A stretch of DNA of 64,000 bases from NCBI RefSeq assembly GCF_010119235.1, contig NZ_JAAATZ010000001.1:1084501-1148500 (forward strand), given 5' to 3'. Position 1 is the first letter of the stretch; each line of letters opens with the position of its first letter. Below are positions 1 through 64,000 of this stretch, piece by piece. A program made the translations under genes and the position numbers. Below the pieces are notes generated by a model. That model searched no databases and was not told the DNA's origin. It saw only the letters and a program-made list of their open reading frames with translations. Source of the DNA: Flavobacterium phycosphaerae. Lineage in GTDB: Bacteria > Bacteroidota > Bacteroidia > Flavobacteriales > Flavobacteriaceae.

Positions 1-170
1 TTGTCGCCTTGCTGAATGGTTTCCAAACTTCTGCCATCAATAAAATGACCCGAAGCTATACTTTTGGCCGAAAAACCCGAAAGCAAATCGAGCTGCGGAT
101 AAATAGCAATTCGCAAATAAACTAAAACAATAAGGAGTACAACCGCTAAGATTTTGAAGATTTTTTTCAT
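1..170 (-). CDS. N-terminal fragment of an exported or membrane-anchored protein (edge-truncated)
   Basis: The reverse strand opens at an ATG (168-170) and stays open to the window edge for about 56 codons. The product begins MKKIFKILAVVLLIVLVYL, a charged start followed by a hydrophobic stretch, so it is a signal peptide or membrane anchor; the text that follows (IAIYPQLDLLSGFSAKS) resembles the start of flavobacterial serine hydrolases of the class C beta-lactamase type. That assignment is from memory of similar N-termini; no catalytic motif is inside the window. It is divergent from sufS, with about 125 bp between the two start codons. Confidence 0.6.
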   Translation of the reverse strand, partial: MKKIFKILAVVLLIVLVYLRIAIYPQLDLLSGFSAKSIASGHFIDGRSLETIQQGD

Positions 171-232
171 AAGGATAAAGGAAAAACTGTGCTTTAGTAA
201 ATGTAAAAAAATAAAGTAATTATTAACAAGTG

Positions 233-268
233 TTTGGTAAAATACCAGATTCAATTTTATTACTTTTG
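233..268 (+). promoter_or_regulatory. Candidate Bacteroidota promoter of the suf cluster
   Basis: TACTTTTG at 261-268 fits the -7 pattern TAnnTTTG, and TTTG lies at 233-236. The spacer of 24 bp is longer than usual, so the upstream box is less certain than the -7 box. The predicted start of transcription would lie about 20 bp before the sufS ATG. Confidence 0.4.
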
Positions 269-294
269 TATTTAGAATTTTTCTAAATAATACA

Positions 295-1509
295 ATGTTA
301 GACATCCAAAAAATCAGAGCTGATTTTCCTATACTTTCGCAAAAAGTCAATGGCAAACCACTCGTCTATTTTGATAACGGCGCAACATCGCAAAAACCCC
401 AAGTGGTTATTGATGCGATTTCTAAATATTACCAAGAGATTAATGCTAACATTCACCGCGGTGTGCATACCTTGAGTCAGCTAGCGACTGATGCTTATGA
501 AATTTCCAGAGGTAAAATCCAAAAACACATCAATGCTAAACAGGCTCACGAGGTCATTTTTACTTCGGGAACCACGCATGGGATTAATGCCATTGCCAAC
601 GGTTTTGCCTCCCTTTTAAAAGTTGGGGATGAGGTTTTGGTTTCGGCATTAGAACATCACAGCAATATAGTGCCTTGGCAAATGCTTTGCGAAAAAACCG
701 GCGCGACGTTGAAAGTTATTCCGATGAATGAAAAGGGAGAATTAATCATGTCGGAATACGACAAATTACTTTCGACTAAAACTAAAGTGGTAACAGTAAA
801 TCATATTTCCAACGCATTGGGAACCATCAATCCTGTAAAATACATGATTGACAAAGCCCACGAGGTAGGAGCAGCCATTTTAATTGACGGGGCTCAGGCA
901 ACGCCACATTTAAAACCCGATGTTCAAGCCTTAGATTGCGATTTTTATGTGTTTTCAGGACATAAAATCTGTGGTCCAACCGGTATTGGTATTTTGTATG
1001 GAAAAGAAGATTGGTTGCGTAAATTACCACCCTATCAAGGCGGCGGTGAAATGATTGCGACAGTAACTTTTGAGAAAACCACCTATGCCGATTTACCTCA
1101 CAAGTTTGAAGCCGGAACTCCTAACATTGCTGATGGCATAGTGCTGGGAACGGCGATTGATTACTTGAATGAAGTGGGCTTTGATACTATTGCGAAATAC
1201 GAGCACGAATTATTAGAATATGCTACTAACCAATTAGCAACCATTGAAGGATTGAAAATTTTTGGTACGGCAAAAGAAAAAACTTCCGTAATTTCGTTTA
1301 ATATCGAGGGGATTCATCCGTATGACATTGGTACGATTATCGACAAACTGGGAATAGCAGTGCGAACAGGCCATCATTGTGCTCAACCAATTATGGATTT
1401 TTATAAAATTCCAGGAACCATAAGAGCCAGCTTTGCCTTTTATAATACCAAAGAAGAAATCGATTTGATGGTGGCAGCTGTGAAAAAAGCCCAAATGATG
1501 TTATCTTAA
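295..1509 (+). CDS. sufS: Cysteine desulfurase SufS
   Basis: PLP-dependent class V aminotransferase-fold enzyme that takes sulfur from L-cysteine as a persulfide for Fe-S cluster assembly in the cytosol. At 404 aa it has the usual SufS length. The PLP lysine is Lys224 in SGHKICGPTGIG, and the catalytic cysteine is Cys362 in RTGHHCAQP, the short active-site loop typical of the SufS rather than the NifS/IscS group. It heads a tight same-strand run with a small lipoprotein, SufE and a SufT-like protein, which matches its role as sulfur donor to SufE. SufBCD is not in the window. The assignment is firm. Confidence 0.97.
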   Translation: MLDIQKIRADFPILSQKVNGKPLVYFDNGATSQKPQVVIDAISKYYQEINANIHRGVHTLSQLATDAYEISRGKIQKHINAKQAHEVIFTSGTTHGINAIANGFASLLKVGDEVLVSALEHHSNIVPWQMLCEKTGATLKVIPMNEKGELIMSEYDKLLSTKTKVVTVNHISNALGTINPVKYMIDKAHEVGAAILIDGAQATPHLKPDVQALDCDFYVFSGHKICGPTGIGILYGKEDWLRKLPPYQGGGEMIATVTFEKTTYADLPHKFEAGTPNIADGIVLGTAIDYLNEVGFDTIAKYEHELLEYATNQLATIEGLKIFGTAKEKTSVISFNIEGIHPYDIGTIIDKLGIAVRTGHHCAQPIMDFYKIPGTIRASFAFYNTKEEIDLMVAAVKKAQMMLS

Positions 1510-1520
1510 AAACTAAAAAT

Positions 1521-1958
1521 ATGAAAGCTATAAGCCTAATTTTACTGACCATTTTCCTCGGAAAAAGTTGTTCCAACGAAGCACAAAACGACATCGCTAA
1601 CACCACCCTTCAGTATACAGCAACTACCCGAGGTTTTTTTCAAAAGATAGTAGTAATTAACCAAAAAGCCACTATTTCAAGAGACCGAAACGGGGTGGAA
1701 GCTCCGGAAGAAATTACGATTTCGGATGCTGATTGGAAGGAGTTGGTTGCCAGTTTTGAAAAAATTAATTTGGAAGAAGTTCCCAACTTAAAAGATCCGA
1801 CACAAAAACGTTTTTATGACGGTGCTGCTATAGCAGATCTTAAAATTCGCTATAAGGATAAAAATTATGAAACAGTCCCTTTTGACCATGGTTTTCCTCC
1901 GGCAGCCATTGAAAAACTGGTTACTAAAATAGTTTCCTTAGCCAAAGAAAAAGAATAA
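1521..1958 (+). CDS. Small predicted lipoprotein inside the suf cluster
   Basis: 145 aa. The N-terminus MKAISLILLTIFLGKSC is a lipoprotein-type signal with Cys17 followed by SNEAQ; the residue pattern before the cysteine is a loose lipobox. The rest is soluble and of no family I can name firmly. Its stop codon shares a base with the sufE start (TAATG at 1956-1960), so the two are translationally coupled, and it begins 11 bp after sufS. An envelope lipoprotein between two cytosolic sulfur-transfer genes is unexpected; co-transcription is clear, a role in Fe-S assembly is not. Confidence 0.75.
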   Translation: MKAISLILLTIFLGKSCSNEAQNDIANTTLQYTATTRGFFQKIVVINQKATISRDRNGVEAPEEITISDADWKELVASFEKINLEEVPNLKDPTQKRFYDGAAIADLKIRYKDKNYETVPFDHGFPPAAIEKLVTKIVSLAKEKE

Positions 1959-2377
1959 TGACCATACAAGAAATACAAAATGAAATCGTTGACGAGTTTT
2001 CGATGTTTGACGATTGGATGCAACGTTACGAATACATCATCGATTTGGGAAAAGGCTTGCCGCTTATAGACGAGCAATACAAAACCGATGACAATATTAT
2101 CAAAGGATGCCAGTCCAAAGTTTGGCTGCATGCCGAACCACAAGACGATAAAATTGTCTTTACTGCTGATAGTGATGCCATACTGACGAAAGGAATAATT
2201 GCTATTTTAATTCGGGCGTTTTCCAATCAAAAAGCGAAAGATATTTTAGAAGCCAATACTGATTTTATTGACGAAATCGGATTAAAAGAACATTTGTCAG
2301 CCACCAGAGCCAATGGTTTGGTTTCGATGATTAAACAAATAAAAATGTATGCTTTGGGATACAATACAAAAAATTAA
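1958..2377 (+). CDS. sufE: Sulfur acceptor protein SufE
   Basis: 139 aa, the normal length for SufE. It accepts persulfide sulfur from SufS and passes it to the SufBCD scaffold. The acceptor cysteine is Cys51 in KGCQSKVWL, the family signature, at the same position as in the E. coli protein. The ATG overlaps the stop codon of the upstream lipoprotein gene by one base, and the SufT-like gene starts 4 bp downstream, so the cluster is read as an operon. Confidence 0.95.
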   Translation: MTIQEIQNEIVDEFSMFDDWMQRYEYIIDLGKGLPLIDEQYKTDDNIIKGCQSKVWLHAEPQDDKIVFTADSDAILTKGIIAILIRAFSNQKAKDILEANTDFIDEIGLKEHLSATRANGLVSMIKQIKMYALGYNTKN

Positions 2378-2381
2378 GATT

Positions 2382-2705
2382 ATGGAAGAATTTAAAGACG
2401 ATATCAATTTGGGTGAAAATGTAGTGAAAGTGCTGAAAGGCATTTACGACCCGGAAATTCCTGTAGACATTTACGAACTGGGATTGATTTACGATGTGAT
2501 GATTAATGAGGACAATGAGGTAAAAGTTTTAATGACATTAACCTCACCCAATTGTCCAGTTGCGGAAACCTTGCCGCGTGAAGTAGAAGAAAAAATCAAA
2601 AAAATAGATACCGTAAAAGCGTGTGAAGTTGAAATCACTTTTGATCCGCCTTGGAGCAAAGATTTGATGAGTGAAGAAGCCAAACTGGAGCTGGGAATGT
2701 TATAA
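2382..2705 (+). CDS. SufT-like / MIP18-family (DUF59) Fe-S assembly protein
   Basis: 107 aa from the ATG at 2382, chosen because it follows the sufE stop directly and removes a non-conserved N-terminal extension that would overlap sufE. The core carries the DUF59 signatures GIYDPEIPVDIYELGLIYDV and TLTSPNCPVAETLP, with the conserved cysteine in the second. Members of this family next to suf genes (SUF-associated DUF59 proteins, SufT in Gram-positives) act late in Fe-S cluster delivery. The family is firm; the exact step is inferred from context. Confidence 0.9.
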   Translation: MEEFKDDINLGENVVKVLKGIYDPEIPVDIYELGLIYDVMINEDNEVKVLMTLTSPNCPVAETLPREVEEKIKKIDTVKACEVEITFDPPWSKDLMSEEAKLELGML

Positions 2706-2708
2706 AAA

Positions 2709-3218
2709 ATGCAAGACGAAATCATAAACAGAGTAGCCAATTCTGTGCTCGAAGTGTTCGATTTGGAAGATTATTATCCGGTCGGAACGCGAACACAAAT
2801 TGATATTTCGCAATGGTTGTTGGAAGGTTTTTTGCTCAAAGAGAAAGACTTCCGCGAGGCCTTGAAACATCATGATTGGTCACAATACCAAAATCATTTT
2901 GTGGCGATTCATTGCGCTACAGATGCTATAGTTCCGGCTTGGGCGACTATTTTGGTCACTACTTATGTGGCTCCTTTTGCCCAAAAAGTAATTTCTGGAA
3001 ATCTTACTGATTTGGAAACGGCTTTGTATCAGGAAATTTTACCAACTTTGGATTATTCTCCTTACCAAGACAAACCGGTAATCATTAAAGGCTGTTCTAA
3101 AAAACCGGTTCCCGAAAGTGCTTACATCCTAGCCGTTCAAAAACTGCAACCTTTGGCCAAAAGTATCATGTATGGCGAAGCTTGTTCGGCCGTTCCTTTG
3201 TATAAAAAAGGAAAATAA
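2709..3218 (+). CDS. DUF2480 family protein
   Basis: 169 aa cytosolic protein, three bases after the SufT-like gene and so part of the same operon. It has no signal or membrane segment and contains the phrase KPVIIKGCSKKPVPESAY with a conserved-looking cysteine, typical of the Bacteroidota DUF2480 proteins that I recall beside suf genes. No function is established. The cysteine and the location make a link to Fe-S metabolism possible, as inference only. Confidence 0.8.
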   Translation: MQDEIINRVANSVLEVFDLEDYYPVGTRTQIDISQWLLEGFLLKEKDFREALKHHDWSQYQNHFVAIHCATDAIVPAWATILVTTYVAPFAQKVISGNLTDLETALYQEILPTLDYSPYQDKPVIIKGCSKKPVPESAYILAVQKLQPLAKSIMYGEACSAVPLYKKGK

Positions 3219-3275
3219 TTTTCTATCCTATACGCTATTACTATCTTTGCTGCGAAAATTTTAAACTCGACAGCA

Positions 3276-4169
3276 ATGAAAAAAATGATACTTCTTGTAG
3301 CCGTTGGTTTTTCTATGAATTCAGCTTTTTCGCAAGTAAGTGAAAAAGAACTTTTGAAGAAAACAGAAGAAACGGTCGCCAAAATAATGGAAGAAAAGCC
3401 TAACGGTTGGGATAAAAAAGGCCTATTTACGGTTTTGTTAAATCAGGCTAGTTTCAATAATTGGTTAGCCGGTGGACAAAGCAGTGTTTCCGGGAATGCC
3501 GGATTGAAATACGATTTCAATTATAAAAGCGATACTTGGACCTGGGACAACAAACTGACTGCCAATTACGGTTTGACTAAAATCAATGGGCAGGACCTCC
3601 AAAAAACAGACGACCGATTTGAATTCAATTCTTTGGTAGGTAAGAAAGCTTCCGGGGAATGGTATTACTCTTTCTTTTTCAATTTTAAGACACAGTTTGA
3701 TTCGGGATTTGATCCTGCGGATAATACGGTTAAAATTTCACATTTTTTTTCACCGGCTTATATCCAGTTTGGTCCCGGTATGCTATGGAAAAAAAGCGAA
3801 AACCTGAAAGTAAATATTGCACCGGCCACGTCGAAAGTAATTTTGGTTCACAAGCATTTTACGGAGCTTGGACCGGCTTTCGGGGTACATCAGGGCGATG
3901 CTTCCCGATATGAGTTTGGAGCCGCTGTAAACGCGTATTACAAGTTTAATTTGATGGAGAACGTGACTGCCGAAAACATTCTGAATTTATACACCAATTA
4001 TTTGGAAGACGCCCAAAATGTCGATTTAGATTATACTTTGAATATTGTCATGAAAGTGAACAAATATTTATCGACCAATTTTGCTTTCCAAACTATTTAT
4101 GACGACAATGCTTTCAGCGGATTTCAAACGCGACAGGTGATAGGTGTTGGGGTGAATTATGGTTTCTAA
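3276..4169 (+). CDS. DUF3078 outer-membrane beta-barrel protein
   Basis: 297 aa with a cleavable signal (MKKMILLVAVGFSMNSAFSQ) and alternating, aromatic-rich strands ending in VGVNYGF, as expected of an outer-membrane barrel. The region around LLNQASFNNWLAGGQSSVSG and the following paired strands matches the Bacteroidota DUF3078 family, whose function is unknown. A -7 like TATCTTTG at 3242-3249 suggests its own promoter, and a strong terminator follows, so it is probably monocistronic. Confidence 0.85.
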   Translation: MKKMILLVAVGFSMNSAFSQVSEKELLKKTEETVAKIMEEKPNGWDKKGLFTVLLNQASFNNWLAGGQSSVSGNAGLKYDFNYKSDTWTWDNKLTANYGLTKINGQDLQKTDDRFEFNSLVGKKASGEWYYSFFFNFKTQFDSGFDPADNTVKISHFFSPAYIQFGPGMLWKKSENLKVNIAPATSKVILVHKHFTELGPAFGVHQGDASRYEFGAAVNAYYKFNLMENVTAENILNLYTNYLEDAQNVDLDYTLNIVMKVNKYLSTNFAFQTIYDDNAFSGFQTRQVIGVGVNYGF

Positions 4170-4187
4170 ACCGAATTAATAGTATAA

Positions 4188-4218
4188 AAAAAGTCCCGAG
4201 TACTCGGGACTTTTTTGT
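4188..4218. terminator. Bidirectional intrinsic terminator
   Basis: Perfect 20-bp palindrome from 4192 to 4211 (AGTCCCGAG / CTCGGGACT arms) with A-rich sequence on the left and T6 on the right. It lies between the convergent DUF3078 gene and the trans-sulfuration gene and can serve both. Confidence 0.9.
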
Positions 4219-4233
4219 TTTGATCTAATCAAA

Positions 4234-5409
4234 TTATACTTTGGCTGCGGTTAAGTTAGCTTCCACAAAACTGAAAGCTTGTTCTATATCTGACAGTAAA
4301 TCATCGATATCTTCTACTCCAACGCTTAGGCGAACTAAATCGTCAGTGATGCCAATTTCTTTTCGTTTGTCTTCCGGGATGGAGGCATGCGTCATTAGTG
4401 CCGGATGATTGGCTAATGATTCTACGCCGCCAAGAGATTCAGCTAAGGTGAATACTTTTAGGTTTTCTAAAAAGGCAATAGCATCTTCTTTTTTACCTGA
4501 TTTGAACGTGAAAGAAACCATACCACCGAAACCGTTCATTTGTTTTTTGGCAATTTCATGGAAAGGATGACTAGGTAGACCAGGGTAATAAACAGTAGCT
4601 ATCTTTGGATGATTGGCTAAAAAGGCAGCTACCTTTTCGCCGTTTTCGCAATGACGTTGTACGCGCAGGTGAAGGGTTTTAATACCTCTTAATACCAAGA
4701 AACTATCCATTGGTCCTAAAGTACCTCCTGTGGCGAATTGTTTGAAGTGTAATTCATCACCCAATTCTTTGTCTTTGATGATTAAGGCTCCTGCAATTAC
4801 ATCACTGTGGCCTCCAAGGTATTTAGTGGCTGAGTGCATTACGATATCGGCACCTAAATCTAGGGGCTTTTGCAAGTAAGGTGTGGCAAACGTATTATCA
4901 ACGGCAAAAAGAATATTGTGTTTTTTGGTGATTTTGGCTATTTCAGCAATATCAGCTAATTTCATTAAGGGATTGGTTGGCGTTTCTACCCAAACCAGCT
5001 TGGTGTTTTCATTGATTAGCGACTGAAATTTGGCTATATCATTCATGTCTACAAAGTGGAACTTGATGCCACTGTCTTTGTAGATGCGGGTGAACATTCT
5101 GTAAGTTCCTCCGTAAAGATCATCCATCGCAATGATTTCGTCACCGGCTTTGAACATTCTTAATAAACAATCGGTTGCGGCTAAACCGGAAGAGAAGGCT
5201 AAACCACGTGAACCGTTTTCGATAGACGCCAAGGCATCTTCTAAAGCTTGACGGGTTGGGTTGGCCGCTCTGGAATATTCGTAATCACCCACAGGTTTTC
5301 CGGGAGAAACTTGGGCATAAGTAGAAGTTTGAAATACCGGGGGCATAACAGCTCCTGTTACTTCTTCATGGTGTTGATTGCCATGTATGACTTTGGTATT
5401 GAATTTCAT
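4234..5409 (-). CDS. Trans-sulfuration PLP enzyme (cystathionine gamma-synthase / gamma-lyase family)
   Basis: 391 aa from the ATG at 5409 (MKFNTKVIHGNQHHE). An upstream in-frame extension of 24 residues is possible but is not family-like. The Cys/Met metabolism fold is clear: YEYSRAANPTRQALE, ETPTNPLMKL, and the PLP lysine Lys196 in SATKYLGGHSDV. Residues that separate cystathionine gamma-synthase (methionine synthesis) from gamma-lyase (cysteine synthesis) are not decisive by eye, so metB is a likely but not certain name. It stands alone between a terminator and the 21-bp repeat array in its 5' flank. Confidence 0.93.
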   Translation of the reverse strand: MKFNTKVIHGNQHHEEVTGAVMPPVFQTSTYAQVSPGKPVGDYEYSRAANPTRQALEDALASIENGSRGLAFSSGLAATDCLLRMFKAGDEIIAMDDLYGGTYRMFTRIYKDSGIKFHFVDMNDIAKFQSLINENTKLVWVETPTNPLMKLADIAEIAKITKKHNILFAVDNTFATPYLQKPLDLGADIVMHSATKYLGGHSDVIAGALIIKDKELGDELHFKQFATGGTLGPMDSFLVLRGIKTLHLRVQRHCENGEKVAAFLANHPKIATVYYPGLPSHPFHEIAKKQMNGFGGMVSFTFKSGKKEDAIAFLENLKVFTLAESLGGVESLANHPALMTHASIPEDKRKEIGITDDLVRLSVGVEDIDDLLSDIEQAFSFVEANLTAAKV

Positions 5410-5508
5410 TTTGAATAAATTAGGTAACAAATGTAGCAAGTTTATTTGAAATTTTGCGGTGCTTTTGATTGGATTTAACACTTGACAGACGGAGCTTTAA
5501 CTAAGGTA

Positions 5509-5697
5509 AAGTTTGGGAAAAACCCAAAGAAGTTTTGGATTGCCCCAAAGAAATGTGGGATTTCCCCATGGGAATGTTGGATTACCCCAAAGGGATATTG
5601 TATTTACCCAAAAGAATGTGGGATTATCCCAAGGGGATGTGGGATTTCCCCAAAGGGATATTGGATTACCCCAAGGGGATGTGGGATTATCCCATGT
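5509..5697. repeat. Nine tandem 21-bp units with an internal GGG/CCC dyad
   Basis: Nine contiguous 21-bp units fill 189 bp exactly: 5509, 5530, 5551, 5572, 5593, 5614, 5635, 5656 and 5677 are the unit starts. A typical core is GTGGGATTATCCCAAG, with TGGGATTATCCCA a perfect dyad about a central T. The array lies 100-288 bp upstream of the trans-sulfuration start codon and ends 3 bp from the stop of the DinB-like gene. Several frames are open through it because the unit lacks stops; on the minus strand it is in frame after the DinB-like stop and would read as WGNPTS-type heptads. I read it as non-coding, perhaps a phased protein-binding array. Confidence 0.9.
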
Positions 5698-5700
5698 TTT

Positions 5701-6156
5701 TTAGATAAATTTTCGAATTTGCATCATGATACCGGTGTGAACGGCCTCGTGGTAGTTGTTGAACTCCATGGCTTCTCGGGCATTTTTCATGGTGTAGCCC
5801 GACATGGTGGTAAACTCGGTAAAGGTTTTAAAAATAGCGTTGGCAAAATCTTTTTTGGTTTGCTCGTGTGTGGCAAAAAGAAGTGTTTTTATTTCGTCAA
5901 GTTCTTCTTGAGTTACGCTGTGTTCGGGTTTTGTGCCTCGTTTGTATTTGTTTACCATTTCTTCTGAAACCATCATGGGTAACCCCGATAAGTTGTACAC
6001 TAACATTTGTTGTACAACCACTATGTGAGCGATATTCCAAATCAGGTTGTTGCTAAAGCCTTCGGGGATGGTGTTGAGTTGTTCTAAGGTATAGTTTTCC
6101 AAAAATTTTGAAATGACATTTCGGCTGGTTTGATGGATGTTGAAAGTGGCTTCCAT
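5701..6156 (-). CDS. DinB-like four-helix putative metalloenzyme
   Basis: 151 aa from the ATG at 6156 (MEATFNIHQTSRNVIS). An in-frame upstream extension crosses into the divergent ArsC-like gene and is rejected. The product has the DinB/YfiT layout: a first histidine in NIAHIVVVQQ and a pair in NYHEAVHTG near the C-terminus, the usual three-histidine metal site. Proteins of this fold include thiol-dependent S-transferases, but most flavobacterial members have no known substrate. The stop codon touches the 21-bp repeat array. Confidence 0.88.
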   Translation of the reverse strand: MEATFNIHQTSRNVISKFLENYTLEQLNTIPEGFSNNLIWNIAHIVVVQQMLVYNLSGLPMMVSEEMVNKYKRGTKPEHSVTQEELDEIKTLLFATHEQTKKDFANAIFKTFTEFTTMSGYTMKNAREAMEFNNYHEAVHTGIMMQIRKFI

Positions 6157-6225
6157 TGGATTTAAATTTTTGATAAAAATACAGATTATAAGTGGAAATG
6201 AATTTTCTTTGTAGAAAGAAAAAAC

Positions 6226-6564
6226 ATGACCAATAAAATATACTATCTCGCCTCGTGTGACACTTGTCGCAAAATTATAAAATCGCTTCCTAATGCTGAC
6301 CGATTGCAGTTTCACGACATTCGTCAAAATCCTATAACGGAACAGGAATTGGAAGAAATGTATCAACTTTCAGGAAGTTATGAAGCTTTGTTTAGCAAAA
6401 AGGCTCAGCTTTATAAGTCGATGGATTTGAAAAATAAAACTTTGACGGAAGCCGATTATAAGCAGTATTTATTGCAACATTATACCTTTTTAAGTCGGCC
6501 GGTTTTTATTATTGACGATAAAATTTACATTGGCAACGGACAAAAAACATCATTGACGTTATAA
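6226..6564 (+). CDS. ArsC/Spx-family thioredoxin-fold protein
   Basis: 112 aa. The N-terminus MTNKIYYLASCDTCRKI carries Cys11-x-x-Cys14, and the C-terminal FLSRPVFIIDDKIYIGNG is typical of the ArsC/YffB/Spx fold. There is no arsenic operon nearby and the CxxC pair resembles Spx/YffB more than classical arsenate reductase, so a reductase acting on protein or glutathione disulfides is as likely as arsenate reduction. It is followed after 13 bp by the EamA transporter gene. Confidence 0.88.
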   Translation: MTNKIYYLASCDTCRKIIKSLPNADRLQFHDIRQNPITEQELEEMYQLSGSYEALFSKKAQLYKSMDLKNKTLTEADYKQYLLQHYTFLSRPVFIIDDKIYIGNGQKTSLTL

Positions 6565-6577
6565 AAGTTTTGAGCTA

Positions 6578-7459
6578 ATGACCAAAAGGACTTGGGCGTT
6601 ATTAGCTGCCATGATGGTATCGTTGATTTATGGTGTTTCGTTTACGATTGCCAAAGATGTGATGCCTTTTTATATTAAGCCTTTCGGGTTTATTTTGCTT
6701 CGCGTGGTTGGGGCTACCTTGTTGTTTTGGATGGTTTCCTTTATGGGGCCTAAAGAAAAAATTCAGTGGCAGGATTTTCCGAGAATTGCGGCGGCGGCTT
6801 TGTTTGGGGTCGCCATTAACATGCTTACTTTTTTTAAAGGATTGAGTTATACCTCGCCTATTTCGGCAGCGGTTATTATGGTGACCACGCCCATCATTGT
6901 TTTGATTTTGTCGGCCATTATCATGAAAGAGAAGATCAAGGCATTAAAGATTTTGGGCATTTTACTGGGGCTTTTCGGTACCGGTTTTTTGATACTGTAT
7001 GGCAAATCGGTTGGGGCTGCTACCAATGCAATGCTGGGGAATTTTTTGGTTTTCATCAATGCGGTTTCCTATGCTCTTTACTTGATTATTGTCAAAAAAC
7101 TGATGGATAAATACAACGCCTTCACCTTTGTTAAGTGGATTTATACTTTTGGGTTGTTGATGGTGCTTCCTTTTGGTTGGAGCGAATCTCAGGAAATTCA
7201 ATGGCAGTCGATTCCGCCAATGATACTTTGGGAGATAGGGTTTGTTGTGGTGTTTACCACCTTTTTGACTTACTTATTTAACTTGGTTTCGATGCGGGAA
7301 TTGAAACCTACAACCGTGGCGGTTTTTATTTATTTACAACCGCTTTTCGCAACCGTTTTTGCGATGAGTTTGGGCAAAGACCAGTTGACTTGGGTAAAAG
7401 TAGCTTCGGCGGTTTTGATATTTGTTGGTGTTTTTCTGGTGACTAAGAAGAAATCCTGA
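6578..7459 (+). CDS. EamA-family (DMT superfamily) transporter
   Basis: 293 aa, almost entirely hydrophobic, with about ten predicted membrane helices arranged as two EamA repeats (roughly residues 7-140 and 153-290). The second repeat contains the conserved PTTVAVFIYLQPLFATVFA segment. These inner-membrane carriers export or import small metabolites and amino acids; the substrate cannot be read from sequence. The gene is 13 bp after the ArsC-like gene and probably co-transcribed. Confidence 0.92.
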   Translation: MTKRTWALLAAMMVSLIYGVSFTIAKDVMPFYIKPFGFILLRVVGATLLFWMVSFMGPKEKIQWQDFPRIAAAALFGVAINMLTFFKGLSYTSPISAAVIMVTTPIIVLILSAIIMKEKIKALKILGILLGLFGTGFLILYGKSVGAATNAMLGNFLVFINAVSYALYLIIVKKLMDKYNAFTFVKWIYTFGLLMVLPFGWSESQEIQWQSIPPMILWEIGFVVVFTTFLTYLFNLVSMRELKPTTVAVFIYLQPLFATVFAMSLGKDQLTWVKVASAVLIFVGVFLVTKKKS

Positions 7460-7485
7460 ATCCTAAATCCCAACTCCTCAATTTT
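7450..7485. repeat. 7-bp-period degenerate repeat before yicC
   Basis: Five heptamers in a row related to AAATCCT / GAATCCT / AAATCCC / AACTCCT / CAATTTT, overlapping the end of the EamA gene and stopping directly before the yicC -7 box. It is one of four such tracts in the window. Confidence 0.65.
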
Positions 7486-7488
7486 GAA

Positions 7489-7496
7489 TATATTTG
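7489..7496 (+). promoter_or_regulatory. -7 promoter element of the yicC-gmk-nadD unit
   Basis: TATATTTG fits TAnnTTTG and lies 21 bp before the yicC ATG. No clear TTTG box sits at the expected distance; the position is taken by the 7-bp repeats. Confidence 0.5.
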
Positions 7497-7517
7497 TAGC
7501 TATTAGAAAATAAAAGC

Positions 7518-8378
7518 ATGATACAATCGATGACCGGTTTTGGGAAAGCTACTTTGCAATTACCGACCAAAAAAATTACAGTAGAAATCAAGTCGCTCAA
7601 CAGCAAAGGGTTGGATTTAAACACGCGTATGCCTTCTGTTTTCAGGGAAATGGAATTGGGATTGCGCAACCAGCTTTCGCAACGCTTGGAGCGCGGAAAG
7701 ATTGATTTTTCGTTGTATGTTGAGGTAACTGGTGAGGAAACTTCGTCCAAAATTAATGTACCGATTGTAAAAGGGTATATCAACCAAATGAAAGCTGTGA
7801 TTGCTGATGCCGATGAAACCGAATTGATGAAAATGGCGGTGAGAATGCCGGATGCTTTGAAAACCGAGCGCGATGAAATTGATGAAAACGAATGGAAGAA
7901 AATCCAGACCGTGATTGATGAAGCTTTGGAGAACATGGTGCAATTCCGCAAAGATGAAGGCGTTTCTTTAGAGAAGGAATTTTTACATCGCATTGCTAAT
8001 ATCATGACTTTGATGAATAATGCCGTGGCTTATGATGCGGAACGTGTAGAAACTGTTAAAACCCGATTGAGAACAGCGTTGGAAGAATTAAAAGCCAATG
8101 TAGATGAAAACCGTTTTGAGCAGGAATTGATTTTTTATCTTGAGAAATACGATATCACCGAAGAAAAAGTACGCTTGGAAAACCATTTAAATTACTTTAT
8201 CGAAACTTTGGCCGGGACTGAAGCCAACGGAAGGAAACTGGGTTTTATTACTCAGGAAATGGGAAGAGAAATCAACACTATGGGCTCTAAATCGAACCAT
8301 TCTGAAATGCAAAAATTGGTGGTGATGATGAAGGACGAATTGGAGAAAATTAAAGAGCAGGTTTTAAACGTATTGTAA
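7518..8378 (+). CDS. yicC: YicC family endoribonuclease-like protein
   Basis: 286 aa, the family's usual length. It has the diagnostic start MIQSMTGFGKA, the central region with LEKYDITEEKVRLENHLNYF, and the C-terminal LGFITQEMGREINTMGSKSNH. YicC proteins have been shown in E. coli to be RNases affecting small RNA stability; in most bacteria the gene precedes gmk, as here (5 bp gap). Cytosolic. Confidence 0.95.
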   Translation: MIQSMTGFGKATLQLPTKKITVEIKSLNSKGLDLNTRMPSVFREMELGLRNQLSQRLERGKIDFSLYVEVTGEETSSKINVPIVKGYINQMKAVIADADETELMKMAVRMPDALKTERDEIDENEWKKIQTVIDEALENMVQFRKDEGVSLEKEFLHRIANIMTLMNNAVAYDAERVETVKTRLRTALEELKANVDENRFEQELIFYLEKYDITEEKVRLENHLNYFIETLAGTEANGRKLGFITQEMGREINTMGSKSNHSEMQKLVVMMKDELEKIKEQVLNVL

Positions 8379-8383
8379 ACACA

Positions 8384-8953
8384 ATGAACAAAGGAAGATT
8401 ATTAGTATTCTCGGCGCCATCCGGATCGGGGAAAACCACCATAGTAAGGCATTTATTAGCGCAACCCGAATTGAATTTAGAGTTCTCTATATCGGCAGCT
8501 ACTCGCGAACCACGCGGAGAAGAAGTAGACGGTAAAGATTACTACTTTATTTCTATTGAGGAATTCAAAAAGCACATTAAGGCGGAAGATTTCATTGAAT
8601 GGGAAGAAGTATACCGCGATAATTTTTACGGGACGTTGAAGAGTGAAGTAGAGCGCATTTGGGCTAAAGGGAAGAATGTTATTTTTGACATTGATGTGGC
8701 CGGCGGTTTGCGAATTAAACATAAATTTCCGGAAGAAACCTTAGCTGTTTTTGTGAAGCCACCCAGTGTTGACGAACTAAAGCGAAGATTAAAAGAGCGT
8801 TCTACCGAAACCGATGATAAAATCAATATGCGTATTGCTAAAGCCCACGTTGAATTGGCCACAGCGCCACAATTTGACAAGATTATCAAGAATTACGATT
8901 TAGATGTTGCCAAAGCTGAAGCCTACGAATTGGTGAAAGAATTTATAAAATAA
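8384..8953 (+). CDS. gmk: Guanylate kinase
   Basis: 189 aa. It phosphorylates GMP to GDP with ATP in nucleotide metabolism. The P-loop is APSGSGKT at residues 11-18, the GMP-binding stretch includes TREPRGEEVDGKDYYF, and the lid region has ERSTETDDKINMRI. It follows yicC by 5 bp and is followed by nadD after one base, a common flavobacterial order. Confidence 0.97.
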   Translation: MNKGRLLVFSAPSGSGKTTIVRHLLAQPELNLEFSISAATREPRGEEVDGKDYYFISIEEFKKHIKAEDFIEWEEVYRDNFYGTLKSEVERIWAKGKNVIFDIDVAGGLRIKHKFPEETLAVFVKPPSVDELKRRLKERSTETDDKINMRIAKAHVELATAPQFDKIIKNYDLDVAKAEAYELVKEFIK

Positions 8954-8954
8954 G

Positions 8955-9536
8955 ATGAAAATCGGATTGTATTTTGGCACCTTTAACCCTATACACGTGG
9001 GGCATTTGATTATTGCCAATCATTTGGCCGAGCATACCGATTTAGAGCAAATTTGGATGGTGGTAACGCCGCACAATCCGTTGAAACAAAAAAACACCTT
9101 GTTGGATGATTATCAACGGTTGCATTTGGTAAGATTGGCTACAGAAGAATATTTGAAAATAAAGCCTTCTGATGTGGAGTTTAAGTTGCCACAGCCCAAT
9201 TACACCGTAAATACGTTGGCCCATTTGCTCGAAAAATACCCACAGCATGACTTTTCGTTGATTATGGGAGAAGACAATTTGAAGTCTTTTCACAAGTGGA
9301 AAAATTACGATTACATTTTACAAAATCACGATATTTACTGTTATCCAAGAGTTTCTGATGAAGTGGAAAACCTTGAATTCAAAGATCATCCGCGGGTTCA
9401 TCTTGTTGAGGCGCCTATAGTGGAAATCTCTTCGACCTTCATTCGGGAAAATATCAAAAACAAGAAGAACATCAGGCCGTTATTGCCTCACCATGTATGG
9501 GAATATGTTGATCACAATAACTTTTATAAAAAATAA
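8955..9536 (+). CDS. nadD: Nicotinate-nucleotide adenylyltransferase
   Basis: 193 aa. It adenylates nicotinate mononucleotide in NAD synthesis. The nucleotidyltransferase signature GTFNPIHVGH holds the HxGH motif at residues 14-17, and the second signature ISSTFIRENI is near the C-terminus. It is the last gene of the yicC-gmk-nadD unit and is followed by a terminator-like hairpin. With the 3-hydroxyanthranilate dioxygenase gene at 30.5 kb it shows NAD-related metabolism in the window. Confidence 0.96.
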   Translation: MKIGLYFGTFNPIHVGHLIIANHLAEHTDLEQIWMVVTPHNPLKQKNTLLDDYQRLHLVRLATEEYLKIKPSDVEFKLPQPNYTVNTLAHLLEKYPQHDFSLIMGEDNLKSFHKWKNYDYILQNHDIYCYPRVSDEVENLEFKDHPRVHLVEAPIVEISSTFIRENIKNKKNIRPLLPHHVWEYVDHNNFYKK

Positions 9537-9570
9537 AACCGCTCAAGAAGTTTTCTCAAACGGTTTTATC
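9535..9570 (+). terminator. Terminator-like hairpin after nadD
   Basis: AAAACCG and CGGTTTT arms (about 9536-9567) enclose AGAA / TTCT, giving a stem with an internal loop directly after the nadD stop. The 3' side has few T residues, so strength is uncertain. Confidence 0.6.
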
Positions 9571-9676
9571 GCAACAAAAGTAATCTAACCCAAAATTTTC
9601 TTTTTAGTTCGTTTCAAAATTTATGCCAGAATTTATTTTATTGTTTTAAAAAGCGACTCATATCTGCTAAAATGAG

Positions 9677-9684
9677 TATTTTTG
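9677..9684 (+). promoter_or_regulatory. -7 promoter element of gpsA
   Basis: TATTTTTG matches TAnnTTTG and lies 22 bp before the gpsA ATG; no convincing upstream TTTG is visible. Confidence 0.45.
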
Positions 9685-9706
9685 GATGATATAAATAATT
9701 ATATTC

Positions 9707-10702
9707 ATGAATGAATCTCCTAAATTTGCAGTGATTGGTGGCGGAAGTTGGGCCACAGCCATTGCAAAAATGCTTTGTGTTAATCTTCCCGAAATTGCTT
9801 GGTACATGCGTAATGAATCGGCTATTGAGCACTTAAAAACACATAAACACAATCCTAATTACTTAAGTTCCGTTGAGTTTGATACTAATAAATTAAAACT
9901 TACCAGTGATATCAACGAAGCAATTGCTTATGCTGATTATATCATTTTTGCTATTCCATCGGCGTTTTTGAGTGCTGAATTGGAGAAGTTAACCGTGAGT
10001 TTGAAAGGCAAAGTAATTTTTTCTGCCATAAAAGGAATTGTACCTGAAACATTCCTAATTGTTGGAGAGCATTTCCATAGAGAATTTGATATTCCTTATA
10101 ACAATATTGGTGTAATTACCGGTCCGTGTCATGCAGAAGAAGTAGCGTTAGAGCGTCTTTCCTATTTAACGATTGCCTGTGGAGATTCGGAAAAAGCAGG
10201 AACAGTAGCGAAAGTGTTGTCCGGAAATTATATCAAAACGAAAATCTCAGATGACATCATCGGTACCGAATATGCTGCCATGTTGAAAAATATTTATGCT
10301 ATTGCGGCCGGAATTGCTCACGGGTTGGGTTATGGAGATAACTTCCAATCGGTGATTATGAGTAATGCTATTCGCGAGATGAAGAAGTTTATCCGCAAAG
10401 TTCATAAGATGAAACGGAATATTAATAACTCGGCGTATTTGGGCGATTTATTGGTAACCGGATATTCTGTTTTTTCCCGTAATCGTATGTTTGGGAATAT
10501 GATTGGAAAAGGGTATACGGTACAAGCCGCTATGATGGAAATGAGTATGGTGGCCGAGGGTTATTATGCAGTAAAAAGTGCTTATAAATTAAATCAGGAA
10601 TACAAAGCCAAAACGCCTATCATTGATGCGGTGTATGAGATTTTGTATGAAGGCAAAGAAGCTAAGAAAGTATTTAAGAAACTAACCGAAAAATTAGATT
10701 AA
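9707..10702 (+). CDS. gpsA: NAD(P)-dependent glycerol-3-phosphate dehydrogenase
   Basis: 331 aa, full length. It reduces dihydroxyacetone phosphate to sn-glycerol-3-phosphate for phospholipid synthesis. The Rossmann motif IGGGSWATA is at residues 10-18, and the catalytic-lysine segment GTEYAAMLKNIYAIAAGIA and the substrate loop LLVTGYSVFSRNR are intact. Its stop codon is immediately next to the stop of the convergent downstream gene with no terminator between them. Confidence 0.95.
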   Translation: MNESPKFAVIGGGSWATAIAKMLCVNLPEIAWYMRNESAIEHLKTHKHNPNYLSSVEFDTNKLKLTSDINEAIAYADYIIFAIPSAFLSAELEKLTVSLKGKVIFSAIKGIVPETFLIVGEHFHREFDIPYNNIGVITGPCHAEEVALERLSYLTIACGDSEKAGTVAKVLSGNYIKTKISDDIIGTEYAAMLKNIYAIAAGIAHGLGYGDNFQSVIMSNAIREMKKFIRKVHKMKRNINNSAYLGDLLVTGYSVFSRNRMFGNMIGKGYTVQAAMMEMSMVAEGYYAVKSAYKLNQEYKAKTPIIDAVYEILYEGKEAKKVFKKLTEKLD

Positions 10703-11110
10703 TTACCGAACGATAACTCCGTTTACAAACAAAATCGGCACTTCTTCGGTGGCGTGTTCGTTGATCATGTTTTTGCGGAAGGTAAATTTTTTGTCGTACA
10801 AAGTGTTGCCGATAAAGTAAGTCACCATGAACTCGTTGTTGAGTTGCAGTACGCTTTTTTCTACCATTTCTATTTTGACAACAGAAACCGCCGGTACCTG
10901 CATGAATGCGTGGCGCAGGAGCGACGTTTTTTTCATTTCCCCATCAATGGTGCCAAAAGCTTTAGAAACGACCATTACGCTGTCTAAATCGAAGTCAGAA
11001 TCGTTAACCAGATAGACGTACCAAACCTTTTCCATAAAATCGTCGTTCCATTCTTGAACGGCGGCCAGGAATACGTTTTCTACTTTTGGGATGGTGATGT
11101 CTGATTTCAT
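10703..11110 (-). CDS. Conserved hypothetical protein
   Basis: 135 aa, no signal peptide or membrane segment. It is mostly beta-strand-like in character (KVWYVYLVNDSDFDLDSVMVV, MVTYFIGNTLYDKKFTFRK). I do not recognise a named family. It reads toward gpsA and the two stop codons abut. Upstream lies the intergenic element that separates it from pheS, which is on the same strand. Confidence 0.7.
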   Translation of the reverse strand: MKSDITIPKVENVFLAAVQEWNDDFMEKVWYVYLVNDSDFDLDSVMVVSKAFGTIDGEMKKTSLLRHAFMQVPAVSVVKIEMVEKSVLQLNNEFMVTYFIGNTLYDKKFTFRKNMINEHATEEVPILFVNGVIVR

Positions 11111-11151
11111 TTTAAATTATTAGATTTCAAGAATGCTATGGCTTCCTTTCA

Positions 11152-11242
11152 TAGCCCCGATTGTAATGGAAATCCTCGCAGAGATTGTAATGAAAAGCGG
11201 GAACAAGGCTTACCAAAATGCGCAAGCCATTTCGCTCCTAAA
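11152..11242. repeat. Flavobacterial-type intergenic hairpin element, copy 1
   Basis: Starts TAGCCCCGATTG, passes through GGAAATCCTCGCAGAGATTG and AAAGCGGGAA and ends GCTCCTAAA. The outer arms CCCG and CGGG pair; an inner hairpin AAT-C-CTC/GAG-ATT has a single bulged C. A further GGCTT/AAGCC hairpin (about 11207-11228) is inserted before the tail. The tail ends 4 bp before the pheS stop codon, so on the minus strand it is the pheS 3' UTR. Copies 2 and 3 are at 30453 and 48279. Confidence 0.75.
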
Positions 11243-11245
11243 TTT

Positions 11246-12265
11246 TTATATACTCGATTTGAATTGCTCCAAGAAACGCACGTCGTTTTCGTAGAACATA
11301 CGGATATCGCCGATTTGGTATAGCAACATGGCAATACGCTCAATACCCATTCCGAAGGCAAAACCATTATATTCTTCAGGGTTGATGCCACAGTTTTTCA
11401 AAACATTCGGGTCTACCATTCCGCAACCCATGATTTCTAACCAACCGGTTCCTTTGGTGATGCGGTAATCGGTTTCGGTTTTTAAACCCCAGTAAATATC
11501 TACTTCGGCACTTGGCTCAGTAAACGGGAAATAACTTGGGCGTAAACGGATTTTTGATTTTCCGAACATTTCTTTGGTGAAATATAAAAGTGTTTGCTTT
11601 AAGTCGGCAAACGAAACTTCTTTATCAATGTACAAACCTTCTACTTGATGGAAAATACAGTGCGAACGCGACGAAACCGCTTCGTTACGGAAAACTCTTC
11701 CCGGTGAAATGGTACGGATAGGCGGTTTGTTGTTTTCCATATAACGCACTTGTACCGATGAGGTGTGTGTGCGCAATAGCACATCCGGATTGGTTTGGAT
11801 GAAAAACGTGTCCTGCATGTCACGTGCCGGATGGTATTCCGGTAAGTTCAACGCGGTAAAATTGTGCCAATCGTCTTCTATTTCGGGACCTTCGGAAACG
11901 TTGAATCCGATGGTGGAGAAAATATCGATGATTTGGTTTTTTACTAATGAAATAGGATGACGTGAACCGATAGTTAGTGGCTCTGACGGACGCGATAAGT
12001 CGCCGTAAACGCCAATACTTTCTACTTTACTTTCTAAAGCTTCCTGTATGGTTTTTACTTTGTCTTCGCAAGTGGTTTTCAGGGTATTGATAACTTGTCC
12101 AAATTCCTTTTTTTGGTCGTTGGGCACGTTTTTGAATTCGGCAAATAAATCTTTCAGCAAGCCTTTGCTTCCTAAATACTTGATTCGGAATTGCTCTAAG
12201 GTTTCTTTATTGTCGGTTTGAAACGCATCGGCTTCGGCAATATATTCTTTAATCTTGTCTATCAT
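11246..12265 (-). CDS. pheS: Phenylalanine--tRNA ligase alpha subunit
   Basis: 339 aa, normal for PheS. Class II synthetase catalytic subunit that charges tRNA-Phe together with PheT (not in the window). An N-terminal coiled-coil tRNA-binding arm (residues 1-90) is followed by the catalytic core with HTSSVQVRYM, RVFRNEAVSSRSHCIFHQVEG (motif 2) and GMGIERIAMLLY (motif 3). The gene stands apart from pheT as in many Bacteroidota. Confidence 0.97.
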   Translation of the reverse strand: MIDKIKEYIAEADAFQTDNKETLEQFRIKYLGSKGLLKDLFAEFKNVPNDQKKEFGQVINTLKTTCEDKVKTIQEALESKVESIGVYGDLSRPSEPLTIGSRHPISLVKNQIIDIFSTIGFNVSEGPEIEDDWHNFTALNLPEYHPARDMQDTFFIQTNPDVLLRTHTSSVQVRYMENNKPPIRTISPGRVFRNEAVSSRSHCIFHQVEGLYIDKEVSFADLKQTLLYFTKEMFGKSKIRLRPSYFPFTEPSAEVDIYWGLKTETDYRITKGTGWLEIMGCGMVDPNVLKNCGINPEEYNGFAFGMGIERIAMLLYQIGDIRMFYENDVRFLEQFKSSI

Positions 12266-12345
12266 CGGTCATTTAGTAAAGGCGCAAATTTAAGTCTTTT
12301 TGTTTAAAGTTTGCGGTTAACAGCCAACTGTTGTTAAATTTTAAA

Positions 12346-12702
12346 TTAATCAATTACTTCTCTTTCGATGAAATAATTTACGATGGCTTCTTTCATTAAA
12401 ACGGATTGTTCTCCGGCTTTTAGCGGTGGTAATTCCTCTTTGACTTTGTAATGAGGCCAGCCTTCTTTATCTACAAAATCGAATTCGTAGTAACCATAAG
12501 GTTCCAATAAACGGCAAATGGCAATGTGCATCAGATTGAGTTTTTCATCCTTTTTGAAGGTTTGATGAACTTTGCCGAGTTCCTGCACTCCGATTAGATA
12601 TATAATGGCATCTAAGTCGAGCAAATCTCCTTCAGCAAATTGATTGGATAGGAGTTGCACTACTTGGTCCCAGCGGTTTTTTAATTGTTCGTCTCTTGAC
12701 AT
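12346..12702 (-). CDS. Conserved hypothetical cytosolic protein
   Basis: 118 aa, acidic and helical in the N-terminal half (LLSNQFAEGDLLDLDAIIYLIG), ending in FIEREVID. No signal or membrane helix and no family I can name; it looks like a conserved flavobacterial protein often near pheS. It has its own promoter-like site (12765-12772) and a 7-bp-period repeat between that site and its ATG. Confidence 0.75.
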   Translation of the reverse strand: MSRDEQLKNRWDQVVQLLSNQFAEGDLLDLDAIIYLIGVQELGKVHQTFKKDEKLNLMHIAICRLLEPYGYYEFDFVDKEGWPHYKVKEELPPLKAGEQSVLMKEAIVNYFIEREVID

Positions 12703-12708
12703 GTTTGA

Positions 12709-12743
12709 ATTTAGGAATTGCGATTTAGGAATAAGGATTTACT
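12709..12743. repeat. 7-bp-period degenerate repeat in a 5' leader
   Basis: Five heptamers on the plus strand (ATTTAGG, AATTGCG, ATTTAGG, AATAAGG, ATTTACT) between the -7 box at 12765-12772 and the ATG at 12702 of the minus-strand gene, so the repeat is in its predicted 5' leader. Confidence 0.65.
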
Positions 12744-12764
12744 CCAAAATCAGAATTAGGTTGG

Positions 12765-12772
12765 CAAAGATA
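12765..12772 (-). promoter_or_regulatory. -7 promoter element for the 118-aa gene
   Basis: On the minus strand this reads TATCTTTG, matching TAnnTTTG, about 60 bp before the start codon. Confidence 0.45.
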
Positions 12773-12804
12773 CGCACTGCACATTAATTACTGAACACCA
12801 AGCA

Positions 12805-13557
12805 CTATTTAATCTCCTTAATGGCGCTATCTTCAATCCAGCCGGTGGTTTCGTCGGTGAGTTCGACTTTTTTCCAATTGGCGATACTTTCCAAGATGTA
12901 GACTTTTGTTCCTTCGTGTACTACAAATGCATCTGAGCTTGAGGCTTTCGGTTCACTTTTTACGGAAGTTGTTTCGGCAAAAACAATAGCCGGTTTTTCA
13001 TTGTCCATGCGGCTTTTTTCATAGAATCCTGAGGCAGTACTTAAGCAGATTCCCAATATCCAAAGGAATAGGCCAAAAAAGAAAAAGCGTTTTAAAACGG
13101 TTTGCTGCGAGAAATAATAACCAATGAAAAACAGTAAAACCATGAAGGCAAACCCCACGGCAATCCAAGCCCAAGTGTCATAATAATATCTCGAAGTAAA
13201 ATCAGAAAGCAATTTATTGAAAACCACTTTCGGAATGACTTTGATGTCGTCAATGGCCATTTTTCGGGCAAAATCTAAGTTGGTTTTGATTTCGGTATCA
13301 TTTGGATTTAATAATAACGCTTTCTCATAATTGTAAATTGCCGGCGCTACTTTGTGTAACTTATAGTAACAATTGCCCAAATTAAAATACACCTCAGCCG
13401 ATTGTTTTCCGCTGTTTATAATACTTTCAAAGCTGGAAATTGCCGCTTCATAATTTTCTTTTTGGTAGTATTGATTGCCTTGTTCAAAAGCTTTTTGCGC
13501 CCATGTTATTTGCGAAAGGAACAACAATAAAAAAAGTATCTTCTTCATGATTCTCAT
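12805..13557 (-). CDS. batE: BatE: TPR and SH3-like periplasm-facing protein
   Basis: 250 aa: signal peptide (KKILFLLLFLSQITWAQ), TPR repeats (about 25-90), two membrane helices (about 125-185) and a C-terminal SH3b-like domain (TTSVKSEPKASSSDAFVVHE...). This is the BatE architecture of the Bacteroidota aerotolerance operon, the last gene of the moxR-bat run. The start overlaps the batD stop in a TAATG junction. Bat proteins form a membrane-associated complex linked to stress tolerance; the exact activity is not settled. Confidence 0.88.
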   Translation of the reverse strand: MRIMKKILFLLLFLSQITWAQKAFEQGNQYYQKENYEAAISSFESIINSGKQSAEVYFNLGNCYYKLHKVAPAIYNYEKALLLNPNDTEIKTNLDFARKMAIDDIKVIPKVVFNKLLSDFTSRYYYDTWAWIAVGFAFMVLLFFIGYYFSQQTVLKRFFFFGLFLWILGICLSTASGFYEKSRMDNEKPAIVFAETTSVKSEPKASSSDAFVVHEGTKVYILESIANWKKVELTDETTGWIEDSAIKEIK

Positions 13558-15320
13558 TATTTAAGTTGTTTTTCTAATTCAGAAATAATCTCCACTGCTT
13601 TTTCATAATCTTGCTGTATGGCTGTTTCCGATGCCATGGCATAACGCGCCAGTTCACAGTTTTCGGTTAATTGAATAAAAGCACTAACGGTAGCGGATTG
13701 TGCATTTTTGGTGTGCAGAATCTCGCTGATTTTTTCTTTACTCATTTCCGAAGTTTCGATGTGTAATTTGGCTTTCAGGAAATTGTGCATGGCTTTTTCC
13801 AAAGCAATATAAAACGGTTCTTTATTTCCTAAATGTTTCTTGGCTTCGAATAAATATTTCTTGGCCAAAGCATTTGATTTTTTGATTTTGTTACCAACCA
13901 CATCATTGTCGGAGGCTTCTTTTCTTCGTTTACCCACAATCAACAACGGAATGGCTAAAAACGGTAACATCACTAAAGAATAGAATAATCCTGAACCCAA
14001 GAAATCATCTTTTTCCATAGGTTGCAGTGTGGTTTTCTGTTTGTTATAGGCAAAGGTTTTCGTCATTTCTACTTTAGCTTTTGCCACATCATTTGGATTA
14101 GTCGGAGCGGCACCGGCAGCACTCGGGCCATCTAATACATTGATGGTTATGGGTTCTGAGCTGATGGTTTTGTAGCTATTGGAACTTAAATCGAAATAGG
14201 TAAATCGCAACGGTTTGATTTGATAATTGCCTTTGTATTGCGGAATGATGGTGTATTTATCCGAAATTCTTCCGGTCATTCCGGTAAGTGGTGTCGATAC
14301 ATTTTCATCATGCACCGGATCATACATTTCTAAAGCGGATGGCAATACCGGTTTGGGTAAGGTAAACAGTTTTAGATTTCCACTACCGATGACACTGATA
14401 TTTAAATCTAAAGATTCTCCGCTTTTCAAAGTGGTTTTAGAAGGTTTGACTTTAAAATCAAAACGACCCACAGCACCGCTAAAGTCTGTCGGTTTGCCGT
14501 GTTCCGGTAATGGTTTTACATTGATGATTTTGCTGCCGGCCGAAACACGTTTGCTGTCTTCGGTCATTAAAGCTTGTCCCCAAAAATTTCTTCGGTTGGT
14601 TGGTACTTGGCAATCAATATCAAGCGATAACGGTTCGATTTCCAGTTTTCCTGATTTTGTTGGATATAATACGGTTTTTCGCAACACTACATAACGATAA
14701 CGCTCTCCTTTGAACATACCGTCTTCAGCTTTTAATTCTTTGATATCAATGTTTTGGCTCCAGAAATCATTGTATTTGGGTTTGTTCAATTCTTTCCAAT
14801 TGGTAATTCCGATGTTGTAGCTGAAATATAGTTTGTAAACTACCGTTATGGGTTCGTTGAGGTACGGATTGGTTTTCGAAATATCGGCAATCAGATACAG
14901 GTTGTCATCGGCTTTGATGGCTGGCATTTCGTTTGGATCTCTGGGCAGTTCAACAGCATTAGTTACATTAACCCTGATAGGCGATGTTTTATAAATCTGA
15001 CCGTTGATGTCAATGGAAGCTTGTTTAATTGTCAAGGCGCCTTTTTGTGTTGGCAATAAAATGTAGATGTAGGACTTGTTAAATGAACTTCTCCCGTTAA
15101 TCCAAGATTGGCTTACGGACTGGCTTGGACCGCCCACAACTCTGAAGCCACAAGCCTCAAAATTTGGTGGCTGAAAATTATCCCCGTCAGCATTCATGGT
15201 AAACTCGATGCGCAGTCTTTCGTTTATGCCTAAAGAATTCTTACTCACTTTGGCGTCAAATTGTACTTGAGCCCAAAGTGAATGCGTCATTAAAAACAGT
15301 AAAATTAGTATCCGTTTCAT
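13557..15320 (-). CDS. batD: BatD: large envelope protein
   Basis: 587 aa from the ATG at 15320 (MKRILILLFLMTHSLWAQ, a signal peptide); a TTG two codons earlier is less likely. The extracytoplasmic part (about 20-430) is built of immunoglobulin-like strands characteristic of BatD ('oxygen tolerance'), followed by one membrane helix (FYSLVMLPFLAIPLLIVG) and a cytosolic helical tail. It sits between batC and batE as usual. The broken gene upstream of batA is a second BatD-like protein in the same operon. Confidence 0.9.
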   Translation of the reverse strand: MKRILILLFLMTHSLWAQVQFDAKVSKNSLGINERLRIEFTMNADGDNFQPPNFEACGFRVVGGPSQSVSQSWINGRSSFNKSYIYILLPTQKGALTIKQASIDINGQIYKTSPIRVNVTNAVELPRDPNEMPAIKADDNLYLIADISKTNPYLNEPITVVYKLYFSYNIGITNWKELNKPKYNDFWSQNIDIKELKAEDGMFKGERYRYVVLRKTVLYPTKSGKLEIEPLSLDIDCQVPTNRRNFWGQALMTEDSKRVSAGSKIINVKPLPEHGKPTDFSGAVGRFDFKVKPSKTTLKSGESLDLNISVIGSGNLKLFTLPKPVLPSALEMYDPVHDENVSTPLTGMTGRISDKYTIIPQYKGNYQIKPLRFTYFDLSSNSYKTISSEPITINVLDGPSAAGAAPTNPNDVAKAKVEMTKTFAYNKQKTTLQPMEKDDFLGSGLFYSLVMLPFLAIPLLIVGKRRKEASDNDVVGNKIKKSNALAKKYLFEAKKHLGNKEPFYIALEKAMHNFLKAKLHIETSEMSKEKISEILHTKNAQSATVSAFIQLTENCELARYAMASETAIQQDYEKAVEIISELEKQLK

Positions 15321-15354
15321 TTTCAAATCTTCAATTATATCATTTTCAAATCAA

Positions 15355-16113
15355 TTACCAATCTTTCTCCACTTTTTTAGGACTAGTTTGTACTTTTTGC
15401 TTGTTTACTTTATCCTGTACTTTTTTCTCTTCATTGTTTACAGCATCCAGTAAATTATCTATTCGTTGTTTAGAAACCCCACCCGGTTGTTGTTGCGGTT
15501 TGTTTCCGTTCTGGTCTTTCTTGTCCTGCTTGTCTTTATCGTTTTTGCCGTCTTTATCTTTGTCTTTCTGATCTTTATTTTGGTCTTTATTTTTATCCTT
15601 GTCTTTATCTTTTTGATCTTTCTTATCGTCCTTTTTGTCTTTATTTTTATCCTTATCCTTCTTGTCGTCTTTCTTTGGCGGATTGTCTTTCAGCATTTTT
15701 TTGGCCAATGCGTAATTGTAACGTGTTTCTTCATCTGCCGGATTATTGCGTAAAGCGTTTTTATAGGCTTCTACGGCTCCTGCATACTCTTTCTCTTTCA
15801 TTAAAGTATTCCCGATATTGTGCAAGGCTTCGTGTTTTTCTTCACGGGTTTTAGCGTTTTTTAAGGCTTTGCCGTAATGGTATTTGGCTTCGCTCGGTTG
15901 GTTTTGACGGTAAATAGAATTCCCTAAATTATAAGAAGCAATCGATTTTTTAGGGTTTTTAGATTCCGAAATTCGGTATTCGGCTTCGGCATCGCTGTAT
16001 TTTTTTTCGACAAAAGCATCGTTTCCTTTGGGCAAATCGGTGTCCTTTTCTTTTTTCTGAGCTTTCGCCAAAAAAGAAATCAGTACCAAACTATATAAAA
16101 ACAACTTTTTCAT
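15355..16113 (-). CDS. batC: BatC: TPR protein with a Lys/Asp-rich tail
   Basis: 252 aa: signal peptide (MKKLFLYSLVLISFLAKA), TPR region (about 28-140) and then about 70 residues built almost only of K, D, N and Q before a conserved end that begins GGVSKQRIDNLLDAVNNEE. TPR plus position between batB and batD identifies BatC. The low-complexity tract comes from near-repetitive codons (GAT/AAA) and may vary in length between strains. The batB stop abuts its ATG. Confidence 0.88.
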   Translation of the reverse strand: MKKLFLYSLVLISFLAKAQKKEKDTDLPKGNDAFVEKKYSDAEAEYRISESKNPKKSIASYNLGNSIYRQNQPSEAKYHYGKALKNAKTREEKHEALHNIGNTLMKEKEYAGAVEAYKNALRNNPADEETRYNYALAKKMLKDNPPKKDDKKDKDKNKDKKDDKKDQKDKDKDKNKDQNKDQKDKDKDGKNDKDKQDKKDQNGNKPQQQPGGVSKQRIDNLLDAVNNEEKKVQDKVNKQKVQTSPKKVEKDW

Positions 16114-17151
16114 TTATTCTTTTTCATTAAATAAATTCATCTTTTTCACCCATTTCGTCTTTTTTTCCAATAGGAAAATATCTAAAAGCAACAAGAAAAA
16201 ACCAAAACCTAAAAACCATTGAAACTGCGATTTGAAATCGGCCATTTGGGTGCTTTCGAATTCAGTTTTCTGAATATTATCCAACGCATTTTTTACATAA
16301 TCCAACACGGCTTTAGTAGAATTGCCATCCACATAACCGCCGCCGGTAGCTTTGGCAATATTTTTCAACGCTTCCGAATCTCTTTTGGTAATGACTACTT
16401 CATCGTTTTGATCTCTTTTAAAACTTTCAACGACTCCGTTTCGTTTGAGCGGAATTGGACCTCCTTTTTCGGTGCCGACACCCACGGTGATAATTTTCAA
16501 ACCTAGTTTTTTCGCTTCTTCCGCAGCAGCAACGGCTTCGTTAGAGTGGTCTTCTCCATCGGTAATGATGATCAGCAGTTTGTTGGTTTTATCCTTTTTG
16601 TCGATAAAGGTTGTGGCCAAATTGATGGCTTGGTCAATAGAGGTTCCTTGTGCCGAAATAATGCCCGGATTCATGCCTTGTAAAAACATTTTAGCCACGC
16701 TGTAATCCGTAGTAATCGGCAAGACCGGAAAAGCGCTTCCGGAATACGCAATGATTCCGATACGATCGCTGCCCAAATTGTTAATGATCTGGGACACCAG
16801 CTGTTTGCTTTTTTCTAATCGGCTTGGCGCTACGTCTTCAGCCAACATACTTTTGGAAACGTCAATAGCAAAAACAATATCAATGCCCTCGCGTTTTACG
16901 GTTTCGATTTTCGTTCCGATTTTTGGATTAACTAACCCAATAATCAAGCCGGTCAGTGCCAAAAGAATAACGATTAATTTCAGAATCGGTTTAAAAACAG
17001 ATTTTTCAGGACTTAGCTTTTTCAGCAAATCTAAATCACCGAATTCACGTTGCTTTTTTCTTTTCCAGAATTGAATATACAAGAAAAGCAGCGTCATCGC
17101 CGGGATAACGAACAGGAGATACAAATACCATTTTTCTTCTAACTCGTACAT
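16114..17151 (-). CDS. batB: BatB: membrane-anchored von Willebrand A protein
   Basis: 345 aa from the ATG at 17151; a TTG two codons upstream is rejected. Two N-terminal helices (about 10-27, 55-75) precede a vWA domain with the MIDAS motif DVSKS at 97-101 and a further metal-site TDGED; a C-terminal helix (FQWFLGFGFFLLLLDIFLL) closes it. This layout, paired with BatA, is standard for the aerotolerance operon. A 7-bp repeat sits just before its start codon. Confidence 0.92.
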   Translation of the reverse strand: MYELEEKWYLYLLFVIPAMTLLFLYIQFWKRKKQREFGDLDLLKKLSPEKSVFKPILKLIVILLALTGLIIGLVNPKIGTKIETVKREGIDIVFAIDVSKSMLAEDVAPSRLEKSKQLVSQIINNLGSDRIGIIAYSGSAFPVLPITTDYSVAKMFLQGMNPGIISAQGTSIDQAINLATTFIDKKDKTNKLLIIITDGEDHSNEAVAAAEEAKKLGLKIITVGVGTEKGGPIPLKRNGVVESFKRDQNDEVVITKRDSEALKNIAKATGGGYVDGNSTKAVLDYVKNALDNIQKTEFESTQMADFKSQFQWFLGFGFFLLLLDIFLLEKKTKWVKKMNLFNEKE

Positions 17152-17155
17152 ATTC

Positions 17156-17190
17156 AATTGTGAATTGTGAATTATGAATTATGAATTGCT
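17156..17190. repeat. Heptanucleotide tandem repeat before batB
   Basis: Five contiguous 7-bp units on the plus strand: AATTGTG, AATTGTG, AATTATG, AATTATG, AATTGCT. The tract fills positions -5 to -39 from the batB ATG in the 68-bp batA-batB spacer, the place where a ribosome-binding site would be, so unit gain or loss could change spacing. Confidence 0.8.
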
Positions 17191-17219
17191 CGTTGCATAA
17201 TTCTTAATTCCTATATTAT

Positions 17220-18221
17220 TTATATAAAACTTCTATAAACCGTGTTGCGTAAACCAAATTCAATTAAAACCAAAATCCCGGCAATCCAAACAAACGGGCG
17301 GTATTTTTCGTCATAATCATAGAACTTTAATTCCTGAATTTCGGTCGTTTCCAGTTTGTTGATTTCATCATAAATTGCTTGCAGTTTACTGTTACTGTTG
17401 GCACGGAAATATTTTCCACCGGTATTCTTGGCAATGGACTGCAATAAACTTACATCAATTTCTACCGGCATCATTTTGAACAAAAAGCCGCCACCCGGAG
17501 CATAAGCATAAGGGAAAAGCGCATCGCCATTGGTGCCAATTCCTATGGTATATACTTTGATTCCGTATTCTTTAGCAATTTGCGAAGCCGTTTCCGGTTC
17601 GATAAACCCGGCGTTGTTGACACCGTCGGTCATTAAAATAATGACTTTACTTTTGGCTTTGCTTTCTTTTAAACGGTTGACAGCGGTGGTTAATCCCATC
17701 CCAATTCCGGTTCCGTCTTGCAAAACGTTATCGTATTTTATGCTTTGAATAGCTTCCTGAATAATGGCTTTGTCACTGGTAACCGGTGTTTTGGTATAGG
17801 CTTCGGCAGCATAAACTACCAATCCTATTCGGTCATTTGGTCTTCCTTCTACAAAATTTTCGGCTACTTTTTTCAAAGCTTCCATTCGATTGGGTTTTAA
17901 ATCTTTGGCCAACATACTCCCCGAAACGTCTATAGCCATTACAATGTCGATTCCTTTCGTAGATTTAGTTTGGCTACTGATATCCACTTTTCTTGGGCGT
18001 GCCATTGCTACAATCAAAGAACTCAAAGCCAATAATCGCAACACAAACAAGAACGGTTTCAATTTGGCAAGTAATGATGTTTGCGCTTTGAAGCCTTTAA
18101 CCGAACTGATTTTTAACGTAGCCGATTGCTGTTTTCTTTTCCAGATGTACCATATGATGGCAACCGGAAGTAGTAAAAACAACCAGAAAAACTCAGGATT
18201 TAAAAAACTTACTTCTTTCAT
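17220..18221 (-). CDS. batA: BatA: membrane-anchored von Willebrand A protein
   Basis: 333 aa. Helices near residues 9-26 and 56-74 lead into a vWA domain with the MIDAS motif DVSGS at 98-102 and the later LMTDGVNNAG, and a C-terminal hydrophobic segment (FVWIAGILVLIEFGL). Its ATG overlaps the stop of the broken upstream gene in an ATGA junction (18221-18218), showing that the upstream frame is normally translated into it. First of the two vWA genes of the bat operon. Confidence 0.93.
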   Translation of the reverse strand: MKEVSFLNPEFFWLFLLLPVAIIWYIWKRKQQSATLKISSVKGFKAQTSLLAKLKPFLFVLRLLALSSLIVAMARPRKVDISSQTKSTKGIDIVMAIDVSGSMLAKDLKPNRMEALKKVAENFVEGRPNDRIGLVVYAAEAYTKTPVTSDKAIIQEAIQSIKYDNVLQDGTGIGMGLTTAVNRLKESKAKSKVIILMTDGVNNAGFIEPETASQIAKEYGIKVYTIGIGTNGDALFPYAYAPGGGFLFKMMPVEIDVSLLQSIAKNTGGKYFRANSNSKLQAIYDEINKLETTEIQELKFYDYDEKYRPFVWIAGILVLIEFGLRNTVYRSFI

Positions 18222-19855
18222 GGTTGTCCCGGTGTTTGTAATTCGACTGAATTTAAAATTCTTTCAAATAGTTGTTCGCCATATTTATCGCCTTCGCGGT
18301 GCATTAGGATTATTTGCTGTAATCCATCTTCCTGACCAAAAACCAACATTTCATAATATATTTTTTGAGAGGTTTGGGATGCCTTGTCCACAAAAGAGAA
18401 AGTTCCATATGCTTTCTTTCCGGAAATTCCTTTTTGTGTATCAAATTCTTCAGTCTTTACAATGACATTTTGTGCGCCACGTCCTTCCAAAGTCTTCAAA
18501 GAGCCTTCAACTGCTTTGTCTAAATCGGATTGAATGGCTTTTGTGAATTTTGTGGTTGTCACTGTTATATAAAAATCATCAATCATGCTTCCGTAAGCAA
18601 ACATGTTCATGCTTTTAATCATTGCTTTAGCCTCTTTTGGAATGGCATTGGAAACATCCATTCTTTTCAGAACCTTTGGTGTTTCTATTTTTACGCCCGG
18701 ATTGCCGTATTCGCTGAACACCCATTCTCCTTCAACCAATTCTTTCGTCGGATGGCCCAGGAAATTATCTTTGACATAATCAAATCCTTTAAAATAGATC
18801 AGTCCCAAAACAAACAAAAGGAGCATTCCCATTACAATTCCGATGGTGGTAATGATACGAACGCGTTTCTGTTTTTTAGTTTCTGTAAGCGTGCTAATTC
18901 TTTTTGTTGCTCGTTCCAAAGAGTCAATTCGTCATTTTCTTCTACAATTTCAGGGATAGATTTGTGAATGGTTACGATAGAATTAGAGATGCGTTTTTTG
19001 TCTTCTTCAATTTCAAAATCCAATGGTTTTACTTTGGCAAATTTTACCAAATCGGCCTGCATTAATACTTTTTCCAGGTTGGCCACCGTTTCATTAGAGA
19101 GTTTCAACTTTTGTTGTTTGGCGGCTTTTCGCAACCCTTCAATCAGTTCCGAAGTGGTACTTTCCATGGCCGGAATGTGAATTTCCTCTTCGATATAATT
19201 TCGGGCAATATCGGTTAGTTCTGAATAGTAGTTTTTGATTTCTCCTTTTTGCCAAAGTTCTTTTCGTTCTAATTGCTGTAGCAAAGTAGTGGCTTTTTCA
19301 ATCGGAGTTTTGAAGACAATCGCTTCTGGCTTTTCGCCGGTTTGTCTTTTTTTGATGAATTTGTAAATAAAAATCCGGCAACAGCAATGGCTAATACAAT
19401 CAAAATATAAATCCACCATAAACCAATTGGGCTTTCTACTTGAGCAATGTCTTTGATGTCGTACATTTTTTGTTTCAGCGTGTCGACTTTTACGTCGTTG
19501 ACTTCAACCTTAATGCTGTCGGAAAAAGAAAGTTTACCGTTAATCATAACGGGAATTCTCGGAATGGTATATTTCCCGGAATCAAATTGCGTTAAACCGT
19601 ATTTTTTGATTAATTCATACCGCGCACCGTTTTTAATCGTGTCAATTTTATAGGATTGAATCACCTCCAAAGCTCCGAAGTTTTTGGCTTCCGGGAATTT
19701 TACTTTGGATAATGTATCAACGTCGGTTTTTAAGGTCAACTTGAATTCAGCTCCGATTTTGTTTTTGGTAACATTAACAGTGGTTGTTACTTTTTTCGGT
19801 TGAGCGAAAAGTGACATCGAGAGCAAGCATAAAAAAGGGCAAATGTATTTTTCAT
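18218..19855 (-). pseudogene. BatD-like 546-aa gene broken into three frames
   Basis: Three open stretches (19269-19907, 18832-19419, 18218-18919) are parts of one gene. From the ATG at 19855, one missing base near A6 19831-19836 restores the signal peptide (MKNTFALFLCLL...SLFAQ). A second in T7 19347-19353 joins the exported domain and helix (GLWWIYILIVLAIAVAGFLF) to the cytosolic part (EAIVFKTPIEKATTL). A third in T6 18872-18877 joins that to a second helix (IGIVMGMLLLFVLGLIYF) and the C-terminal domain, whose end overlaps batA by ATGA. The restored length, 546 aa, and the place in the operon fit the flavobacterial BatD-like protein downstream of DUF58. The middle and last fragments have no proper starts of their own. 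Confidence 0.85.
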
Positions 19856-19860
19856 GTTCT

Positions 19861-20727
19861 TTATCTCGATTTAAAATAACCCAATAATTTGGTAACATAA
19901 CTTTCATCCACGCGAGTATTCACGGTTCCTGAACCGCATTTTGAAAAGATATCTTTGAAGTAATTCACTTTGTCTTGGTATTGTTTTTCGTAGCTCAATC
20001 GCGTTTTTTTAGAGCCTGTATTTACGGCTAAAATTTCTCCGGTTTCGGCATCTTCCATTTCTACCATTCCTATGTTAGGCATTTTTTCTTCGCGGATATC
20101 GTAAACTCTAACTCCGGTAATATCGTGTTTTTTTCCGGCAATCTTTAAGGTTTTCTCGTAATCGTCGTCAACCATAAAATCAGAAATAACAAATACTATC
20201 GCTTTCTTTTTTTGTGTTCCCGATAAGAATTTCAAGGCTTGAGACAAGTCGGTTTTTTTGCTTTTCGGTTGGAATTCAATCAGTTCACGAATGATACGCA
20301 AAACGTGTGATTTTCCTTTTTTGGGCGGAATGTATAATTCGATTTGGTCGGAGAATAAAATCAGTCCGATTTTGTCGTTGTTTTGTGTCGCCGAAAAGGC
20401 CATAGTTGCAGCAATTTCGGTAACGATTTCACTTTTAAGTTGGTTTTTGGTACCAAAACTTTCCGAACCCGAAATGTCCACCATTAACATCATGGTCAGT
20501 TCGCGTTCTTCTTCAAAAACTTTGACATAAGGTTCGTTGTAGCGTGCGGTCACATTCCAGTCGATGGCACGAATGTCGTCACCAAACTGATATTGTCGCA
20601 CTTCCGAAAACGTCATACCACGACCTTTGAACGACGTGTGGTATTCGCCCGAGAAGATATGATCACTCAATCTTCGGGTTTTGATTTCAATTTTACGAAC
20701 TTTTTTGAGTAAGTCTTTGGTTTCCAT
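19861..20727 (-). CDS. DUF58 domain protein (vWA-like)
   Basis: 288 aa, cytosolic. It carries the DUF58 signature GRGMTFSEVRQYQFGDDIRAIDWN and a vWA-like domain with DISGSES (residues about 98-104). DUF58 proteins are regular partners of MoxR ATPases, probably as substrate or adaptor. It lies 24 bp after moxR and 5 bp before the start of the broken BatD-like gene, so it belongs to the moxR-bat operon. Confidence 0.92.
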   Translation of the reverse strand: METKDLLKKVRKIEIKTRRLSDHIFSGEYHTSFKGRGMTFSEVRQYQFGDDIRAIDWNVTARYNEPYVKVFEEERELTMMLMVDISGSESFGTKNQLKSEIVTEIAATMAFSATQNNDKIGLILFSDQIELYIPPKKGKSHVLRIIRELIEFQPKSKKTDLSQALKFLSGTQKKKAIVFVISDFMVDDDYEKTLKIAGKKHDITGVRVYDIREEKMPNIGMVEMEDAETGEILAVNTGSKKTRLSYEKQYQDKVNYFKDIFSKCGSGTVNTRVDESYVTKLLGYFKSR

Positions 20728-20751
20728 TTCGCAAACAGTTAACGGTTTCTA

Positions 20752-21756
20752 CTAAGGAACTTCAATTTCGTTTACGATTTTGTTGATGATGTCAACCGAA
20801 GTGATGTTTTCGGCTTCCGCTTCATAAGTAACTCCGATTCTGTGACGTAATACGTCATGTACTACAGCACGAACGTCTTCCGGAATTACATACCCGCGAC
20901 GTTTGATAAAGGCATAACATTTAGCGGCATTGGCCAAATTGATACTTCCACGAGGCGAAGCTCCGAAACCGATAAGTGGTTTTAAACTTTCTAATTTATA
21001 TTTCTCAGGATAACGTGTCGCGAAGATGATATCCAGAATGTATTTTTCGATTTTTTCATCCATATAAACTTCACGAACGGCTTCTTGAGCGCGAAGAATT
21101 TGGTCGATGCTAACAACAGGATTTACTTTTTCGTAGGCTCCTCTCAAGTTTTGACGAATTACCATGCGTTCCTCATCAATTTTTGGATAATCAATTACCG
21201 TTTTCAACATGAAACGGTCTACTTGAGCTTCCGGTAATGGGTAAGTTCCTTCTTGTTCAATTGGATTTTGTGTGGCTAAAACCAGAAACGGTTTGTCTAA
21301 TTTGAATGTTGTATCACCAATGGTAACTTGTTTTTCCTGCATCGCCTCCAGTAAAGCCGATTGTACTTTGGCCGGGGCACGGTTAATCTCATCGGCTAAC
21401 ACGAAATTAGCAAAGATGGGCCCTTTTTTAATCGAAAACTCATTGGCTTTAATGTTGTAAATCATGGTTCCGACTACATCGGCAGGCAATAAATCAGGAG
21501 TAAACTGAATACGACTGAAGCTTCCTTGAACGGCTTGTGACAAGGTATTTATAGCTAAGGTTTTTGCTAAACCCGGAACACCTTCCAAAAGGATATGCCC
21601 TTGTCCTAAAAGTCCAATTAACAATCGTTCTACCATGTGTTTTTGACCCATGATGACCTTGTTCATTTCCAAGGTCAGTAAGTCGATAAAAGCACTTTCT
21701 CTTTCTATTTTTTCATTAATTGCTCTGATGTCTAAAGCAGTACCGTTTTCTTCCAT
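20752..21756 (-). CDS. MoxR-family AAA+ ATPase
   Basis: 334 aa. AAA+ ATPase of the MRP/MoxR subgroup that works as a chaperone with vWA proteins. Walker A is GVPGLAKT at 59-66, Walker B is VLADEINRAP, followed by sensor 1 (VLATQNPIEQEGTYPLPEAQ) and the arginine-containing VDRFMLK. First gene of the operon moxR-DUF58-BatD-like-batABCDE. The 250 bp upstream, shared with the divergent aldo/keto reductase gene, is AT-rich with no structure I can name. Confidence 0.94.
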   Translation of the reverse strand: MEENGTALDIRAINEKIERESAFIDLLTLEMNKVIMGQKHMVERLLIGLLGQGHILLEGVPGLAKTLAINTLSQAVQGSFSRIQFTPDLLPADVVGTMIYNIKANEFSIKKGPIFANFVLADEINRAPAKVQSALLEAMQEKQVTIGDTTFKLDKPFLVLATQNPIEQEGTYPLPEAQVDRFMLKTVIDYPKIDEERMVIRQNLRGAYEKVNPVVSIDQILRAQEAVREVYMDEKIEKYILDIIFATRYPEKYKLESLKPLIGFGASPRGSINLANAAKCYAFIKRRGYVIPEDVRAVVHDVLRHRIGVTYEAEAENITSVDIINKIVNEIEVP

Positions 21757-22007
21757 AGTATTCTATTTGTTCTAATGAATGACCGTTATAATTTTAACAT
21801 TTCAAAAGTGAAAATTTATTAGGTTACCAGATGTTAATAATGCGTTAAAACTTTACAAAACACCTTAATTTTAAGGATGATTTATGATTTTCTTTTTATA
21901 ATTTTAAGACCTGATAGCCTTTTCAAATTTTCGGTGGCAAAATACTAAAATTTTCAAAAGAGCAAAATCTACAAAAACACTTTTAAACACATCTTAAGAA
22001 ATACAAA

Positions 22008-22874
22008 ATGCAAACAAAACTTTCACCTATAGTGGCCGGAACTATGAATTGGGGTATTTGGGACAAAAAACTCACCACTTCCGAAATGGAGCATCTGATA
22101 CACATCTGTATCGAAAACAAAATCACCACTTTTGACCATGCGGATATTTATGGTAATTATACCACCGAAGCTGATTTTGGTAAAGCATTCGGGCAAAGTA
22201 CTATTGACAGAAAAAAAATTCAATTGATTTCCAAATGTGGGATTCAACATATCAATGGCCGGGATAATAAAATCAAGCATTATGATTATTCTAAAAAGTA
22301 TATCCTTTGGTCAGTAGAAAATTCATTGAAAAATTTACAGACAGATTATTTAGATGTGCTGTTATTACACCGTCCGAGCCCTTTAATGGAAGCTGATGGA
22401 ATTGCAGAAGCAGTGGCTAAATTAAAGCAAGAAGGAAAAATTATTGATTTCGGAGTGTCTAATTTCACAGCCTCTCAAACGGAATTACTTCGCCAAAAAA
22501 CCGAAATCAGTTACAACCAAGTGCAGTTTTCGGCTACGCACCACGAAGCGATGTTGGATGGTAGCTTTGATTATATGCAGTTACACAACATCCGTCCGAT
22601 GAGCTGGAATCCGCTGGGAACCGTTTTCAGAGAAGACATCGAACAAACCCGCCGTTTGAAGAAACTTTTGGCGCAATTGGTTGAAAAATATCATTTGGGA
22701 GCGGATACGATTTTATTGGCTTGGATTTTAAAGCATCCGGCAAAAGTTATTCCGGTAGCAGGGACAGTAAATATTGCTCGAATTCAGGCCTTAATGAAAG
22801 CTACTGAATTGCAATTGGAACAAGAAGATTGGTTTGCCATTTGGACCGAAAGCATGGGAAATAAAGTTCCGTAA
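22008..22874 (+). CDS. Aldo/keto reductase
   Basis: 288 aa TIM-barrel NADPH-dependent oxidoreductase. The catalytic tetrad is visible as Asp and Tyr in FDHADIYGNY, Lys in LISKCG and His in LLLHRPSP. The end (HPAKVIPVAGTVNIARIQAL) matches the YdhF-type subgroup. The substrate is unknown. The next gene begins 16 bp after its stop on the same strand. Confidence 0.93.
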   Translation: MQTKLSPIVAGTMNWGIWDKKLTTSEMEHLIHICIENKITTFDHADIYGNYTTEADFGKAFGQSTIDRKKIQLISKCGIQHINGRDNKIKHYDYSKKYILWSVENSLKNLQTDYLDVLLLHRPSPLMEADGIAEAVAKLKQEGKIIDFGVSNFTASQTELLRQKTEISYNQVQFSATHHEAMLDGSFDYMQLHNIRPMSWNPLGTVFREDIEQTRRLKKLLAQLVEKYHLGADTILLAWILKHPAKVIPVAGTVNIARIQALMKATELQLEQEDWFAIWTESMGNKVP

Positions 22875-22890
22875 GTCATAATTTAGCCCA

Positions 22891-24042
22891 ATGATTAATA
22901 AGCGCTTACTTGTCAAAAACTTACTGGCTCACAACGATGAGAGTAGTTTTTATGATAAGAAGCGTCAATTGAATTTGCATACCAAAGAAGGAAAAGCCAA
23001 GTTTTTGAAACACATTTGTGCTTTGTCTAATTCCAATCCTTCTAACAATTCCTATATCGTTGTGGGTGTAGAAGATCAGGAAAACGAAATTTTGGGTGAT
23101 GATTTTTTTGATGACAGCAGGATTCAGAATTTAGTGAATGCTTATCTGGAAAATCCCCCAAAAATTCAATACGAAAATGTACCGTTTCCCAATTTGCCCA
23201 AAGACAAAGTAGTGGGTTTGGTTACCATTAAACCCAAACACAAAACGTCTTTTTTTAAGAAAAACATCCACACCATTTTAGCCAATACCGTTTTTGTTCG
23301 TGTGGGCAGTAATTCTATGCCGACGGAAGAAAAGATTCCGTATTCCAAACAAAATATAGAAACTGTTATCAGTATTGAAAATAATTCGCGCAACAGTATT
23401 GCCTATACACTGGATGGTGTCATTGATTTTATGAATAACCGCCATAAGGATATGACTTCTAAGTACAAAGTCTTCAAAGAGTTGTTTGTAATTTGTTGGG
23501 CAGGCATTCCGAAAAAAGTCAGAGACACAACTTATCTTTCGCGTGTTGATATTGAGTTGATTAACGAACAAGTTAAGTTGTTTTATTCAGCACTTGATGT
23601 GGTTTCGATTAGTTATGATCAACAAAGTTTTACCATTATTGAGCACGTTCCGTTGGGATTGAATGATAAAACCAGTTACTATCCGCTGGAACAATTGACC
23701 ATTCGTTTTTTTGACAATGGGTATTATAAAATGGAAACCCAAATGCTCTTTGAACCACCAGCTTACAATAAAAAAATGTTGCATCATATTTACAATTCTA
23801 ATGTAGCTTTGCTGTCGAAAATGCAAAAAGGAATTTCACTGTCAGAGCGCGAAGAAAAGGATTTAGAGAATTTTTCTTCTACCTTAATGATTTGTTATCT
23901 TAATGGTTTTGAAGATGCCAAACAAAAACTGATTGAAGCCAAACCGCTTTTGAAAGCACAACCCAATGCCACGGTTTATTTGAGTTTTAAAGAAGCCATG
24001 CGCATTTTGAGAAAAATGAAATACAACAAAAACAATGCATAG
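22891..24042 (+). CDS. AlbA_2 (Schlafen-like) domain protein
   Basis: 383 aa. Residues about 15-150 form an AlbA_2 domain, with the entry motif typical of these proteins and NNSYIVVGVEDQENEILG. The C-terminal 230 residues are not a family I recognise. AlbA_2 proteins are putative nucleic-acid-binding or nuclease-like proteins and occur in regulators and some defence loci; here the neighbours (aldo/keto reductase, phosphatase) give no defence context. It overlaps the downstream phosphatase gene by 8 bases. Confidence 0.85.
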   Translation: MINKRLLVKNLLAHNDESSFYDKKRQLNLHTKEGKAKFLKHICALSNSNPSNNSYIVVGVEDQENEILGDDFFDDSRIQNLVNAYLENPPKIQYENVPFPNLPKDKVVGLVTIKPKHKTSFFKKNIHTILANTVFVRVGSNSMPTEEKIPYSKQNIETVISIENNSRNSIAYTLDGVIDFMNNRHKDMTSKYKVFKELFVICWAGIPKKVRDTTYLSRVDIELINEQVKLFYSALDVVSISYDQQSFTIIEHVPLGLNDKTSYYPLEQLTIRFFDNGYYKMETQMLFEPPAYNKKMLHHIYNSNVALLSKMQKGISLSEREEKDLENFSSTLMICYLNGFEDAKQKLIEAKPLLKAQPNATVYLSFKEAMRILRKMKYNKNNA

Positions 24043-24772
24043 AACACTGGTAATTGGCGACATACACGGCGGATTACGCGGCCTGCACCAAATTTTAGAA
24101 CGAGCCCAAGTCACTACAGAAGACAAACTTATCTTTTTGGGCGATTATGTTGATGGTTGGAGCGAATCACCACAAGTACTGGATTTTTTAATCGAGTTGA
24201 ACAACCGGCAGGACTGTGTTTTTATTCGAGGAAATCATGATGAATTGTTGTTAGATTGGCTGGCCGGTGATACCAAAAATATAGACGAAACTATGTGGTA
24301 CCATCACGGTGGTGAAGCAACGGTTTTGGCTTATGAAAAGGTAACAGCAGAAACCAAACGCCATCATGTTAATTTTTTAAAAACGTTGCAGAATTATCAT
24401 TTAGACGGGCAAAACCGATTGTTCATTCATGCCGGGTTCACTAATTTGAATGGTATTGCATACGAGTATTTTCCAAAATTATTTTACTGGGACAGAACGC
24501 TTTGGGAAACGGCTTTGGCCTTAGACCCTATGTTGTCTAAAAACAGTCCGTCTTACCCAAGACGATTGAAGTTGTATCACGAGATTTACATTGGTCACAC
24601 ACCGGTTACCCGAATTGACCAGACGATTCCGGTTAAGAAAGCTTGTATTTGGAATGTTGATACCGGAGCTGCTTTCAAAGGTCCTTTGACGATTATGGAT
24701 GTTGACTCTAAGGAGTTTTGGCAAAGTGAGCCTTTGAATGATTTGTATTTTAACGAAAAAGGGAGGAATTAA
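24035..24772 (+). CDS. Calcineurin-like metallophosphatase (PrpE/ApaH type)
   Basis: 245 aa. The metal-binding motifs are all present: GDIHG (residues 8-12), GDYVDGW, GNHDE, a later histidine (FIHAGF) and GHTPVT. This is the pattern of bacterial Ser/Thr phosphatases and Ap4A hydrolases; which of these it is cannot be said. Start overlaps the end of the AlbA_2 gene. A 7-bp repeat follows its stop. Confidence 0.92.
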   Translation: MHRTLVIGDIHGGLRGLHQILERAQVTTEDKLIFLGDYVDGWSESPQVLDFLIELNNRQDCVFIRGNHDELLLDWLAGDTKNIDETMWYHHGGEATVLAYEKVTAETKRHHVNFLKTLQNYHLDGQNRLFIHAGFTNLNGIAYEYFPKLFYWDRTLWETALALDPMLSKNSPSYPRRLKLYHEIYIGHTPVTRIDQTIPVKKACIWNVDTGAAFKGPLTIMDVDSKEFWQSEPLNDLYFNEKGRN

Positions 24773-24811
24773 ATTTAGGATTTTGGAATAAGGAATTAGG
24801 ATTTTAGAATT
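24770..24811. repeat. 7-bp-period degenerate repeat before the DUF6646-type gene
   Basis: Six heptamers: ATTTAGG, ATTTTGG, AATAAGG, AATTAGG, ATTTTAG, AATTTCT (boundaries to within a base or two). The tract ends directly at the -7 box 24814-24821. Confidence 0.7.
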
Positions 24812-24813
24812 TC

Positions 24814-24821
24814 TATATTTG
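24814..24821 (+). promoter_or_regulatory. -7 promoter element
   Basis: TATATTTG matches TAnnTTTG, 18 bp before the ATG at 24840. The upstream region where TTTG is expected is made of 7-bp repeats, one of which contains TTTTGG. Confidence 0.5.
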
Positions 24822-24839
24822 CAACTTAATTAATTGAAC

Positions 24840-25334
24840 ATGAAAAAAATAATCACGCTAATGGCAATTGTCATAGTAAGTTTGGCCAATGCGCAAGCCT
24901 ACAAAGGAAAAGGAGACATTAAAGGTCAGGTAGGAATGAACATTCAGGACCACGGAACCGGTATCAACACTTCGGCAGATTTTGGTATAGGCGAAAACAT
25001 GTCGTATGGCTTTGTGGCGTCTTATTTACTTTCGGTAGAGGAAGCGGCAGGCATTAAACCTAAATTTGAAGACAGAGCTGATTTTAAAGTCCGTTTCAAT
25101 GCTAACTTAGGGAACGTATTCGGGTTTGAGAAAAACATGGATATTTATCCCGGATTGAGTTTGGGCACCCGTAATTTCGGTGGTCATTTAGGGTTCCGTT
25201 ATTTCTTCACGAGCGGATTTGGTGTGTATGCCGAAGGAGGAGCTCCAATCGCAAAATATGATACAAACACAGAAGGTTTCGAACATTATAACAATCAGTT
25301 TGTTTTTAATATCGGCGCCTCTTTCAACTTATAA
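24840..25334 (+). CDS. Outer-membrane beta-barrel protein (DUF6646-like)
   Basis: 164 aa from the ATG at 24840 (MKKIITLMAIVIVSLANAQ, a clear signal peptide); a TTG two codons earlier is unlikely. The mature part alternates glycine/aromatic strands (FGIGENMSYGFVASYLL, GGHLGFRYFFTSGFGVYAEG) and ends FNIGASFNL, as in small barrels. It resembles the family I recall as DUF6646. Function unknown. Confidence 0.85.
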   Translation: MKKIITLMAIVIVSLANAQAYKGKGDIKGQVGMNIQDHGTGINTSADFGIGENMSYGFVASYLLSVEEAAGIKPKFEDRADFKVRFNANLGNVFGFEKNMDIYPGLSLGTRNFGGHLGFRYFFTSGFGVYAEGGAPIAKYDTNTEGFEHYNNQFVFNIGASFNL

Positions 25335-25356
25335 TTATTTACATAAAAGCCATAAA

Positions 25357-25932
25357 ATGAGTATTGTTACAGAAAAAAGATTAAAAGACCGAAGCGGTTC
25401 CAAATGCGAAATCAGCGGAAGCGAAGAAAATTTAGTAGTGTATGTAGTAGCCCCAAAAACAGAAGCTACGCCCGAGAATTGTATCTTGATTACAAAATCG
25501 TTAAAAGATCAAATCGAAAATCCGGATACCACCAATCCCAACGATTGGAGAGGGTTAAGTGATAGTATGTGGAATGAGAATCTTCCTGTGCAAATTGTTT
25601 CTTGGCGCATGTTGGCGCGTTTAAAAAGCGTTGATTTGTTAGAAATGATGTACCTTGACGAAGAAGCTTTAGAATGGGCCAAAGCCACAGGAGAAGATCA
25701 GGATGATGAAGGCAAAATTGTTCACAAAGATTCCAATGGAAATATTTTATTCGATGGTGACTCGGTAGTTTTGATTAAAGATTTGGATGTGAAAGGGGCC
25801 AACTTTACAGCTAAACGTGGAGCTGCCGTGCACAACATCAAATTAGTTTGGGACAATGCCGAACAAATTGAAGGTCGTGTAGAAGGCCAGCACATAGTGA
25901 TTTTGACTCAATATGTGAAGAAAACAAAGTAG
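25357..25932 (+). CDS. phnA: PhnA domain protein
   Basis: 191 aa from the ATG at 25357; an upstream in-frame extension would overlap the barrel gene and is rejected. The C-terminal PhnA domain is clear: GNILFDGDSVVLIKDLDVKG and AAVHNIKLVWDNAEQIEGR. The N-terminal zinc-ribbon region has RSGSKCEISG but only one cysteine pair is not obvious. Despite the name, PhnA proteins outside phosphonate operons have no proven phosphonate role. Confidence 0.92.
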   Translation: MSIVTEKRLKDRSGSKCEISGSEENLVVYVVAPKTEATPENCILITKSLKDQIENPDTTNPNDWRGLSDSMWNENLPVQIVSWRMLARLKSVDLLEMMYLDEEALEWAKATGEDQDDEGKIVHKDSNGNILFDGDSVVLIKDLDVKGANFTAKRGAAVHNIKLVWDNAEQIEGRVEGQHIVILTQYVKKTK

Positions 25933-25956
25933 TCTATAATTATTCCGAAAATAAAA

Positions 25957-25983
25957 AAGTCTCGAGTTATCGGGACTTTTTGT
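25957..25983 (+). terminator. Intrinsic terminator after phnA
   Basis: Arms AGTCTCGA and TCGGGACT (25959-25978, one G-U pair) with loop GTTA, preceded by A6 and followed by T5. Confidence 0.85.
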
Positions 25984-26108
25984 TTTTTGATCGTTTTTAT
26001 AATGGTACAAAAATTTATACCCATAAACCTATTTTTCAATCAAATTTATATATACTTGTAGGACTTATTGTTAAACCAATTACAAATTCAAATCAATCTT
26101 AAAGTATC

Positions 26109-26930
26109 ATGATAAAAAAACTAAGCCTTATTCTTTTGCTAATTATTTCTAATTGCTACAGCCAGGAAGTTAATACAGATATCCGGGAGTATGCTTCATT
26201 TAAAGGCGGAACCACTTATTTTGTGAAGTCAACGGACAAAAAGTACAATCAAATTGTCAGTGATATTTTGACAAAATATTGGACCGTAAACAAATTTGAA
26301 ATGATTTCTTCAAATCAAATTGAAAAATTAAAAGGGGATAGTTCCTTTTTTGTTGACCAGGTTGAGTACAGTTTTTCAAGAGAAGGAGGAACTACCGGAG
26401 CTTTGAATATGGCTTACGGTGTAACAAAACTAGCCATGTTTAAAGAGTATAAAAAGAACACGCCCAAAGGAGTTTTGTCTTTAGTACAGTTGGATAAAGT
26501 GGCTCCGGTAGACATGCTTTTTGCGATACAGCTTATGCAAAGTCAAATTAATTTTGTTTTTGAATTGAACACCAAAAAGGATTTAGACGTCAAAGATTTT
26601 CTGGAAGAGGTGAGCGAAAAAAACATGAAAAGGATAAAAGAGAAAAAACTGTATTTATCTTATTCTGATCTTAAAGACGACATCGACACGGTAGAGAAAC
26701 TGAAAAAAATATACAATTACAGAGCTGAAATTACAACTAAAGAAAAAATAGAACAAGTAATTCAAGACCAAGACGCTGATGCAGTTGTCACAAAAGTCAT
26801 TAATTATAAAAATTTAAAATTTGTGTTGTTTATAGCGGCAAAAAATAGTGAATTGATGTACGGCCGAGTAATGACAGGATTTAATCAAATGCAAATTGGG
26901 CCTAAATTTTTCAAAGATATTAATGAATAA
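26109..26930 (+). CDS. Secreted hypothetical protein
   Basis: 273 aa with signal peptide MIKKLSLILLLIISNCYSQ. The mature protein is a mixed alpha/beta domain with a charged coiled-coil-like segment (about 150-220). I do not recognise a family. It is monocistronic: a terminator lies on each side. Because position 16 is a cysteine (SNCYSQ), a lipoprotein is possible, but SPase I cleavage after YSQ is the commoner flavobacterial pattern. Confidence 0.75.
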   Translation: MIKKLSLILLLIISNCYSQEVNTDIREYASFKGGTTYFVKSTDKKYNQIVSDILTKYWTVNKFEMISSNQIEKLKGDSSFFVDQVEYSFSREGGTTGALNMAYGVTKLAMFKEYKKNTPKGVLSLVQLDKVAPVDMLFAIQLMQSQINFVFELNTKKDLDVKDFLEEVSEKNMKRIKEKKLYLSYSDLKDDIDTVEKLKKIYNYRAEITTKEKIEQVIQDQDADAVVTKVINYKNLKFVLFIAAKNSELMYGRVMTGFNQMQIGPKFFKDINE

Positions 26931-26949
26931 TTTCTCAATTATCACAAAT

Positions 26950-26979
26950 AAAAAGCGTCCCGAATTCAGGACGCTTTTT
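26950..26979. terminator. Bidirectional terminator
   Basis: Arms AAAAAGCGTCC and GGACGCTTTTT around an 8-base loop, between the convergent secreted-protein gene and the PcfJ-like gene; it ends one base before the stop of the latter. Confidence 0.92.
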
Positions 26980-28359
26980 TTATTTCGCCATCATGGCACA
27001 AGCTTTCGCCAACAATAAGATGATGTACAACACCAATTTCCAGTTGACTTCAGGGGCTTTTGTCCTATGTGCCACATTGTCTTGTGGCGCATACAATGGT
27101 GCAGCTTGAGGCACAACCACCTGATGTTCTCCGGCGTAATACTCGTCATAATCCAATGTCAATTGTTCTTTTTCTGCCCATTCTGTCAATAGGTTTTCGG
27201 CTACCAAAGAAATATTTTCATTGTATTTGGCTTTCGCCTGAACAATAGTTTTGATTGCCAAAGCAACCTCAATCGTAGCTAAGATTTCTTCGGTTTCAGC
27301 TACTTTTTTTCTCAAAGAGAATATGGCTGAGGAACCTTCAATACATTCGTATTCGTACTCAGCTACACAGTGGCTCATTTCATAGCCTTCTTCATACAAC
27401 GCTTCAGAATTGGTCAACTCTATGATGTTGTAATGGATGGTTTCACCTTCATAAACCATTGTTTTTGCAAAATCATGTATACCACTGGTTTCCCAATCAG
27501 CTCTGTTTAGCGCAGCCATTCGCTTGTGGTAATATATATGCCATTCATCAGATTGCTTTACCAAAGCGTTCCAGTTTCTACCTTCCATAGTGTAGTTTTT
27601 GTTTTCCTCAAACTGATTATGGATGTAAAACAAAATTTCCTGCACCTTATCATAAGACAAAGTTTCGTGTTTGGCCAAAAAACAAATTACGGTCGCCCAG
27701 AATTCTTCGTGTTCAAAATGCTCTGTCAACGAACTCCACGCCAAGGTTTCGGCTATTTCTGCCGAAGCACCGTAACCTTTGGCTTGTGCCCATCGTATAG
27801 CTTGCACCACAGTATAATTGGCAGGTGCGTTTTTGAATTCGTGTGCCATCTTCTTGGTAAATTTTACCGGAAAACCGCTCAAACTCATAACACTTTCACC
27901 TCTACCCAATTGCACATACCATAACATGTGGACTTTGTTTTCGTAGTAGAAAGCATTTTCCAAAAACTCCGGAACTTCGTATTGTACAAAGCAGTGCTTG
28001 ATTAAAGCGCTCATTTGGTTTTCAACTACACAAGAATCCTTTTTCCAAGTATGGATTTCACGCACCAATTTGTTACCAAAGCTTGCGATATTGGCCAAGG
28101 CATTGATGCAGGCGGTGTCTCTCAACAAACCATAACAACCTTGAGCCTCCAAATGCAACAATACATCGCGGAAAGCTTCTCTTTTCCAGGTGTGTTGCAC
28201 TTGACTCATTGACGCAAAACAAGTACCGATCACAGAGGTCAAAGTCCCTTGATTACCTATGGTTTTTGCGTTTTCAGCAAACAATCGCTCCACCAACTGC
28301 GTAAAGGCAGATTTTGGATGTACCGCGATGTTGGCCAATGTTGTTACTGTTGTTTTCAT
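26980..28359 (-). CDS. PcfJ-like domain protein with C-terminal membrane segment
   Basis: 459 aa. The diagnostic segment is YEEGYEMSHCVAEYEYECIE followed by SAIFSLR, matching the PcfJ signature in which a cysteine precedes Val and a conserved Tyr/Ile-Phe-Ser strand. The rest is helical. The C-terminus (VLYIILLLAKACAMMA) is hydrophobic enough to be a membrane anchor. PcfJ proteins are known mainly from conjugative elements and phages, with no proven activity; there are no mobile-element genes here. The start is preceded by the structured region 28404-28480. Confidence 0.85.
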   Translation of the reverse strand: MKTTVTTLANIAVHPKSAFTQLVERLFAENAKTIGNQGTLTSVIGTCFASMSQVQHTWKREAFRDVLLHLEAQGCYGLLRDTACINALANIASFGNKLVREIHTWKKDSCVVENQMSALIKHCFVQYEVPEFLENAFYYENKVHMLWYVQLGRGESVMSLSGFPVKFTKKMAHEFKNAPANYTVVQAIRWAQAKGYGASAEIAETLAWSSLTEHFEHEEFWATVICFLAKHETLSYDKVQEILFYIHNQFEENKNYTMEGRNWNALVKQSDEWHIYYHKRMAALNRADWETSGIHDFAKTMVYEGETIHYNIIELTNSEALYEEGYEMSHCVAEYEYECIEGSSAIFSLRKKVAETEEILATIEVALAIKTIVQAKAKYNENISLVAENLLTEWAEKEQLTLDYDEYYAGEHQVVVPQAAPLYAPQDNVAHRTKAPEVNWKLVLYIILLLAKACAMMAK

Positions 28360-28403
28360 ATCATGTTACATTTATTTACTTTTTTTGAGTTTTTCATAAA
28401 TAA

Positions 28404-28480
28404 AAAACCCGATTCTGTTTTCAGAACCGGGCACGATATGAGTCATGGCAGCTGTAGTGCTACAGCCTTTCCGGTTCAGA
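28404..28480 (-). promoter_or_regulatory. Terminator hairpin with a competing upstream pairing
   Basis: On the minus strand CCCGGTTCTG (28431-28422) pairs with CAGAATCGGG (28417-28408, one mismatch) and is followed by T6: an intrinsic terminator 45 bp before the PcfJ-like ATG. The same CCGGTTC can instead pair with GAACCGG at 28477-28471, enclosing a perfect GCTGTAG/CTACAGC hairpin (28451-28466). The two folds exclude each other, the logic of an attenuator. It could equally be the plain terminator of an upstream transcript. Confidence 0.55.
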
Positions 28481-28551
28481 ATGGATATTGTTTTTCAGCA
28501 TATTATTTACTGTTGTTGTACTATGTGTTTTACGTTGTTCCATATAGGCAT

Positions 28552-28579
28552 AAAAAAACCCGAACACTGTGTTTCGGGT
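28552..28579 (-). terminator. Minus-strand terminator of the small transcription unit
   Basis: Arms ACCCGAA and TTCGGGT (28558-28564, 28573-28579) with an inner CAC/GTG; the minus strand continues into T7. Confidence 0.8.
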
Positions 28580-28605
28580 CATACTTTTTTGAAATTAGTT
28601 TTTAT

Positions 28606-28692
28606 CTAATCACATTTATCCAACCCAAAACCTAACGATAGGAAATCAATTCCTCCGTTTAATGGCATGTATGTTGATTGAATAAATTGCAT
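28606..28692 (-). CDS. Candidate 28-aa small ORF
   Basis: ATG at 28692, TAG at 28606. The peptide starts MQFIQSTYMPLNGG and ends LGFGLDKCD; it is amphipathic with a central hydrophobic stretch and a single cysteine. A good promoter (28717-28746) lies 25 bp upstream and an intrinsic terminator 27 bp downstream, so the region is very probably transcribed as an RNA of about 160 nt. Whether the RNA is translated or acts as a non-coding RNA is open. Confidence 0.45.
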   Translation of the reverse strand: MQFIQSTYMPLNGGIDFLSLGFGLDKCD

Positions 28693-28716
28693 GACGCTTT
28701 GTTTTATAATTCAGGG

Positions 28717-28746
28717 CAAAAATAATTGTTTTAACTGATTGTCAAA
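28717..28746 (-). promoter_or_regulatory. Strong Bacteroidota promoter for the small unit
   Basis: On the minus strand TTTG (28746-28743), an 18-bp spacer, then TATTTTTG (28724-28717): a near-ideal match to the Bacteroidota vegetative consensus, with the predicted start near 28710. Confidence 0.7.
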
Positions 28747-28774
28747 ATTTTAAGCGTAATTTAGAATTAAACTA

Positions 28775-28805
28775 AAAAAGCGCCCTGAAACTCAGGACGC
28801 TTTTT
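28775..28805. terminator. Terminator of the aldehyde dehydrogenase gene
   Basis: AAAAAGCG...CCTGA / TCAGG...CGCTTTTT with one internal mismatch; symmetrical, so usable from both sides. Confidence 0.88.
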
Positions 28806-28824
28806 ACTATGCTTTTAAAAAAGA

Positions 28825-30378
28825 CTACAAATCAAATTTGATTCCTTGTGCCAATGGCAAACTGGTAGTGTAGTTGATAGTATTGGTTTGTCTTCTCATG
28901 TATACTTTCCAAGCGTCAGAACCTGATTCTCTTCCGCCTCCGGTTTCTTTTTCTCCACCAAAAGCACCGCCAATCTCAGCTCCCGAAGTTCCTATGTTTA
29001 CATTGGCAATACCACAATCTGAACCGGCTACTGATAAGAAAGCTTCAGCTTCTCTTAGGTTATTGGTCATAATTGCAGAAGAAAGTCCTTGAGCTACACC
29101 GTTTTGAATGGCAATAGCATCATGCACATCGCCTGAATATTTCAATAGGTATAAAACCGGTGCAAACGTTTCGTGTTGCACGATTCCGAATGAATTGTCA
29201 GCTTCAGCAATGGCTGGTTTTACATAACAACCACTTTCGTAGCCTTCGCCCGAAAGCACGCCGCCTTCTACTAATATTTTACCGCCTTCAGCTACTACTT
29301 GAGCTAAGGCTTTGTTATACATTTCCACCGCATGGGTATCAATAAGTGGCCCTACGTGATTGTTTTGGTCCAAAGGATTTCCGATTCTCAATTGTTTGTA
29401 AGCTGAGGTTACAGCATCTTTTACTTTGTCATAAATGCTTTCGTGTATGATTAAACGACGAGTTGAAGTACAACGTTGTCCTGCAGTTCCCACGGCACCA
29501 AATACAGCACCGATAACTGTCATTTTGATATCAGCATCCGGAGTTACGATGATGGCATTGTTTCCGCCTAATTCTAATAATGAGTTTCCTAAACGAGCCG
29601 CACAAGCCTGAGCCACGATTTTACCCATACGAGTAGAACCGGTAGCCGAAACTAAAGGAACACGTTTGTCGTGTGTCATCATTTCACCTACTTTGTAATC
29701 TCCGTTAATCAAACAAGAAATTCCTTCCGGAAGGTTGTTTTCTTTCAATACTTCGGCGATGATATTTTGACAAGCGATACCGCACAAAGGTGTTTTTTCA
29801 GAAGGTTTCCAAACACAAACATCACCACATATCCATGCTAGTGCTGTATTCCAAGACCAAACGGCTACCGGGAAGTTGAAAGCCGAAATGATTCCGACGA
29901 TTCCTAGCGGGTGGTATTGCTCATACATACGGTGTCCGGGACGTTCCGAGTGCATGGTTAAACCGTGTAATTGACGAGATAAACCAACAGCAAAGTCACA
30001 GATGTCAATCATCTCCTGAACTTCTCCGTAACCTTCCTGCAAAGATTTCCCCATTTCATATGAAACCAATTTCCCTAGTGGTTCTTTGTATTTTCTTAGT
30101 TTTTCTCCAAACTGACGCACAATTTCTCCGCGTTTTGGAGCCGGCATTAAGCGGAATGTTTTGAAAGCTTCCGAAGCCGTTTGCATTACTTTTTCGTAAT
30201 CAGCAGCAGTGGTAGTTTTTACTTTTCCTATTAATTGACCATCTACCGGAGAATAACTTTCGATTACTTCACCGTTTGAAAAGTGGTTGTTTCCTGTTGA
30301 GGTTCCTTCGTTGATGGCTTTTACGCCCAATATTTCTAAGGCTTCGGTCATGCCGAATTGTTGTGCAATTGTTGACAT
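28825..30378 (-). CDS. ALDH7-type aldehyde dehydrogenase
   Basis: 517 aa NAD(P)-dependent aldehyde dehydrogenase. The catalytic cysteine is Cys303 in GTAGQRCTSTRR and the general base is the Glu of LLELGGNNAIIV; both flanking motifs are those of the ALDH7 (alpha-aminoadipic semialdehyde dehydrogenase, antiquitin) group. It is a likely oxidant of aminoadipate semialdehyde or a related aldehyde in lysine catabolism. The dioxygenase gene upstream on the same strand raises an alternative role in aminomuconate semialdehyde oxidation, which the ALDH7 motifs do not favour. Confidence 0.92.
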   Translation of the reverse strand: MSTIAQQFGMTEALEILGVKAINEGTSTGNNHFSNGEVIESYSPVDGQLIGKVKTTTAADYEKVMQTASEAFKTFRLMPAPKRGEIVRQFGEKLRKYKEPLGKLVSYEMGKSLQEGYGEVQEMIDICDFAVGLSRQLHGLTMHSERPGHRMYEQYHPLGIVGIISAFNFPVAVWSWNTALAWICGDVCVWKPSEKTPLCGIACQNIIAEVLKENNLPEGISCLINGDYKVGEMMTHDKRVPLVSATGSTRMGKIVAQACAARLGNSLLELGGNNAIIVTPDADIKMTVIGAVFGAVGTAGQRCTSTRRLIIHESIYDKVKDAVTSAYKQLRIGNPLDQNNHVGPLIDTHAVEMYNKALAQVVAEGGKILVEGGVLSGEGYESGCYVKPAIAEADNSFGIVQHETFAPVLYLLKYSGDVHDAIAIQNGVAQGLSSAIMTNNLREAEAFLSVAGSDCGIANVNIGTSGAEIGGAFGGEKETGGGRESGSDAWKVYMRRQTNTINYTTSLPLAQGIKFDL

Positions 30379-30452
30379 TGAATTATATTTTTGTTTTTAA
30401 TTTTAAAAAATGATGATGCAAAAGTAACGGTTTATTTTGAATATTTGACCCC

Positions 30453-30534
30453 TAGCCCGGATAGGAACGGCATCCTTTTTAGGATGGCTGAATCCTAAAA
30501 AGATAGAGTGGATAGCCGGAAATAGCTCCTAAAT
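30453..30534. repeat. Flavobacterial-type intergenic hairpin element, copy 2
   Basis: Starts TAGCCCGGATAGGAACGGCA, has the inner hairpin CTTTTTAGGAT / ATCCTAAAAAG with a single bulged C at its base, then GATAGCCGGAAATAGCTCCTAAA. Outer arms CCGG and CCGG pair (in copy 1 CCCG with CGGG). The tail ends 2 bp before the stop codon of the dioxygenase gene, so on the minus strand it is that gene's 3' UTR. Confidence 0.8.
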
Positions 30535-30536
30535 GT

Positions 30537-31073
30537 TTATTTGGCTGTAAAACGAGAATCTGTTTCCATCACGGTGCCACACTTTTCACAGGTTCTCAAC
30601 TCCTGAGAATTGTAGAAATGTTCGAAATGACCAAGGAAATCTTTTTCAATATCATTGAGGAGAAAATAGACTTCATGCAATTTGTGATTACAGTTGTCAC
30701 AAAACCAAAGCAAACCATCTTTAGCGCCCGAGTCAACCCTTTTTCTTTCAATGACCAGTCCAATGGAGCTTTCCGTTCTGTTGGGTGAATGAGGTACACC
30801 GGCAGGATGCAGGTACATATCACCGGCCCCGAGGGTCATGGCTTTCTTTTCCCCATTATCCTGAACGTAAACCGTGATTTCACCTTCGAGTTGGTAAAAA
30901 AGTTCTTCGGTTTCGTTGTAATGATAATCTTTTCGAGCGTTGGGACCTGCCACAATCATTACAATATAATCATCTGAATCGATGTATAAATTTTTATTGC
31001 CGACAGGCGGTTTTAATAAATGTCGGTTTTCATCAATCCATTGATGGAGATTGAAAGGTTTTGCTATAGACAT
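30537..31073 (-). CDS. 3-hydroxyanthranilate 3,4-dioxygenase
   Basis: 178 aa cupin that opens the ring of 3-hydroxyanthranilate in the kynurenine pathway, towards quinolinate/NAD or full tryptophan breakdown. Iron ligands are His51, Glu57 and His95 (YHYNETEELFY, HPAGVPHSPNR), and the bacterial C-terminal rubredoxin-like site has Cys125/Cys128 and Cys162/Cys165. Family length and motifs are complete. No other kynurenine-pathway gene is in the window. Confidence 0.95.
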   Translation of the reverse strand: MSIAKPFNLHQWIDENRHLLKPPVGNKNLYIDSDDYIVMIVAGPNARKDYHYNETEELFYQLEGEITVYVQDNGEKKAMTLGAGDMYLHPAGVPHSPNRTESSIGLVIERKRVDSGAKDGLLWFCDNCNHKLHEVYFLLNDIEKDFLGHFEHFYNSQELRTCEKCGTVMETDSRFTAK

Positions 31074-31105
31074 GGTAGTAATTTTAGGTAAAGTTATAAA
31101 ATAAA

Positions 31106-31130
31106 AAAGTCCCGATATTATCAGGACTTT
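31106..31130 (-). terminator. Terminator of the endonuclease-family gene
   Basis: Arms AAAGTCC and GGACTTT with an 11-base centre, followed on the minus strand by T6; 5 bp after the stop codon. Confidence 0.82.
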
Positions 31131-31135
31131 AAATA

Positions 31136-32245
31136 TTATTTCATTTCTTTTATCAGATAGATGTAAGAAGGAAAGTGGTCGCTATAACCTATTTCGTTCA
31201 TACCATGCCTTAAGGGGTATCCTTTATATTGGCCTATGGTGGTCACCATAAACGGCTTGTTCCAAATACCGGCTTTCCAGTAACGGAAAGAAGAGTAATC
31301 TTGAACAATCAAGGATTGAGAAACCATGATTTGGTCGAAAATATCTCCCGCATCACGGTAAAATAAAGTAGCATTTCCTTTATAGAACATTTCCTCAAAC
31401 GGATTGTACACCCCAAATTCTTGTACTTCTTCTTTTTTGCGTTTGGCGCCTACGCCTTCTTTTACACTCTTATTGTAGCTTCCGTCATTCAAATCTCCCA
31501 TGGTAATAATTTTAGCATTAGGATTGATTTTGTAGATGGAGTCCATTATTTTTCGATTTAATCTTCCGGCCGCTTCACGGAACGGTGAACTTTTCTTTTC
31601 ACCTCCTGAACGAGATGGCCAGTGATTAACCATTACGTTGATTTCTTCACCATCAAGAAAACCGGTTACCAATAGAATGTCACGCGTATATACTCGGTCT
31701 AAGTTTTTATCAACTTCCGATTTGTCATCAGCCGCATCATCTTTGTCGTTCTTCTCTTTAACATTATTGTTTAATTGGTTTTTATAAATCAATAATGGAA
31801 TGTTTTTGTAGCTTGTTGGTTTGAAGTGTTTCTTTTGGTATAACAAAGCCACATCAATACCCCTTTTATCAGGAGAGTCAAAATGTACTATGCCATAGTC
31901 ATGCGCCAACATTTCGGGCTCTTTTACTAAATCTTCTAAAACACCCCGGTTTTCAATTTCGGCACCACCAATTAAAACCGGAGCTTCTTTTTGTTGGTCA
32001 TTAGTTCCGATCTGAGATAAAACTGTTGCCAGATTGTGTAGTTTTTGATGGTATTTTTTAGAGGTCCAGTTTTGAACGCCGTTTGGTAACCATTCTTCGT
32101 CATTGTTTGGCCCGTTAATGGTGTCAAACAAGTTCTCTAAATTGTAGAAAGCTACCGTATGCACTATGTACTTTTTGGCTTGTGCATTTGCTCCGGAAAT
32201 TGCGAAAAAAACAAAGAAAAGAGCTATTAATTTTCTAATTCTCAT
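31136..32245 (-). CDS. Secreted endonuclease/exonuclease/phosphatase family protein
   Basis: 369 aa with signal peptide (IALFFVFFAISGANAQ). The EEP fold is shown by FYNLENLFDT, the glutamate in GGAEIENRG, NVMVNHWPSRSGG, MGDLNDGS and the final YSDHFPSYI. A lysine/aspartate-rich insert lies near residues 165-185. In flavobacteria such enzymes are often encoded beside a TonB receptor and a DUF5689 protein, as here (divergent, 138 bp away), which suggests extracellular nucleic-acid or phosphate-ester use. That role is inference. Confidence 0.92.
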   Translation of the reverse strand: MRIRKLIALFFVFFAISGANAQAKKYIVHTVAFYNLENLFDTINGPNNDEEWLPNGVQNWTSKKYHQKLHNLATVLSQIGTNDQQKEAPVLIGGAEIENRGVLEDLVKEPEMLAHDYGIVHFDSPDKRGIDVALLYQKKHFKPTSYKNIPLLIYKNQLNNNVKEKNDKDDAADDKSEVDKNLDRVYTRDILLVTGFLDGEEINVMVNHWPSRSGGEKKSSPFREAAGRLNRKIMDSIYKINPNAKIITMGDLNDGSYNKSVKEGVGAKRKKEEVQEFGVYNPFEEMFYKGNATLFYRDAGDIFDQIMVSQSLIVQDYSSFRYWKAGIWNKPFMVTTIGQYKGYPLRHGMNEIGYSDHFPSYIYLIKEMK

Positions 32246-32383
32246 AAAATGTATATTAATTTAATATCAAGTTTATACAAACTTTGCGCCAAAAGTATAT
32301 AATATTATTAAAAGATGTACATTTGTCGGCTGTTAAGTTTTTATTAAGGCTTGACTTAAGGAAAAATTAATTTTATTTTATTT

Positions 32384-35209
32384 ATGAAAAAACTTGTTAT
32401 TAGTACTTTATTTGTAATGCAAGTATTTTTTGTTTTTGCTCAAAACAATACTGGATTTACTGGTAAAGTATTAGATTCGAAAACACAAAAACCATTACAA
32501 AATGTAGTTGCTTCAATTCAAAACACCAGCCTAACCACTCTGACAGATGGTGCCGGTGTTTTTACATTTAAAGAAGTAGCAGTAGGCAGTCAATTATTAC
32601 AAATTAAAAGTGCCGGTTATAAAGATCAGCTGCTTTCAGTAGAAGTAATTGCAGGAAAAATTTTAGATTTAGGTATCGTTGTTATGGATGAAGACATCAC
32701 TTCAGAACAACAATTGAGTTTAATTACGATTACCGAAAATGATTTAGGAGATGACAACAGTGGTTCTGAAAGTACTTCAGGATTATTGCAAGCTTCCAGA
32801 GATGTTTTCCAGCAAACTGCCGCTTTCAATTGGGGACAAGCCCGATTCAGAGTAAGAGGTTTAGATAATGAGTATGGTACCACTATGATTAATGGTATCG
32901 TTATGAATAAAATTTATGACGGAAGACCACAATTCAGCAATTGGGGCGGATTGAATGATGCTACCAGAAATCAGGAGTTTACTTCGGGTTCAGCACCATC
33001 TGATTATACTTTCGGAGGTATATTAGGAACACAAGAAATCAATACAAGAGCTTCTATTTACAGAAGAGGAGGTAGAGTTTCTTTTTCAGGAACGAATACG
33101 AATTACAGTTGGAGATCTATGGGTACTTATGCTTCAGGTATGAACACCGAAGGATGGGCATTTGTGGTTTCAGCTTCAAGAAGATGGGCTCAGGAAGGGT
33201 ACTTTGAAGGAACTGATTACAGTGCCAATTCATTGTTTGCCAGTGTTGAAAAGAAATTCAATGACCACCACTCTTTAGGATTCACCTCAATTTTTGCACA
33301 AAACAGAAGAGGGAAAAGCTCTCCAAACACCAATGAAGTTAATGACCTTAAAGGATTCCAATACAACTCTTACTGGGGATGGCAAAACGGTAAAAAGAGA
33401 AACTCCCGTGACAAAGAAGTTGAGGAGCCAATCAATATCTTAACCCACTATTGGAAAATAAACAACAACACTAATTTAAACACTAGTGTTTCTTATCAAA
33501 TTGGTCATGTTGGAAACAGCAGATTGGATTATCAATTAGCCAACAACCCTGACCCAACTTATTACAAATATTTACCAAGTTATTTTCTGAATTCACCGTC
33601 ATCTTATGACCCAATTTACGCTCCGGATAATACCACTATCATTGGTTACTCTAATCAAGATGCTGATAATGCCAGAGCTAAATTCTTAAACGACGGGCAA
33701 ATTGACTGGAATGCTATGTATGAAGCAAACACAGCCAGTGTAAATGCCGGAAAAAGTGTTTATGCACTATATGAAGACCGTACAGATGACAAACAATGGA
33801 ATGCCAATTCTATTATCAACTCAAGATTGTCGGATAGAATTTCTATGAACGCCGGAGTTAACTTCAGAAAATTGAACTCTCACAATTACCAAAAATTGAC
33901 TGATTTATTAGGTGGACAATATTTCTTAGACGTAGATCCTTTTTATACAGGAGATGCAACACAATCAGATTTAAACAATCCGAACAGACATATAGAAAAA
34001 GGAGATACTTATGGTTACAACTATAACTTATTAGCCACGACTTTTGATGGGTTTACCCAATTCAAATTCAGCTATAAAAAAATAGACTTTTATTTGGCTG
34101 AATCTTTCTCAAGATCTCAATACCAAAGAGACGGTTTATACAGAAACGGTATCTACGCTAACAACTCTTACGGAAGAAGTGAAAAGAAAATTTTTGAAAA
34201 CTTCGGATTCAAAGGTGGTTTGACCTATAAAGTGAACGGACGTAATTATTTCGATTTCAACGGAGCTTACATGACTAAAGCACCAAGCATGAGAAATGTA
34301 TTCGCCAATGCCCGTATCAATAATAACATCACACCGGACATCAATAGCGAATCGGTAATGAGTGCTGACGCCAGTTATATCATTAAAGCGCCAAAATTCA
34401 AAGCAAGAGTTACGGCTTACTTTGCCAAAATTATGAATTCTACCGAAGTATCTTTCTTCTACGGAGAAGGTTTGTTTGATGAGGTAGCAGTAGGAGCTGG
34501 TAATGAAGATTCATTTATTAGTGAAATCGTTACCGGTATCAACAAAAAGAACATTGGCGGTGAATTTGGATTCGAATACCAAATCACGTCAACTATTAAA
34601 GTTTCAGGTTCTGCAGCTTATGGAGAATACAAGTACGATAACAACCCGAACTTAAAAGTAAATGACGACGGTCAGGCTTCTGCAACCAACTCAAATCCAA
34701 TTACTGATTTCGGAAAAACTTATTTAAAAGGATACCGTCAATCAGGTATGCCACAACAAGCATACTCTTTAGGATTAGAATACAGAGACCCAAAATTCTG
34801 GTGGATTGGTGCTAATGTTAATTATTTAGCCGATAGCTATATCGACATCTCAAGTATTTTAAGAACAGATAACTTTGTTATTGAAGATCCGGCTAACGGA
34901 ATTGGATATGACGGAGCTACTGTAGATGCTGTTAGTAAAGCGTTGAAACAAGAAAAATTTGATCCGGTTACTTTAGTTAACTTAGTTGGAGGAAAATCAT
35001 GGAAAGTAGGGAATGATACTTTTGGTTTGTTTGCTAGTGTAAACAACGTCTTTGATGTTAAATACAAAACAGGTGGATTTGAGCAATCAAGAAAAGCAAA
35101 CTTCCCGGAATATCAAGCAGACAATGCCAACGGAACCCCTTCTTTTGGTTCGAAATATTTCTACGGATACGGCAGAACCTATTTTGTTAACCTTTACATT
35201 AATTTCTAA
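32384..35209 (+). CDS. TonB-dependent outer-membrane receptor
   Basis: 941 aa: signal peptide (to about 20), a carboxypeptidase-regulatory-like beta-sandwich (about 23-100: TGKVLDSKTQKPLQNVVASI), plug domain (about 140-240, with FRVRGLDNEYGTTMING) and a 22-strand-type barrel ending in YFVNLYINF. It imports a substrate through the outer membrane using TonB energy. It is not a SusC; no SusD follows. The next two genes encode exported partners at 11 and 3 bp spacing, so all three are one operon. Confidence 0.95.
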   Translation: MKKLVISTLFVMQVFFVFAQNNTGFTGKVLDSKTQKPLQNVVASIQNTSLTTLTDGAGVFTFKEVAVGSQLLQIKSAGYKDQLLSVEVIAGKILDLGIVVMDEDITSEQQLSLITITENDLGDDNSGSESTSGLLQASRDVFQQTAAFNWGQARFRVRGLDNEYGTTMINGIVMNKIYDGRPQFSNWGGLNDATRNQEFTSGSAPSDYTFGGILGTQEINTRASIYRRGGRVSFSGTNTNYSWRSMGTYASGMNTEGWAFVVSASRRWAQEGYFEGTDYSANSLFASVEKKFNDHHSLGFTSIFAQNRRGKSSPNTNEVNDLKGFQYNSYWGWQNGKKRNSRDKEVEEPINILTHYWKINNNTNLNTSVSYQIGHVGNSRLDYQLANNPDPTYYKYLPSYFLNSPSSYDPIYAPDNTTIIGYSNQDADNARAKFLNDGQIDWNAMYEANTASVNAGKSVYALYEDRTDDKQWNANSIINSRLSDRISMNAGVNFRKLNSHNYQKLTDLLGGQYFLDVDPFYTGDATQSDLNNPNRHIEKGDTYGYNYNLLATTFDGFTQFKFSYKKIDFYLAESFSRSQYQRDGLYRNGIYANNSYGRSEKKIFENFGFKGGLTYKVNGRNYFDFNGAYMTKAPSMRNVFANARINNNITPDINSESVMSADASYIIKAPKFKARVTAYFAKIMNSTEVSFFYGEGLFDEVAVGAGNEDSFISEIVTGINKKNIGGEFGFEYQITSTIKVSGSAAYGEYKYDNNPNLKVNDDGQASATNSNPITDFGKTYLKGYRQSGMPQQAYSLGLEYRDPKFWWIGANVNYLADSYIDISSILRTDNFVIEDPANGIGYDGATVDAVSKALKQEKFDPVTLVNLVGGKSWKVGNDTFGLFASVNNVFDVKYKTGGFEQSRKANFPEYQADNANGTPSFGSKYFYGYGRTYFVNLYINF

Positions 35210-35220
35210 TAAAATATTCT

Positions 35221-35853
35221 ATGAAAAAAATAGTTAATTTAAGCTTTGCCCTACTTGCTTTAAGTATAGCAACCGGCTGTTCAGGAGATTCGGAAATTGC
35301 ACCGTATAAGCCTGTATTCTTCTCAGAGTCTTTTGAATCACGCCCTAGCGGAAGTGGCTCAAATGAAGTGCCTATTGCCATTGAAGGATGGACCAATTAC
35401 AACGCTTTGGGATTAAGAAACTGGAGCTGCAAAGTGTTTGACAACAATAATTTTGCAGAGTTCTCTTCGTTTTATTCAACCAACGCTTCAACAAGCGATG
35501 ATAACGACGAAGTATGGTTGATTACCTCAAAAATCGACTTTACAGCTACAACAAACGAAACCTTACTATTTAAAACAGAGTCAAGATTCTCGAACGGAGC
35601 ACAATTAAAAGTATTAATTTCTACCGATTTTAACGGTACTACTGCGGGAATTGCAACGGCAACATGGACAGAATTAAATCCAACATTACCAACCGTTGAT
35701 AATGTTTTTGTTGACAGTGGTTATATTGATTTAAGTGCTCCGGCATTTGAAAGCTCTAATGTTTACATTGCCTTTAAATATATTGGCAGCAAACCGGGAA
35801 GCAAAACAACTACATTTCAGTTAGATGGTATCAAACTATTTGAAAATAAATAA
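35221..35853 (+). CDS. Lipoprotein with choice-of-anchor J domain
   Basis: 210 aa. Signal and lipobox LSIATGCSGDSE place a lipid-anchored cysteine at about residue 20, followed by acidic residues that fit a surface-export signal. The body is a jelly-roll (FFSESFESRPSG..., EVWLITSKIDFTA, VYIAFKYIGSKPGS) of the choice-of-anchor J/MAM-like type. It shares this module with the C-terminal half of the next protein. It probably helps the receptor bind substrate at the surface. Confidence 0.85.
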   Translation: MKKIVNLSFALLALSIATGCSGDSEIAPYKPVFFSESFESRPSGSGSNEVPIAIEGWTNYNALGLRNWSCKVFDNNNFAEFSSFYSTNASTSDDNDEVWLITSKIDFTATTNETLLFKTESRFSNGAQLKVLISTDFNGTTAGIATATWTELNPTLPTVDNVFVDSGYIDLSAPAFESSNVYIAFKYIGSKPGSKTTTFQLDGIKLFENK

Positions 35854-35856
35854 ACT

Positions 35857-37188
35857 ATGAAAAACGCAGTAAAACTTTTAGCATTATCGGTTTTCACAAC
35901 ATTATTTGTAGGTTGTGTAAACAGTGATACGTACAACACGCCCGATTTGAGCAGTGAATGTGCTACCATGACGGCTACAAAACAAGTTATTGATGTAACT
36001 TCTACCGCATTGGTGTATCCAAATTATAAAGAGTACACCGGTGAGGATATCATCGAAGCGTATGTTACATCTAGTGACGAAGGCGGTAACTTCTATAAAT
36101 CCATTTCATTCGTTTCTTTAGACGGAACCAATGGATTCAGTATGCCAATTGATGACTACAATTTATACACCAAATATCCTCCTGGAAAAAAAGTGTACAT
36201 TAACGTAAAAGGCCTTTTCCTTACCAAAGACTCTGGTGCACCGGTAATGGGAGCGTTGTACAACAACAACACTACTGATATTACAACGGATGATGAGGTA
36301 GGCAGAATTTCAATTATCAGCTATCAAAATATCATAACAAAAGCTTGTACCGGTAGCGTTAGTGAAAACTCACTAGTAAACAACGTAACGATTCAACAGG
36401 CTAAGAACGATTCGTATCTTAACAAACTTATTGAAATCAATAACGTACAGTTTACAGATATTTCAGTAGGGAAAACGTATTTTGATCCTACTATCAATAA
36501 CTTAGGAAGTGCTACGAATCACCTTATCGAGGATGCAGCCGGAAATACCTTAACCCTAAGAGCAAGTCAGTATGCTACTTTTGCCGCTAACAAGGTTACC
36601 GGTAACAGCGGAACCATAAGAGGAGTTATGACAAAATTTGGTAGTACATATCAGTTTATGATTAGAACTATTGAAGATGTTAAATTAACAGAAGATAGAA
36701 TGTTGCCTTTGTTTATGGAAACCTTTGATACTAATTTCCCAAATTGGGCTAAAGTTAGTGTAATCGGTAATGGACAGGTTTGGACATTAAACAGTGCCGG
36801 AAATCCTGGTAATTGTGCAGATATGAACGGTTATTCCAGTGGCCCTCAAGCCAACGAAGATTGGTTGATTTCTCCTGCAATTGATTTAACCAATGCGCCA
36901 ACAGCTACTTTAACTTTCCAAACACTAAGACCATTCAACGGAAATAATCTTCAAGTATATGTTTCTACAAATTATGTAGCACCAAATCCGGCAACGCCAC
37001 CGTTACCGACGACGGCTACTTGGACATTATTAGGAGGTAGTTTATCTACTTCAGCTACGGCTTGGAAAGATTCAGGAAACGTTTCTTTAAATGCCTATGT
37101 TGGAAACCCTAACGTTCGTATAGCATTCAAGTATACTTCAACTACTTCTGCTGCAGAGTGGAAAGTGGATAACGTAAAAGTTAAATAA
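35857..37188 (+). CDS. DUF5689 and choice-of-anchor J lipoprotein
   Basis: 443 aa. Lipobox region TLFVGCVNSDTY gives a lipid-anchored cysteine near residue 20. Residues about 30-290 are an OB-fold-like DUF5689 region (PGKKVYINVKGLFL, LIEINNVQFTDI, GTIRGVMTKFGSTYQFMIR), and about 290-443 a choice-of-anchor J domain (PLFMETFDTNFPNWAK, NEDWLISPAIDLTNA). Third gene of the receptor operon, with a terminator after it. Such pairs are recurrent next to secreted endonuclease genes. Confidence 0.88.
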   Translation: MKNAVKLLALSVFTTLFVGCVNSDTYNTPDLSSECATMTATKQVIDVTSTALVYPNYKEYTGEDIIEAYVTSSDEGGNFYKSISFVSLDGTNGFSMPIDDYNLYTKYPPGKKVYINVKGLFLTKDSGAPVMGALYNNNTTDITTDDEVGRISIISYQNIITKACTGSVSENSLVNNVTIQQAKNDSYLNKLIEINNVQFTDISVGKTYFDPTINNLGSATNHLIEDAAGNTLTLRASQYATFAANKVTGNSGTIRGVMTKFGSTYQFMIRTIEDVKLTEDRMLPLFMETFDTNFPNWAKVSVIGNGQVWTLNSAGNPGNCADMNGYSSGPQANEDWLISPAIDLTNAPTATLTFQTLRPFNGNNLQVYVSTNYVAPNPATPPLPTTATWTLLGGSLSTSATAWKDSGNVSLNAYVGNPNVRIAFKYTSTTSAAEWKVDNVKVK

Positions 37189-37213
37189 TTTTCGAAAGAA
37201 GATTTATATAAAT

Positions 37214-37241
37214 GAGCCTCGAATTTTCGGGGCTCTTTTTT
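37214..37241 (+). terminator. Terminator of the receptor operon
   Basis: Arms GAGCCTCG and CGGGGCTC around AATTTT, then T6. Confidence 0.85.
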
Positions 37242-37296
37242 ATACAACAAATTTATTAAATCACTACTTTTAGCCTTTCAATAAATCAATCCTACA

Positions 37297-39198
37297 ATGA
37301 AGAAACTACTTTTTATATTCATTAGCACTATGACTTTATCAGCATCAGCACAAGAAGTGTTGTCTCCGGAAACCCTTTGGTCTCTCAACCGGGTAACAGC
37401 GTTAGGCATTTCCAAAGACGGAAAATCAATCGTTTACAAAGTGTCCACTCCGGTAGTTAAAGACAATAAGTCAAATTCCAAATTTTACACCATTCCGCTA
37501 ACCGGCGGAACCCCAACCGAAGTAAAAGATACCAAAGACCTGTTGGCTGATAAAAACATCTCAGCCGATGGCAAATACATCCTGTCTTCTCAGGAAGTAA
37601 AAACCGAAAATGTGCTGGGGAAAGACATCTATGCCGATTTGCAAAAAGCAGATGCCCAAATCTACAACGGTCTTGATTACCGCCATTGGGATACTTGGAA
37701 CAACGGTACCCACAACCACGTTTTTTATGCCGAAAATAAAGAGAAAGCCACTCCGATTGACATCATGAAAGACGAACCGTTCGACAGTCCGCAAAAACCT
37801 TTCGGAGGCGATGAAGATTATGTGTGGTCACCAAACGGCAAAAGCATCATCTACGTTTGTAAAAAGAAATTCGGTACCGCTTACGCCATTTCTACCAATA
37901 CTGATTTATACGAATATAACTTAGAAACTAAAACCACCAAAAACCTAACAGAAAATAACTTAGGATACGACACCAATCCGGCTTTTTCTCCGGCAGGCGA
38001 TTTGACTTGGTTGCAAATGAAACGCGATGGCTACGAAGCCGATAAAAACGACATCATCGTTCGTTTCAAAGGAATGGATATCAACCTAACGGCTGCATGG
38101 GATGGTTCGGTAGAAAGCTTCAAATGGAGTGCTGACGGTAAAAAGGTTTACTTTTTAGCCGCCGTTGACGGAACGCAGCAATTGTTTGAAGTCAACTTCC
38201 CTGGATTGACCAAGATTGCCGTTACAGTAAAACAAGTTACTTCGGGTGATTTTGATGTACACGATATTGTAGATGTGACCGGCGAAAATTTCATCCTGAC
38301 ACGTAACGATATGAACCATGCACTCGAAATCTATTCGTATAACACCAAGAAAAAAACGTGGTTCCAAATTACAGATACCAATAAAGATACTTACAGTAAA
38401 CTGGCACTGCCTAAATTTGAAAGACGCTACGTTACAACTACCGATGGAAAGAAAATGTTAGTGTGGGTAATTCTTCCGCCTAACTTCGATAAAACCAAAA
38501 AATACCCAACTTTATTGTACTGCCAAGGCGGACCGCAATCGCCTTTAACCCAAAGCTACTCTTTCCGTTGGAATTTCTCTTTAATGGCCTCTCAAGGCTA
38601 CGTTATTGTAGCGCCAAACCGTCGCGGGATGTACGGTCACGGACAAGAATGGAACGAACAAATTTCTAAAGACTGGGGCGGACAGGTAATGAAAGACTAC
38701 CTGTCAGCTATTGATGATGTAGCCAAAGAAAATTATGTCGATAAAGCGCGTTTAGGATGCATAGGAGCGAGCTATGGTGGGTATTCGGTATATTTCCTTG
38801 CCGGAATTCATAATAATCGTTTTAAAACCTTTATTGCTCATGACGGAGTGTTCAATTTAGAAAGCATGTACGGCACTACCGAAGAAGTGTTCTTCAACAA
38901 TTGGGACCACGGCGGCCCTTATTGGGACAAAAGCAATGCAGCAGCTCAAAAAACATTCAATGAGTTTAACCCAATCAAATTGGTAGACAAATGGAATACG
39001 CCAATCCTTATTATTCAAGGCGGTATTGATTTCCGTGTGCCGATAGGACAAGCCCAAGAAGCTTTCCAAGCAGCTCAATTACGCGGCATCAAAAGCCGTT
39101 TCTTATATTTCCCGGAAGAAAACCACTGGGTGCTTAAGCCTCAAAACGGTTTAGTATGGCAACGCGAGTTCTACAAATGGTTGAAAGAAACCTTATAA
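37297..39198 (+). CDS. Secreted S9 family prolyl oligopeptidase-like peptidase
   Basis: 633 aa with signal peptide (MKKLLFIFISTMTLSASAQ), a WD40-like beta-propeller (about 25-370; GKSIVYKVS, YVWSPNGKSIIYV) and an alpha/beta-hydrolase peptidase domain. The nucleophile is Ser492 in GASYGGYS, the acid is in GGIDFRVP, and the histidine is in ENHWV. It belongs to the dipeptidyl/acylaminoacyl peptidase branch and probably degrades peptides in the periplasm or outside. Monocistronic, with terminators on both sides. Confidence 0.94.
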   Translation: MKKLLFIFISTMTLSASAQEVLSPETLWSLNRVTALGISKDGKSIVYKVSTPVVKDNKSNSKFYTIPLTGGTPTEVKDTKDLLADKNISADGKYILSSQEVKTENVLGKDIYADLQKADAQIYNGLDYRHWDTWNNGTHNHVFYAENKEKATPIDIMKDEPFDSPQKPFGGDEDYVWSPNGKSIIYVCKKKFGTAYAISTNTDLYEYNLETKTTKNLTENNLGYDTNPAFSPAGDLTWLQMKRDGYEADKNDIIVRFKGMDINLTAAWDGSVESFKWSADGKKVYFLAAVDGTQQLFEVNFPGLTKIAVTVKQVTSGDFDVHDIVDVTGENFILTRNDMNHALEIYSYNTKKKTWFQITDTNKDTYSKLALPKFERRYVTTTDGKKMLVWVILPPNFDKTKKYPTLLYCQGGPQSPLTQSYSFRWNFSLMASQGYVIVAPNRRGMYGHGQEWNEQISKDWGGQVMKDYLSAIDDVAKENYVDKARLGCIGASYGGYSVYFLAGIHNNRFKTFIAHDGVFNLESMYGTTEEVFFNNWDHGGPYWDKSNAAAQKTFNEFNPIKLVDKWNTPILIIQGGIDFRVPIGQAQEAFQAAQLRGIKSRFLYFPEENHWVLKPQNGLVWQREFYKWLKETL

Positions 39199-39234
39199 CA
39201 AAAAAGCCCAACTTGAAAAAGTTGGGCTTTTTTG
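39199..39234. terminator. Strong bidirectional terminator
   Basis: Perfect arms AAAAAGCCCAACTT and AAGTTGGGCTTTTT between two convergent genes. Confidence 0.93.
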
Positions 39235-39249
39235 TTATAGTGGCGAATC

Positions 39250-40821
39250 TTATTCTTTAATGATTTTCACCACTTTCATTTCATCTCCCGAAACCACTTT
39301 TACAAAATAAGTACCGGTTGTATAGTTACTCATATCTTCGGTCACTTCCGATAGGTTATAGGAGGTCGTTTTCAATACTTGCCCTAAAACATTCAATATC
39401 GTAACGCTACTCATAGTCTTACCGGTCTTTAAATTCAAGCTGTTCTTAACCGGATTAGGTGAATAAGCCAATGTTAGTATATCATGAGCATCCACCCCCA
39501 ATGTCACGTTTACCGTAACCGCCAATCGCGCCACACTTTCGACATCATTTATGGTTTGCGTAGCATAATAGGTAGTACCGTCAACCAAAAGAGTAGTTAA
39601 AGGTAAAGCATCTGGTGAAGTCAGTTTAGCCGAATTGCTGCTGACCGCTGTGGCATACCATTGTACATTGTCGCCCGAAACAACAACATCAGCCAGGGTG
39701 TCTCCGTCTGCAAAATCCTGTACATTAGGCCCATCAGGTGCCGGCACTGCCGACTCAACAATTAGTATAGTAACATTATTGTCACCACAGCCATTAGTGT
39801 CAGCTATAGTAACAAGATGGTAACCCAAGGCCACATCTTCAAATACCGGAATGTTTTGAAACGGCCCTCCATCCAAACTGTATTGATAACTGCCATAACC
39901 GGCACAATTTACCGTAATGTTTTGTACTCCGGATAAATTGGTCACAATAAAACTGACATCCGAAGCCGATCCGGAACGAACTACATCAAAAGTCGAATTT
40001 GTATCAATAAGGCTAGAACACCCCGAAGAGTTCGAAACAGCTATAACAGTGTAGATGTTATGAGCTGCACTTACATTGGTGATGACTAAATCAGAACCGT
40101 TTTGCCCACTTATATAGTTGTTGTCAATATACCATTCAAAAGTATAGTCGGGATTAGTAATGCCCGAAGATAAAACCAATCCATTCATAACCTCGGTACC
40201 ATCCCAATCCACACAGGCTATAGTATTGCCGGTGATAGAGGTGATAACGGGCTCTGGTAGCGGGTTAACTATTAGGGTCATCGTAACCATCACAGCACAC
40301 TGAGTGGCATCGGGTACAAAAGTATAGATAGTCGTATTCATGTTGTCAATAACAGCCGGCGACCAAGTTCCGGTAATCCCATTGTTTGAAGTAGTAGGTA
40401 ATGGTGCTACACTGCTGCCTTGACAAACAGGAGCAATAGCAGAGAAGGTTGGAGTAATCGATCCAATGCTTATAGTATAGGAAGCCATGGCAGATCCCTC
40501 TGGCCCACTAGGGGTAGTATAAGTAATAATATAATTCCCTATTGCTGATTCAGCCGGATTAATTTCCCCGGTAGCACTATTAATGGCTAATCCGGTGGGA
40601 GAAGCAGTAAAAATCCCTCCCATATAATCGCCCGAACCTATCATGTCGGGTATTACCGATGGTGACGAAGCGCAATAGGGTGAGCCAAAATATGCTATGT
40701 TGACCGATGGTGGAATTTCATCAGCAGTAATGACATAATCTTTTTCTTTAGGTAACAATGGCTTTGCACTAATACTGCTAAAACTTGCCAAAACAATCAA
40801 AATAAATAATAGTATTCTCAT
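39250..40821 (-). CDS. T9SS cargo protein with Ig-like repeats and type A sorting domain
   Basis: 523 aa: signal peptide (RILLFILIVLASFSSISA), several immunoglobulin-like/SprB-type segments (VAPLPTTSNNGITGTWSP, GSYQYSLDGGPFQNI, NVQWYATAVSS) and a C-terminal type A sorting domain (SPNPVKNSLNLKTG ... GTYFVKVVSGDEMKVVKIIKE). It is secreted through the type IX system and attached or released at the surface; the Ig-like repeats suggest adhesion or gliding-related binding. It does not resemble an enzyme. Its 5' flank faces the second 21-bp array. Confidence 0.9.
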   Translation of the reverse strand: MRILLFILIVLASFSSISAKPLLPKEKDYVITADEIPPSVNIAYFGSPYCASSPSVIPDMIGSGDYMGGIFTASPTGLAINSATGEINPAESAIGNYIITYTTPSGPEGSAMASYTISIGSITPTFSAIAPVCQGSSVAPLPTTSNNGITGTWSPAVIDNMNTTIYTFVPDATQCAVMVTMTLIVNPLPEPVITSITGNTIACVDWDGTEVMNGLVLSSGITNPDYTFEWYIDNNYISGQNGSDLVITNVSAAHNIYTVIAVSNSSGCSSLIDTNSTFDVVRSGSASDVSFIVTNLSGVQNITVNCAGYGSYQYSLDGGPFQNIPVFEDVALGYHLVTIADTNGCGDNNVTILIVESAVPAPDGPNVQDFADGDTLADVVVSGDNVQWYATAVSSNSAKLTSPDALPLTTLLVDGTTYYATQTINDVESVARLAVTVNVTLGVDAHDILTLAYSPNPVKNSLNLKTGKTMSSVTILNVLGQVLKTTSYNLSEVTEDMSNYTTGTYFVKVVSGDEMKVVKIIKE

Positions 40822-40959
40822 AGCTAAATAGTTGATTTGTTTTCAAAGATATAAAAATTCTTATTCCGTGCCCTTTGTATGAAAAAAACACATAAAGTGA
40901 GCCTAACGAAGCGAAGCGAAATGAAAATAAATTTTCTACTTATATCAATTCACTTTCGG

Positions 40960-41148
40960 GTTTACGAAACTTTATTAGTACTTTTTGAATATCGTTTACT
41001 TCTTTTAGAATCAATTTTCCAACTTTACGAAACATGATTGGTACTTTTAGAATCAATTTTCCCACTTTACTAAACTCTTTTCCCTATTGACGAATTAATG
41101 TTGGTAGTTTTTGAATAATGTTTTGTGCTTTTTGAAACTTTTTTCCTA
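40960..41148. repeat. Nine tandem 21-bp units with a GAA-N6-TT dyad
   Basis: Nine imperfect 21-bp units start at 40960, 40981, 41002, 41023, 41044, 41065, 41086, 41107 and 41128; units 3 and 5 are nearly identical (CTTTTAGAATCAATTTTCC). Each keeps TTT-x-x-GAA (or TAA) at the left and TT after six bases, so a short dyad recurs every 21 bp. One or two weaker units may precede it (40918-40959). All three plus-strand frames meet stops, so it is not coding. It ends 38 bp before the XRE-type gene's ATG. Confidence 0.85.
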
Positions 41149-41186
41149 ATTTTAATCTAACACATCATCTTTTAAATCAAAGTACC

Positions 41187-41549
41187 ATGCTCATCTTCAA
41201 CATCAAAAACCTTTTAAAAACCCGCCAAGTCGAAAAGCCTCATGCCTTTTTGGTCAAAGCAGGACTGTCATCACACTCCGCTCACAACATTCTCAATGCG
41301 CATTCCCGTGTCTACCGCTTAGACCACATCGAAAAGCTTTGTGAAATCCTCCATTGCGAACCCAACGACCTCTTAACCTATGTGCCCGACAGCAACAAAA
41401 TACTAGCCGATAACCATCCGCTACACAAGCTCACCCCTAAAAACGAAGAGTTCGATTGGCAGCATACCTTAAAAACCTTGCCCTTAGAAGAGCTCAAAGA
41501 AGTAGCCAAGTTCATCAGTCAATCCAAACAAAACAAAGAGATAGAATAA
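41187..41549 (+). CDS. XRE/Cro-type helix-turn-helix regulator
   Basis: 120 aa. Residues about 3-70 form a Cro/C1-type HTH (NLLKTRQVEKPHAFLVKAGLS, HSAHNILNAHSRVYRLDHIEKLCEILHCEPNDLL). The C-terminal 40 residues are helical. This short form is common in Bacteroidota. The array of dyad repeats directly upstream makes it a candidate for autoregulation through that array. Start chosen at the ATG that follows the repeat; no competing start. Confidence 0.88.
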   Translation: MLIFNIKNLLKTRQVEKPHAFLVKAGLSSHSAHNILNAHSRVYRLDHIEKLCEILHCEPNDLLTYVPDSNKILADNHPLHKLTPKNEEFDWQHTLKTLPLEELKEVAKFISQSKQNKEIE

Positions 41550-41551
41550 AA

Positions 41552-41579
41552 AAAAGCCCCGCTTTTCGGCAGGGCTTTC
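41552..41579. terminator. Terminator between the regulator and accC
   Basis: AAAGCCC / GGGCTTT arms with an inner CCG/CGG, between convergent genes. Confidence 0.85.
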
Positions 41580-41582
41580 TAT

Positions 41583-42929
41583 TTATTGCGGATCGTTCAT
41601 TTTAAAACTCTCCATAAACTTGGTAGTGTAATTTCCGGCTACATAATCCGGTTCTTCCATCAATTGTCTGTGGAAAGGGATAGTAGTCTTAATCCCTTCG
41701 ATATAAAACTCATCCAAAGCACGCTTCATTTTGTTGATGGCTTCTTCACGAGTTTGCGCAGTCGTAATCAACTTAGCAATCATCGAGTCATAATTAGGCG
41801 GAATAGTATACCCGGCGTAAACGTGAGTATCTAAACGCACTCCGTGACCTCCCGGCGCGTGTAAAACGGTAATTTTACCTGGCGAAGGACGGAAATCATT
41901 ATAGGGGTCTTCAGCATTAATACGACATTCAATAGAGTGCAATTGCGGTAAATAGTTTTTACCCGAAATTGGCACACCCGCCGCTACTAATATCTGCTCA
42001 CGAATCAAATCGTAATCAATAACCTGCTCCGTAATAGGGTGCTCTACTTGGATACGCGTGTTCATTTCCATGAAATAGAAATTCCGGTGCTTATCTACCA
42101 AGAACTCCACTGTTCCTGCGCCTTCATACTTAATGAATTCGGCTGCTTTAACCGCTGCTTCACCCATTTTGTGACGCAATTCATCAGTCATAAACGGCGA
42201 CGGAGTTTCCTCAGTCAGTTTTTGGTGACGACGTTGAACCGAACAATCTCTTTCAGATAAGTGACAAGCTTTTCCATAAGAATCACCTACTACTTGAATT
42301 TCGATATGACGAGGTTCTTCGATTAATTTTTCCAAATACATTCCGTCATTACCAAAAGCGGCCGCTGACTCTTGACGAGCGCCTTCCCAAGCTTTAAGTA
42401 AATCTTCTTCTTTCCAAACGGCACGCATTCCTTTTCCACCCCCACCGGCTGTTGCTTTCAACATTACCGGAAAGCCCATACCTTTTGATAATTCAAGGGC
42501 TTGTTCGTAGGACTCTAAAAGACCGTCAGAACCTGGTACACAAGGTACTCCGGCGGCTTTCATAGTAGCTTTTGCCGAAGCTTTATCCCCCATACGGTCA
42601 ATCATTTCAGGCGAGGCACCAATAAACTTGATACCATGCTCCTGACAAATCTTAGAGAACTTAGCGTTTTCGGATAAGAAACCATACCCCGGGTGTATTG
42701 CATCAGCATTGGTAATCTCTGCTGCAGCAATAATATTTGACATTTTTAAGTACGATAAATTACTTGGAGGAGGACCAATACAAACCGCTTCGTCAGCAAA
42801 TTTTACGTGCAAACTCTCGGCATCAGCAGTAGAATAAACAGCTACTGTTTTAATCCCCATCTCGCGACAGGTTCTGATAACGCGAAGCGCGATTTCACCT
42901 CTATTGGCTATTAATATTTTTTTAAACAT
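41583..42929 (-). CDS. accC: Biotin carboxylase subunit of acetyl-CoA carboxylase
   Basis: 448 aa, full length. ATP-grasp enzyme that carboxylates biotin on BCCP in the first step of fatty-acid synthesis. Motifs: N-terminal [16 protein letters not shown], the glycine-rich ATP loop [12 protein letters not shown], the biotin/bicarbonate segment [16 protein letters not shown] and the RINAEDP site. Downstream of accB by 96 bp on the same strand, as usual for an accBC pair. Confidence 0.97.
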
Positions 42930-43025
42930 TACTCTTAATTTGAGAATTAAACAATTTGAAAATTTGAAAATTGGTAAAGAATGTGATAAATCATTTTCAA
43001 ATTATCACATCTTCAAATCTTCAAA

Positions 43026-43511
43026 TTAAGAAGGGTCTACTAAGAATAAAGGTTGGTCGAATTCTACCGGCGACATATCATCAACTAAAATCTTAACGAT
43101 TTTACCGGATACTTCGGCTTCAATTTCGTTGAATAACTTCATGGCTTCTACCACACAAAGAACATCTCCTTTTTGGATAGTACCACCCACTTCAACAAAA
43201 ACAGGTTTGTCCGGAGATGGTTTGCGGTAGAAAGTTCCAATCATTGGAGATTTAATAGTAATATATTTTGAGTTGTCATCAGCAGCTGGTGCAGCGGCAA
43301 CCGGGGCAGCAGCAACGGGAGCAGGAGCAGCGGCAACCGGAGCGGCCATAGCTTGTTGCATAGGAGCCTGTTGCACATAAGTGATGTCAGGTGTGTTTCC
43401 TTCTAAAGTAGTTCTGATTGTGATTTTTACATCACCTGTTTCCAATTTTACTTCAGCAACTCCTGTATTGGATACAAATTTGATCAGGTTTTGAATTTCT
43501 TTTAAATCCAT
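43026..43511 (-). CDS. accB: Biotin carboxyl carrier protein
   Basis: 161 aa. Biotinyl domain at the C-terminus with the biotinylated Lys124 in VEAMKLFNE, and an Ala/Pro-rich mobile linker (about 48-77). It carries carboxybiotin between AccC and the carboxyltransferase. Twenty-four bases after fabH on the same strand. The accB-accC spacer contains A/T-rich TTTGAAAA-type near-repeats and a GTGATAA/TTATCAC inverted repeat. Confidence 0.97.
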
Positions 43512-43535
43512 GATTTGTTAGTTTTAGAATTAGTT

Positions 43536-44534
43536 TTATTGTTTGTTGTATGCCCATTTTAAGTAGATAGAACCCCAAGTGAATCCACCACCAAATGCTG
43601 CAAAAATTAAATTATCTCCTTTTTTTAGTTTGTCTTCAAAGTCACTTAACAGTAATGGTAAAGTGGCCGAAGTTGTATTACCGTATCGGTGAATGTTTAC
43701 CAATACCTTTTCTTCGTCTAAGCCCATTCGGTTAGCTGTAGCATCAATGATTCTTTTGTTGGCCTGATGAGCAATTAACCAATTCACATCGTCTTTGGTT
43801 AGGTTGTTGCGTTCCATGATTTTTTCGCTAACATCAGCCATGCCGGAAACGGCATATTTGAAAACGGTTTTACCATCTTGGAAAACATAATGTTGTCTGT
43901 TTTGAACCGTTTCCAATGATGGAGGCAGTATAGATCCGCCGGCATCAATTTTAAGATATTCTCTTCCGATACCATCGCTTCTTAAGAACTCATCTTGTAA
44001 CCCTAAGCCTTCTGTATTAGGTTCAAACAATACAGCACCAGCTCCATCACCAAAGATGATACAAGTAGCTCTGTCAGTATAGTCAATAATAGAAGACATT
44101 TTATCGGCACCAATCAAAAGTACTTTTTTATAACGACCTGATTGGATGTAAGCTGCGGCATTTGACATACCATATAAAAAGCTGGAACAAGCGGCTTGTA
44201 AGTCGTAAGCAAAAGCATTAACAGCGCCAATTTGTGAGGCAACATATACACCGGTCGAAGCCACAGGCATGTCGGGAGTAGTAGTAGCCATAATCACTAA
44301 ATCGATATCAGCCGGATTGATATTGGCTTTCGCAATTAAATCCTGAGCGGCTTTGATGGCCATAAACGAAGTGCCTTTTCCTTTTTCTTTTAAAAGTCTT
44401 CTTTCTTTGATTCCGGTGCGAGTGGTAATCCATTCGTCATTGGTATCAACCATGGTTTCCAGTACTTGATTTGAGAGTACAAATTCCGGAACATAGGCTC
44501 CAACTGCGGTTATTGCGGCTGTTATTGTAGTCAT
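43536..44534 (-). CDS. fabH: 3-oxoacyl-ACP synthase III
   Basis: 332 aa. It condenses acetyl-CoA (or branched acyl-CoA) with malonyl-ACP to start fatty-acid chains. The catalytic triad is Cys116 (LQAACSSFLYG), His in LIAHQANKRI and Asn in HRYGNTTSAT. It heads the fabH-accB-accC group, after a terminator that separates it from rpmF. Confidence 0.96.
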   Translation of the reverse strand: MTTITAAITAVGAYVPEFVLSNQVLETMVDTNDEWITTRTGIKERRLLKEKGKGTSFMAIKAAQDLIAKANINPADIDLVIMATTTPDMPVASTGVYVASQIGAVNAFAYDLQAACSSFLYGMSNAAAYIQSGRYKKVLLIGADKMSSIIDYTDRATCIIFGDGAGAVLFEPNTEGLGLQDEFLRSDGIGREYLKIDAGGSILPPSLETVQNRQHYVFQDGKTVFKYAVSGMADVSEKIMERNNLTKDDVNWLIAHQANKRIIDATANRMGLDEEKVLVNIHRYGNTTSATLPLLLSDFEDKLKKGDNLIFAAFGGGFTWGSIYLKWAYNKQ

Positions 44535-44647
44535 AAATAGGGTATTTTTCTTGACGATTTTTTGAAATCGAAAAGTTGTGGAAATTACAAAAAAAAATTA
44601 TACCGAGGGTATTAGAAATGGATATTTCTTAAAATTAAGTAAAACAA

Positions 44648-44672
44648 AAAACTCCCATAAAGTGGGAGTTTG
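44648..44672 (-). terminator. Terminator between rpmF and fabH
   Basis: AAACTCCCA / TGGGAGTTT arms with a five-base loop; the minus strand continues TTTTTTG. It separates the DUF177-rpmF transcript from fabH, possibly only in part. Confidence 0.8.
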
Positions 44673-44691
44673 TTTTGTCAAAAAAACTTAA

Positions 44692-44886
44692 TTAGGCAAC
44701 AGCTACTGATTTATCAATAACTACTTGTCCTCTGTAATACATTTTACCTTCGTGCCAGTAAGCTCTGTGGTATAAATGCGCTTCACCTGTTACAGGACAA
44801 GTTGCAATTTGAGCAACAGTTGCTTTATAATGAGTTCTTCTTTTATCTCTTCTTGTTTTGGAGATTTTTCTCTTAGGATGTGCCAT
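44692..44886 (-). CDS. rpmF: 50S ribosomal protein L32
   Basis: 64 aa, basic, starting [20 protein letters not shown], the L32 signature. A single Cys in IATCPVTGE remains of the zinc site, so it is the zinc-independent form. It follows the DUF177 gene by 9 bp, the usual order DUF177-rpmF-fabH. Confidence 0.97.
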
Positions 44887-44895
44887 TGTACTATA

Positions 44896-45438
44896 TTATT
44901 TATCCGTTAATAGTTGTTTTAATTTGTCCCAACGCGGGTCAATATCATCTTCTTTTTTTGCTTCTTCTTTTATTTCTTTGACTTGTAATTCGTTTAGTTT
45001 TTGCAATGCTTCGGTTTGTAACGTTCCGTCTTTCACACCCGGATGAATCCTTTTGTGCGGAACCGACAATACAATCATTTCATAAATGTATTGTGCCAAA
45101 TCAATTTGATGTTCGCCGTGTGGCAATATCAATAATTCGTCGTTGTCATTGTTGAATTCGTCTCCAAACTGAACCACCAATTTAATTTTTCCTTTGATAG
45201 GCAAATCAAACGGCTCTCCTGTTAAATCACAAGGAACATTTACGGTTCCTTTGTGTTTGAAGTTGATTTCGAGCATAGTAGATTTTTTTTCTAAAACTAC
45301 TTCTACTGTTATATCACAACTTTCGAATTCATCAAAACTAAATTCGTCAAAGAACTTTTTGTTTATTGTAAACTCAAACTGATGTTTTCCTAATTTTAAT
45401 CCTATAAAAGGAATTAAATATTCATTTGTACTTTTCAT
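44896..45438 (-). CDS. DUF177 (YceD) family protein
   Basis: 180 aa. The C-terminal half has the family's NVPCDLTGEPFDLPIKG (the usual CxR/CxT core) and AQYIYEMIVLSVPHKRIHPG. YceD proteins are tied to 23S rRNA accumulation and are nearly always encoded before rpmF, as here. Cytosolic. Confidence 0.92.
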   Translation of the reverse strand: MKSTNEYLIPFIGLKLGKHQFEFTINKKFFDEFSFDEFESCDITVEVVLEKKSTMLEINFKHKGTVNVPCDLTGEPFDLPIKGKIKLVVQFGDEFNNDNDELLILPHGEHQIDLAQYIYEMIVLSVPHKRIHPGVKDGTLQTEALQKLNELQVKEIKEEAKKEDDIDPRWDKLKQLLTDK

Positions 45439-45523
45439 CTATACAACAATTTGACCCGACATTTCGGGAGTGCAAAGATATAAAATTATTGCAATTCCAA
45501 TAACCTTATGAACATTTTTTTGT

Positions 45524-46570
45524 TTATAACTGTTTTTCCTTTGTTTTCAAAGGATTCTTGCTGATTTCCTGGTGTTGATTTCTGGAATTATAGATATCAA
45601 TGGCAGTATAAACCGCTTCTTTGAATGAATTATAATCGGCCACGCCTTTCCCGGCTATTTCATAAGCAGTCCCATGATCGGGAGAGGTTCTTATTTTATT
45701 GAGTCCGGCAGTGTAATTTACGCCATTACCAAAGGACAAGGTTTTGAACGGAATCAGCCCTTGGTCATGATATGTAGCTATTACAGCATCGTATTTTTCA
45801 TATTGATTGTTGCCAAAAAAGCCATCAGCCGCAAAAGGACCGAAAACCAAGGTTCCTTTTTCAAATAACTTTTTCAAAGTAGGTTTTAAGACTTCATCAT
45901 CTTCTTTTCCAATCACACCGTTGTCACCGGCATGCGGATTTAAAGCTAAAACGGCAATTTTCGGTTTGTTAATTCCGAAATCCTGAATCAAACTGTGTTT
46001 AATGGTTTCGATTTTTTGAGTGATAAGTTTTTCTGTCAAATGTTTGGCTACTTCGTTTACCGGAATATGATCCGTTAGTAATCCCACTCTCAAATTGTCC
46101 TGAACCATCAGCATCAAAGCATTGCCTTCCAATTCTTTGTCTAAATAATCTGTATGTCCAGGGAATTTGAATTCTTCCGACTGAATGTTGTATTTATTAA
46201 TAGGTGCCGTTACTAAAACATCGATTTGATTTTCTTTCAAGGCTTTGGTGGCAGCTACAAATGATTTTATCGCATACTTCCCGATATTTTCATCATTAGT
46301 ACCAAAGTTTAAATCAACACCTTCACGCCAAATGTTTAACACATTTATTTTTCCGACTACTAATTGGTCTAATTTGTCAATACCATGAAGAGGTGCCGTC
46401 AATTCTAATGTTTTTTTGATGAAAGACAACACTTTTACATTGGCAAAAATAACCGGCGTACAAAGTTCCAACATTCTGGAATCTTCAAAAGTCTTTAGGA
46501 TTACTTCGCTTCCAATACCGTTTAAATCTCCGATTGAAATTCCAACGATGATATTTTCTGCTTTTTTCAT
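45524..46570 (-). CDS. pdxA: 4-hydroxythreonine-4-phosphate dehydrogenase
   Basis: 348 aa. NAD-dependent enzyme of pyridoxal phosphate synthesis. The metal histidines are in KFPGHTDYL, LNPHAGDNG and ATYHDQGLIP, all conserved. It precedes the DUF177-rpmF pair on the same strand by 85 bp and is divergent from ribE. Confidence 0.96.
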   Translation of the reverse strand: MKKAENIIVGISIGDLNGIGSEVILKTFEDSRMLELCTPVIFANVKVLSFIKKTLELTAPLHGIDKLDQLVVGKINVLNIWREGVDLNFGTNDENIGKYAIKSFVAATKALKENQIDVLVTAPINKYNIQSEEFKFPGHTDYLDKELEGNALMLMVQDNLRVGLLTDHIPVNEVAKHLTEKLITQKIETIKHSLIQDFGINKPKIAVLALNPHAGDNGVIGKEDDEVLKPTLKKLFEKGTLVFGPFAADGFFGNNQYEKYDAVIATYHDQGLIPFKTLSFGNGVNYTAGLNKIRTSPDHGTAYEIAGKGVADYNSFKEAVYTAIDIYNSRNQHQEISKNPLKTKEKQL

Positions 46571-46630
46571 AAGAAGGACAAGTTATTTATTGCTAATTTT
46601 GAAGTGCAAATTTAGTAAAATAAAACCATA

Positions 46631-47221
46631 ATGTTTACAGGAATAATTGAAACCCTCGGAATTATAAAACAGCTGCAAAAAGATAACGATAATCTACATA
46701 TAACTGTTTCTTCTCCTATAACTCACGAATTAAAAATTGATCAAAGCGTTGCGCATAACGGAGTTTGTTTAACAGTTGTAGCTATAAATAATGATGAGTA
46801 TACCGTAACGGCCATCAGAGAAACTATCGAAAAAACAAATCTTGGCGAATGGAAAACCGGTGATTTAATCAATTTAGAACGCGCCATGAAGCTGGGAGAT
46901 CGACTTGACGGACACATTGTACAAGGCCATGTAGATCAAACGGGAGTTTGTAAATCAATTGAAGAAGCTAACGGAAGTTGGTATTTTACTTTTGAATACG
47001 ATAGTAAATTAAACAACATCACCATTGAAAAGGGTTCGATAACCATAAACGGAGTGAGTTTGACAGTAGTAAATTCTAAAGCAAACGAATTTAGTGTTGC
47101 GATTATCCCGTATACTTATGAGCATACCAACTTTAAAACTTTTAAATTGGGAACCAAAATAAACTTAGAGTTTGATGTTGTGGGAAAATACGTAGCTAGA
47201 TTGTATGCTTTGAAACAGTAA
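46631..47221 (+). CDS. ribE: Riboflavin synthase alpha chain
   Basis: 196 aa made of two homologous lumazine-binding barrels (about 1-97 and 98-190), starting MFTGIIETLG and with VAHNGVCLTVV and ITINGVSLTVV, one per barrel. It turns two 6,7-dimethyl-8-ribityllumazine molecules into riboflavin. Monocistronic, ending in a terminator shared with the convergent small gene. Confidence 0.96.
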   Translation: MFTGIIETLGIIKQLQKDNDNLHITVSSPITHELKIDQSVAHNGVCLTVVAINNDEYTVTAIRETIEKTNLGEWKTGDLINLERAMKLGDRLDGHIVQGHVDQTGVCKSIEEANGSWYFTFEYDSKLNNITIEKGSITINGVSLTVVNSKANEFSVAIIPYTYEHTNFKTFKLGTKINLEFDVVGKYVARLYALKQ

Positions 47222-47246
47222 AGAAAAGATAAAGCACTAAAAGACA

Positions 47247-47278
47247 AAAAAAGCTTCCAATTAGTTGGAAGCTTTTTT
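47247..47278. terminator. Bidirectional terminator overlapping the end of a gene
   Basis: Arms AAGCTTCCAA (47251-47260) and TTGGAAGCTT (47265-47274) with A-tract left and T6 right. The stop codon of the minus-strand small gene (47261-47263) is in the loop and the right arm encodes its last residues. Confidence 0.9.
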
Positions 47279-47476
47279 GTTATTTGATTGTACTATTTTA
47301 TATAACCCATAGGTTAGAGAAATCAAGGCTAAAAAAATAACTCCCCCGTCCAAAGGCAAACCTGGTGGCGGTGGCGGAGTAGATGGCGGTGGTGGTCCGG
47401 GTGCAGCAAAAGCGTTATTTACTGACAAGAAAAACACAGCCAGAATAATTATAATTCTATTCGGGACAATTTTCAT
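47261..47476 (-). CDS. PID-CTERM-like small membrane-anchored protein
   Basis: 71 aa: signal peptide (IIIILAVFFLSVNNAFA), a proline/glycine linker, then PLDGGVIFLALISLTYGLYK and a basic end. The PxDGG motif before a single helix and the short basic tail resemble the PID-CTERM sorting signal described for Bacteroidota, in which a processing enzyme is thought to recognise the motif. Here almost nothing but signal, linker and sorting motif is left, so the mature product would be very small. Confidence 0.75.
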   Translation of the reverse strand: MKIVPNRIIIILAVFFLSVNNAFAAPGPPPPSTPPPPPGLPLDGGVIFLALISLTYGLYKIVQSNNKKASN

Positions 47477-47671
47477 AGTGCGTAAAAGTAAAAAAAAAAT
47501 CTATTCTCCAAAATAATTACTTTCTAAATTCAATAAATTAATTGAAAATTAAACTAGCGACAGCCTTGGCTTTAAAGCTATTTTAAATTTCAATCACCAA
47601 ATCGTAACCAAATCTCATTATCTATTAACGGGATTTTTCGGATTTTGGATTTAGGTGTTTTTTAAAACAAT

Positions 47672-47696
47672 AAAGACCTCTAACTAAGAGGTCTTT
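47672..47696 (-). terminator. Terminator after the tRNA gene
   Basis: AAAGACCTCT / AGAGGTCTTT arms with a five-base loop, 7 bp beyond the tRNA 3' end on the minus strand. Confidence 0.88.
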
Positions 47697-47702
47697 ATCT
47701 TG

Positions 47703-47776
47703 TGGTCCCACTTGGGCTCGAACCAAGGACCACCTGATTATGAGTCAGGTGCTCTAACCAACTGAGCTATAGGACC
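47703..47776 (-). tRNA. tRNA with CAT anticodon (tRNA-Met, elongator, or tRNA-Ile2)
   Basis: On the minus strand the 74-nt cloverleaf starts GGTCCTATAGCTCAG, has a D-loop GTTGGTTAGAGC, an anticodon arm CCTGA-CTCATAA-TCAGG, a T-arm with GGTTCGAGCC and ends TGGGACCA with discriminator A; CCA is not encoded. The first pair is a normal G-C, so it is not the initiator. The loop CTCATAA occurs in both elongator tRNA-Met and the lysidine-modified tRNA-Ile2; identity between these cannot be settled here. Confidence 0.95.
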
Positions 47777-47826
47777 GGTTAAGAGGTTGCAATATTACTA
47801 CTATTTTTTTTTCGTTGCAACTATTT

Positions 47827-48228
47827 TTATGGGATTTCTTGACAAAGCTCAATCAAAACACCGTTGGTTCCTTTTGGGTGTAAAAAAGCAACCAGCTTGT
47901 TATCAGCTCCTTTTTTCGGGGTTTCATTCAATATCGTGAAGCCTTCATTTTTCAAACGTTCTATCTCGGAAACAATATCGGCTACATCAAAAGCGATGTG
48001 ATGAATGCCTTCGCCTTTCTTTTCCAGGAATTTAGCAATGGGACTTTCCGGATTTGTGGCTTCTAAAAGTTCTATTTTGTTAGGGCCATTCATAAAAAAG
48101 GAGGTTTTTACTCCTTCGCTGGCTACTTCTTCTTGCTTGTATGGCGGATTACCAAATAATTTTTCAAAAAGTAAGTTGGAGGTTTCTAAGTTGGCAACGG
48201 CTATTCCTATATGTTCTATTTTTCTCAT
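47827..48228 (-). CDS. mce: Methylmalonyl-CoA epimerase
   Basis: 133 aa VOC-fold metalloenzyme that interconverts the (2R) and (2S) epimers of methylmalonyl-CoA in propionate metabolism. Start MRKIEHIGIAVANLE, metal ligands in EHIGIA, GIHHIAFDV and the glutamate in VLIELCQE. Length and motifs fit the Bacteroidota epimerase; the mutase subunits are not in the window. Confidence 0.93.
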   Translation of the reverse strand: MRKIEHIGIAVANLETSNLLFEKLFGNPPYKQEEVASEGVKTSFFMNGPNKIELLEATNPESPIAKFLEKKGEGIHHIAFDVADIVSEIERLKNEGFTILNETPKKGADNKLVAFLHPKGTNGVLIELCQEIP

Positions 48229-48278
48229 CAGTGTAAATTAAGAAACAAAGTTAACAAAAATTCAAATAGTTTCTGTTT

Positions 48279-48330
48279 TAGCCCCGATCGCAGCGGCACC
48301 GAAGTAGAGCGGAGAGCGGGAAAATGGACA
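48279..48330. repeat. Flavobacterial-type intergenic hairpin element, copy 3 (shortened)
   Basis: TTAGCCCCGATCGCAGCGGCA is followed by a short centre and AGAGCGGGAAAAT. Outer CCCG/CGGG pairing as in copy 1; the inner hairpin is mostly lost and the GCTCCTAAA tail is absent. It lies between divergent mce and rbfA rather than at a gene end. Confidence 0.65.
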
Positions 48331-48380
48331 ACTGATACGCCAAAACTCTCGCTTCTGAGTGTTATAAAAATTTAAAATTG

Positions 48381-48388
48381 TATTTTTG
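48381..48388 (+). promoter_or_regulatory. -7 promoter element very close to rbfA
   Basis: TATTTTTG matches TAnnTTTG but ends only 4 bp before the rbfA ATG, so transcription would start at or just after the start codon's first base. Confidence 0.4.
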
Positions 48389-48392
48389 TGGC

Positions 48393-48785
48393 ATGGAAAC
48401 GAACAGACAGAAAAAAATTGGCAGTGTATTGCAAAAGGATTTGGTGGATATTCTTCAAGGGGAAGTGCGTAAAAACGGGCTGACCAACTTGGTGATTTCG
48501 GTTTCTAAAGTTAGTGTTACTACTGATTTGGGTGTAGCGCGCGTGTATTTAAGTGTTTTTCCTCAAGACAAAGCTCCAGAAATTTTGGCTGCCGTGAAGT
48601 CGAATATGCCTTTGATTAAACATGATTTGTCGCAACGAGTGAAGTTGCAATTGCGTAAAGTGCCAAATTTGGCTTTCTATATTGACGACTCTTTAGATTA
48701 TATTGAGAAGATTGACAATGCTTTAGCCGGTAAAGAAAACCCTATTGAAAACCGCGACCTTTTAGACAAACGCAAGAAATTCTAA
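48393..48785 (+). CDS. rbfA: Ribosome-binding factor A
   Basis: 130 aa from the ATG at 48393 (METNRQKKIGSVLQKDLVDI); an in-frame start 15 bp earlier falls inside the promoter-like box. KH-like fold protein needed for late 30S maturation, with the family's LVISVSKVSVTTDLGVARVYLSVF and RKVPNLAFYIDDSLDYIEKID. The ABC permease gene starts directly after its stop. Confidence 0.94.
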   Translation: METNRQKKIGSVLQKDLVDILQGEVRKNGLTNLVISVSKVSVTTDLGVARVYLSVFPQDKAPEILAAVKSNMPLIKHDLSQRVKLQLRKVPNLAFYIDDSLDYIEKIDNALAGKENPIENRDLLDKRKKF

Positions 48786-49988
48786 GTGAACTTCCCGCTT
48801 TACATAGCCAAAAGATACCTTTTTAGTAAAAGCAATAATAATGCTATAAATATTATTACTGGTATTGCTTCGGTTGGAATTATAGTGGGTGCGATGGCGC
48901 TGTTTGTGGTGCTTTCGGTGTTTAGTGGCTTGCGTGATTTTAGTTTGTCTTTCTCCAATGATTTTGATCCCGATTTGAAAGTCAATCCTATCTCAGGGAA
49001 ATCTTTTTTTATTACTGCTGCTCAGGAAAATCAAATAAAAAACATTGATGGCGTTGCTTCATACAGTAAAGTTGTTGAAGAACGGGTGCTTTTCTTTTTT
49101 AAAGGAAAGGAGATGGTAACTTATTTGAAAGGCGTTGATGCTAACTTTACTAAAACAAACATCCTTTCTAAAAACAATATTTTTAACGGACAATGGCTAA
49201 AACCGAATACCTACCAAGTGGTCTTGGGTTATGGTATTTCACAAAAATTATCATTGGGGCTTTTTGATTTTAATAATCCGTTTGAGGTTTATGTGCCGCG
49301 AAAAGGCAAAGGTGTTATTGAAAGTGAGGAAGAAGCTTTTTATAAGTCGAGTTTGATTCCGGTGGGAATTTATGCCATTAGTGAAGATTTAGATAGTAAA
49401 TATGTGTTTTGTGATTTGGCATTGGCACAAGAGTTATTGGAACTAAAATCCAATCAAATTTCAGGGGTGGAAATTAAATTGAAACCAAATACAGATGAAG
49501 CCACAGTGATTGAAAAACTCAAGACACTGTTTCAAAATAAGATTGATATAAAAAACAGAGCCCAGCAGAACGCTACATTATATAAAATGCTGAATACAGA
49601 GAATATTGCTGTGTATTTAATTTTTACTTTGGTGATTGTTATAGCGCTTTTCAACTTAATTGGCGCGTTGATTATGATGGTTTTGGATAAAAAAAGCAAC
49701 TTAAAAACACTTTACAATTTGGGTTCCGAAATCAAAGATTTGAAGGAAATATTCCTGTTACAAGGCAGTTTGCTGAGTGTTTTAGGTGGAATTTTTGGTT
49801 TGATTTTAGGAATCATAATCGTCGTAGTACAGCAACAGTTCCAGCTGGTTATGATTACTGATTCTTTGGCGTATCCGGTAGTTTTTAGTATTCAGAATGT
49901 GTTGATTGTTTTTGCAACAATAGTCTCGCTAGGCGTTATCTCTAGTTGGATTGCCAGCAGTCGTGTGAGTAAAAAATTGTTGGATTAA
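48786..49988 (+). CDS. LolC/LolE-type ABC transporter permease
   Basis: 400 aa starting at GTG, directly after rbfA. One N-terminal helix (ITGIASVGIIVGAMALFVVL), a large periplasmic MacB/LolE-like domain and three C-terminal helices (about 275-295, 320-345, 365-385) form the FtsX-type permease fold. With no ABC ATPase next to it the substrate is unknown; lipoprotein release is the usual guess for this family. Its stop overlaps the convergent dusB stop within the same TTAA. Confidence 0.9.
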   Translation: MNFPLYIAKRYLFSKSNNNAINIITGIASVGIIVGAMALFVVLSVFSGLRDFSLSFSNDFDPDLKVNPISGKSFFITAAQENQIKNIDGVASYSKVVEERVLFFFKGKEMVTYLKGVDANFTKTNILSKNNIFNGQWLKPNTYQVVLGYGISQKLSLGLFDFNNPFEVYVPRKGKGVIESEEEAFYKSSLIPVGIYAISEDLDSKYVFCDLALAQELLELKSNQISGVEIKLKPNTDEATVIEKLKTLFQNKIDIKNRAQQNATLYKMLNTENIAVYLIFTLVIVIALFNLIGALIMMVLDKKSNLKTLYNLGSEIKDLKEIFLLQGSLLSVLGGIFGLILGIIIVVVQQQFQLVMITDSLAYPVVFSIQNVLIVFATIVSLGVISSWIASSRVSKKLLD

Positions 49989-50977
49989 ACAAACTGGTAA
50001 TTCGCGTAGGCATCTCTGATTTCCTCAAAAATTTGCAGCAAACCGTTGTGATCGTCAGTAGTGACTAAGCGTTGTTTGTATTCTTTAAAACCATGAATTC
50101 CTTTGAAGTAATTGGTGTAATGGCGGCGCATTTCCACTATGCCCAGACGTTCGCCTTTCCATTCCATCGACCAGATTAAGTGGTTGCGTGCCGCTTCAAT
50201 ACGGTCTTTCATCGTAGGTTGTGGTAAGTGTTCTCCGGTTTTAAAGTAATGTTTGATTTCGTCAAAAATCCATGGATAACCAATGGCGGCACGACCAATC
50301 ATCATACCGTCTAAACCAAATTTATTCTTGTATTCCAAAGCTTTTTCCGGCGAATCAATATCACCATTCCCGAAAATAGGCATGGTAATTCGCGGATTGT
50401 TTTTCACTCGAGCAATGTGCGACCAATCGGAATGTCCTTTATACATTTGAGCACGAGTTCGTGCATGAACCGTTAAAGCTTGCACACCAATATCCTGCAA
50501 ACGTTCCGCCACTTCGTCAATGTTGATCGAATTTTCATCCCAGCCTAATCGTGTTTTTACTGTAACCGGAAGATTGGTTCCTTTAATAACCGCTTTGGTC
50601 AAACGCACCATTAAATCCACATCTTTCAAAACACCGGCACCGGCGCCTTTGCAAACTACTTTTTTTACCGGACAACCAAAATTAATATCCACTAAATCGG
50701 GCTGAACGGTGTCAACAATCTTAGCTGACATTTCCATCGCTTCTTCATCACCACCAAAAATCTGAATGCCCACAGGTCTTTCATAATCGAAAATATCGAG
50801 CTTCATACGGCTTTTCATCGCGTCGCGAATCAGTCCTTCAGAAGAGATAAACTCCGAGTACATCAAGTCGGCACCGTGCAACTTGCACAATCTGCGAAAC
50901 GGCGGATCGCTCACGTCTTCCATAGGCGCAAGTAATAAAGGGAAATCCGGTAATTGTATGTTGCCGATTTTTGGCAT
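49985..50977 (-). CDS. dusB: tRNA-dihydrouridine synthase (DusB type)
   Basis: 330 aa from the ATG at 50977 (MPKIGNIQLPDFPLLLAPME). FMN-dependent reduction of uridines in tRNA D-loops. Motifs: LLLAPMEDVSDPPFR, the catalytic cysteine in NFGCPVKKVVCKGAGAG, TVKTRLGW, TVHARTRAQMY and FGNGDI. A TTG six codons upstream is rejected. Confidence 0.95.
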   Translation of the reverse strand: MPKIGNIQLPDFPLLLAPMEDVSDPPFRRLCKLHGADLMYSEFISSEGLIRDAMKSRMKLDIFDYERPVGIQIFGGDEEAMEMSAKIVDTVQPDLVDINFGCPVKKVVCKGAGAGVLKDVDLMVRLTKAVIKGTNLPVTVKTRLGWDENSINIDEVAERLQDIGVQALTVHARTRAQMYKGHSDWSHIARVKNNPRITMPIFGNGDIDSPEKALEYKNKFGLDGMMIGRAAIGYPWIFDEIKHYFKTGEHLPQPTMKDRIEAARNHLIWSMEWKGERLGIVEMRRHYTNYFKGIHGFKEYKQRLVTTDDHNGLLQIFEEIRDAYANYQFV

Positions 50978-51051
50978 GTTCTTATTTTTTGGCAAAAATA
51001 CTAATTTTTGTTGGTTTCGGCTTCCAATCCTTTTAAATCAAAACTTTGCCT

Positions 51052-51059
51052 TATATTTG
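51052..51059 (+). promoter_or_regulatory. -7 promoter element of lepA
   Basis: TATATTTG matches TAnnTTTG, 50 bp before the ATG. Confidence 0.5.
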
Positions 51060-51109
51060 CCGATTAAATGCGAAAGCGTTTTTAGCCCAAAAATTGACAG
51101 ATACAGAAG

Positions 51110-52906
51110 ATGAAGCATATTAGAAATTTTTGCATTATTGCACACATTGACCACGGAAAAAGTACCCTTGCGGATAGACTTCTTAGTGCTACTCAAACCG
51201 TTACCGCTCGTGAAGAGAAGGCCCAATTGCTTGACAATATGGACTTGGAGCGCGAGCGTGGGATTACCATTAAGAGTCACGCCATTCAGATGGAATACAA
51301 ATACAAAGGAGAGGACTATATTCTGAATCTTATAGATACTCCGGGACACGTAGATTTTTCGTATGAAGTTTCGCGTTCGATTGCCGCTTGTGAAGGAGCT
51401 TTGTTAATTGTGGATGCCGCTCAAAGCATACAGGCACAGACGATTTCAAATTTATATTTGGCTTTAGAAAATGACTTGGAAATTATTCCGGTATTGAATA
51501 AAGTGGATTTGCCGAGCGCGAATCCGGAAGAAGTTAGTGATGATATCATTGATTTATTAGGATGTAAAATGGAAGATATTATTCACGCTTCAGGTAAAAC
51601 CGGTTTTGGAGTGGAGAATATTTTAGCCGCTATTATTGAAAAAATTCCGGCACCAAAAGGAAATAAAGACGAACCTTTACAGGCTTTGATATTTGATTCA
51701 CACTATAATCCTTTCCGTGGAATTGAGGTTATTTTCCGTGTGAAAAACGGTGAAATCAAAAAGGGGCAAAAAATTAAGTTCATGGCTACCGGAAATGAAT
51801 ATTTTGCTGATGAAGTAGGAACGTTGAAGTTAAACCAGGTTCCGAAAAATGTGATTTCTACAGGAGATGTGGGTTATTTAATTTCGGGAATTAAGGAGGC
51901 GAAAGAAGTAAAGGTTGGGGATACCTTAACCGATGCCAAAACGCCAACCACAAATATGATTACAGGATTTGAGGATGTAAAGCCAATGGTTTTTGCCGGA
52001 ATTTATCCTGTAGACACTGAAGATTATGAAGATTTGCGTGCTTCGATGGAGAAACTGCAATTGAATGACGCTTCTTTGGTGTTTACGCCTGAAAGTTCTG
52101 CCGCTCTTGGTTTTGGTTTCCGTTGTGGATTCTTAGGAATGTTGCATTTGGAAATTATTCAGGAACGATTGGAGCGCGAATATGATATGACCGTGATTAC
52201 TACGGTTCCCAACGTTTCTTATTTGGCCTACACCAAAAAAGAACCGGAAGTTGGTTTTGTGGTAAACAATCCGTCCGATTTGCCGGAACCATCTAAATTA
52301 GACCGAGTGGAGGAGCCTTTTATAAAAGCTACTATCATTACCAAAGCTGATTATGTTGGAAATGTAATGAGTTTGTGTATTGAAAAACGTGGTGTTATCA
52401 CGAATCAAACGTATTTAACTACGGAAAGAGTAGAATTGAACTTTGATATGCCTTTGGCAGAGATTGTATTCGATTTTTATGATAGATTGAAGACTGTTTC
52501 CAAAGGATATGCCTCATTTGACTATTCTCCAATTGGAATGCGTTCTTCCAAATTAGTAAAATTGGATGTTTTATTAAATGCCCAATCGGTGGATGCTCTT
52601 TCGGCTTTAATTCACGAGAGTAATGCTTATAATATTGGTAAAAAAATGTGTGAGAAGTTGCGTGAATTGATTCCGAGACAACAGTTTGATATTCCGATTC
52701 AGGCAGCAATTGGTGCTAAAATCATTGCGCGTGAAACGATAAAAGCCTTGAGAAAAGATGTTACCGCCAAATGTTACGGTGGGGATATTTCGCGTAAGCG
52801 TAAATTGTTGGAAAAACAGAAAAAAGGAAAGAAAAGAATGCGTTTGGTAGGAAATGTAGAAATTCCGCAAGAAGCTTTTATGGCGGTTCTGAAACTAAAC
52901 GATTAA
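51110..52906 (+). CDS. lepA: Elongation factor 4 (back-translocating GTPase)
   Basis: 598 aa, full length. GTPase with G1 AHIDHGKST (residues 11-19), G3 DTPGHVDF and G4 NKVD, domains II-IV and the LepA-specific C-terminus with [17 protein letters not shown]. It acts on stalled or misfolded ribosome states. Monocistronic. Confidence 0.98.
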
Positions 52907-52927
52907 TTTCAAATAAAAATACAGACA

Positions 52928-52955
52928 AACCCAATGGCGAAAGTTGTTGGGTTTT
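52928..52955 (+). terminator. Terminator of lepA
   Basis: AACCCAA / TTGGGTT arms with a 12-base loop and T6. Confidence 0.82.
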
Positions 52956-53011
52956 TTATTTAGCATTAACCACAGCAACTTTGTAACTTTGCAACCTAAA
53001 ATTGAGCAACT

Positions 53012-54058
53012 ATGTTAGAAGATAAAACGCCGCAGCGCACCTCACTTTCCCAACTTGGCGAATTTGGTTTGATTGATCATTTGACCAAAAACTTTGATGT
53101 TAAACAGCCTTCTACTATAAAAAGTATTGGCGATGACGCCGCTGTCTTGGATTTTGCAGCTAAAAAAGCAGTAGTTTCAACCGATTTATTGATTGAAGGC
53201 GTGCATTTTGATTTATCGTATATGCCGTTGCGTCATTTGGGTTATAAAGCCGTTGTGGTGAATGTTTCCGACATCTGTGCTATGAATGCTAAACCCACTC
53301 AGATAACGGTTTCTGTAGCGGTTTCTAATCGTTTTCCGTTGGAAGCTTTGGAAGAACTATTTGATGGTATTGCTTTGGCGGCAAAATTCTATAACGTTGA
53401 TGTTATTGGAGGTGATACTACTTCGTCGCAAAAAGGATTGATTATTTCAATCACAGCGATTGGCGAAGCAAATGCAGAAGATATTGTTTATAGAAATGGT
53501 GCCAAAGAGGGTGACTTATTAGTGGTTACCGGAGATTTAGGTTCGGCTTATATGGGTTTACAAATTTTAGAAAGAGAGAAACAAGTCTTTCAGGTTAATC
53601 CGAACAACCAACCTGATTTAGATGCTTATACTTATCTAATTGAGCGTCAGTTAAAGCCTGAAGCAAGACATGATATTAGAGATTTATTGGAAAAACTAGA
53701 AGTAAAACCCACTGCTATGATTGATATTTCGGACGGGTTGTCTTCGGAGATTATTCATATTTGCAAGCAGAGTAAAGTAGGTTGTAATTTATACGAAGAA
53801 AAAATTCCGGTAGATCCTCAGTTTATTAATGTATGTGAGGAATTTAATATTGATTCTACTACAGTTGCTATTAATGGTGGTGAGGATTATGAGTTGTTGT
53901 TTACCATAGCTTTAGAAGATTTTGATAAAATTAAAGCTAATCCAAATTTCACAGTAATTGGTCATTTGACAAAAGAAAGTGAAGGCATTCATTTGATTAC
54001 AAGAGCTAATACTAAAATTCCACTAAAAGCCCGTGGTTGGGATGCTATGGAAGCATAA
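53012..54058 (+). CDS. thiL: Thiamine-monophosphate kinase
   Basis: 348 aa. It phosphorylates thiamine monophosphate to the diphosphate cofactor. PurM/ThiL-like motifs: IGDDAAVLDF, ADLLIEGVHF-type STDLLIEGVHF, NVSDICAMNAKPT, VIGGDTTSSQKG, MIDISDGLSSE and INGGEDYELLF. A -7 like TAACTTTG lies at 52984-52991. A hairpin terminator follows. Confidence 0.95.
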   Translation: MLEDKTPQRTSLSQLGEFGLIDHLTKNFDVKQPSTIKSIGDDAAVLDFAAKKAVVSTDLLIEGVHFDLSYMPLRHLGYKAVVVNVSDICAMNAKPTQITVSVAVSNRFPLEALEELFDGIALAAKFYNVDVIGGDTTSSQKGLIISITAIGEANAEDIVYRNGAKEGDLLVVTGDLGSAYMGLQILEREKQVFQVNPNNQPDLDAYTYLIERQLKPEARHDIRDLLEKLEVKPTAMIDISDGLSSEIIHICKQSKVGCNLYEEKIPVDPQFINVCEEFNIDSTTVAINGGEDYELLFTIALEDFDKIKANPNFTVIGHLTKESEGIHLITRANTKIPLKARGWDAMEA

Positions 54059-54059
54059 A

Positions 54060-54083
54060 AAAGCGATACCGAAGTATCGCTTT
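54060..54083 (+). terminator. Terminator of thiL
   Basis: Perfect AAAGCGATAC / GTATCGCTTT arms with a CGAA loop. Confidence 0.85.
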
Positions 54084-54201
54084 CCCCCTAAGTCTTGTAA
54101 ATCAAGGGGTAGTTTTTGAGTTATACTACCTCTTTTTAGAATCTACAAATACTAACCCTGAAATCATTCAGCTAAGGTAGTTATTGTAGATAAGGAGGTA
54201 A

Positions 54202-54239
54202 TTACGGTTTCCCGCATATTTTGTTACGGTTTCCCGTAA
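54202..54239. repeat. Two direct copies of TTACGGTTTCCCG
   Basis: Copies start at 54202 and 54224 (22 bp apart). The second, TTACGGTTTCCCGTAA, is a dyad (TTACGG / CCGTAA). They lie 6-43 bp beyond the stop of the LuxR-type regulator gene, in the space shared with thiL. Confidence 0.7.
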
Positions 54240-54244
54240 AATCG

Positions 54245-54909
54245 TTAAATGACACCTTTATTCTTGGCTTCATTGATTAAATCAATATCGGTTCCTCCTT
54301 TTACTTCCAGTATTTCCCTGATGTTTAGTTTGCGTTTTTCAATAGCGCTCAAAGAAAGCGGAATATATTGTGGTAAATCTTTGGTTTTCACTCCTTTGGA
54401 TAAATGAAAAAGAATCTGCTTGTCGAAAACATCTAATTCGATGTTATTGTATTGGGCTTGTCCGACTAATTTAATTACCGTTTGACTGTAATAGCTTTCG
54501 TTGTTGATGATTTTATCAAAAGCAAATAATAATTCATCAAAAGTTAAGTCGTTTTTGATAATTAAACCGCTTGGATTGATGTTTTTGATGATGTTGTTGA
54601 TTTTAAGCAATTCAGTGTGCATGGTTAACAATATCACTTTGCAGTTGGGCATTTCTGTTTTGATTAACATGGCCAAATCTTCACCGGAGTAAATTCCTTT
54701 TTCGGCATATTCGGGCATACTGATATCAAAGAAAGCGATGTCAAATGGTTTAGGCTGGTCAACAATGTTTTCATAGCCGCTTTTGCAGTTATTGGCTTGT
54801 GTTATAACAAACTCAAAACCTTGCTGACTGTATTTGTTAATAGCGTTTTTGTAGGCTTCAATAATAAAGGGTGGTCATCTACTATTAAAATGTTGATTGG
54901 GCTTGTCAT
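54245..54909 (-). pseudogene. LuxR-type response regulator 1 with one frame break
   Basis: The ATG at 54909 opens MTSPINILIVDDHP and then runs into a stop; the frame continues one base off as FIIEAYKNAINKYSQQG... through FFDISMPEY (phosphorylatable Asp) to the end at 54245. A single missing base at GGG 54869-54871 joins them into 221 aa: receiver (about 1-130) and a helical HTH-like DNA-binding end (KTKDLPQYIPLSLSAIEKRK). Its start overlaps the end of the kinase 1 frame (ATGA), so the two are a coupled pair. Without correction only 157 aa from an internal ATG (54718) could be made, lacking the active-site start. Confidence 0.85.
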
Positions 54910-56954
54910 GCTTCTGTTATAATTAGTTGTTGTTTGGTTTCAATTGGTAAGGTGATTACAATTTTGGTTCCGTGGTCTTTTTAGAAGTTATATCAATAAT
55001 TCCTTGGCAGTCGTGTGTTCTTGAAATCATGTTTTGCATCCCGATACCTTTGCTTTTTCTATTGACATCAAAACCAACACCATCGTCCTGGATTTTCAAG
55101 TATACATTTTCTTTATCTCCTTTTACTTCTACGTTGATGTTCTTGGCATTGGCATATTTATTAATATTCTGTAACCCTTCTTGTAATATACGGTACATGT
55201 TGATTTTAATATTATTACCTACTTTATCCCATTCAACATCATTGTCAATGGTATAAACCACATTAGCTTCATGAGATGTTTTTTGCTCTTCGAGTAAATT
55301 ATGCACGATAGAAACAAAGTTATTAATTAAAACTTGTTTTTCTCTATTCAGATCGTGTGAAATTTCACGGATGTCCTGTTCAATGGTTTTTAATTCGTTT
55401 AATAATTCAAACCTTCTTTTGATAGCGTCTTCGTCATTATTGTGATTTAAACTGTCTAAGTTTAAGCGAAGCCCAAACATTCGTCCTAATACACCATCAT
55501 GCAGGTCTTGGGCCAATCGTTTCTTTTCTTTGTTACGACTTTCATCTATAATAGCCTGTTGCGACATCATAAGGTTATAAATGTCTTCGTTGGCTTTCTG
55601 CTGAGCTTGTTTGTATAACAGCTCTCTGGTACGCGCGCGCTGGGCTCTTACTACAAATAACAAGACTACTACAATAAACGATACCACAAAAAAGTAAAGC
55701 AGTTGTCTGTTTTTTTCGGCTAAACTGTCTTTTTCCTGTATGATTTCGTCGGTTTCGTATGCTATTCTTGCGAATTTATCTTTAGTGATTCTATCAGACT
55801 GTTGAATACTATCGTTAAGTTTTATGTATTCACTATAATAAAAAGACGATTTCTTTTTGTCAATTAGAGAAAGTTGTTTTAAGGCAGCTAAAACATCACC
55901 TGATGAGCTTAAACTTTTAGCTTGTTTTAAAGCATCGGTAGAGTATTGAATAGCTTTTGTTGTATCATTTTTTTGAGAAAAATATTCTGAAAGATGTATT
56001 TTGTTTATTATCCCAGTTGAAAGATTCAAACTATCAGCAATTTTATATGTTTTGATAAAAAGCCGGTATGCTTCTGCTTTTTTTGTAATTTGAAAAATGA
56101 GTAAGCTAAATTATCGTATAATTTTGTATATAACTCAGGATTATCAACAAATAGATTTTTTTCTTTAAGAGCTAAATTAAAGTTAGATATAGCCTCTTTG
56201 TGATTGTTTAGATTCTGATAAACAACCCCCAAGTTATTTAATGTGACTGCTCTGTTATGGTTGTTACCTATTTTTTTGTAGAAGCGACTTCTAATGCTTT
56301 TTTGTGATATATTATAGAGTTGGTATAGTTTTTTAATTCGTTAGAACTTACTGCAATATAATTATACGCGAAATACTCTTTCGAATAGTCTTTATATTTT
56401 GACAAGTATCTTAGTGATAAGATTGATGATTGTTCACAGCCAGAAAAATCTCCAATATTTACCTGGACATATGCTTTTTCTAAATAATTCCTTCCTAGAT
56501 TTAAACTATCCTTTGTTTTATAAAAGAATTTTTCTGCTTTTACAAAATAGATATAAGAACTATCTATTTTACCAATATCAATATAATGATTTGCAAGTGC
56601 ACTGTATGATTTAGCAATAGAAGAAGTGTCTTTTGCTGAAGATGATATATCAATTAAATAATTAACGCTATTTAAAAAATCTTTGTTTTGTTTTAAAGAT
56701 TTAAAATTGGTAACCACTTTTAATAAATCAGCTCTGTTTTTTAAACTATTACTTTGAGATTTTAATATTAAAAAAGCTTTCCGGTTATTTTTTAGTTTTT
56801 CTTTAAATGATGTGTTAGTGTTTTGTTGCGACGACAGATAAAATGATAAGCTATCTTTAATAGGTGTTATGGTCGCCAACTTGTCGTTTTTATTTTTTGT
56901 ACAATTAAATAAAAACAAAAAGAAAGGAATTAATATAAGTACTCTTTTTTTCAA
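54906..56954 (-). pseudogene. TPR sensor histidine kinase 1 broken by three frame shifts
   Basis: Pieces at 56268-56954, 56026-56232 and 54956-56029 form one 683-aa kinase if one base is added at T7 56271-56277, T7 56078-56084 and CC 54970-54971. Layout: lipoprotein signal with LFNC, TPR repeats (about 60-350), membrane helix (YFFVVSFIVVVLLFVV), HisKA_3 box (KKRLAQDLHDGVLGRMFGLR, phospho-His in LHDG), HATPase_c with NINKYANA and DDGVGFDV. After the last correction the end reads TGTKIVITLPIE...EA and its TGA overlaps the regulator 1 ATG, which supports the corrected frame. No homologous full-length alternative is visible. Confidence 0.87.
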
Positions 56955-56994
56955 AATATAAAAATGAATTGCTAAAGTACTAAAAGTAATATCA

Positions 56995-57034
56995 ATAAAA
57001 AAAGACTTTCAAATATTTGAAAGTCTTTTTTTAT
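56995..57034. terminator. Bidirectional terminator between peptide gene and kinase 1
   Basis: Perfect 40-bp inverted repeat centred on AAATATTT with arms AAAAGACTTTCAAA / TTTGAAAGTCTTTT. It ends the repeat-peptide transcript before the kinase gene. Confidence 0.92.
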
Positions 57035-57057
57035 GATTGTAAAGTGTATATTAATTT

Positions 57058-57315
57058 TTAGAATCTAGGTCTTGTTACTACCTGACCACCGATTTCAGAT
57101 ACTGGTCTAGTTACTACCTGACCACCGATTTCAGATACTGGTCTAGTTACTACTTGACCACCAATTTCATATGCTAAAGGTCTAGTTACTACTTGACCAC
57201 CAATTTCAGCTACTGGTCTAGTTACTACTTGACCGCCAATTTCACTTGGTGTTGTGAACGACGTCACGATAAGCATTAAAGCTAATAATCCAAAAGTTGT
57301 TGCTAATTTTTTCAT
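57058..57315 (-). CDS. Secreted peptide precursor with five EIGGQVVTRP repeats
   Basis: 85 aa. Residues 1-24 are a signal peptide (KKLATTFGLLALMLIVTSF then TTPS). The rest is only repeats: five copies of EIGGQVVTRP, each followed by two or three variable residues (VA, LAY, VS, VS, RF). Two adjacent 36-bp DNA units are identical, so duplication is recent. It has its own terminator and lies between two TPR histidine kinase genes on the same strand. The layout, signal plus identical short modules, is that of a precursor cut into several copies of one peptide, or of a small repeat-built surface protein. I know no named family. Confidence 0.85.
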   Translation of the reverse strand: MKKLATTFGLLALMLIVTSFTTPSEIGGQVVTRPVAEIGGQVVTRPLAYEIGGQVVTRPVSEIGGQVVTRPVSEIGGQVVTRPRF

Positions 57316-57644
57316 AATTTGAGACTTTTTATTGTTAATGTTTTTGTTTCGTTTTTGTGGTGTGTGCCTTAGAAATGATTTGAGGCTATTGCACTTTCAC
57401 GATGTAAAACTAAAAAGGATGTCTCTGTGAAGCCCCATATATAAAGGTGTTTGTGGTAGAATGTACTCGTTTGATAGTGAATGGGGGTCAAATGCGAGTG
57501 GATGATTTTTGCAATTTTGGGGATTTTGTTAAGAATTAGCTTTGTTAGCCAGTAAGAGTTTTTATTTAATCTTATATTCTTAGTATGAGAAAGAATATAA
57601 TTAACGCTTTGACAAATTTGAATTATGAAAATATAGTTGAAGTC
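57316..57644. other. Non-coding spacer upstream of the repeat-peptide gene
   Basis: 329 bp, AT-rich. It contains a 10-bp inverted repeat TTATATTCTT / AAGAATATAA (57572-57600) just past the kinase 2 stop, which may be its terminator, and a weak -7-like TAGTTTTA on the minus strand (about 57404). No ORF of interest on either strand. Confidence 0.5.
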
Positions 57645-59671
57645 CTATATTGGAATTGAAATGTTAATTGTGGTACTTTTATTTGAAATAGACCTAATGA
57701 TAATTGTTCCATTTAGTTTTTTTACGCGTTGTTCGATATTCTGAATACCTATACCATCCCTTTTTTTCAGTGTGCAAAAACCTATTCCGTTATCTGTAAT
57801 AGAAAGACAAATATTTTTTTCGTCTAAAACGATACTAATAATGGCTTTTTTTGCCTTTGAGTGTTTATTAATGTTATTACTTGCTTCTTGAATGATGCGA
57901 TACAAATTCATTTTTATTTCACTTGAGATATTAACCCAATCGATTTCTTGATTAAGTTCCAAATAATAATTAGTTTCGTTGACTCTATTTTGTTCTTTAA
58001 TAAAATCAAACAATAACTTGTAGTAACTATTTGATTTTTTAAACATATTTTGATTCATGTTGTGTGTAATACTCCTGATTTCTTGCTCTATTTTAAAAAT
58101 ATCAGCAACGTAACTGATGCATTTTTTGATAGTTTTCGGATCGTTTTTGTCAGATAGTATTGAAAGATTGAGTCGGGTACTGGTTAATTTATTCATGACA
58201 CCGTCATGTAATTCTTGTGCGATTCTTTTTTTTCAGTTTGTCTTATTTCTTCTTCGTTTGTCTTTTGTATCAGCATCAATTGATAGATTTTTTCGTTTGC
58301 ATCTTGATGTGACTGTAACAATTCAAGTTCTTTTCTCTTGGTATTTTGTCGATAAATTACAAACACTAAAAACAAAACAATTAAAACGCTTAATCCTATA
58401 CTGGCAATTATCCAATTTTGTTTAAGAGCTGTTTCTTTTTGTTGTGTGATTTCTTCGGTTTCGAACTGAATTTTGTAATATTGATTTCGGGCATTTCTTT
58501 CATCAAAAAGTAAGCTGTCATTTTTTTGATGATATTCCTTAATATATTGAGGTGCTTTTTTGCTGTTTATTGCTCCCGCATTACTTAATGCTGTCAGATA
58601 GTAATATGGTGCTTTCGCTTCTTTAGCTAATCGTAAAGCTTTTTCTGAGTATTGAATGGCTTTTAGAGTGTCTTTTTTAAGAAAAAAATATTCAGATAAA
58701 TAAATATTGCTAACTGATTGCTCATTTTTTATCCCTAACGAATTAAACAAACTATCGGTTTTAAAAAAGATGGAAGGGACATAATTGTAGTTTTTTGTTT
58801 TCAGATAACAGTATCCCATGTTGTTTTGCAAATACACAATTGTTAAAGGGTCTTTTTCTATTAATTTTTTGTCATTTAAGGCAAGTTTAAAAAATGAAAT
58901 AGCTTTCTCATATTTTTTTAATTCTCTATATGCATTTCCGATATTATTTAAACAAGTAATTTTTGGGCAGTCATAAGGCATGTTTGGTACATTGTTGTTT
59001 TTTGCAAATTCTAATCCCTTTTGAAAAAAATAAATAGCTTTGTTATATTGCTTCATATTATGATAACAATTGCCAAGGTTAATAAAACAGCCATAAATGC
59101 TAAAATATTCTTTAGAGTTTTTGATTAAATGATAACCTTTTTTAGATGATAACTCAGAGCCTAAATAATCATCCATTTCAAATTGTACATAAGACTTGTT
59201 AAGATAGACTAGTCCTAATCCTAATTTATCATTTGTTTTTTTATAGAGCTTTTCTGCTTTGAGATAATAATAATATGAACTATCTAGAATATGTGTTTTT
59301 CTATAAAAACCAGCTTTATATCGATAATATCTAGCTAATCCTAAAGTGTCTTTGGTTTCAATACTTTTATGGAAATATAGGCTAGACACATTTTTGAACA
59401 TATTCCATCTTTTTGTTGCCAAATAATTAAAAGCGATTGAATTCAAATAAAATTTCATTAAACTATCATCCCTCCTCAAGTCAACAAAAGACAAAGCTTT
59501 GTCATTGTATTTTGTTTTTATATCGAATGCCAATGTATCATTGCCGGCCAAATCCAAATACTTCTTGATAGAATCATTTTTTGAATCTAAAACACCTGTT
59601 TTAGTTTTTTGCTCACAACTATACAGGAATGTTATGAGTAGCAAACACAGTAAGGATAATTTTTTAATCAT
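57645..59671 (-). pseudogene. TPR sensor histidine kinase 2 with one frame break
   Basis: The ATG at 59671 (MIKKLSLLCLLLITFLYSC, lipobox LYSC) opens a TPR region (about 40-370), a membrane helix (IIASIGLSVLIVLFLVFVIY) and the start of the HisKA_3 box, then stops. The frame resumes as MNKLTSTRLNLS... to the HATPase_c domain (NINKHSKAKK, TDNGIGF) and ends at 57645. One missing base in T8 58226-58233 restores TEKKRIAQELHDGVMNKLTS, with the phospho-His exactly at the break; the full length is 675 aa. It is a paralogue of kinase 1. Upstream is a 19-bp motif shared with the next gene. Confidence 0.87.
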
Positions 59672-59828
59672 ATTGCTGATTTGTTTAAAAAACAAAGTGA
59701 ATTTTAACATAAAGGTTAAAACTCACTTTTATTAATTTTGTTATAAAGCCATCATCATAGCTTTGTCAAATTTATATTCTTTCTTTTTGTAAATTTCTTT
59801 GTCAAAACGTATGGTTTATTTTTTATTC

Positions 59829-59847
59829 AAACCTCTAAAATAAACAG
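59829..59847. repeat. 19-bp direct repeat, copy upstream of kinase 2
   Basis: AACCTCTAAAATAAACAGA, identical to 60375-60393. This copy is 158 bp before the kinase 2 ATG; the other is 115 bp before the small secreted-protein gene. Both are in the same orientation relative to the gene they precede. Confidence 0.75.
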
Positions 59848-59863
59848 AAAATAGATTGGATTC

Positions 59864-59880
59864 GTAAAACTATGTTTTAC
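59864..59880 (-). terminator. Hairpin after the small secreted-protein gene
   Basis: Perfect GTAAAAC / GTTTTAC arms with a TAT loop, 3 bp after the stop codon; no T-tract follows, so it may be a weak terminator. Confidence 0.5.
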
Positions 59881-59882
59881 AA

Positions 59883-60260
59883 CTACATATTTATTCCGTT
59901 TAATTGTGATATCAGTTTTTTTGCTGCATTAACAATAGTTTGACAAGAAGATTTAGTTATGCCGGTTACGGTGCTATTCTCAATTCCTTGAGAAAATGAA
60001 ATCGATATTTCTACAGTTACCACACAGCTGTATTTATTATTGTCATCGTTTTTTGCATGTATGTCTTCTAAAATTTTATCTGAACATTCAACTAAATCCT
60101 TAAGAGTGCTAAACTTATACTTAGTTATCTCGTCATCCTGCTTTATGCTGATATAGGCATACTCAGTTTTCTCGCCGTTTACCGATTTAAAATCGTTCTG
60201 TGCATTTCCGTTAAATGAAAATAGAACACTGGTTAAGGAACCCAACAATAAATGTTTCAT
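59883..60260 (-). CDS. Small secreted hypothetical protein
   Basis: 125 aa from the ATG at 60260 (MKHLLLGSLTSVLFSFNGNA, a signal peptide); a TTG seven codons earlier is rejected. The mature part has two cysteines (LVECSDKI, KSSCQTIV) and one more in YSCVVTVE. No family recognised. Between kinase 2 and regulator 2, and sharing an upstream 19-bp motif with kinase 2, so a role in the same signalling system is possible, as inference. Confidence 0.72.
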   Translation of the reverse strand: MKHLLLGSLTSVLFSFNGNAQNDFKSVNGEKTEYAYISIKQDDEITKYKFSTLKDLVECSDKILEDIHAKNDDNNKYSCVVTVEISISFSQGIENSTVTGITKSSCQTIVNAAKKLISQLNGINM

Positions 60261-60625
60261 AGGCTTACGAATAATTTTCAATTAGTACAGCCCTGCTTCT
60301 TGTCGTCCAAAACATAAAAGCTAGGGCTGTATTTTTTGGGTTAGTTTAGTTTTCTTTACCTCTGCTTAATAACTAACCTCTAAAATAAACAGATAAATTT
60401 CTAATAATTTTGTCTTCAAAATACCACTTCTGAAAGACATCATAGTTGAGGGGTTAGTCTCCTTTTTTTACCGCATTATATAATGTTAAATATTTAACAT
60501 CGTAAAAGTAAAAGAGGAATAATACATTTTGATACACTAAAAGTGTACATTTTGTTAAAATTTGATTTATTTGGAAGTGTTTTTGCGTTTTCTATCTCAA
60601 GATAGATAGAATAAAAATGGGAAAG
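60261..60625. other. Non-coding spacer with repeats
   Basis: 365 bp, AT-rich. It holds the second 19-bp copy (60375-60393), a palindrome GTTAAATATTTAAC (60485-60498), a TACACT/AGTGTA hairpin (60533-60547) and a CTATCT/AGATAG hairpin (about 60592-60607) that may terminate regulator 2. No plausible gene. Confidence 0.55.
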
Positions 60626-61281
60626 TTATATTAAACCTTGTTTTCGAGCCTCTCTAAGAATGTCTTCATCAGTTCCTTTTTCTATATCAAAATATTCTTT
60701 GATTATAGACTTTCTCTTATCAATAGCACTTTTTGAAAGATTCAAATATTCAGGAAGGTTTTTAGTTTGAATTCCTTGTGCCAAAAGTAATATGATTTGA
60801 CGATTGTAACTATCCCAAACTTTAGTGGTTTCAAGCATTTCTTTTTAAGATTTCGTATGGTTGAACTGTGATAATTCTCTCCTCTCACGATGGTGTCAAA
60901 AGCCATTAGAAGCTCCTCTGCCTGAAAATCACTTTTAACGAGTAATCCGTTAGGGTTATGTTCTCTTAAAATTTTTAATAGTAATAATGATTCTGAATGT
61001 GAGGTTAGGATAATTATTTTGGAATTTGGTAAGTGCTTTCTAATCAATGCCACTAAGTCTTCGCCGGAATGTAAATTTCTTTCTGGAAAAGGGGGTAAAG
61101 TAATGTCAAGCATCACTAAATCAAATGGAATTGAAGTGGTACTAATTACTGCATAGGCCATTTCACAATTAAATGCAGATACGGTTTTTACATCATAACC
61201 ATAACGATTAAAAGATAAAATTGCCTTATAACCTTCAATAATTGGCGGGTGATCATCAACCATTAATACCTTTACTTCCAT
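60626..61281 (-). pseudogene. LuxR-type response regulator 2 with one frame break
   Basis: The ATG at 61281 opens MEVKVLMVDDHPPIIEGYKA, runs through LVMLDITLPP (acceptor Asp) and the rest of the receiver and then shifts at A5/A3 runs (60838-60846). One added base joins it to MLETTKVWDSYNRQIILLLA... and the HTH-like end (KNLPEYLNLSKSAIDKRKS) for 218 aa. It is a paralogue of regulator 1 and the natural partner of kinase 2, although the small secreted-protein gene lies between them. Confidence 0.85.
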
Positions 61282-61313
61282 ACTAAAGTTTTGGTAAATG
61301 TATTATTTTTCGT

Positions 61314-62204
61314 CTAAATTTCCAAATAGTTGCCGCCGGCTATTCTGTTGATAATCAAATCAACGTTGTCTTTATAGGATTTTGAGAAGGGAAGTTTGGT
61401 TGTAGAGTTTTTGATATAACATACGGTATTACCGGTATGAATACGAGAAACTTGGTCAACATTGATGATATAGCTGTTGTGAATTCGTAAGAATTGTGAT
61501 TCGGGCAATACGGTTTCAAAATGTTTTAGGGTTTTGAAAGCGGTTATCATTTCGCCGTTGTTCAAATGAATGTCGGTAGAGTTGTTGTCGGCCTCAAAAT
61601 ATAGTATGTCGTCAGAATCAATATAACGGTAATCGCCATAGGACTTGATACAAATAATCAGCGACTGTTGTTTTTGTACCATCACAGGGCTATCGGTGGC
61701 CGGAACGGTTTTTACTGTAACATCGTGCTCGGTTTCTTCTTCTTTTTCGAGTGTTTCTGCTACCGTTTCATCTAACACCTCGAAAGTGGCTGCCGGATTT
61801 TTGACTTCCATGTGTGGCAAATCCGATTTGATGGCGCGGTCAAATTTGAGTATCGCTTTTCGAAAATCATTGATGTCTAATGGTTTCAATAAATAATCGA
61901 TGACTTCGTATTTAAGCGCTTCATAGGCCAGTTCTTTTTTAGAAGTGGTAATGATAATCTTGGGAACCACACTTAAATAGCGGTATAGTTCATTGATAAG
62001 CGACAGGGCAAGATTGCTCTTTTTGTCGGAAGGATCAATTTCGAGAAAAACTAAATGGGGTTGGTGTTCCAGAATTAAATTCACGCCTTCATCATAACTA
62101 TTGGCCGATGCCACAAACGACAAATTACGAAAACGCTCAGCAATGGCCTGAGTTTTCGTGACATCGTCTTGACTGTCATCAATAATAATATAGGTGTGGC
62201 TCAT
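61314..62204 (-). CDS. LytTR-family response regulator with an altered phosphorylation site
   Basis: 296 aa: receiver-like domain (about 3-125), a charged linker (about 126-190) and a LytTR DNA-binding domain (about 195-290; GDYRYIDSDDILYFEADNNS, FLRIHNSYIINVDQVSRI). In the receiver the position normally held by the phosphorylated Asp reads HLVFLEIDPSD: Glu takes its place, with Asp two residues on. Conserved acidic residues (IIDDSQDD) and Lys of LLKPLD are kept. No partner kinase of the LytS type is nearby. Confidence 0.9.
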   Translation of the reverse strand: MSHTYIIIDDSQDDVTKTQAIAERFRNLSFVASANSYDEGVNLILEHQPHLVFLEIDPSDKKSNLALSLINELYRYLSVVPKIIITTSKKELAYEALKYEVIDYLLKPLDINDFRKAILKFDRAIKSDLPHMEVKNPAATFEVLDETVAETLEKEEETEHDVTVKTVPATDSPVMVQKQQSLIICIKSYGDYRYIDSDDILYFEADNNSTDIHLNNGEMITAFKTLKHFETVLPESQFLRIHNSYIINVDQVSRIHTGNTVCYIKNSTTKLPFSKSYKDNVDLIINRIAGGNYLEI

Positions 62205-62538
62205 GAACGCTTTTCCGTTGATTTAGGGAAAGCATTATCAGTCAAATTTTGGGTAGTTTTGGGGAAAACTATTTTTTGTTTCGCGAAGATTATGATTAAT
62301 ACTTTCGCACAAAAATAAAAACGATTAACCGCCTTGATTTTCGTTATAACGAAAGTAGAATTTTGGGTGCTGAAAGGGTAAAATTGTTGACAGAAACGCT
62401 AATACTGTTAATATGTGCATTTTAGCTCGGATAATTCCTTACAAAAACAATAAAATCCAAATTCCGGAGAGAATTTGGATTTTATTGTTTTGATTGAACT
62501 AAAAATTTCCGGCACTAGTTACTTAAAAGCAGCATACT
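62205..62538. other. Non-coding spacer with operator-like palindrome
   Basis: 334 bp. It carries the palindrome TTTCGTTATAACGAAA (62339-62354), about 135-150 bp before the LytTR gene's ATG, and the terminator at 62444-62491. No gene is apparent. Confidence 0.6.
62444..62491. terminator. Long-stem bidirectional terminator
   Basis: 21-bp perfect arms from 62444-62464 and 62471-62491 (left arm ends AATCCAAATTC) with loop CGGAGA; A/T-rich outside. It follows the stop of the edge gene on the minus strand. Confidence 0.9.
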
Positions 62539-64000
62539 TTAATAGTTTATTTTTTCTAATCGCAGTTCCGATTTCTCTTTAGATTCTTTATTAAATTCTT
62601 CCTGTAAAAGAATATATCCGTTTTTTGCCTTTATGGGATAAATTTGCCCGTTTTGGGTGGTTAGTTGCATTTTTTGATAATCAAATTTACCATCAACATA
62701 GGTGATGATTCCTAAAGTCCAATTCGGGTTTCTTTTAGAAGATCCTTCTTTTTCATTATCGGCATAAAAATAGGCATAGTTGTCTTCTGATAGTTTTTGA
62801 GAAAAAAGAAAATCGAAGGCATTATATTTTTCAAGAGAATTTCCGTACCCATCTTTTATATTCACCGTGTTTTTAAATTTTTCAACTTTCTTGAAGTAGT
62901 TGACTTTCATCGTTGAATCAAATTCAAAAACGTAAGTGTCTAAAATTTTTGTTTTACTTCCTGATTCAAAGGATTCACCAATTATAACAGTCTTTCCTTC
63001 CTTAGTTGTTGTAAAATCCAGAAAGTGAATATATCCTCCGCCTTTTAGTTGGCCAAATTCATCTATTTCAATTTTATTACTCAAGTCAGACCATTTGAAA
63101 ACGTTTCTGCTTACTTCTGCTCCTGTTTCCCGATTGATGACAATTTTGACATAGCCAAGTGATTTTTTTAACATAAAATAGCCTGTTTTATTACCTTCAT
63201 AAAACTTGGCAAACAGAATTATTTTATCCTTTTCAAGAACAGTTTTCTTTAAATCATATATGTATTTATCATCTCCTAGTTGAATGTCATATTTGTTACG
63301 ACCTGTTTTTACATCAAAAACAGTTAGCATGAGTTTTGGATTTTCTGAAGAAGCCTTTTCATAAAATCTTTTTTCAAAAACTAAATCTGAATCGTCACCA
63401 TATTGGTAATCATATCGGTAAAAAGATTTGCCTTTTGGATCCTGATTGAACTTAAAACTCCATTTTTTATTCAGGTTTAAATCCAAATAATAAAATTCAG
63501 TTACGTCTTTATTTAAGTGTTTAAAATTGGTAAATGAAACGATATGAGTAGCGTTACGGTGGTTAAAGGCTATAAAACCCTTGCTGTCTGTAGGGAAAAA
63601 GTATTTTCCGCCATAATCAAATCTCAATTCTTCATCGGGGTGTACTTTTGCCTTAAAATCATTATCCATAATCATCAAATCAGACATTTTATAGTCTTTT
63701 AAATTTAAGGTCCTGTAATTAAAAATATCATCACTGATGACATTATATTCTTCGGTCTTAAATTTTTCTATAAAACTGATATATAAAAGATTGTTTTCTT
63801 TTTTCAAGTATTTAATGGTCAATTTTAAATTAACAAGGCTATTGTGGCTGTGCTTTTGTGTAAAACTGTTTGAGGCAATTTTATTTAAGTTCTTGTCTAA
63901 CAAAACATATTCTAAATCATAAAGATACTTAGTGACGTCATCCTTTTTAAACAAGATAAAATAACCGTAAATATCTTCTCCGTTGTCTTCGTATATAATT
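62539..64000 (-). CDS. Large hypothetical protein, N-terminus beyond the window
   Basis: At least 487 codons; the frame stays open to the window edge (reads DIYGYFILFKK before the first internal start-like codon), so the true start is outside. Repeated beta-rich segments with WSF, YFY and D/N-G turns (GRNKYDIQLGDDKYIYDL, LNLNKKWSFKF) suggest a beta-propeller-like or other all-beta structure, as in DUF-type flavobacterial exported proteins. No named family and no catalytic motif seen. Confidence 0.75.
   Translation of the reverse strand, partial: IIYEDNGEDIYGYFILFKKDDVTKYLYDLEYVLLDKNLNKIASNSFTQKHSHNSLVNLKLTIKYLKKENNLLYISFIEKFKTEEYNVISDDIFNYRTLNLKDYKMSDLMIMDNDFKAKVHPDEELRFDYGGKYFFPTDSKGFIAFNHRNATHIVSFTNFKHLNKDVTEFYYLDLNLNKKWSFKFNQDPKGKSFYRYDYQYGDDSDLVFEKRFYEKASSENPKLMLTVFDVKTGRNKYDIQLGDDKYIYDLKKTVLEKDKIILFAKFYEGNKTGYFMLKKSLGYVKIVINRETGAEVSRNVFKWSDLSNKIEIDEFGQLKGGGYIHFLDFTTTKEGKTVIIGESFESGSKTKILDTYVFEFDSTMKVNYFKKVEKFKNTVNIKDGYGNSLEKYNAFDFLFSQKLSEDNYAYFYADNEKEGSSKRNPNWTLGIITYVDGKFDYQKMQLTTQNGQIYPIKAKNGYILLQEEFNKESKEKSELRLEKINY

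Follow-up and report, generated by a model that had tools for sequence, protein, structure and literature searches.

Closest described systems

Agr, ComX-ComP and ComC-ComD are peptide-kinase quorum systems of Gram-positive bacteria with a polytopic membrane sensor. Three likenesses are relevant to the locus described here. As in AgrD-AgrC, ComX-ComP and ComC-ComD, a small exported precursor lies beside the genes for a kinase and a regulator, and the signal diverges along with the sensor half, whereas the catalytic half is conserved. The TPR solenoid fold is shared with the RRNPP receptors (Rap, NprR, PlcR; Alo of Paenibacillus), which to our knowledge have no kinase domain. In the excerpted text of PMC7425212 these receptors are intracellular and their precursor gene, with an export signal, is found beside the receptor gene, also as here; published abstracts place RRNPP in Gram-positive bacteria. 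Finally, in yeast alpha-factor and the fungal Kex2-processed repeat proteins a signal peptide is followed by tandem near-identical units, often with short linkers (PMC7329392, in excerpt).

The present locus lies in a window of 64,000 nucleotides from Flavobacterium phycosphaerae (contig NZ_JAAATZ010000001.1, positions 1,084,501 to 1,148,500). It differs from Agr and ComQXP in having a TPR solenoid and one membrane span instead of a polytopic membrane sensor and in lacking a dedicated modifying gene within the cassette, and from the Gram-positive peptide-kinase systems in carrying many copies per precursor in the genus and in belonging to Flavobacteriaceae. Unlike the RRNPP receptors, the receptor candidate is a membrane histidine kinase with HisKA_3, HATPase_c and a membrane span. 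The Kex2-processed proteins differ in that no regular dibasic site is found here at the borders of IGG-type units; in KxD-type units a dibasic pair lies inside the unit and not at its border (arrays read by eye in both cases). The present system is also bacterial, with a histidine kinase as putative receptor, and common ancestry with the fungal proteins is not claimed. In its working it would resemble the Gram-positive peptide-kinase quorum systems, combined with a precursor of the alpha-factor type and a receptor fold like that of Rap, and as tested it is a member of none of these groups. No description of this precursor/kinase system was found in the open-licence literature searched, and PMC12487129, as far as its excerpted text goes, does not concern it. 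We consider it likely that the locus is a peptide ligand-receptor cassette, in which an exported and cut peptide is bound by the TPR sensor of the downstream kinase.

The locus in the window

Coordinates of the features are collected in Table 1. The precursor opens with MKKLATTFGLLALMLIVTSFTTPS and continues with five EIGGQVVTRP modules, which start at residues 25, 37, 50, 62 and 74 and are separated by spacers of 2-3 residues. Tandem Repeats Finder reported 4.8 copies of period 36 with 89% matches and a score of 264; ORF and repeat finder agree on the gene with a signal-like leader and five near-identical modules given in the preliminary description. The exact 36-bp duplication mentioned there is present (at least 36 bp) in a shifted phase, while in the peptide register no two of the 30-base modules are identical. 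A comparison of 11-codon units in this array gave a pN of 0.09 and a pS of 0.35. Elsewhere in the window, the repeat-finder list included a tandem array of 21-base units at 5509-5696.

Table 1. Positions of the precursor, its parts and the neighbouring features within the window
Feature	Position	Strand	Basis
Response regulator after downstream kinase; N-terminus out of frame	54245..54871	-	
Downstream TPR-HisKA_3 histidine kinase, likely peptide partner; frame-broken near 56271, near 56078 and in C-terminal tail	54956..56954	-	
Intrinsic-terminator-like hairpin, 15-base stem and T-run, between precursor and kinase	56990..57031	-	
Peptide precursor gene, 85 aa, five EIGGQVVTRP copies	57058..57315	-	ORF and repeat analysis
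Peptide copy 5, then Arg-Phe-stop	57067..57096	-	
Peptide copy 4	57103..57132	-	
Peptide copy 3	57139..57168	-	
Peptide copy 2	57178..57207	-	
Peptide copy 1	57214..57243	-	
Conserved leader, residues 1-23, hydrophobic, export-signal-like, Thr-Ser-Phe at 18-20	57247..57315	-	
Conserved promoter-region element, direct repeat (20-bp period) whose start lies 168 bases before ATG	57446..57483	-	
Upstream TPR kinase paralogue, unmatched to window peptide; frame-broken near 58226	57645..59710	-	
Response regulator upstream of upstream kinase; frame-broken near 60853-60883	60626..61281	-	
LytTR-type response regulator, head of syntenic block	61314..62204	-	

On the minus strand the genes follow each other in the order LytTR regulator, response regulator, small secreted protein, TPR kinase, precursor, TPR kinase and response regulator, with thiL next on the opposite strand. 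A TPR kinase on each side of the precursor and a response regulator beyond each were seen as previously described. The name LuxR-type, formerly given to these regulators, is not retained: a Pfam scan of the intact L031 relatives of both gave a receiver domain only, and no LuxR-type DNA-binding domain was found in them. The downstream regulator is 96% identical to its L031 copy over 208 residues.

The window assembly has broken reading frames in both kinases and both regulators (54245-61281), and the precursor is intact. Six neighbours are intact as well, namely LytTR, ThiL, LepA, Dus, an FtsX-like gene (48786-49988) and RbfA. The breaks inside the kinases adjoin runs of seven or eight T, and the broken regulators contain no homopolymer run of six or more. 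Assembly error at homopolymers and real decay or loss of the receptors are both possible.

The secreted-looking protein of 132 aa at 59883-60281 (minus strand) belongs to a family found in 9 of 35 loci, where it usually adjoins the upstream kinase. This low frequency led to its rejection as part of the peptide unit; it could be a ligand or accessory protein of the upstream kinase itself. In 5 of the 35 loci an ABC transporter ATPase and an ABC-2 permease/M1-peptidase fusion are encoded beyond thiL (L032:407-4928, minus strand); this pair is conceivably an exporter or peptidase, or an unrelated neighbour. No neighbour family that would supply the cassette with a dedicated processing, modifying or exporting enzyme was found in most of the 35 loci.

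The precursor family and selection on its copies

A protein search with the window precursor returned 113 relatives at E <=10, with Flavobacterium or Bacteroidota as named sources. The 37 relatives inspected had the leader in common, and nearly all of them carried repeats of quite different sequence. Within the genus, the window protein was matched in 34 of 199 genomes (E <=1e-3) and a leader profile in 280 of 398 (E <=0.1), with about 228 at E <=1e-4 as read by eye. In total 114 loci were fetched, consisting of the 34 window-protein matches (one per row, window excluded, two from genome G101) and 80 of the best other leader-profile matches. A closed precursor was present in 112 loci, a kinase of at least 640 aa in 101 of these, and also a regulator in 100.

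Thr-Ser-Phe is found in the leader of all 113 leader-selected precursors, window included; exceptions occur among loci chosen by the kinase (L199, L211, L215, L222). Mean leader identity is 0.69 and the 113 proteins have 104 distinct C-terminal 9-mers, in loci that were leader-chosen. The genus family combines a conserved leader with a divergent mature part. No Pfam or NCBIfam family matched the precursors above cut-off. Judged by eye, 102 of the 113 closed precursors (window included) are arrays, with 3-7 copies in the 89 arrays counted. Two unit classes could be distinguished, IGG-type (e.g. IGGRSSQGE) and KxD-type (e.g. LVGGGSAGGNKKVD), next to single-copy and degenerate forms, which make up 9 of 98 genus rows. 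In 80 of the 102 arrays the C-terminal three residues are found again further inside the protein, so that the last copy usually ends at the protein end; the window is among the 22 exceptions. In locus L319 of the genus the kinase is preceded by three consecutive small exported ORFs, two of them alike, which is duplication at the level of the gene rather than of the repeat.

Within-array copies were compared in the 89 arrays (window included) that passed the register rules. The pS was 0.367 and the pN 0.047 (ratio 0.13), and pN was below pS in 88 arrays, the remaining one having no synonymous change. For the linkers of IGG-type arrays the pN/pS ratio was 0.37. As the protein is conserved while synonymous sites vary, the copies are under selection and not merely fresh duplications, and their peptide sequence is maintained by purifying selection.

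Pairing of the precursor with a kinase gene

Where homologues without a neighbouring kinase were looked for, the opposite was found: a TPR/HisKA_3 kinase is encoded downstream of the precursor in all 106 of the 114 fetched loci that have at least 700 bases there, starting 243-591 bases after the precursor start. A response regulator is next in 98 of the 99 loci with at least 2900 bases, the exception being L066. The partner kinases carry TPR repeats, HisKA_3 and a region annotated HATPase_c.

The pairing also holds in reverse. Among loci chosen by kinase alone, a precursor-like ORF is located upstream in 77 of 77 with enough sequence, 76 by the leader-or-repeat filter and L215 by the signal-peptide filter; three of the 80 chosen loci (L183, L191, L202) end too near the kinase and were left out, and many share genomes with loci of the other sets (L145, from F. 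silvisoli RD-2-33 with an intact cassette, and L031 are the same sequence). The leader-or-repeat filter gave no precursor-like ORF for the 21 second kinases in the kinase-chosen loci.

The terminator of its own ascribed to the precursor was confirmed as a hairpin and T-run just past the stop codon. A hairpin follows the precursor in 109 of 110 loci (window included), versus 33 of 110 after one base shuffle each. Upstream, the pattern of the promoter-region element has a single match in the 3.3-Mb window genome at <=3 mismatches. At <=7 mismatches it is present 143-172 bases before the ATG in 100 of the 114 loci, 18 of which had served to derive the pattern; its best match inside kinase genes has 11 mismatches. 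Because a LytTR regulator heads the block, the direct repeat is possibly a LytTR-type site, and that regulator can be regarded as a candidate regulator of the precursor promoter.

Relatives in other genera and structure of the sensor

Leader searches outside the genus gave a best match of 6.6e-5, the others being weaker, and relatives were found there only through the kinase. This was matched in 153 of 249 genomes at E <=1e-60, and the best 88 kinase loci were listed. A small exported ORF lies ahead of the kinase in 86 of these 88 (L263 picked by hand); the two without it are L241 and L302, the latter with only 339 bases upstream. Within 700 bases upstream the ORF was present in 83 of 85 of these listed loci, compared with 2 on the reverse strand and a shuffled mean of 2.8 (largest 6). 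With 106 of 106 in the genus and 83 of 85 outside it, a small precursor directly beside the kinase gene is a feature of the system, export being read from the leader only. Order-wide, among 119 genomes, the kinase was found at E <=1e-90 in only one genome of another family, in which both copies have a small lipoprotein-like ORF upstream.

The ORFs of the 88 listed loci are mostly single-copy, with a median length of 54 aa, and lie 133 bases from the kinase. Arrays occurred in 7 of 81 precursors from these loci, each with single-copy nearest neighbours; L250 has six copies starting STDGDD, and L248 of the same genus has one such unit at its C-terminus. On a kinase-domain tree of 179 rows, with states set by eye, the array or single-copy state changed at least 14 times; automatic array calling had misjudged several rows (among them L047, L076 and L080 called single, L235 called array and L259 missed). 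Arrays arose repeatedly.

Structure prediction for the F. silvisoli kinase (pLDDT 80.9, pTM 0.53) gave a helical TPR solenoid, confidently modelled at about residues 32-365, and a long helix that runs through the membrane span. The best fold matches of the modelled sensor were the TPR domains of LGN in partner complexes; RapI, NprR and further Rap receptors came next, and the match to receptors of this RRNPP kind spans about model residues 30-390. Sequence profiles also touch Rap proteins (RapF 5e-10). TPR folds are common, and the predicted solenoid fits a peptide receptor rather than proving one. By simple rules, 88 of 101 kinases have an N-terminal Cys and 95 of 101 a membrane span, which in the L145 kinase is a single strong one. 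If the Cys is lipidated and about 418-440 is the membrane span, the TPR domain would be periplasmic, and therefore an exported peptide could reach the sensor inside the cell envelope.

This predicted location would also suit a peptide that is the ligand of the kinase within one cell, acting as an exported periplasmic reporter of, for example, envelope proteolysis or lipoprotein transport. In addition, a Cys is present in the lipobox region of 66 of 81 leaders outside the genus (from the best 88 loci listed), and such precursors may stay anchored to the envelope. The same Cys is found in 0 of 98 leader-selected precursors of the genus and in the kinase-found L215, L319 and L320; loss of the lipid anchor may have occurred within the genus. 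A reporter within the cell is nevertheless unlikely in our view, as it gives no clear reason for species specificity or for the repeated gain of tandem copies, and peptide and sensor diverge together between species.

Covariation of peptide and sensor

In the genus, peptide distance correlated with sensor distance after removal of kinase-domain distance (partial r 0.495, n=100, p 0.001), and also with regulator and leader removed (0.405). The corresponding value in other genera was 0.526 (n=86 from the best 88 loci listed, p 0.001). The catalytic half, given the sensor, showed 0.027 in the genus and -0.126 in other genera. Between regulator and peptide 0.217 was found with the kinase domain removed, 0.009 once the sensor was known, and r 0.36 in pairs. 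By unit class the partial r was 0.59 for 47 IGG-type and 0.30 for 53 KxD-type loci. Mantel-type tests of this kind leave some relatedness, and more weight belongs to the pair test and the within-gene control. Non-overlapping nearest pairs gave r 0.70 in the genus (50 pairs, p 2e-8) and r 0.75 in other genera (43 pairs from the best 88 loci listed, p 8e-9). When pairs were chosen by regulator distance with nothing removed, the rank correlation was 0.79 for the sensor and 0.49 for the kinase domain. Signal and sensor half co-diverge, and the catalytic half does not.

The preliminary description had left it open whether one or both kinases sense the peptide. In the 14 loci with both kinases, the downstream sensor gave 0.57 (p 0.0005) and the upstream sensor -0.14. 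This same-locus control supports the downstream kinase, and the upstream kinase was rejected as receptor.

In the genus, the profile along the kinase is flat, at 0.48-0.66 over positions 1-390, falls to 0.19 at 391-420 and is about zero or below beyond. In other genera it ranges from 0.26 to 0.74 over 1-390, with the top at 181-210 (0.74), and is zero after 480. Given the flat genus profile, co-inheritance of the module by co-transfer of neighbouring DNA may be part of the signal. Taken to its full extent, this would mean that recombination carries the precursor along with the beginning of the kinase gene and that their products have no contact. The two genes do adjoin, and loci L041 and L034 have a similar peptide, with sensors closer to each other (0.36) than the kinase domains (0.44), the regulators (0.52) or the leaders (0.45) are. 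However, in other genera the part nearest the peptide gene (0.32-0.41 over 1-120) stays below the value at 181-210, albeit with another low at 271-300 (0.26), the drop in the genus profile coincides with the end of the sensor, and the purifying selection on the copies would be left unexplained. Such hitchhiking is highly improbable as the only source of the covariation. A column-by-column scan for contact residues found none; its top 45 columns, 24 in the kinase half and 16 in the sensor, were dominated by clade effects, and this result was set aside.

Least probable is that the kinase simply controls a product of another kind, whether a surface or adhesion component built of repeats or something like a bacteriocin. 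Repeat proteins are indeed common on cell surfaces, but the same slot in the best 88 loci listed outside the genus mostly holds short single-copy ORFs, and the covariation is with the sensor half only.

Proposed mechanism and significance

The earlier reading of an exported signal sensed by a kinase is strongly supported for the ligand and the downstream kinase by synteny, by the selection on the copies and by covariation; its alternatives of a surface component and of an unrelated filler protein lose support. The ligand-receptor cassette is probably a species-specific pheromone system with precursors like that of yeast alpha-factor. Judging from its leader, the precursor would be exported, and a protease would cut from it several nearly identical peptides, each about 8-16 residues long. 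The covariation suggests that the extracytoplasmic TPR solenoid of the downstream kinase binds the peptide, and gene order and domains suggest that the kinase signals to the adjacent response regulator. Cutting, phosphorelay and action between cells are what we infer for this locus. Peptide and sensor would be expected to diverge together between species, with the other half of the kinase conserved, in a species-specific pheromone and its receptor. With tandem copies, each transcript would yield more peptide, and a terminator placed behind the precursor would hold receptor expression below that of the peptide.

It is an evenly balanced proposal that Flavobacteriaceae have a family-wide pheromone language, in which each species has its own exported peptide, often from a multi-copy precursor, read by a co-evolving extracytoplasmic TPR kinase. 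Within the open-licence literature searched, it may be the first of its kind from this part of the Gram-negative bacteria. If true, it would provide species-specific peptide signalling for Flavobacteriaceae, which are common in water and soil, with peptide sequences ready for synthesis and testing. It would further add a bacterial example of multi-copy pheromone precursors evolving repeatedly, and would offer many natural transitions from single-copy to multi-copy precursors for the study of copy gain.
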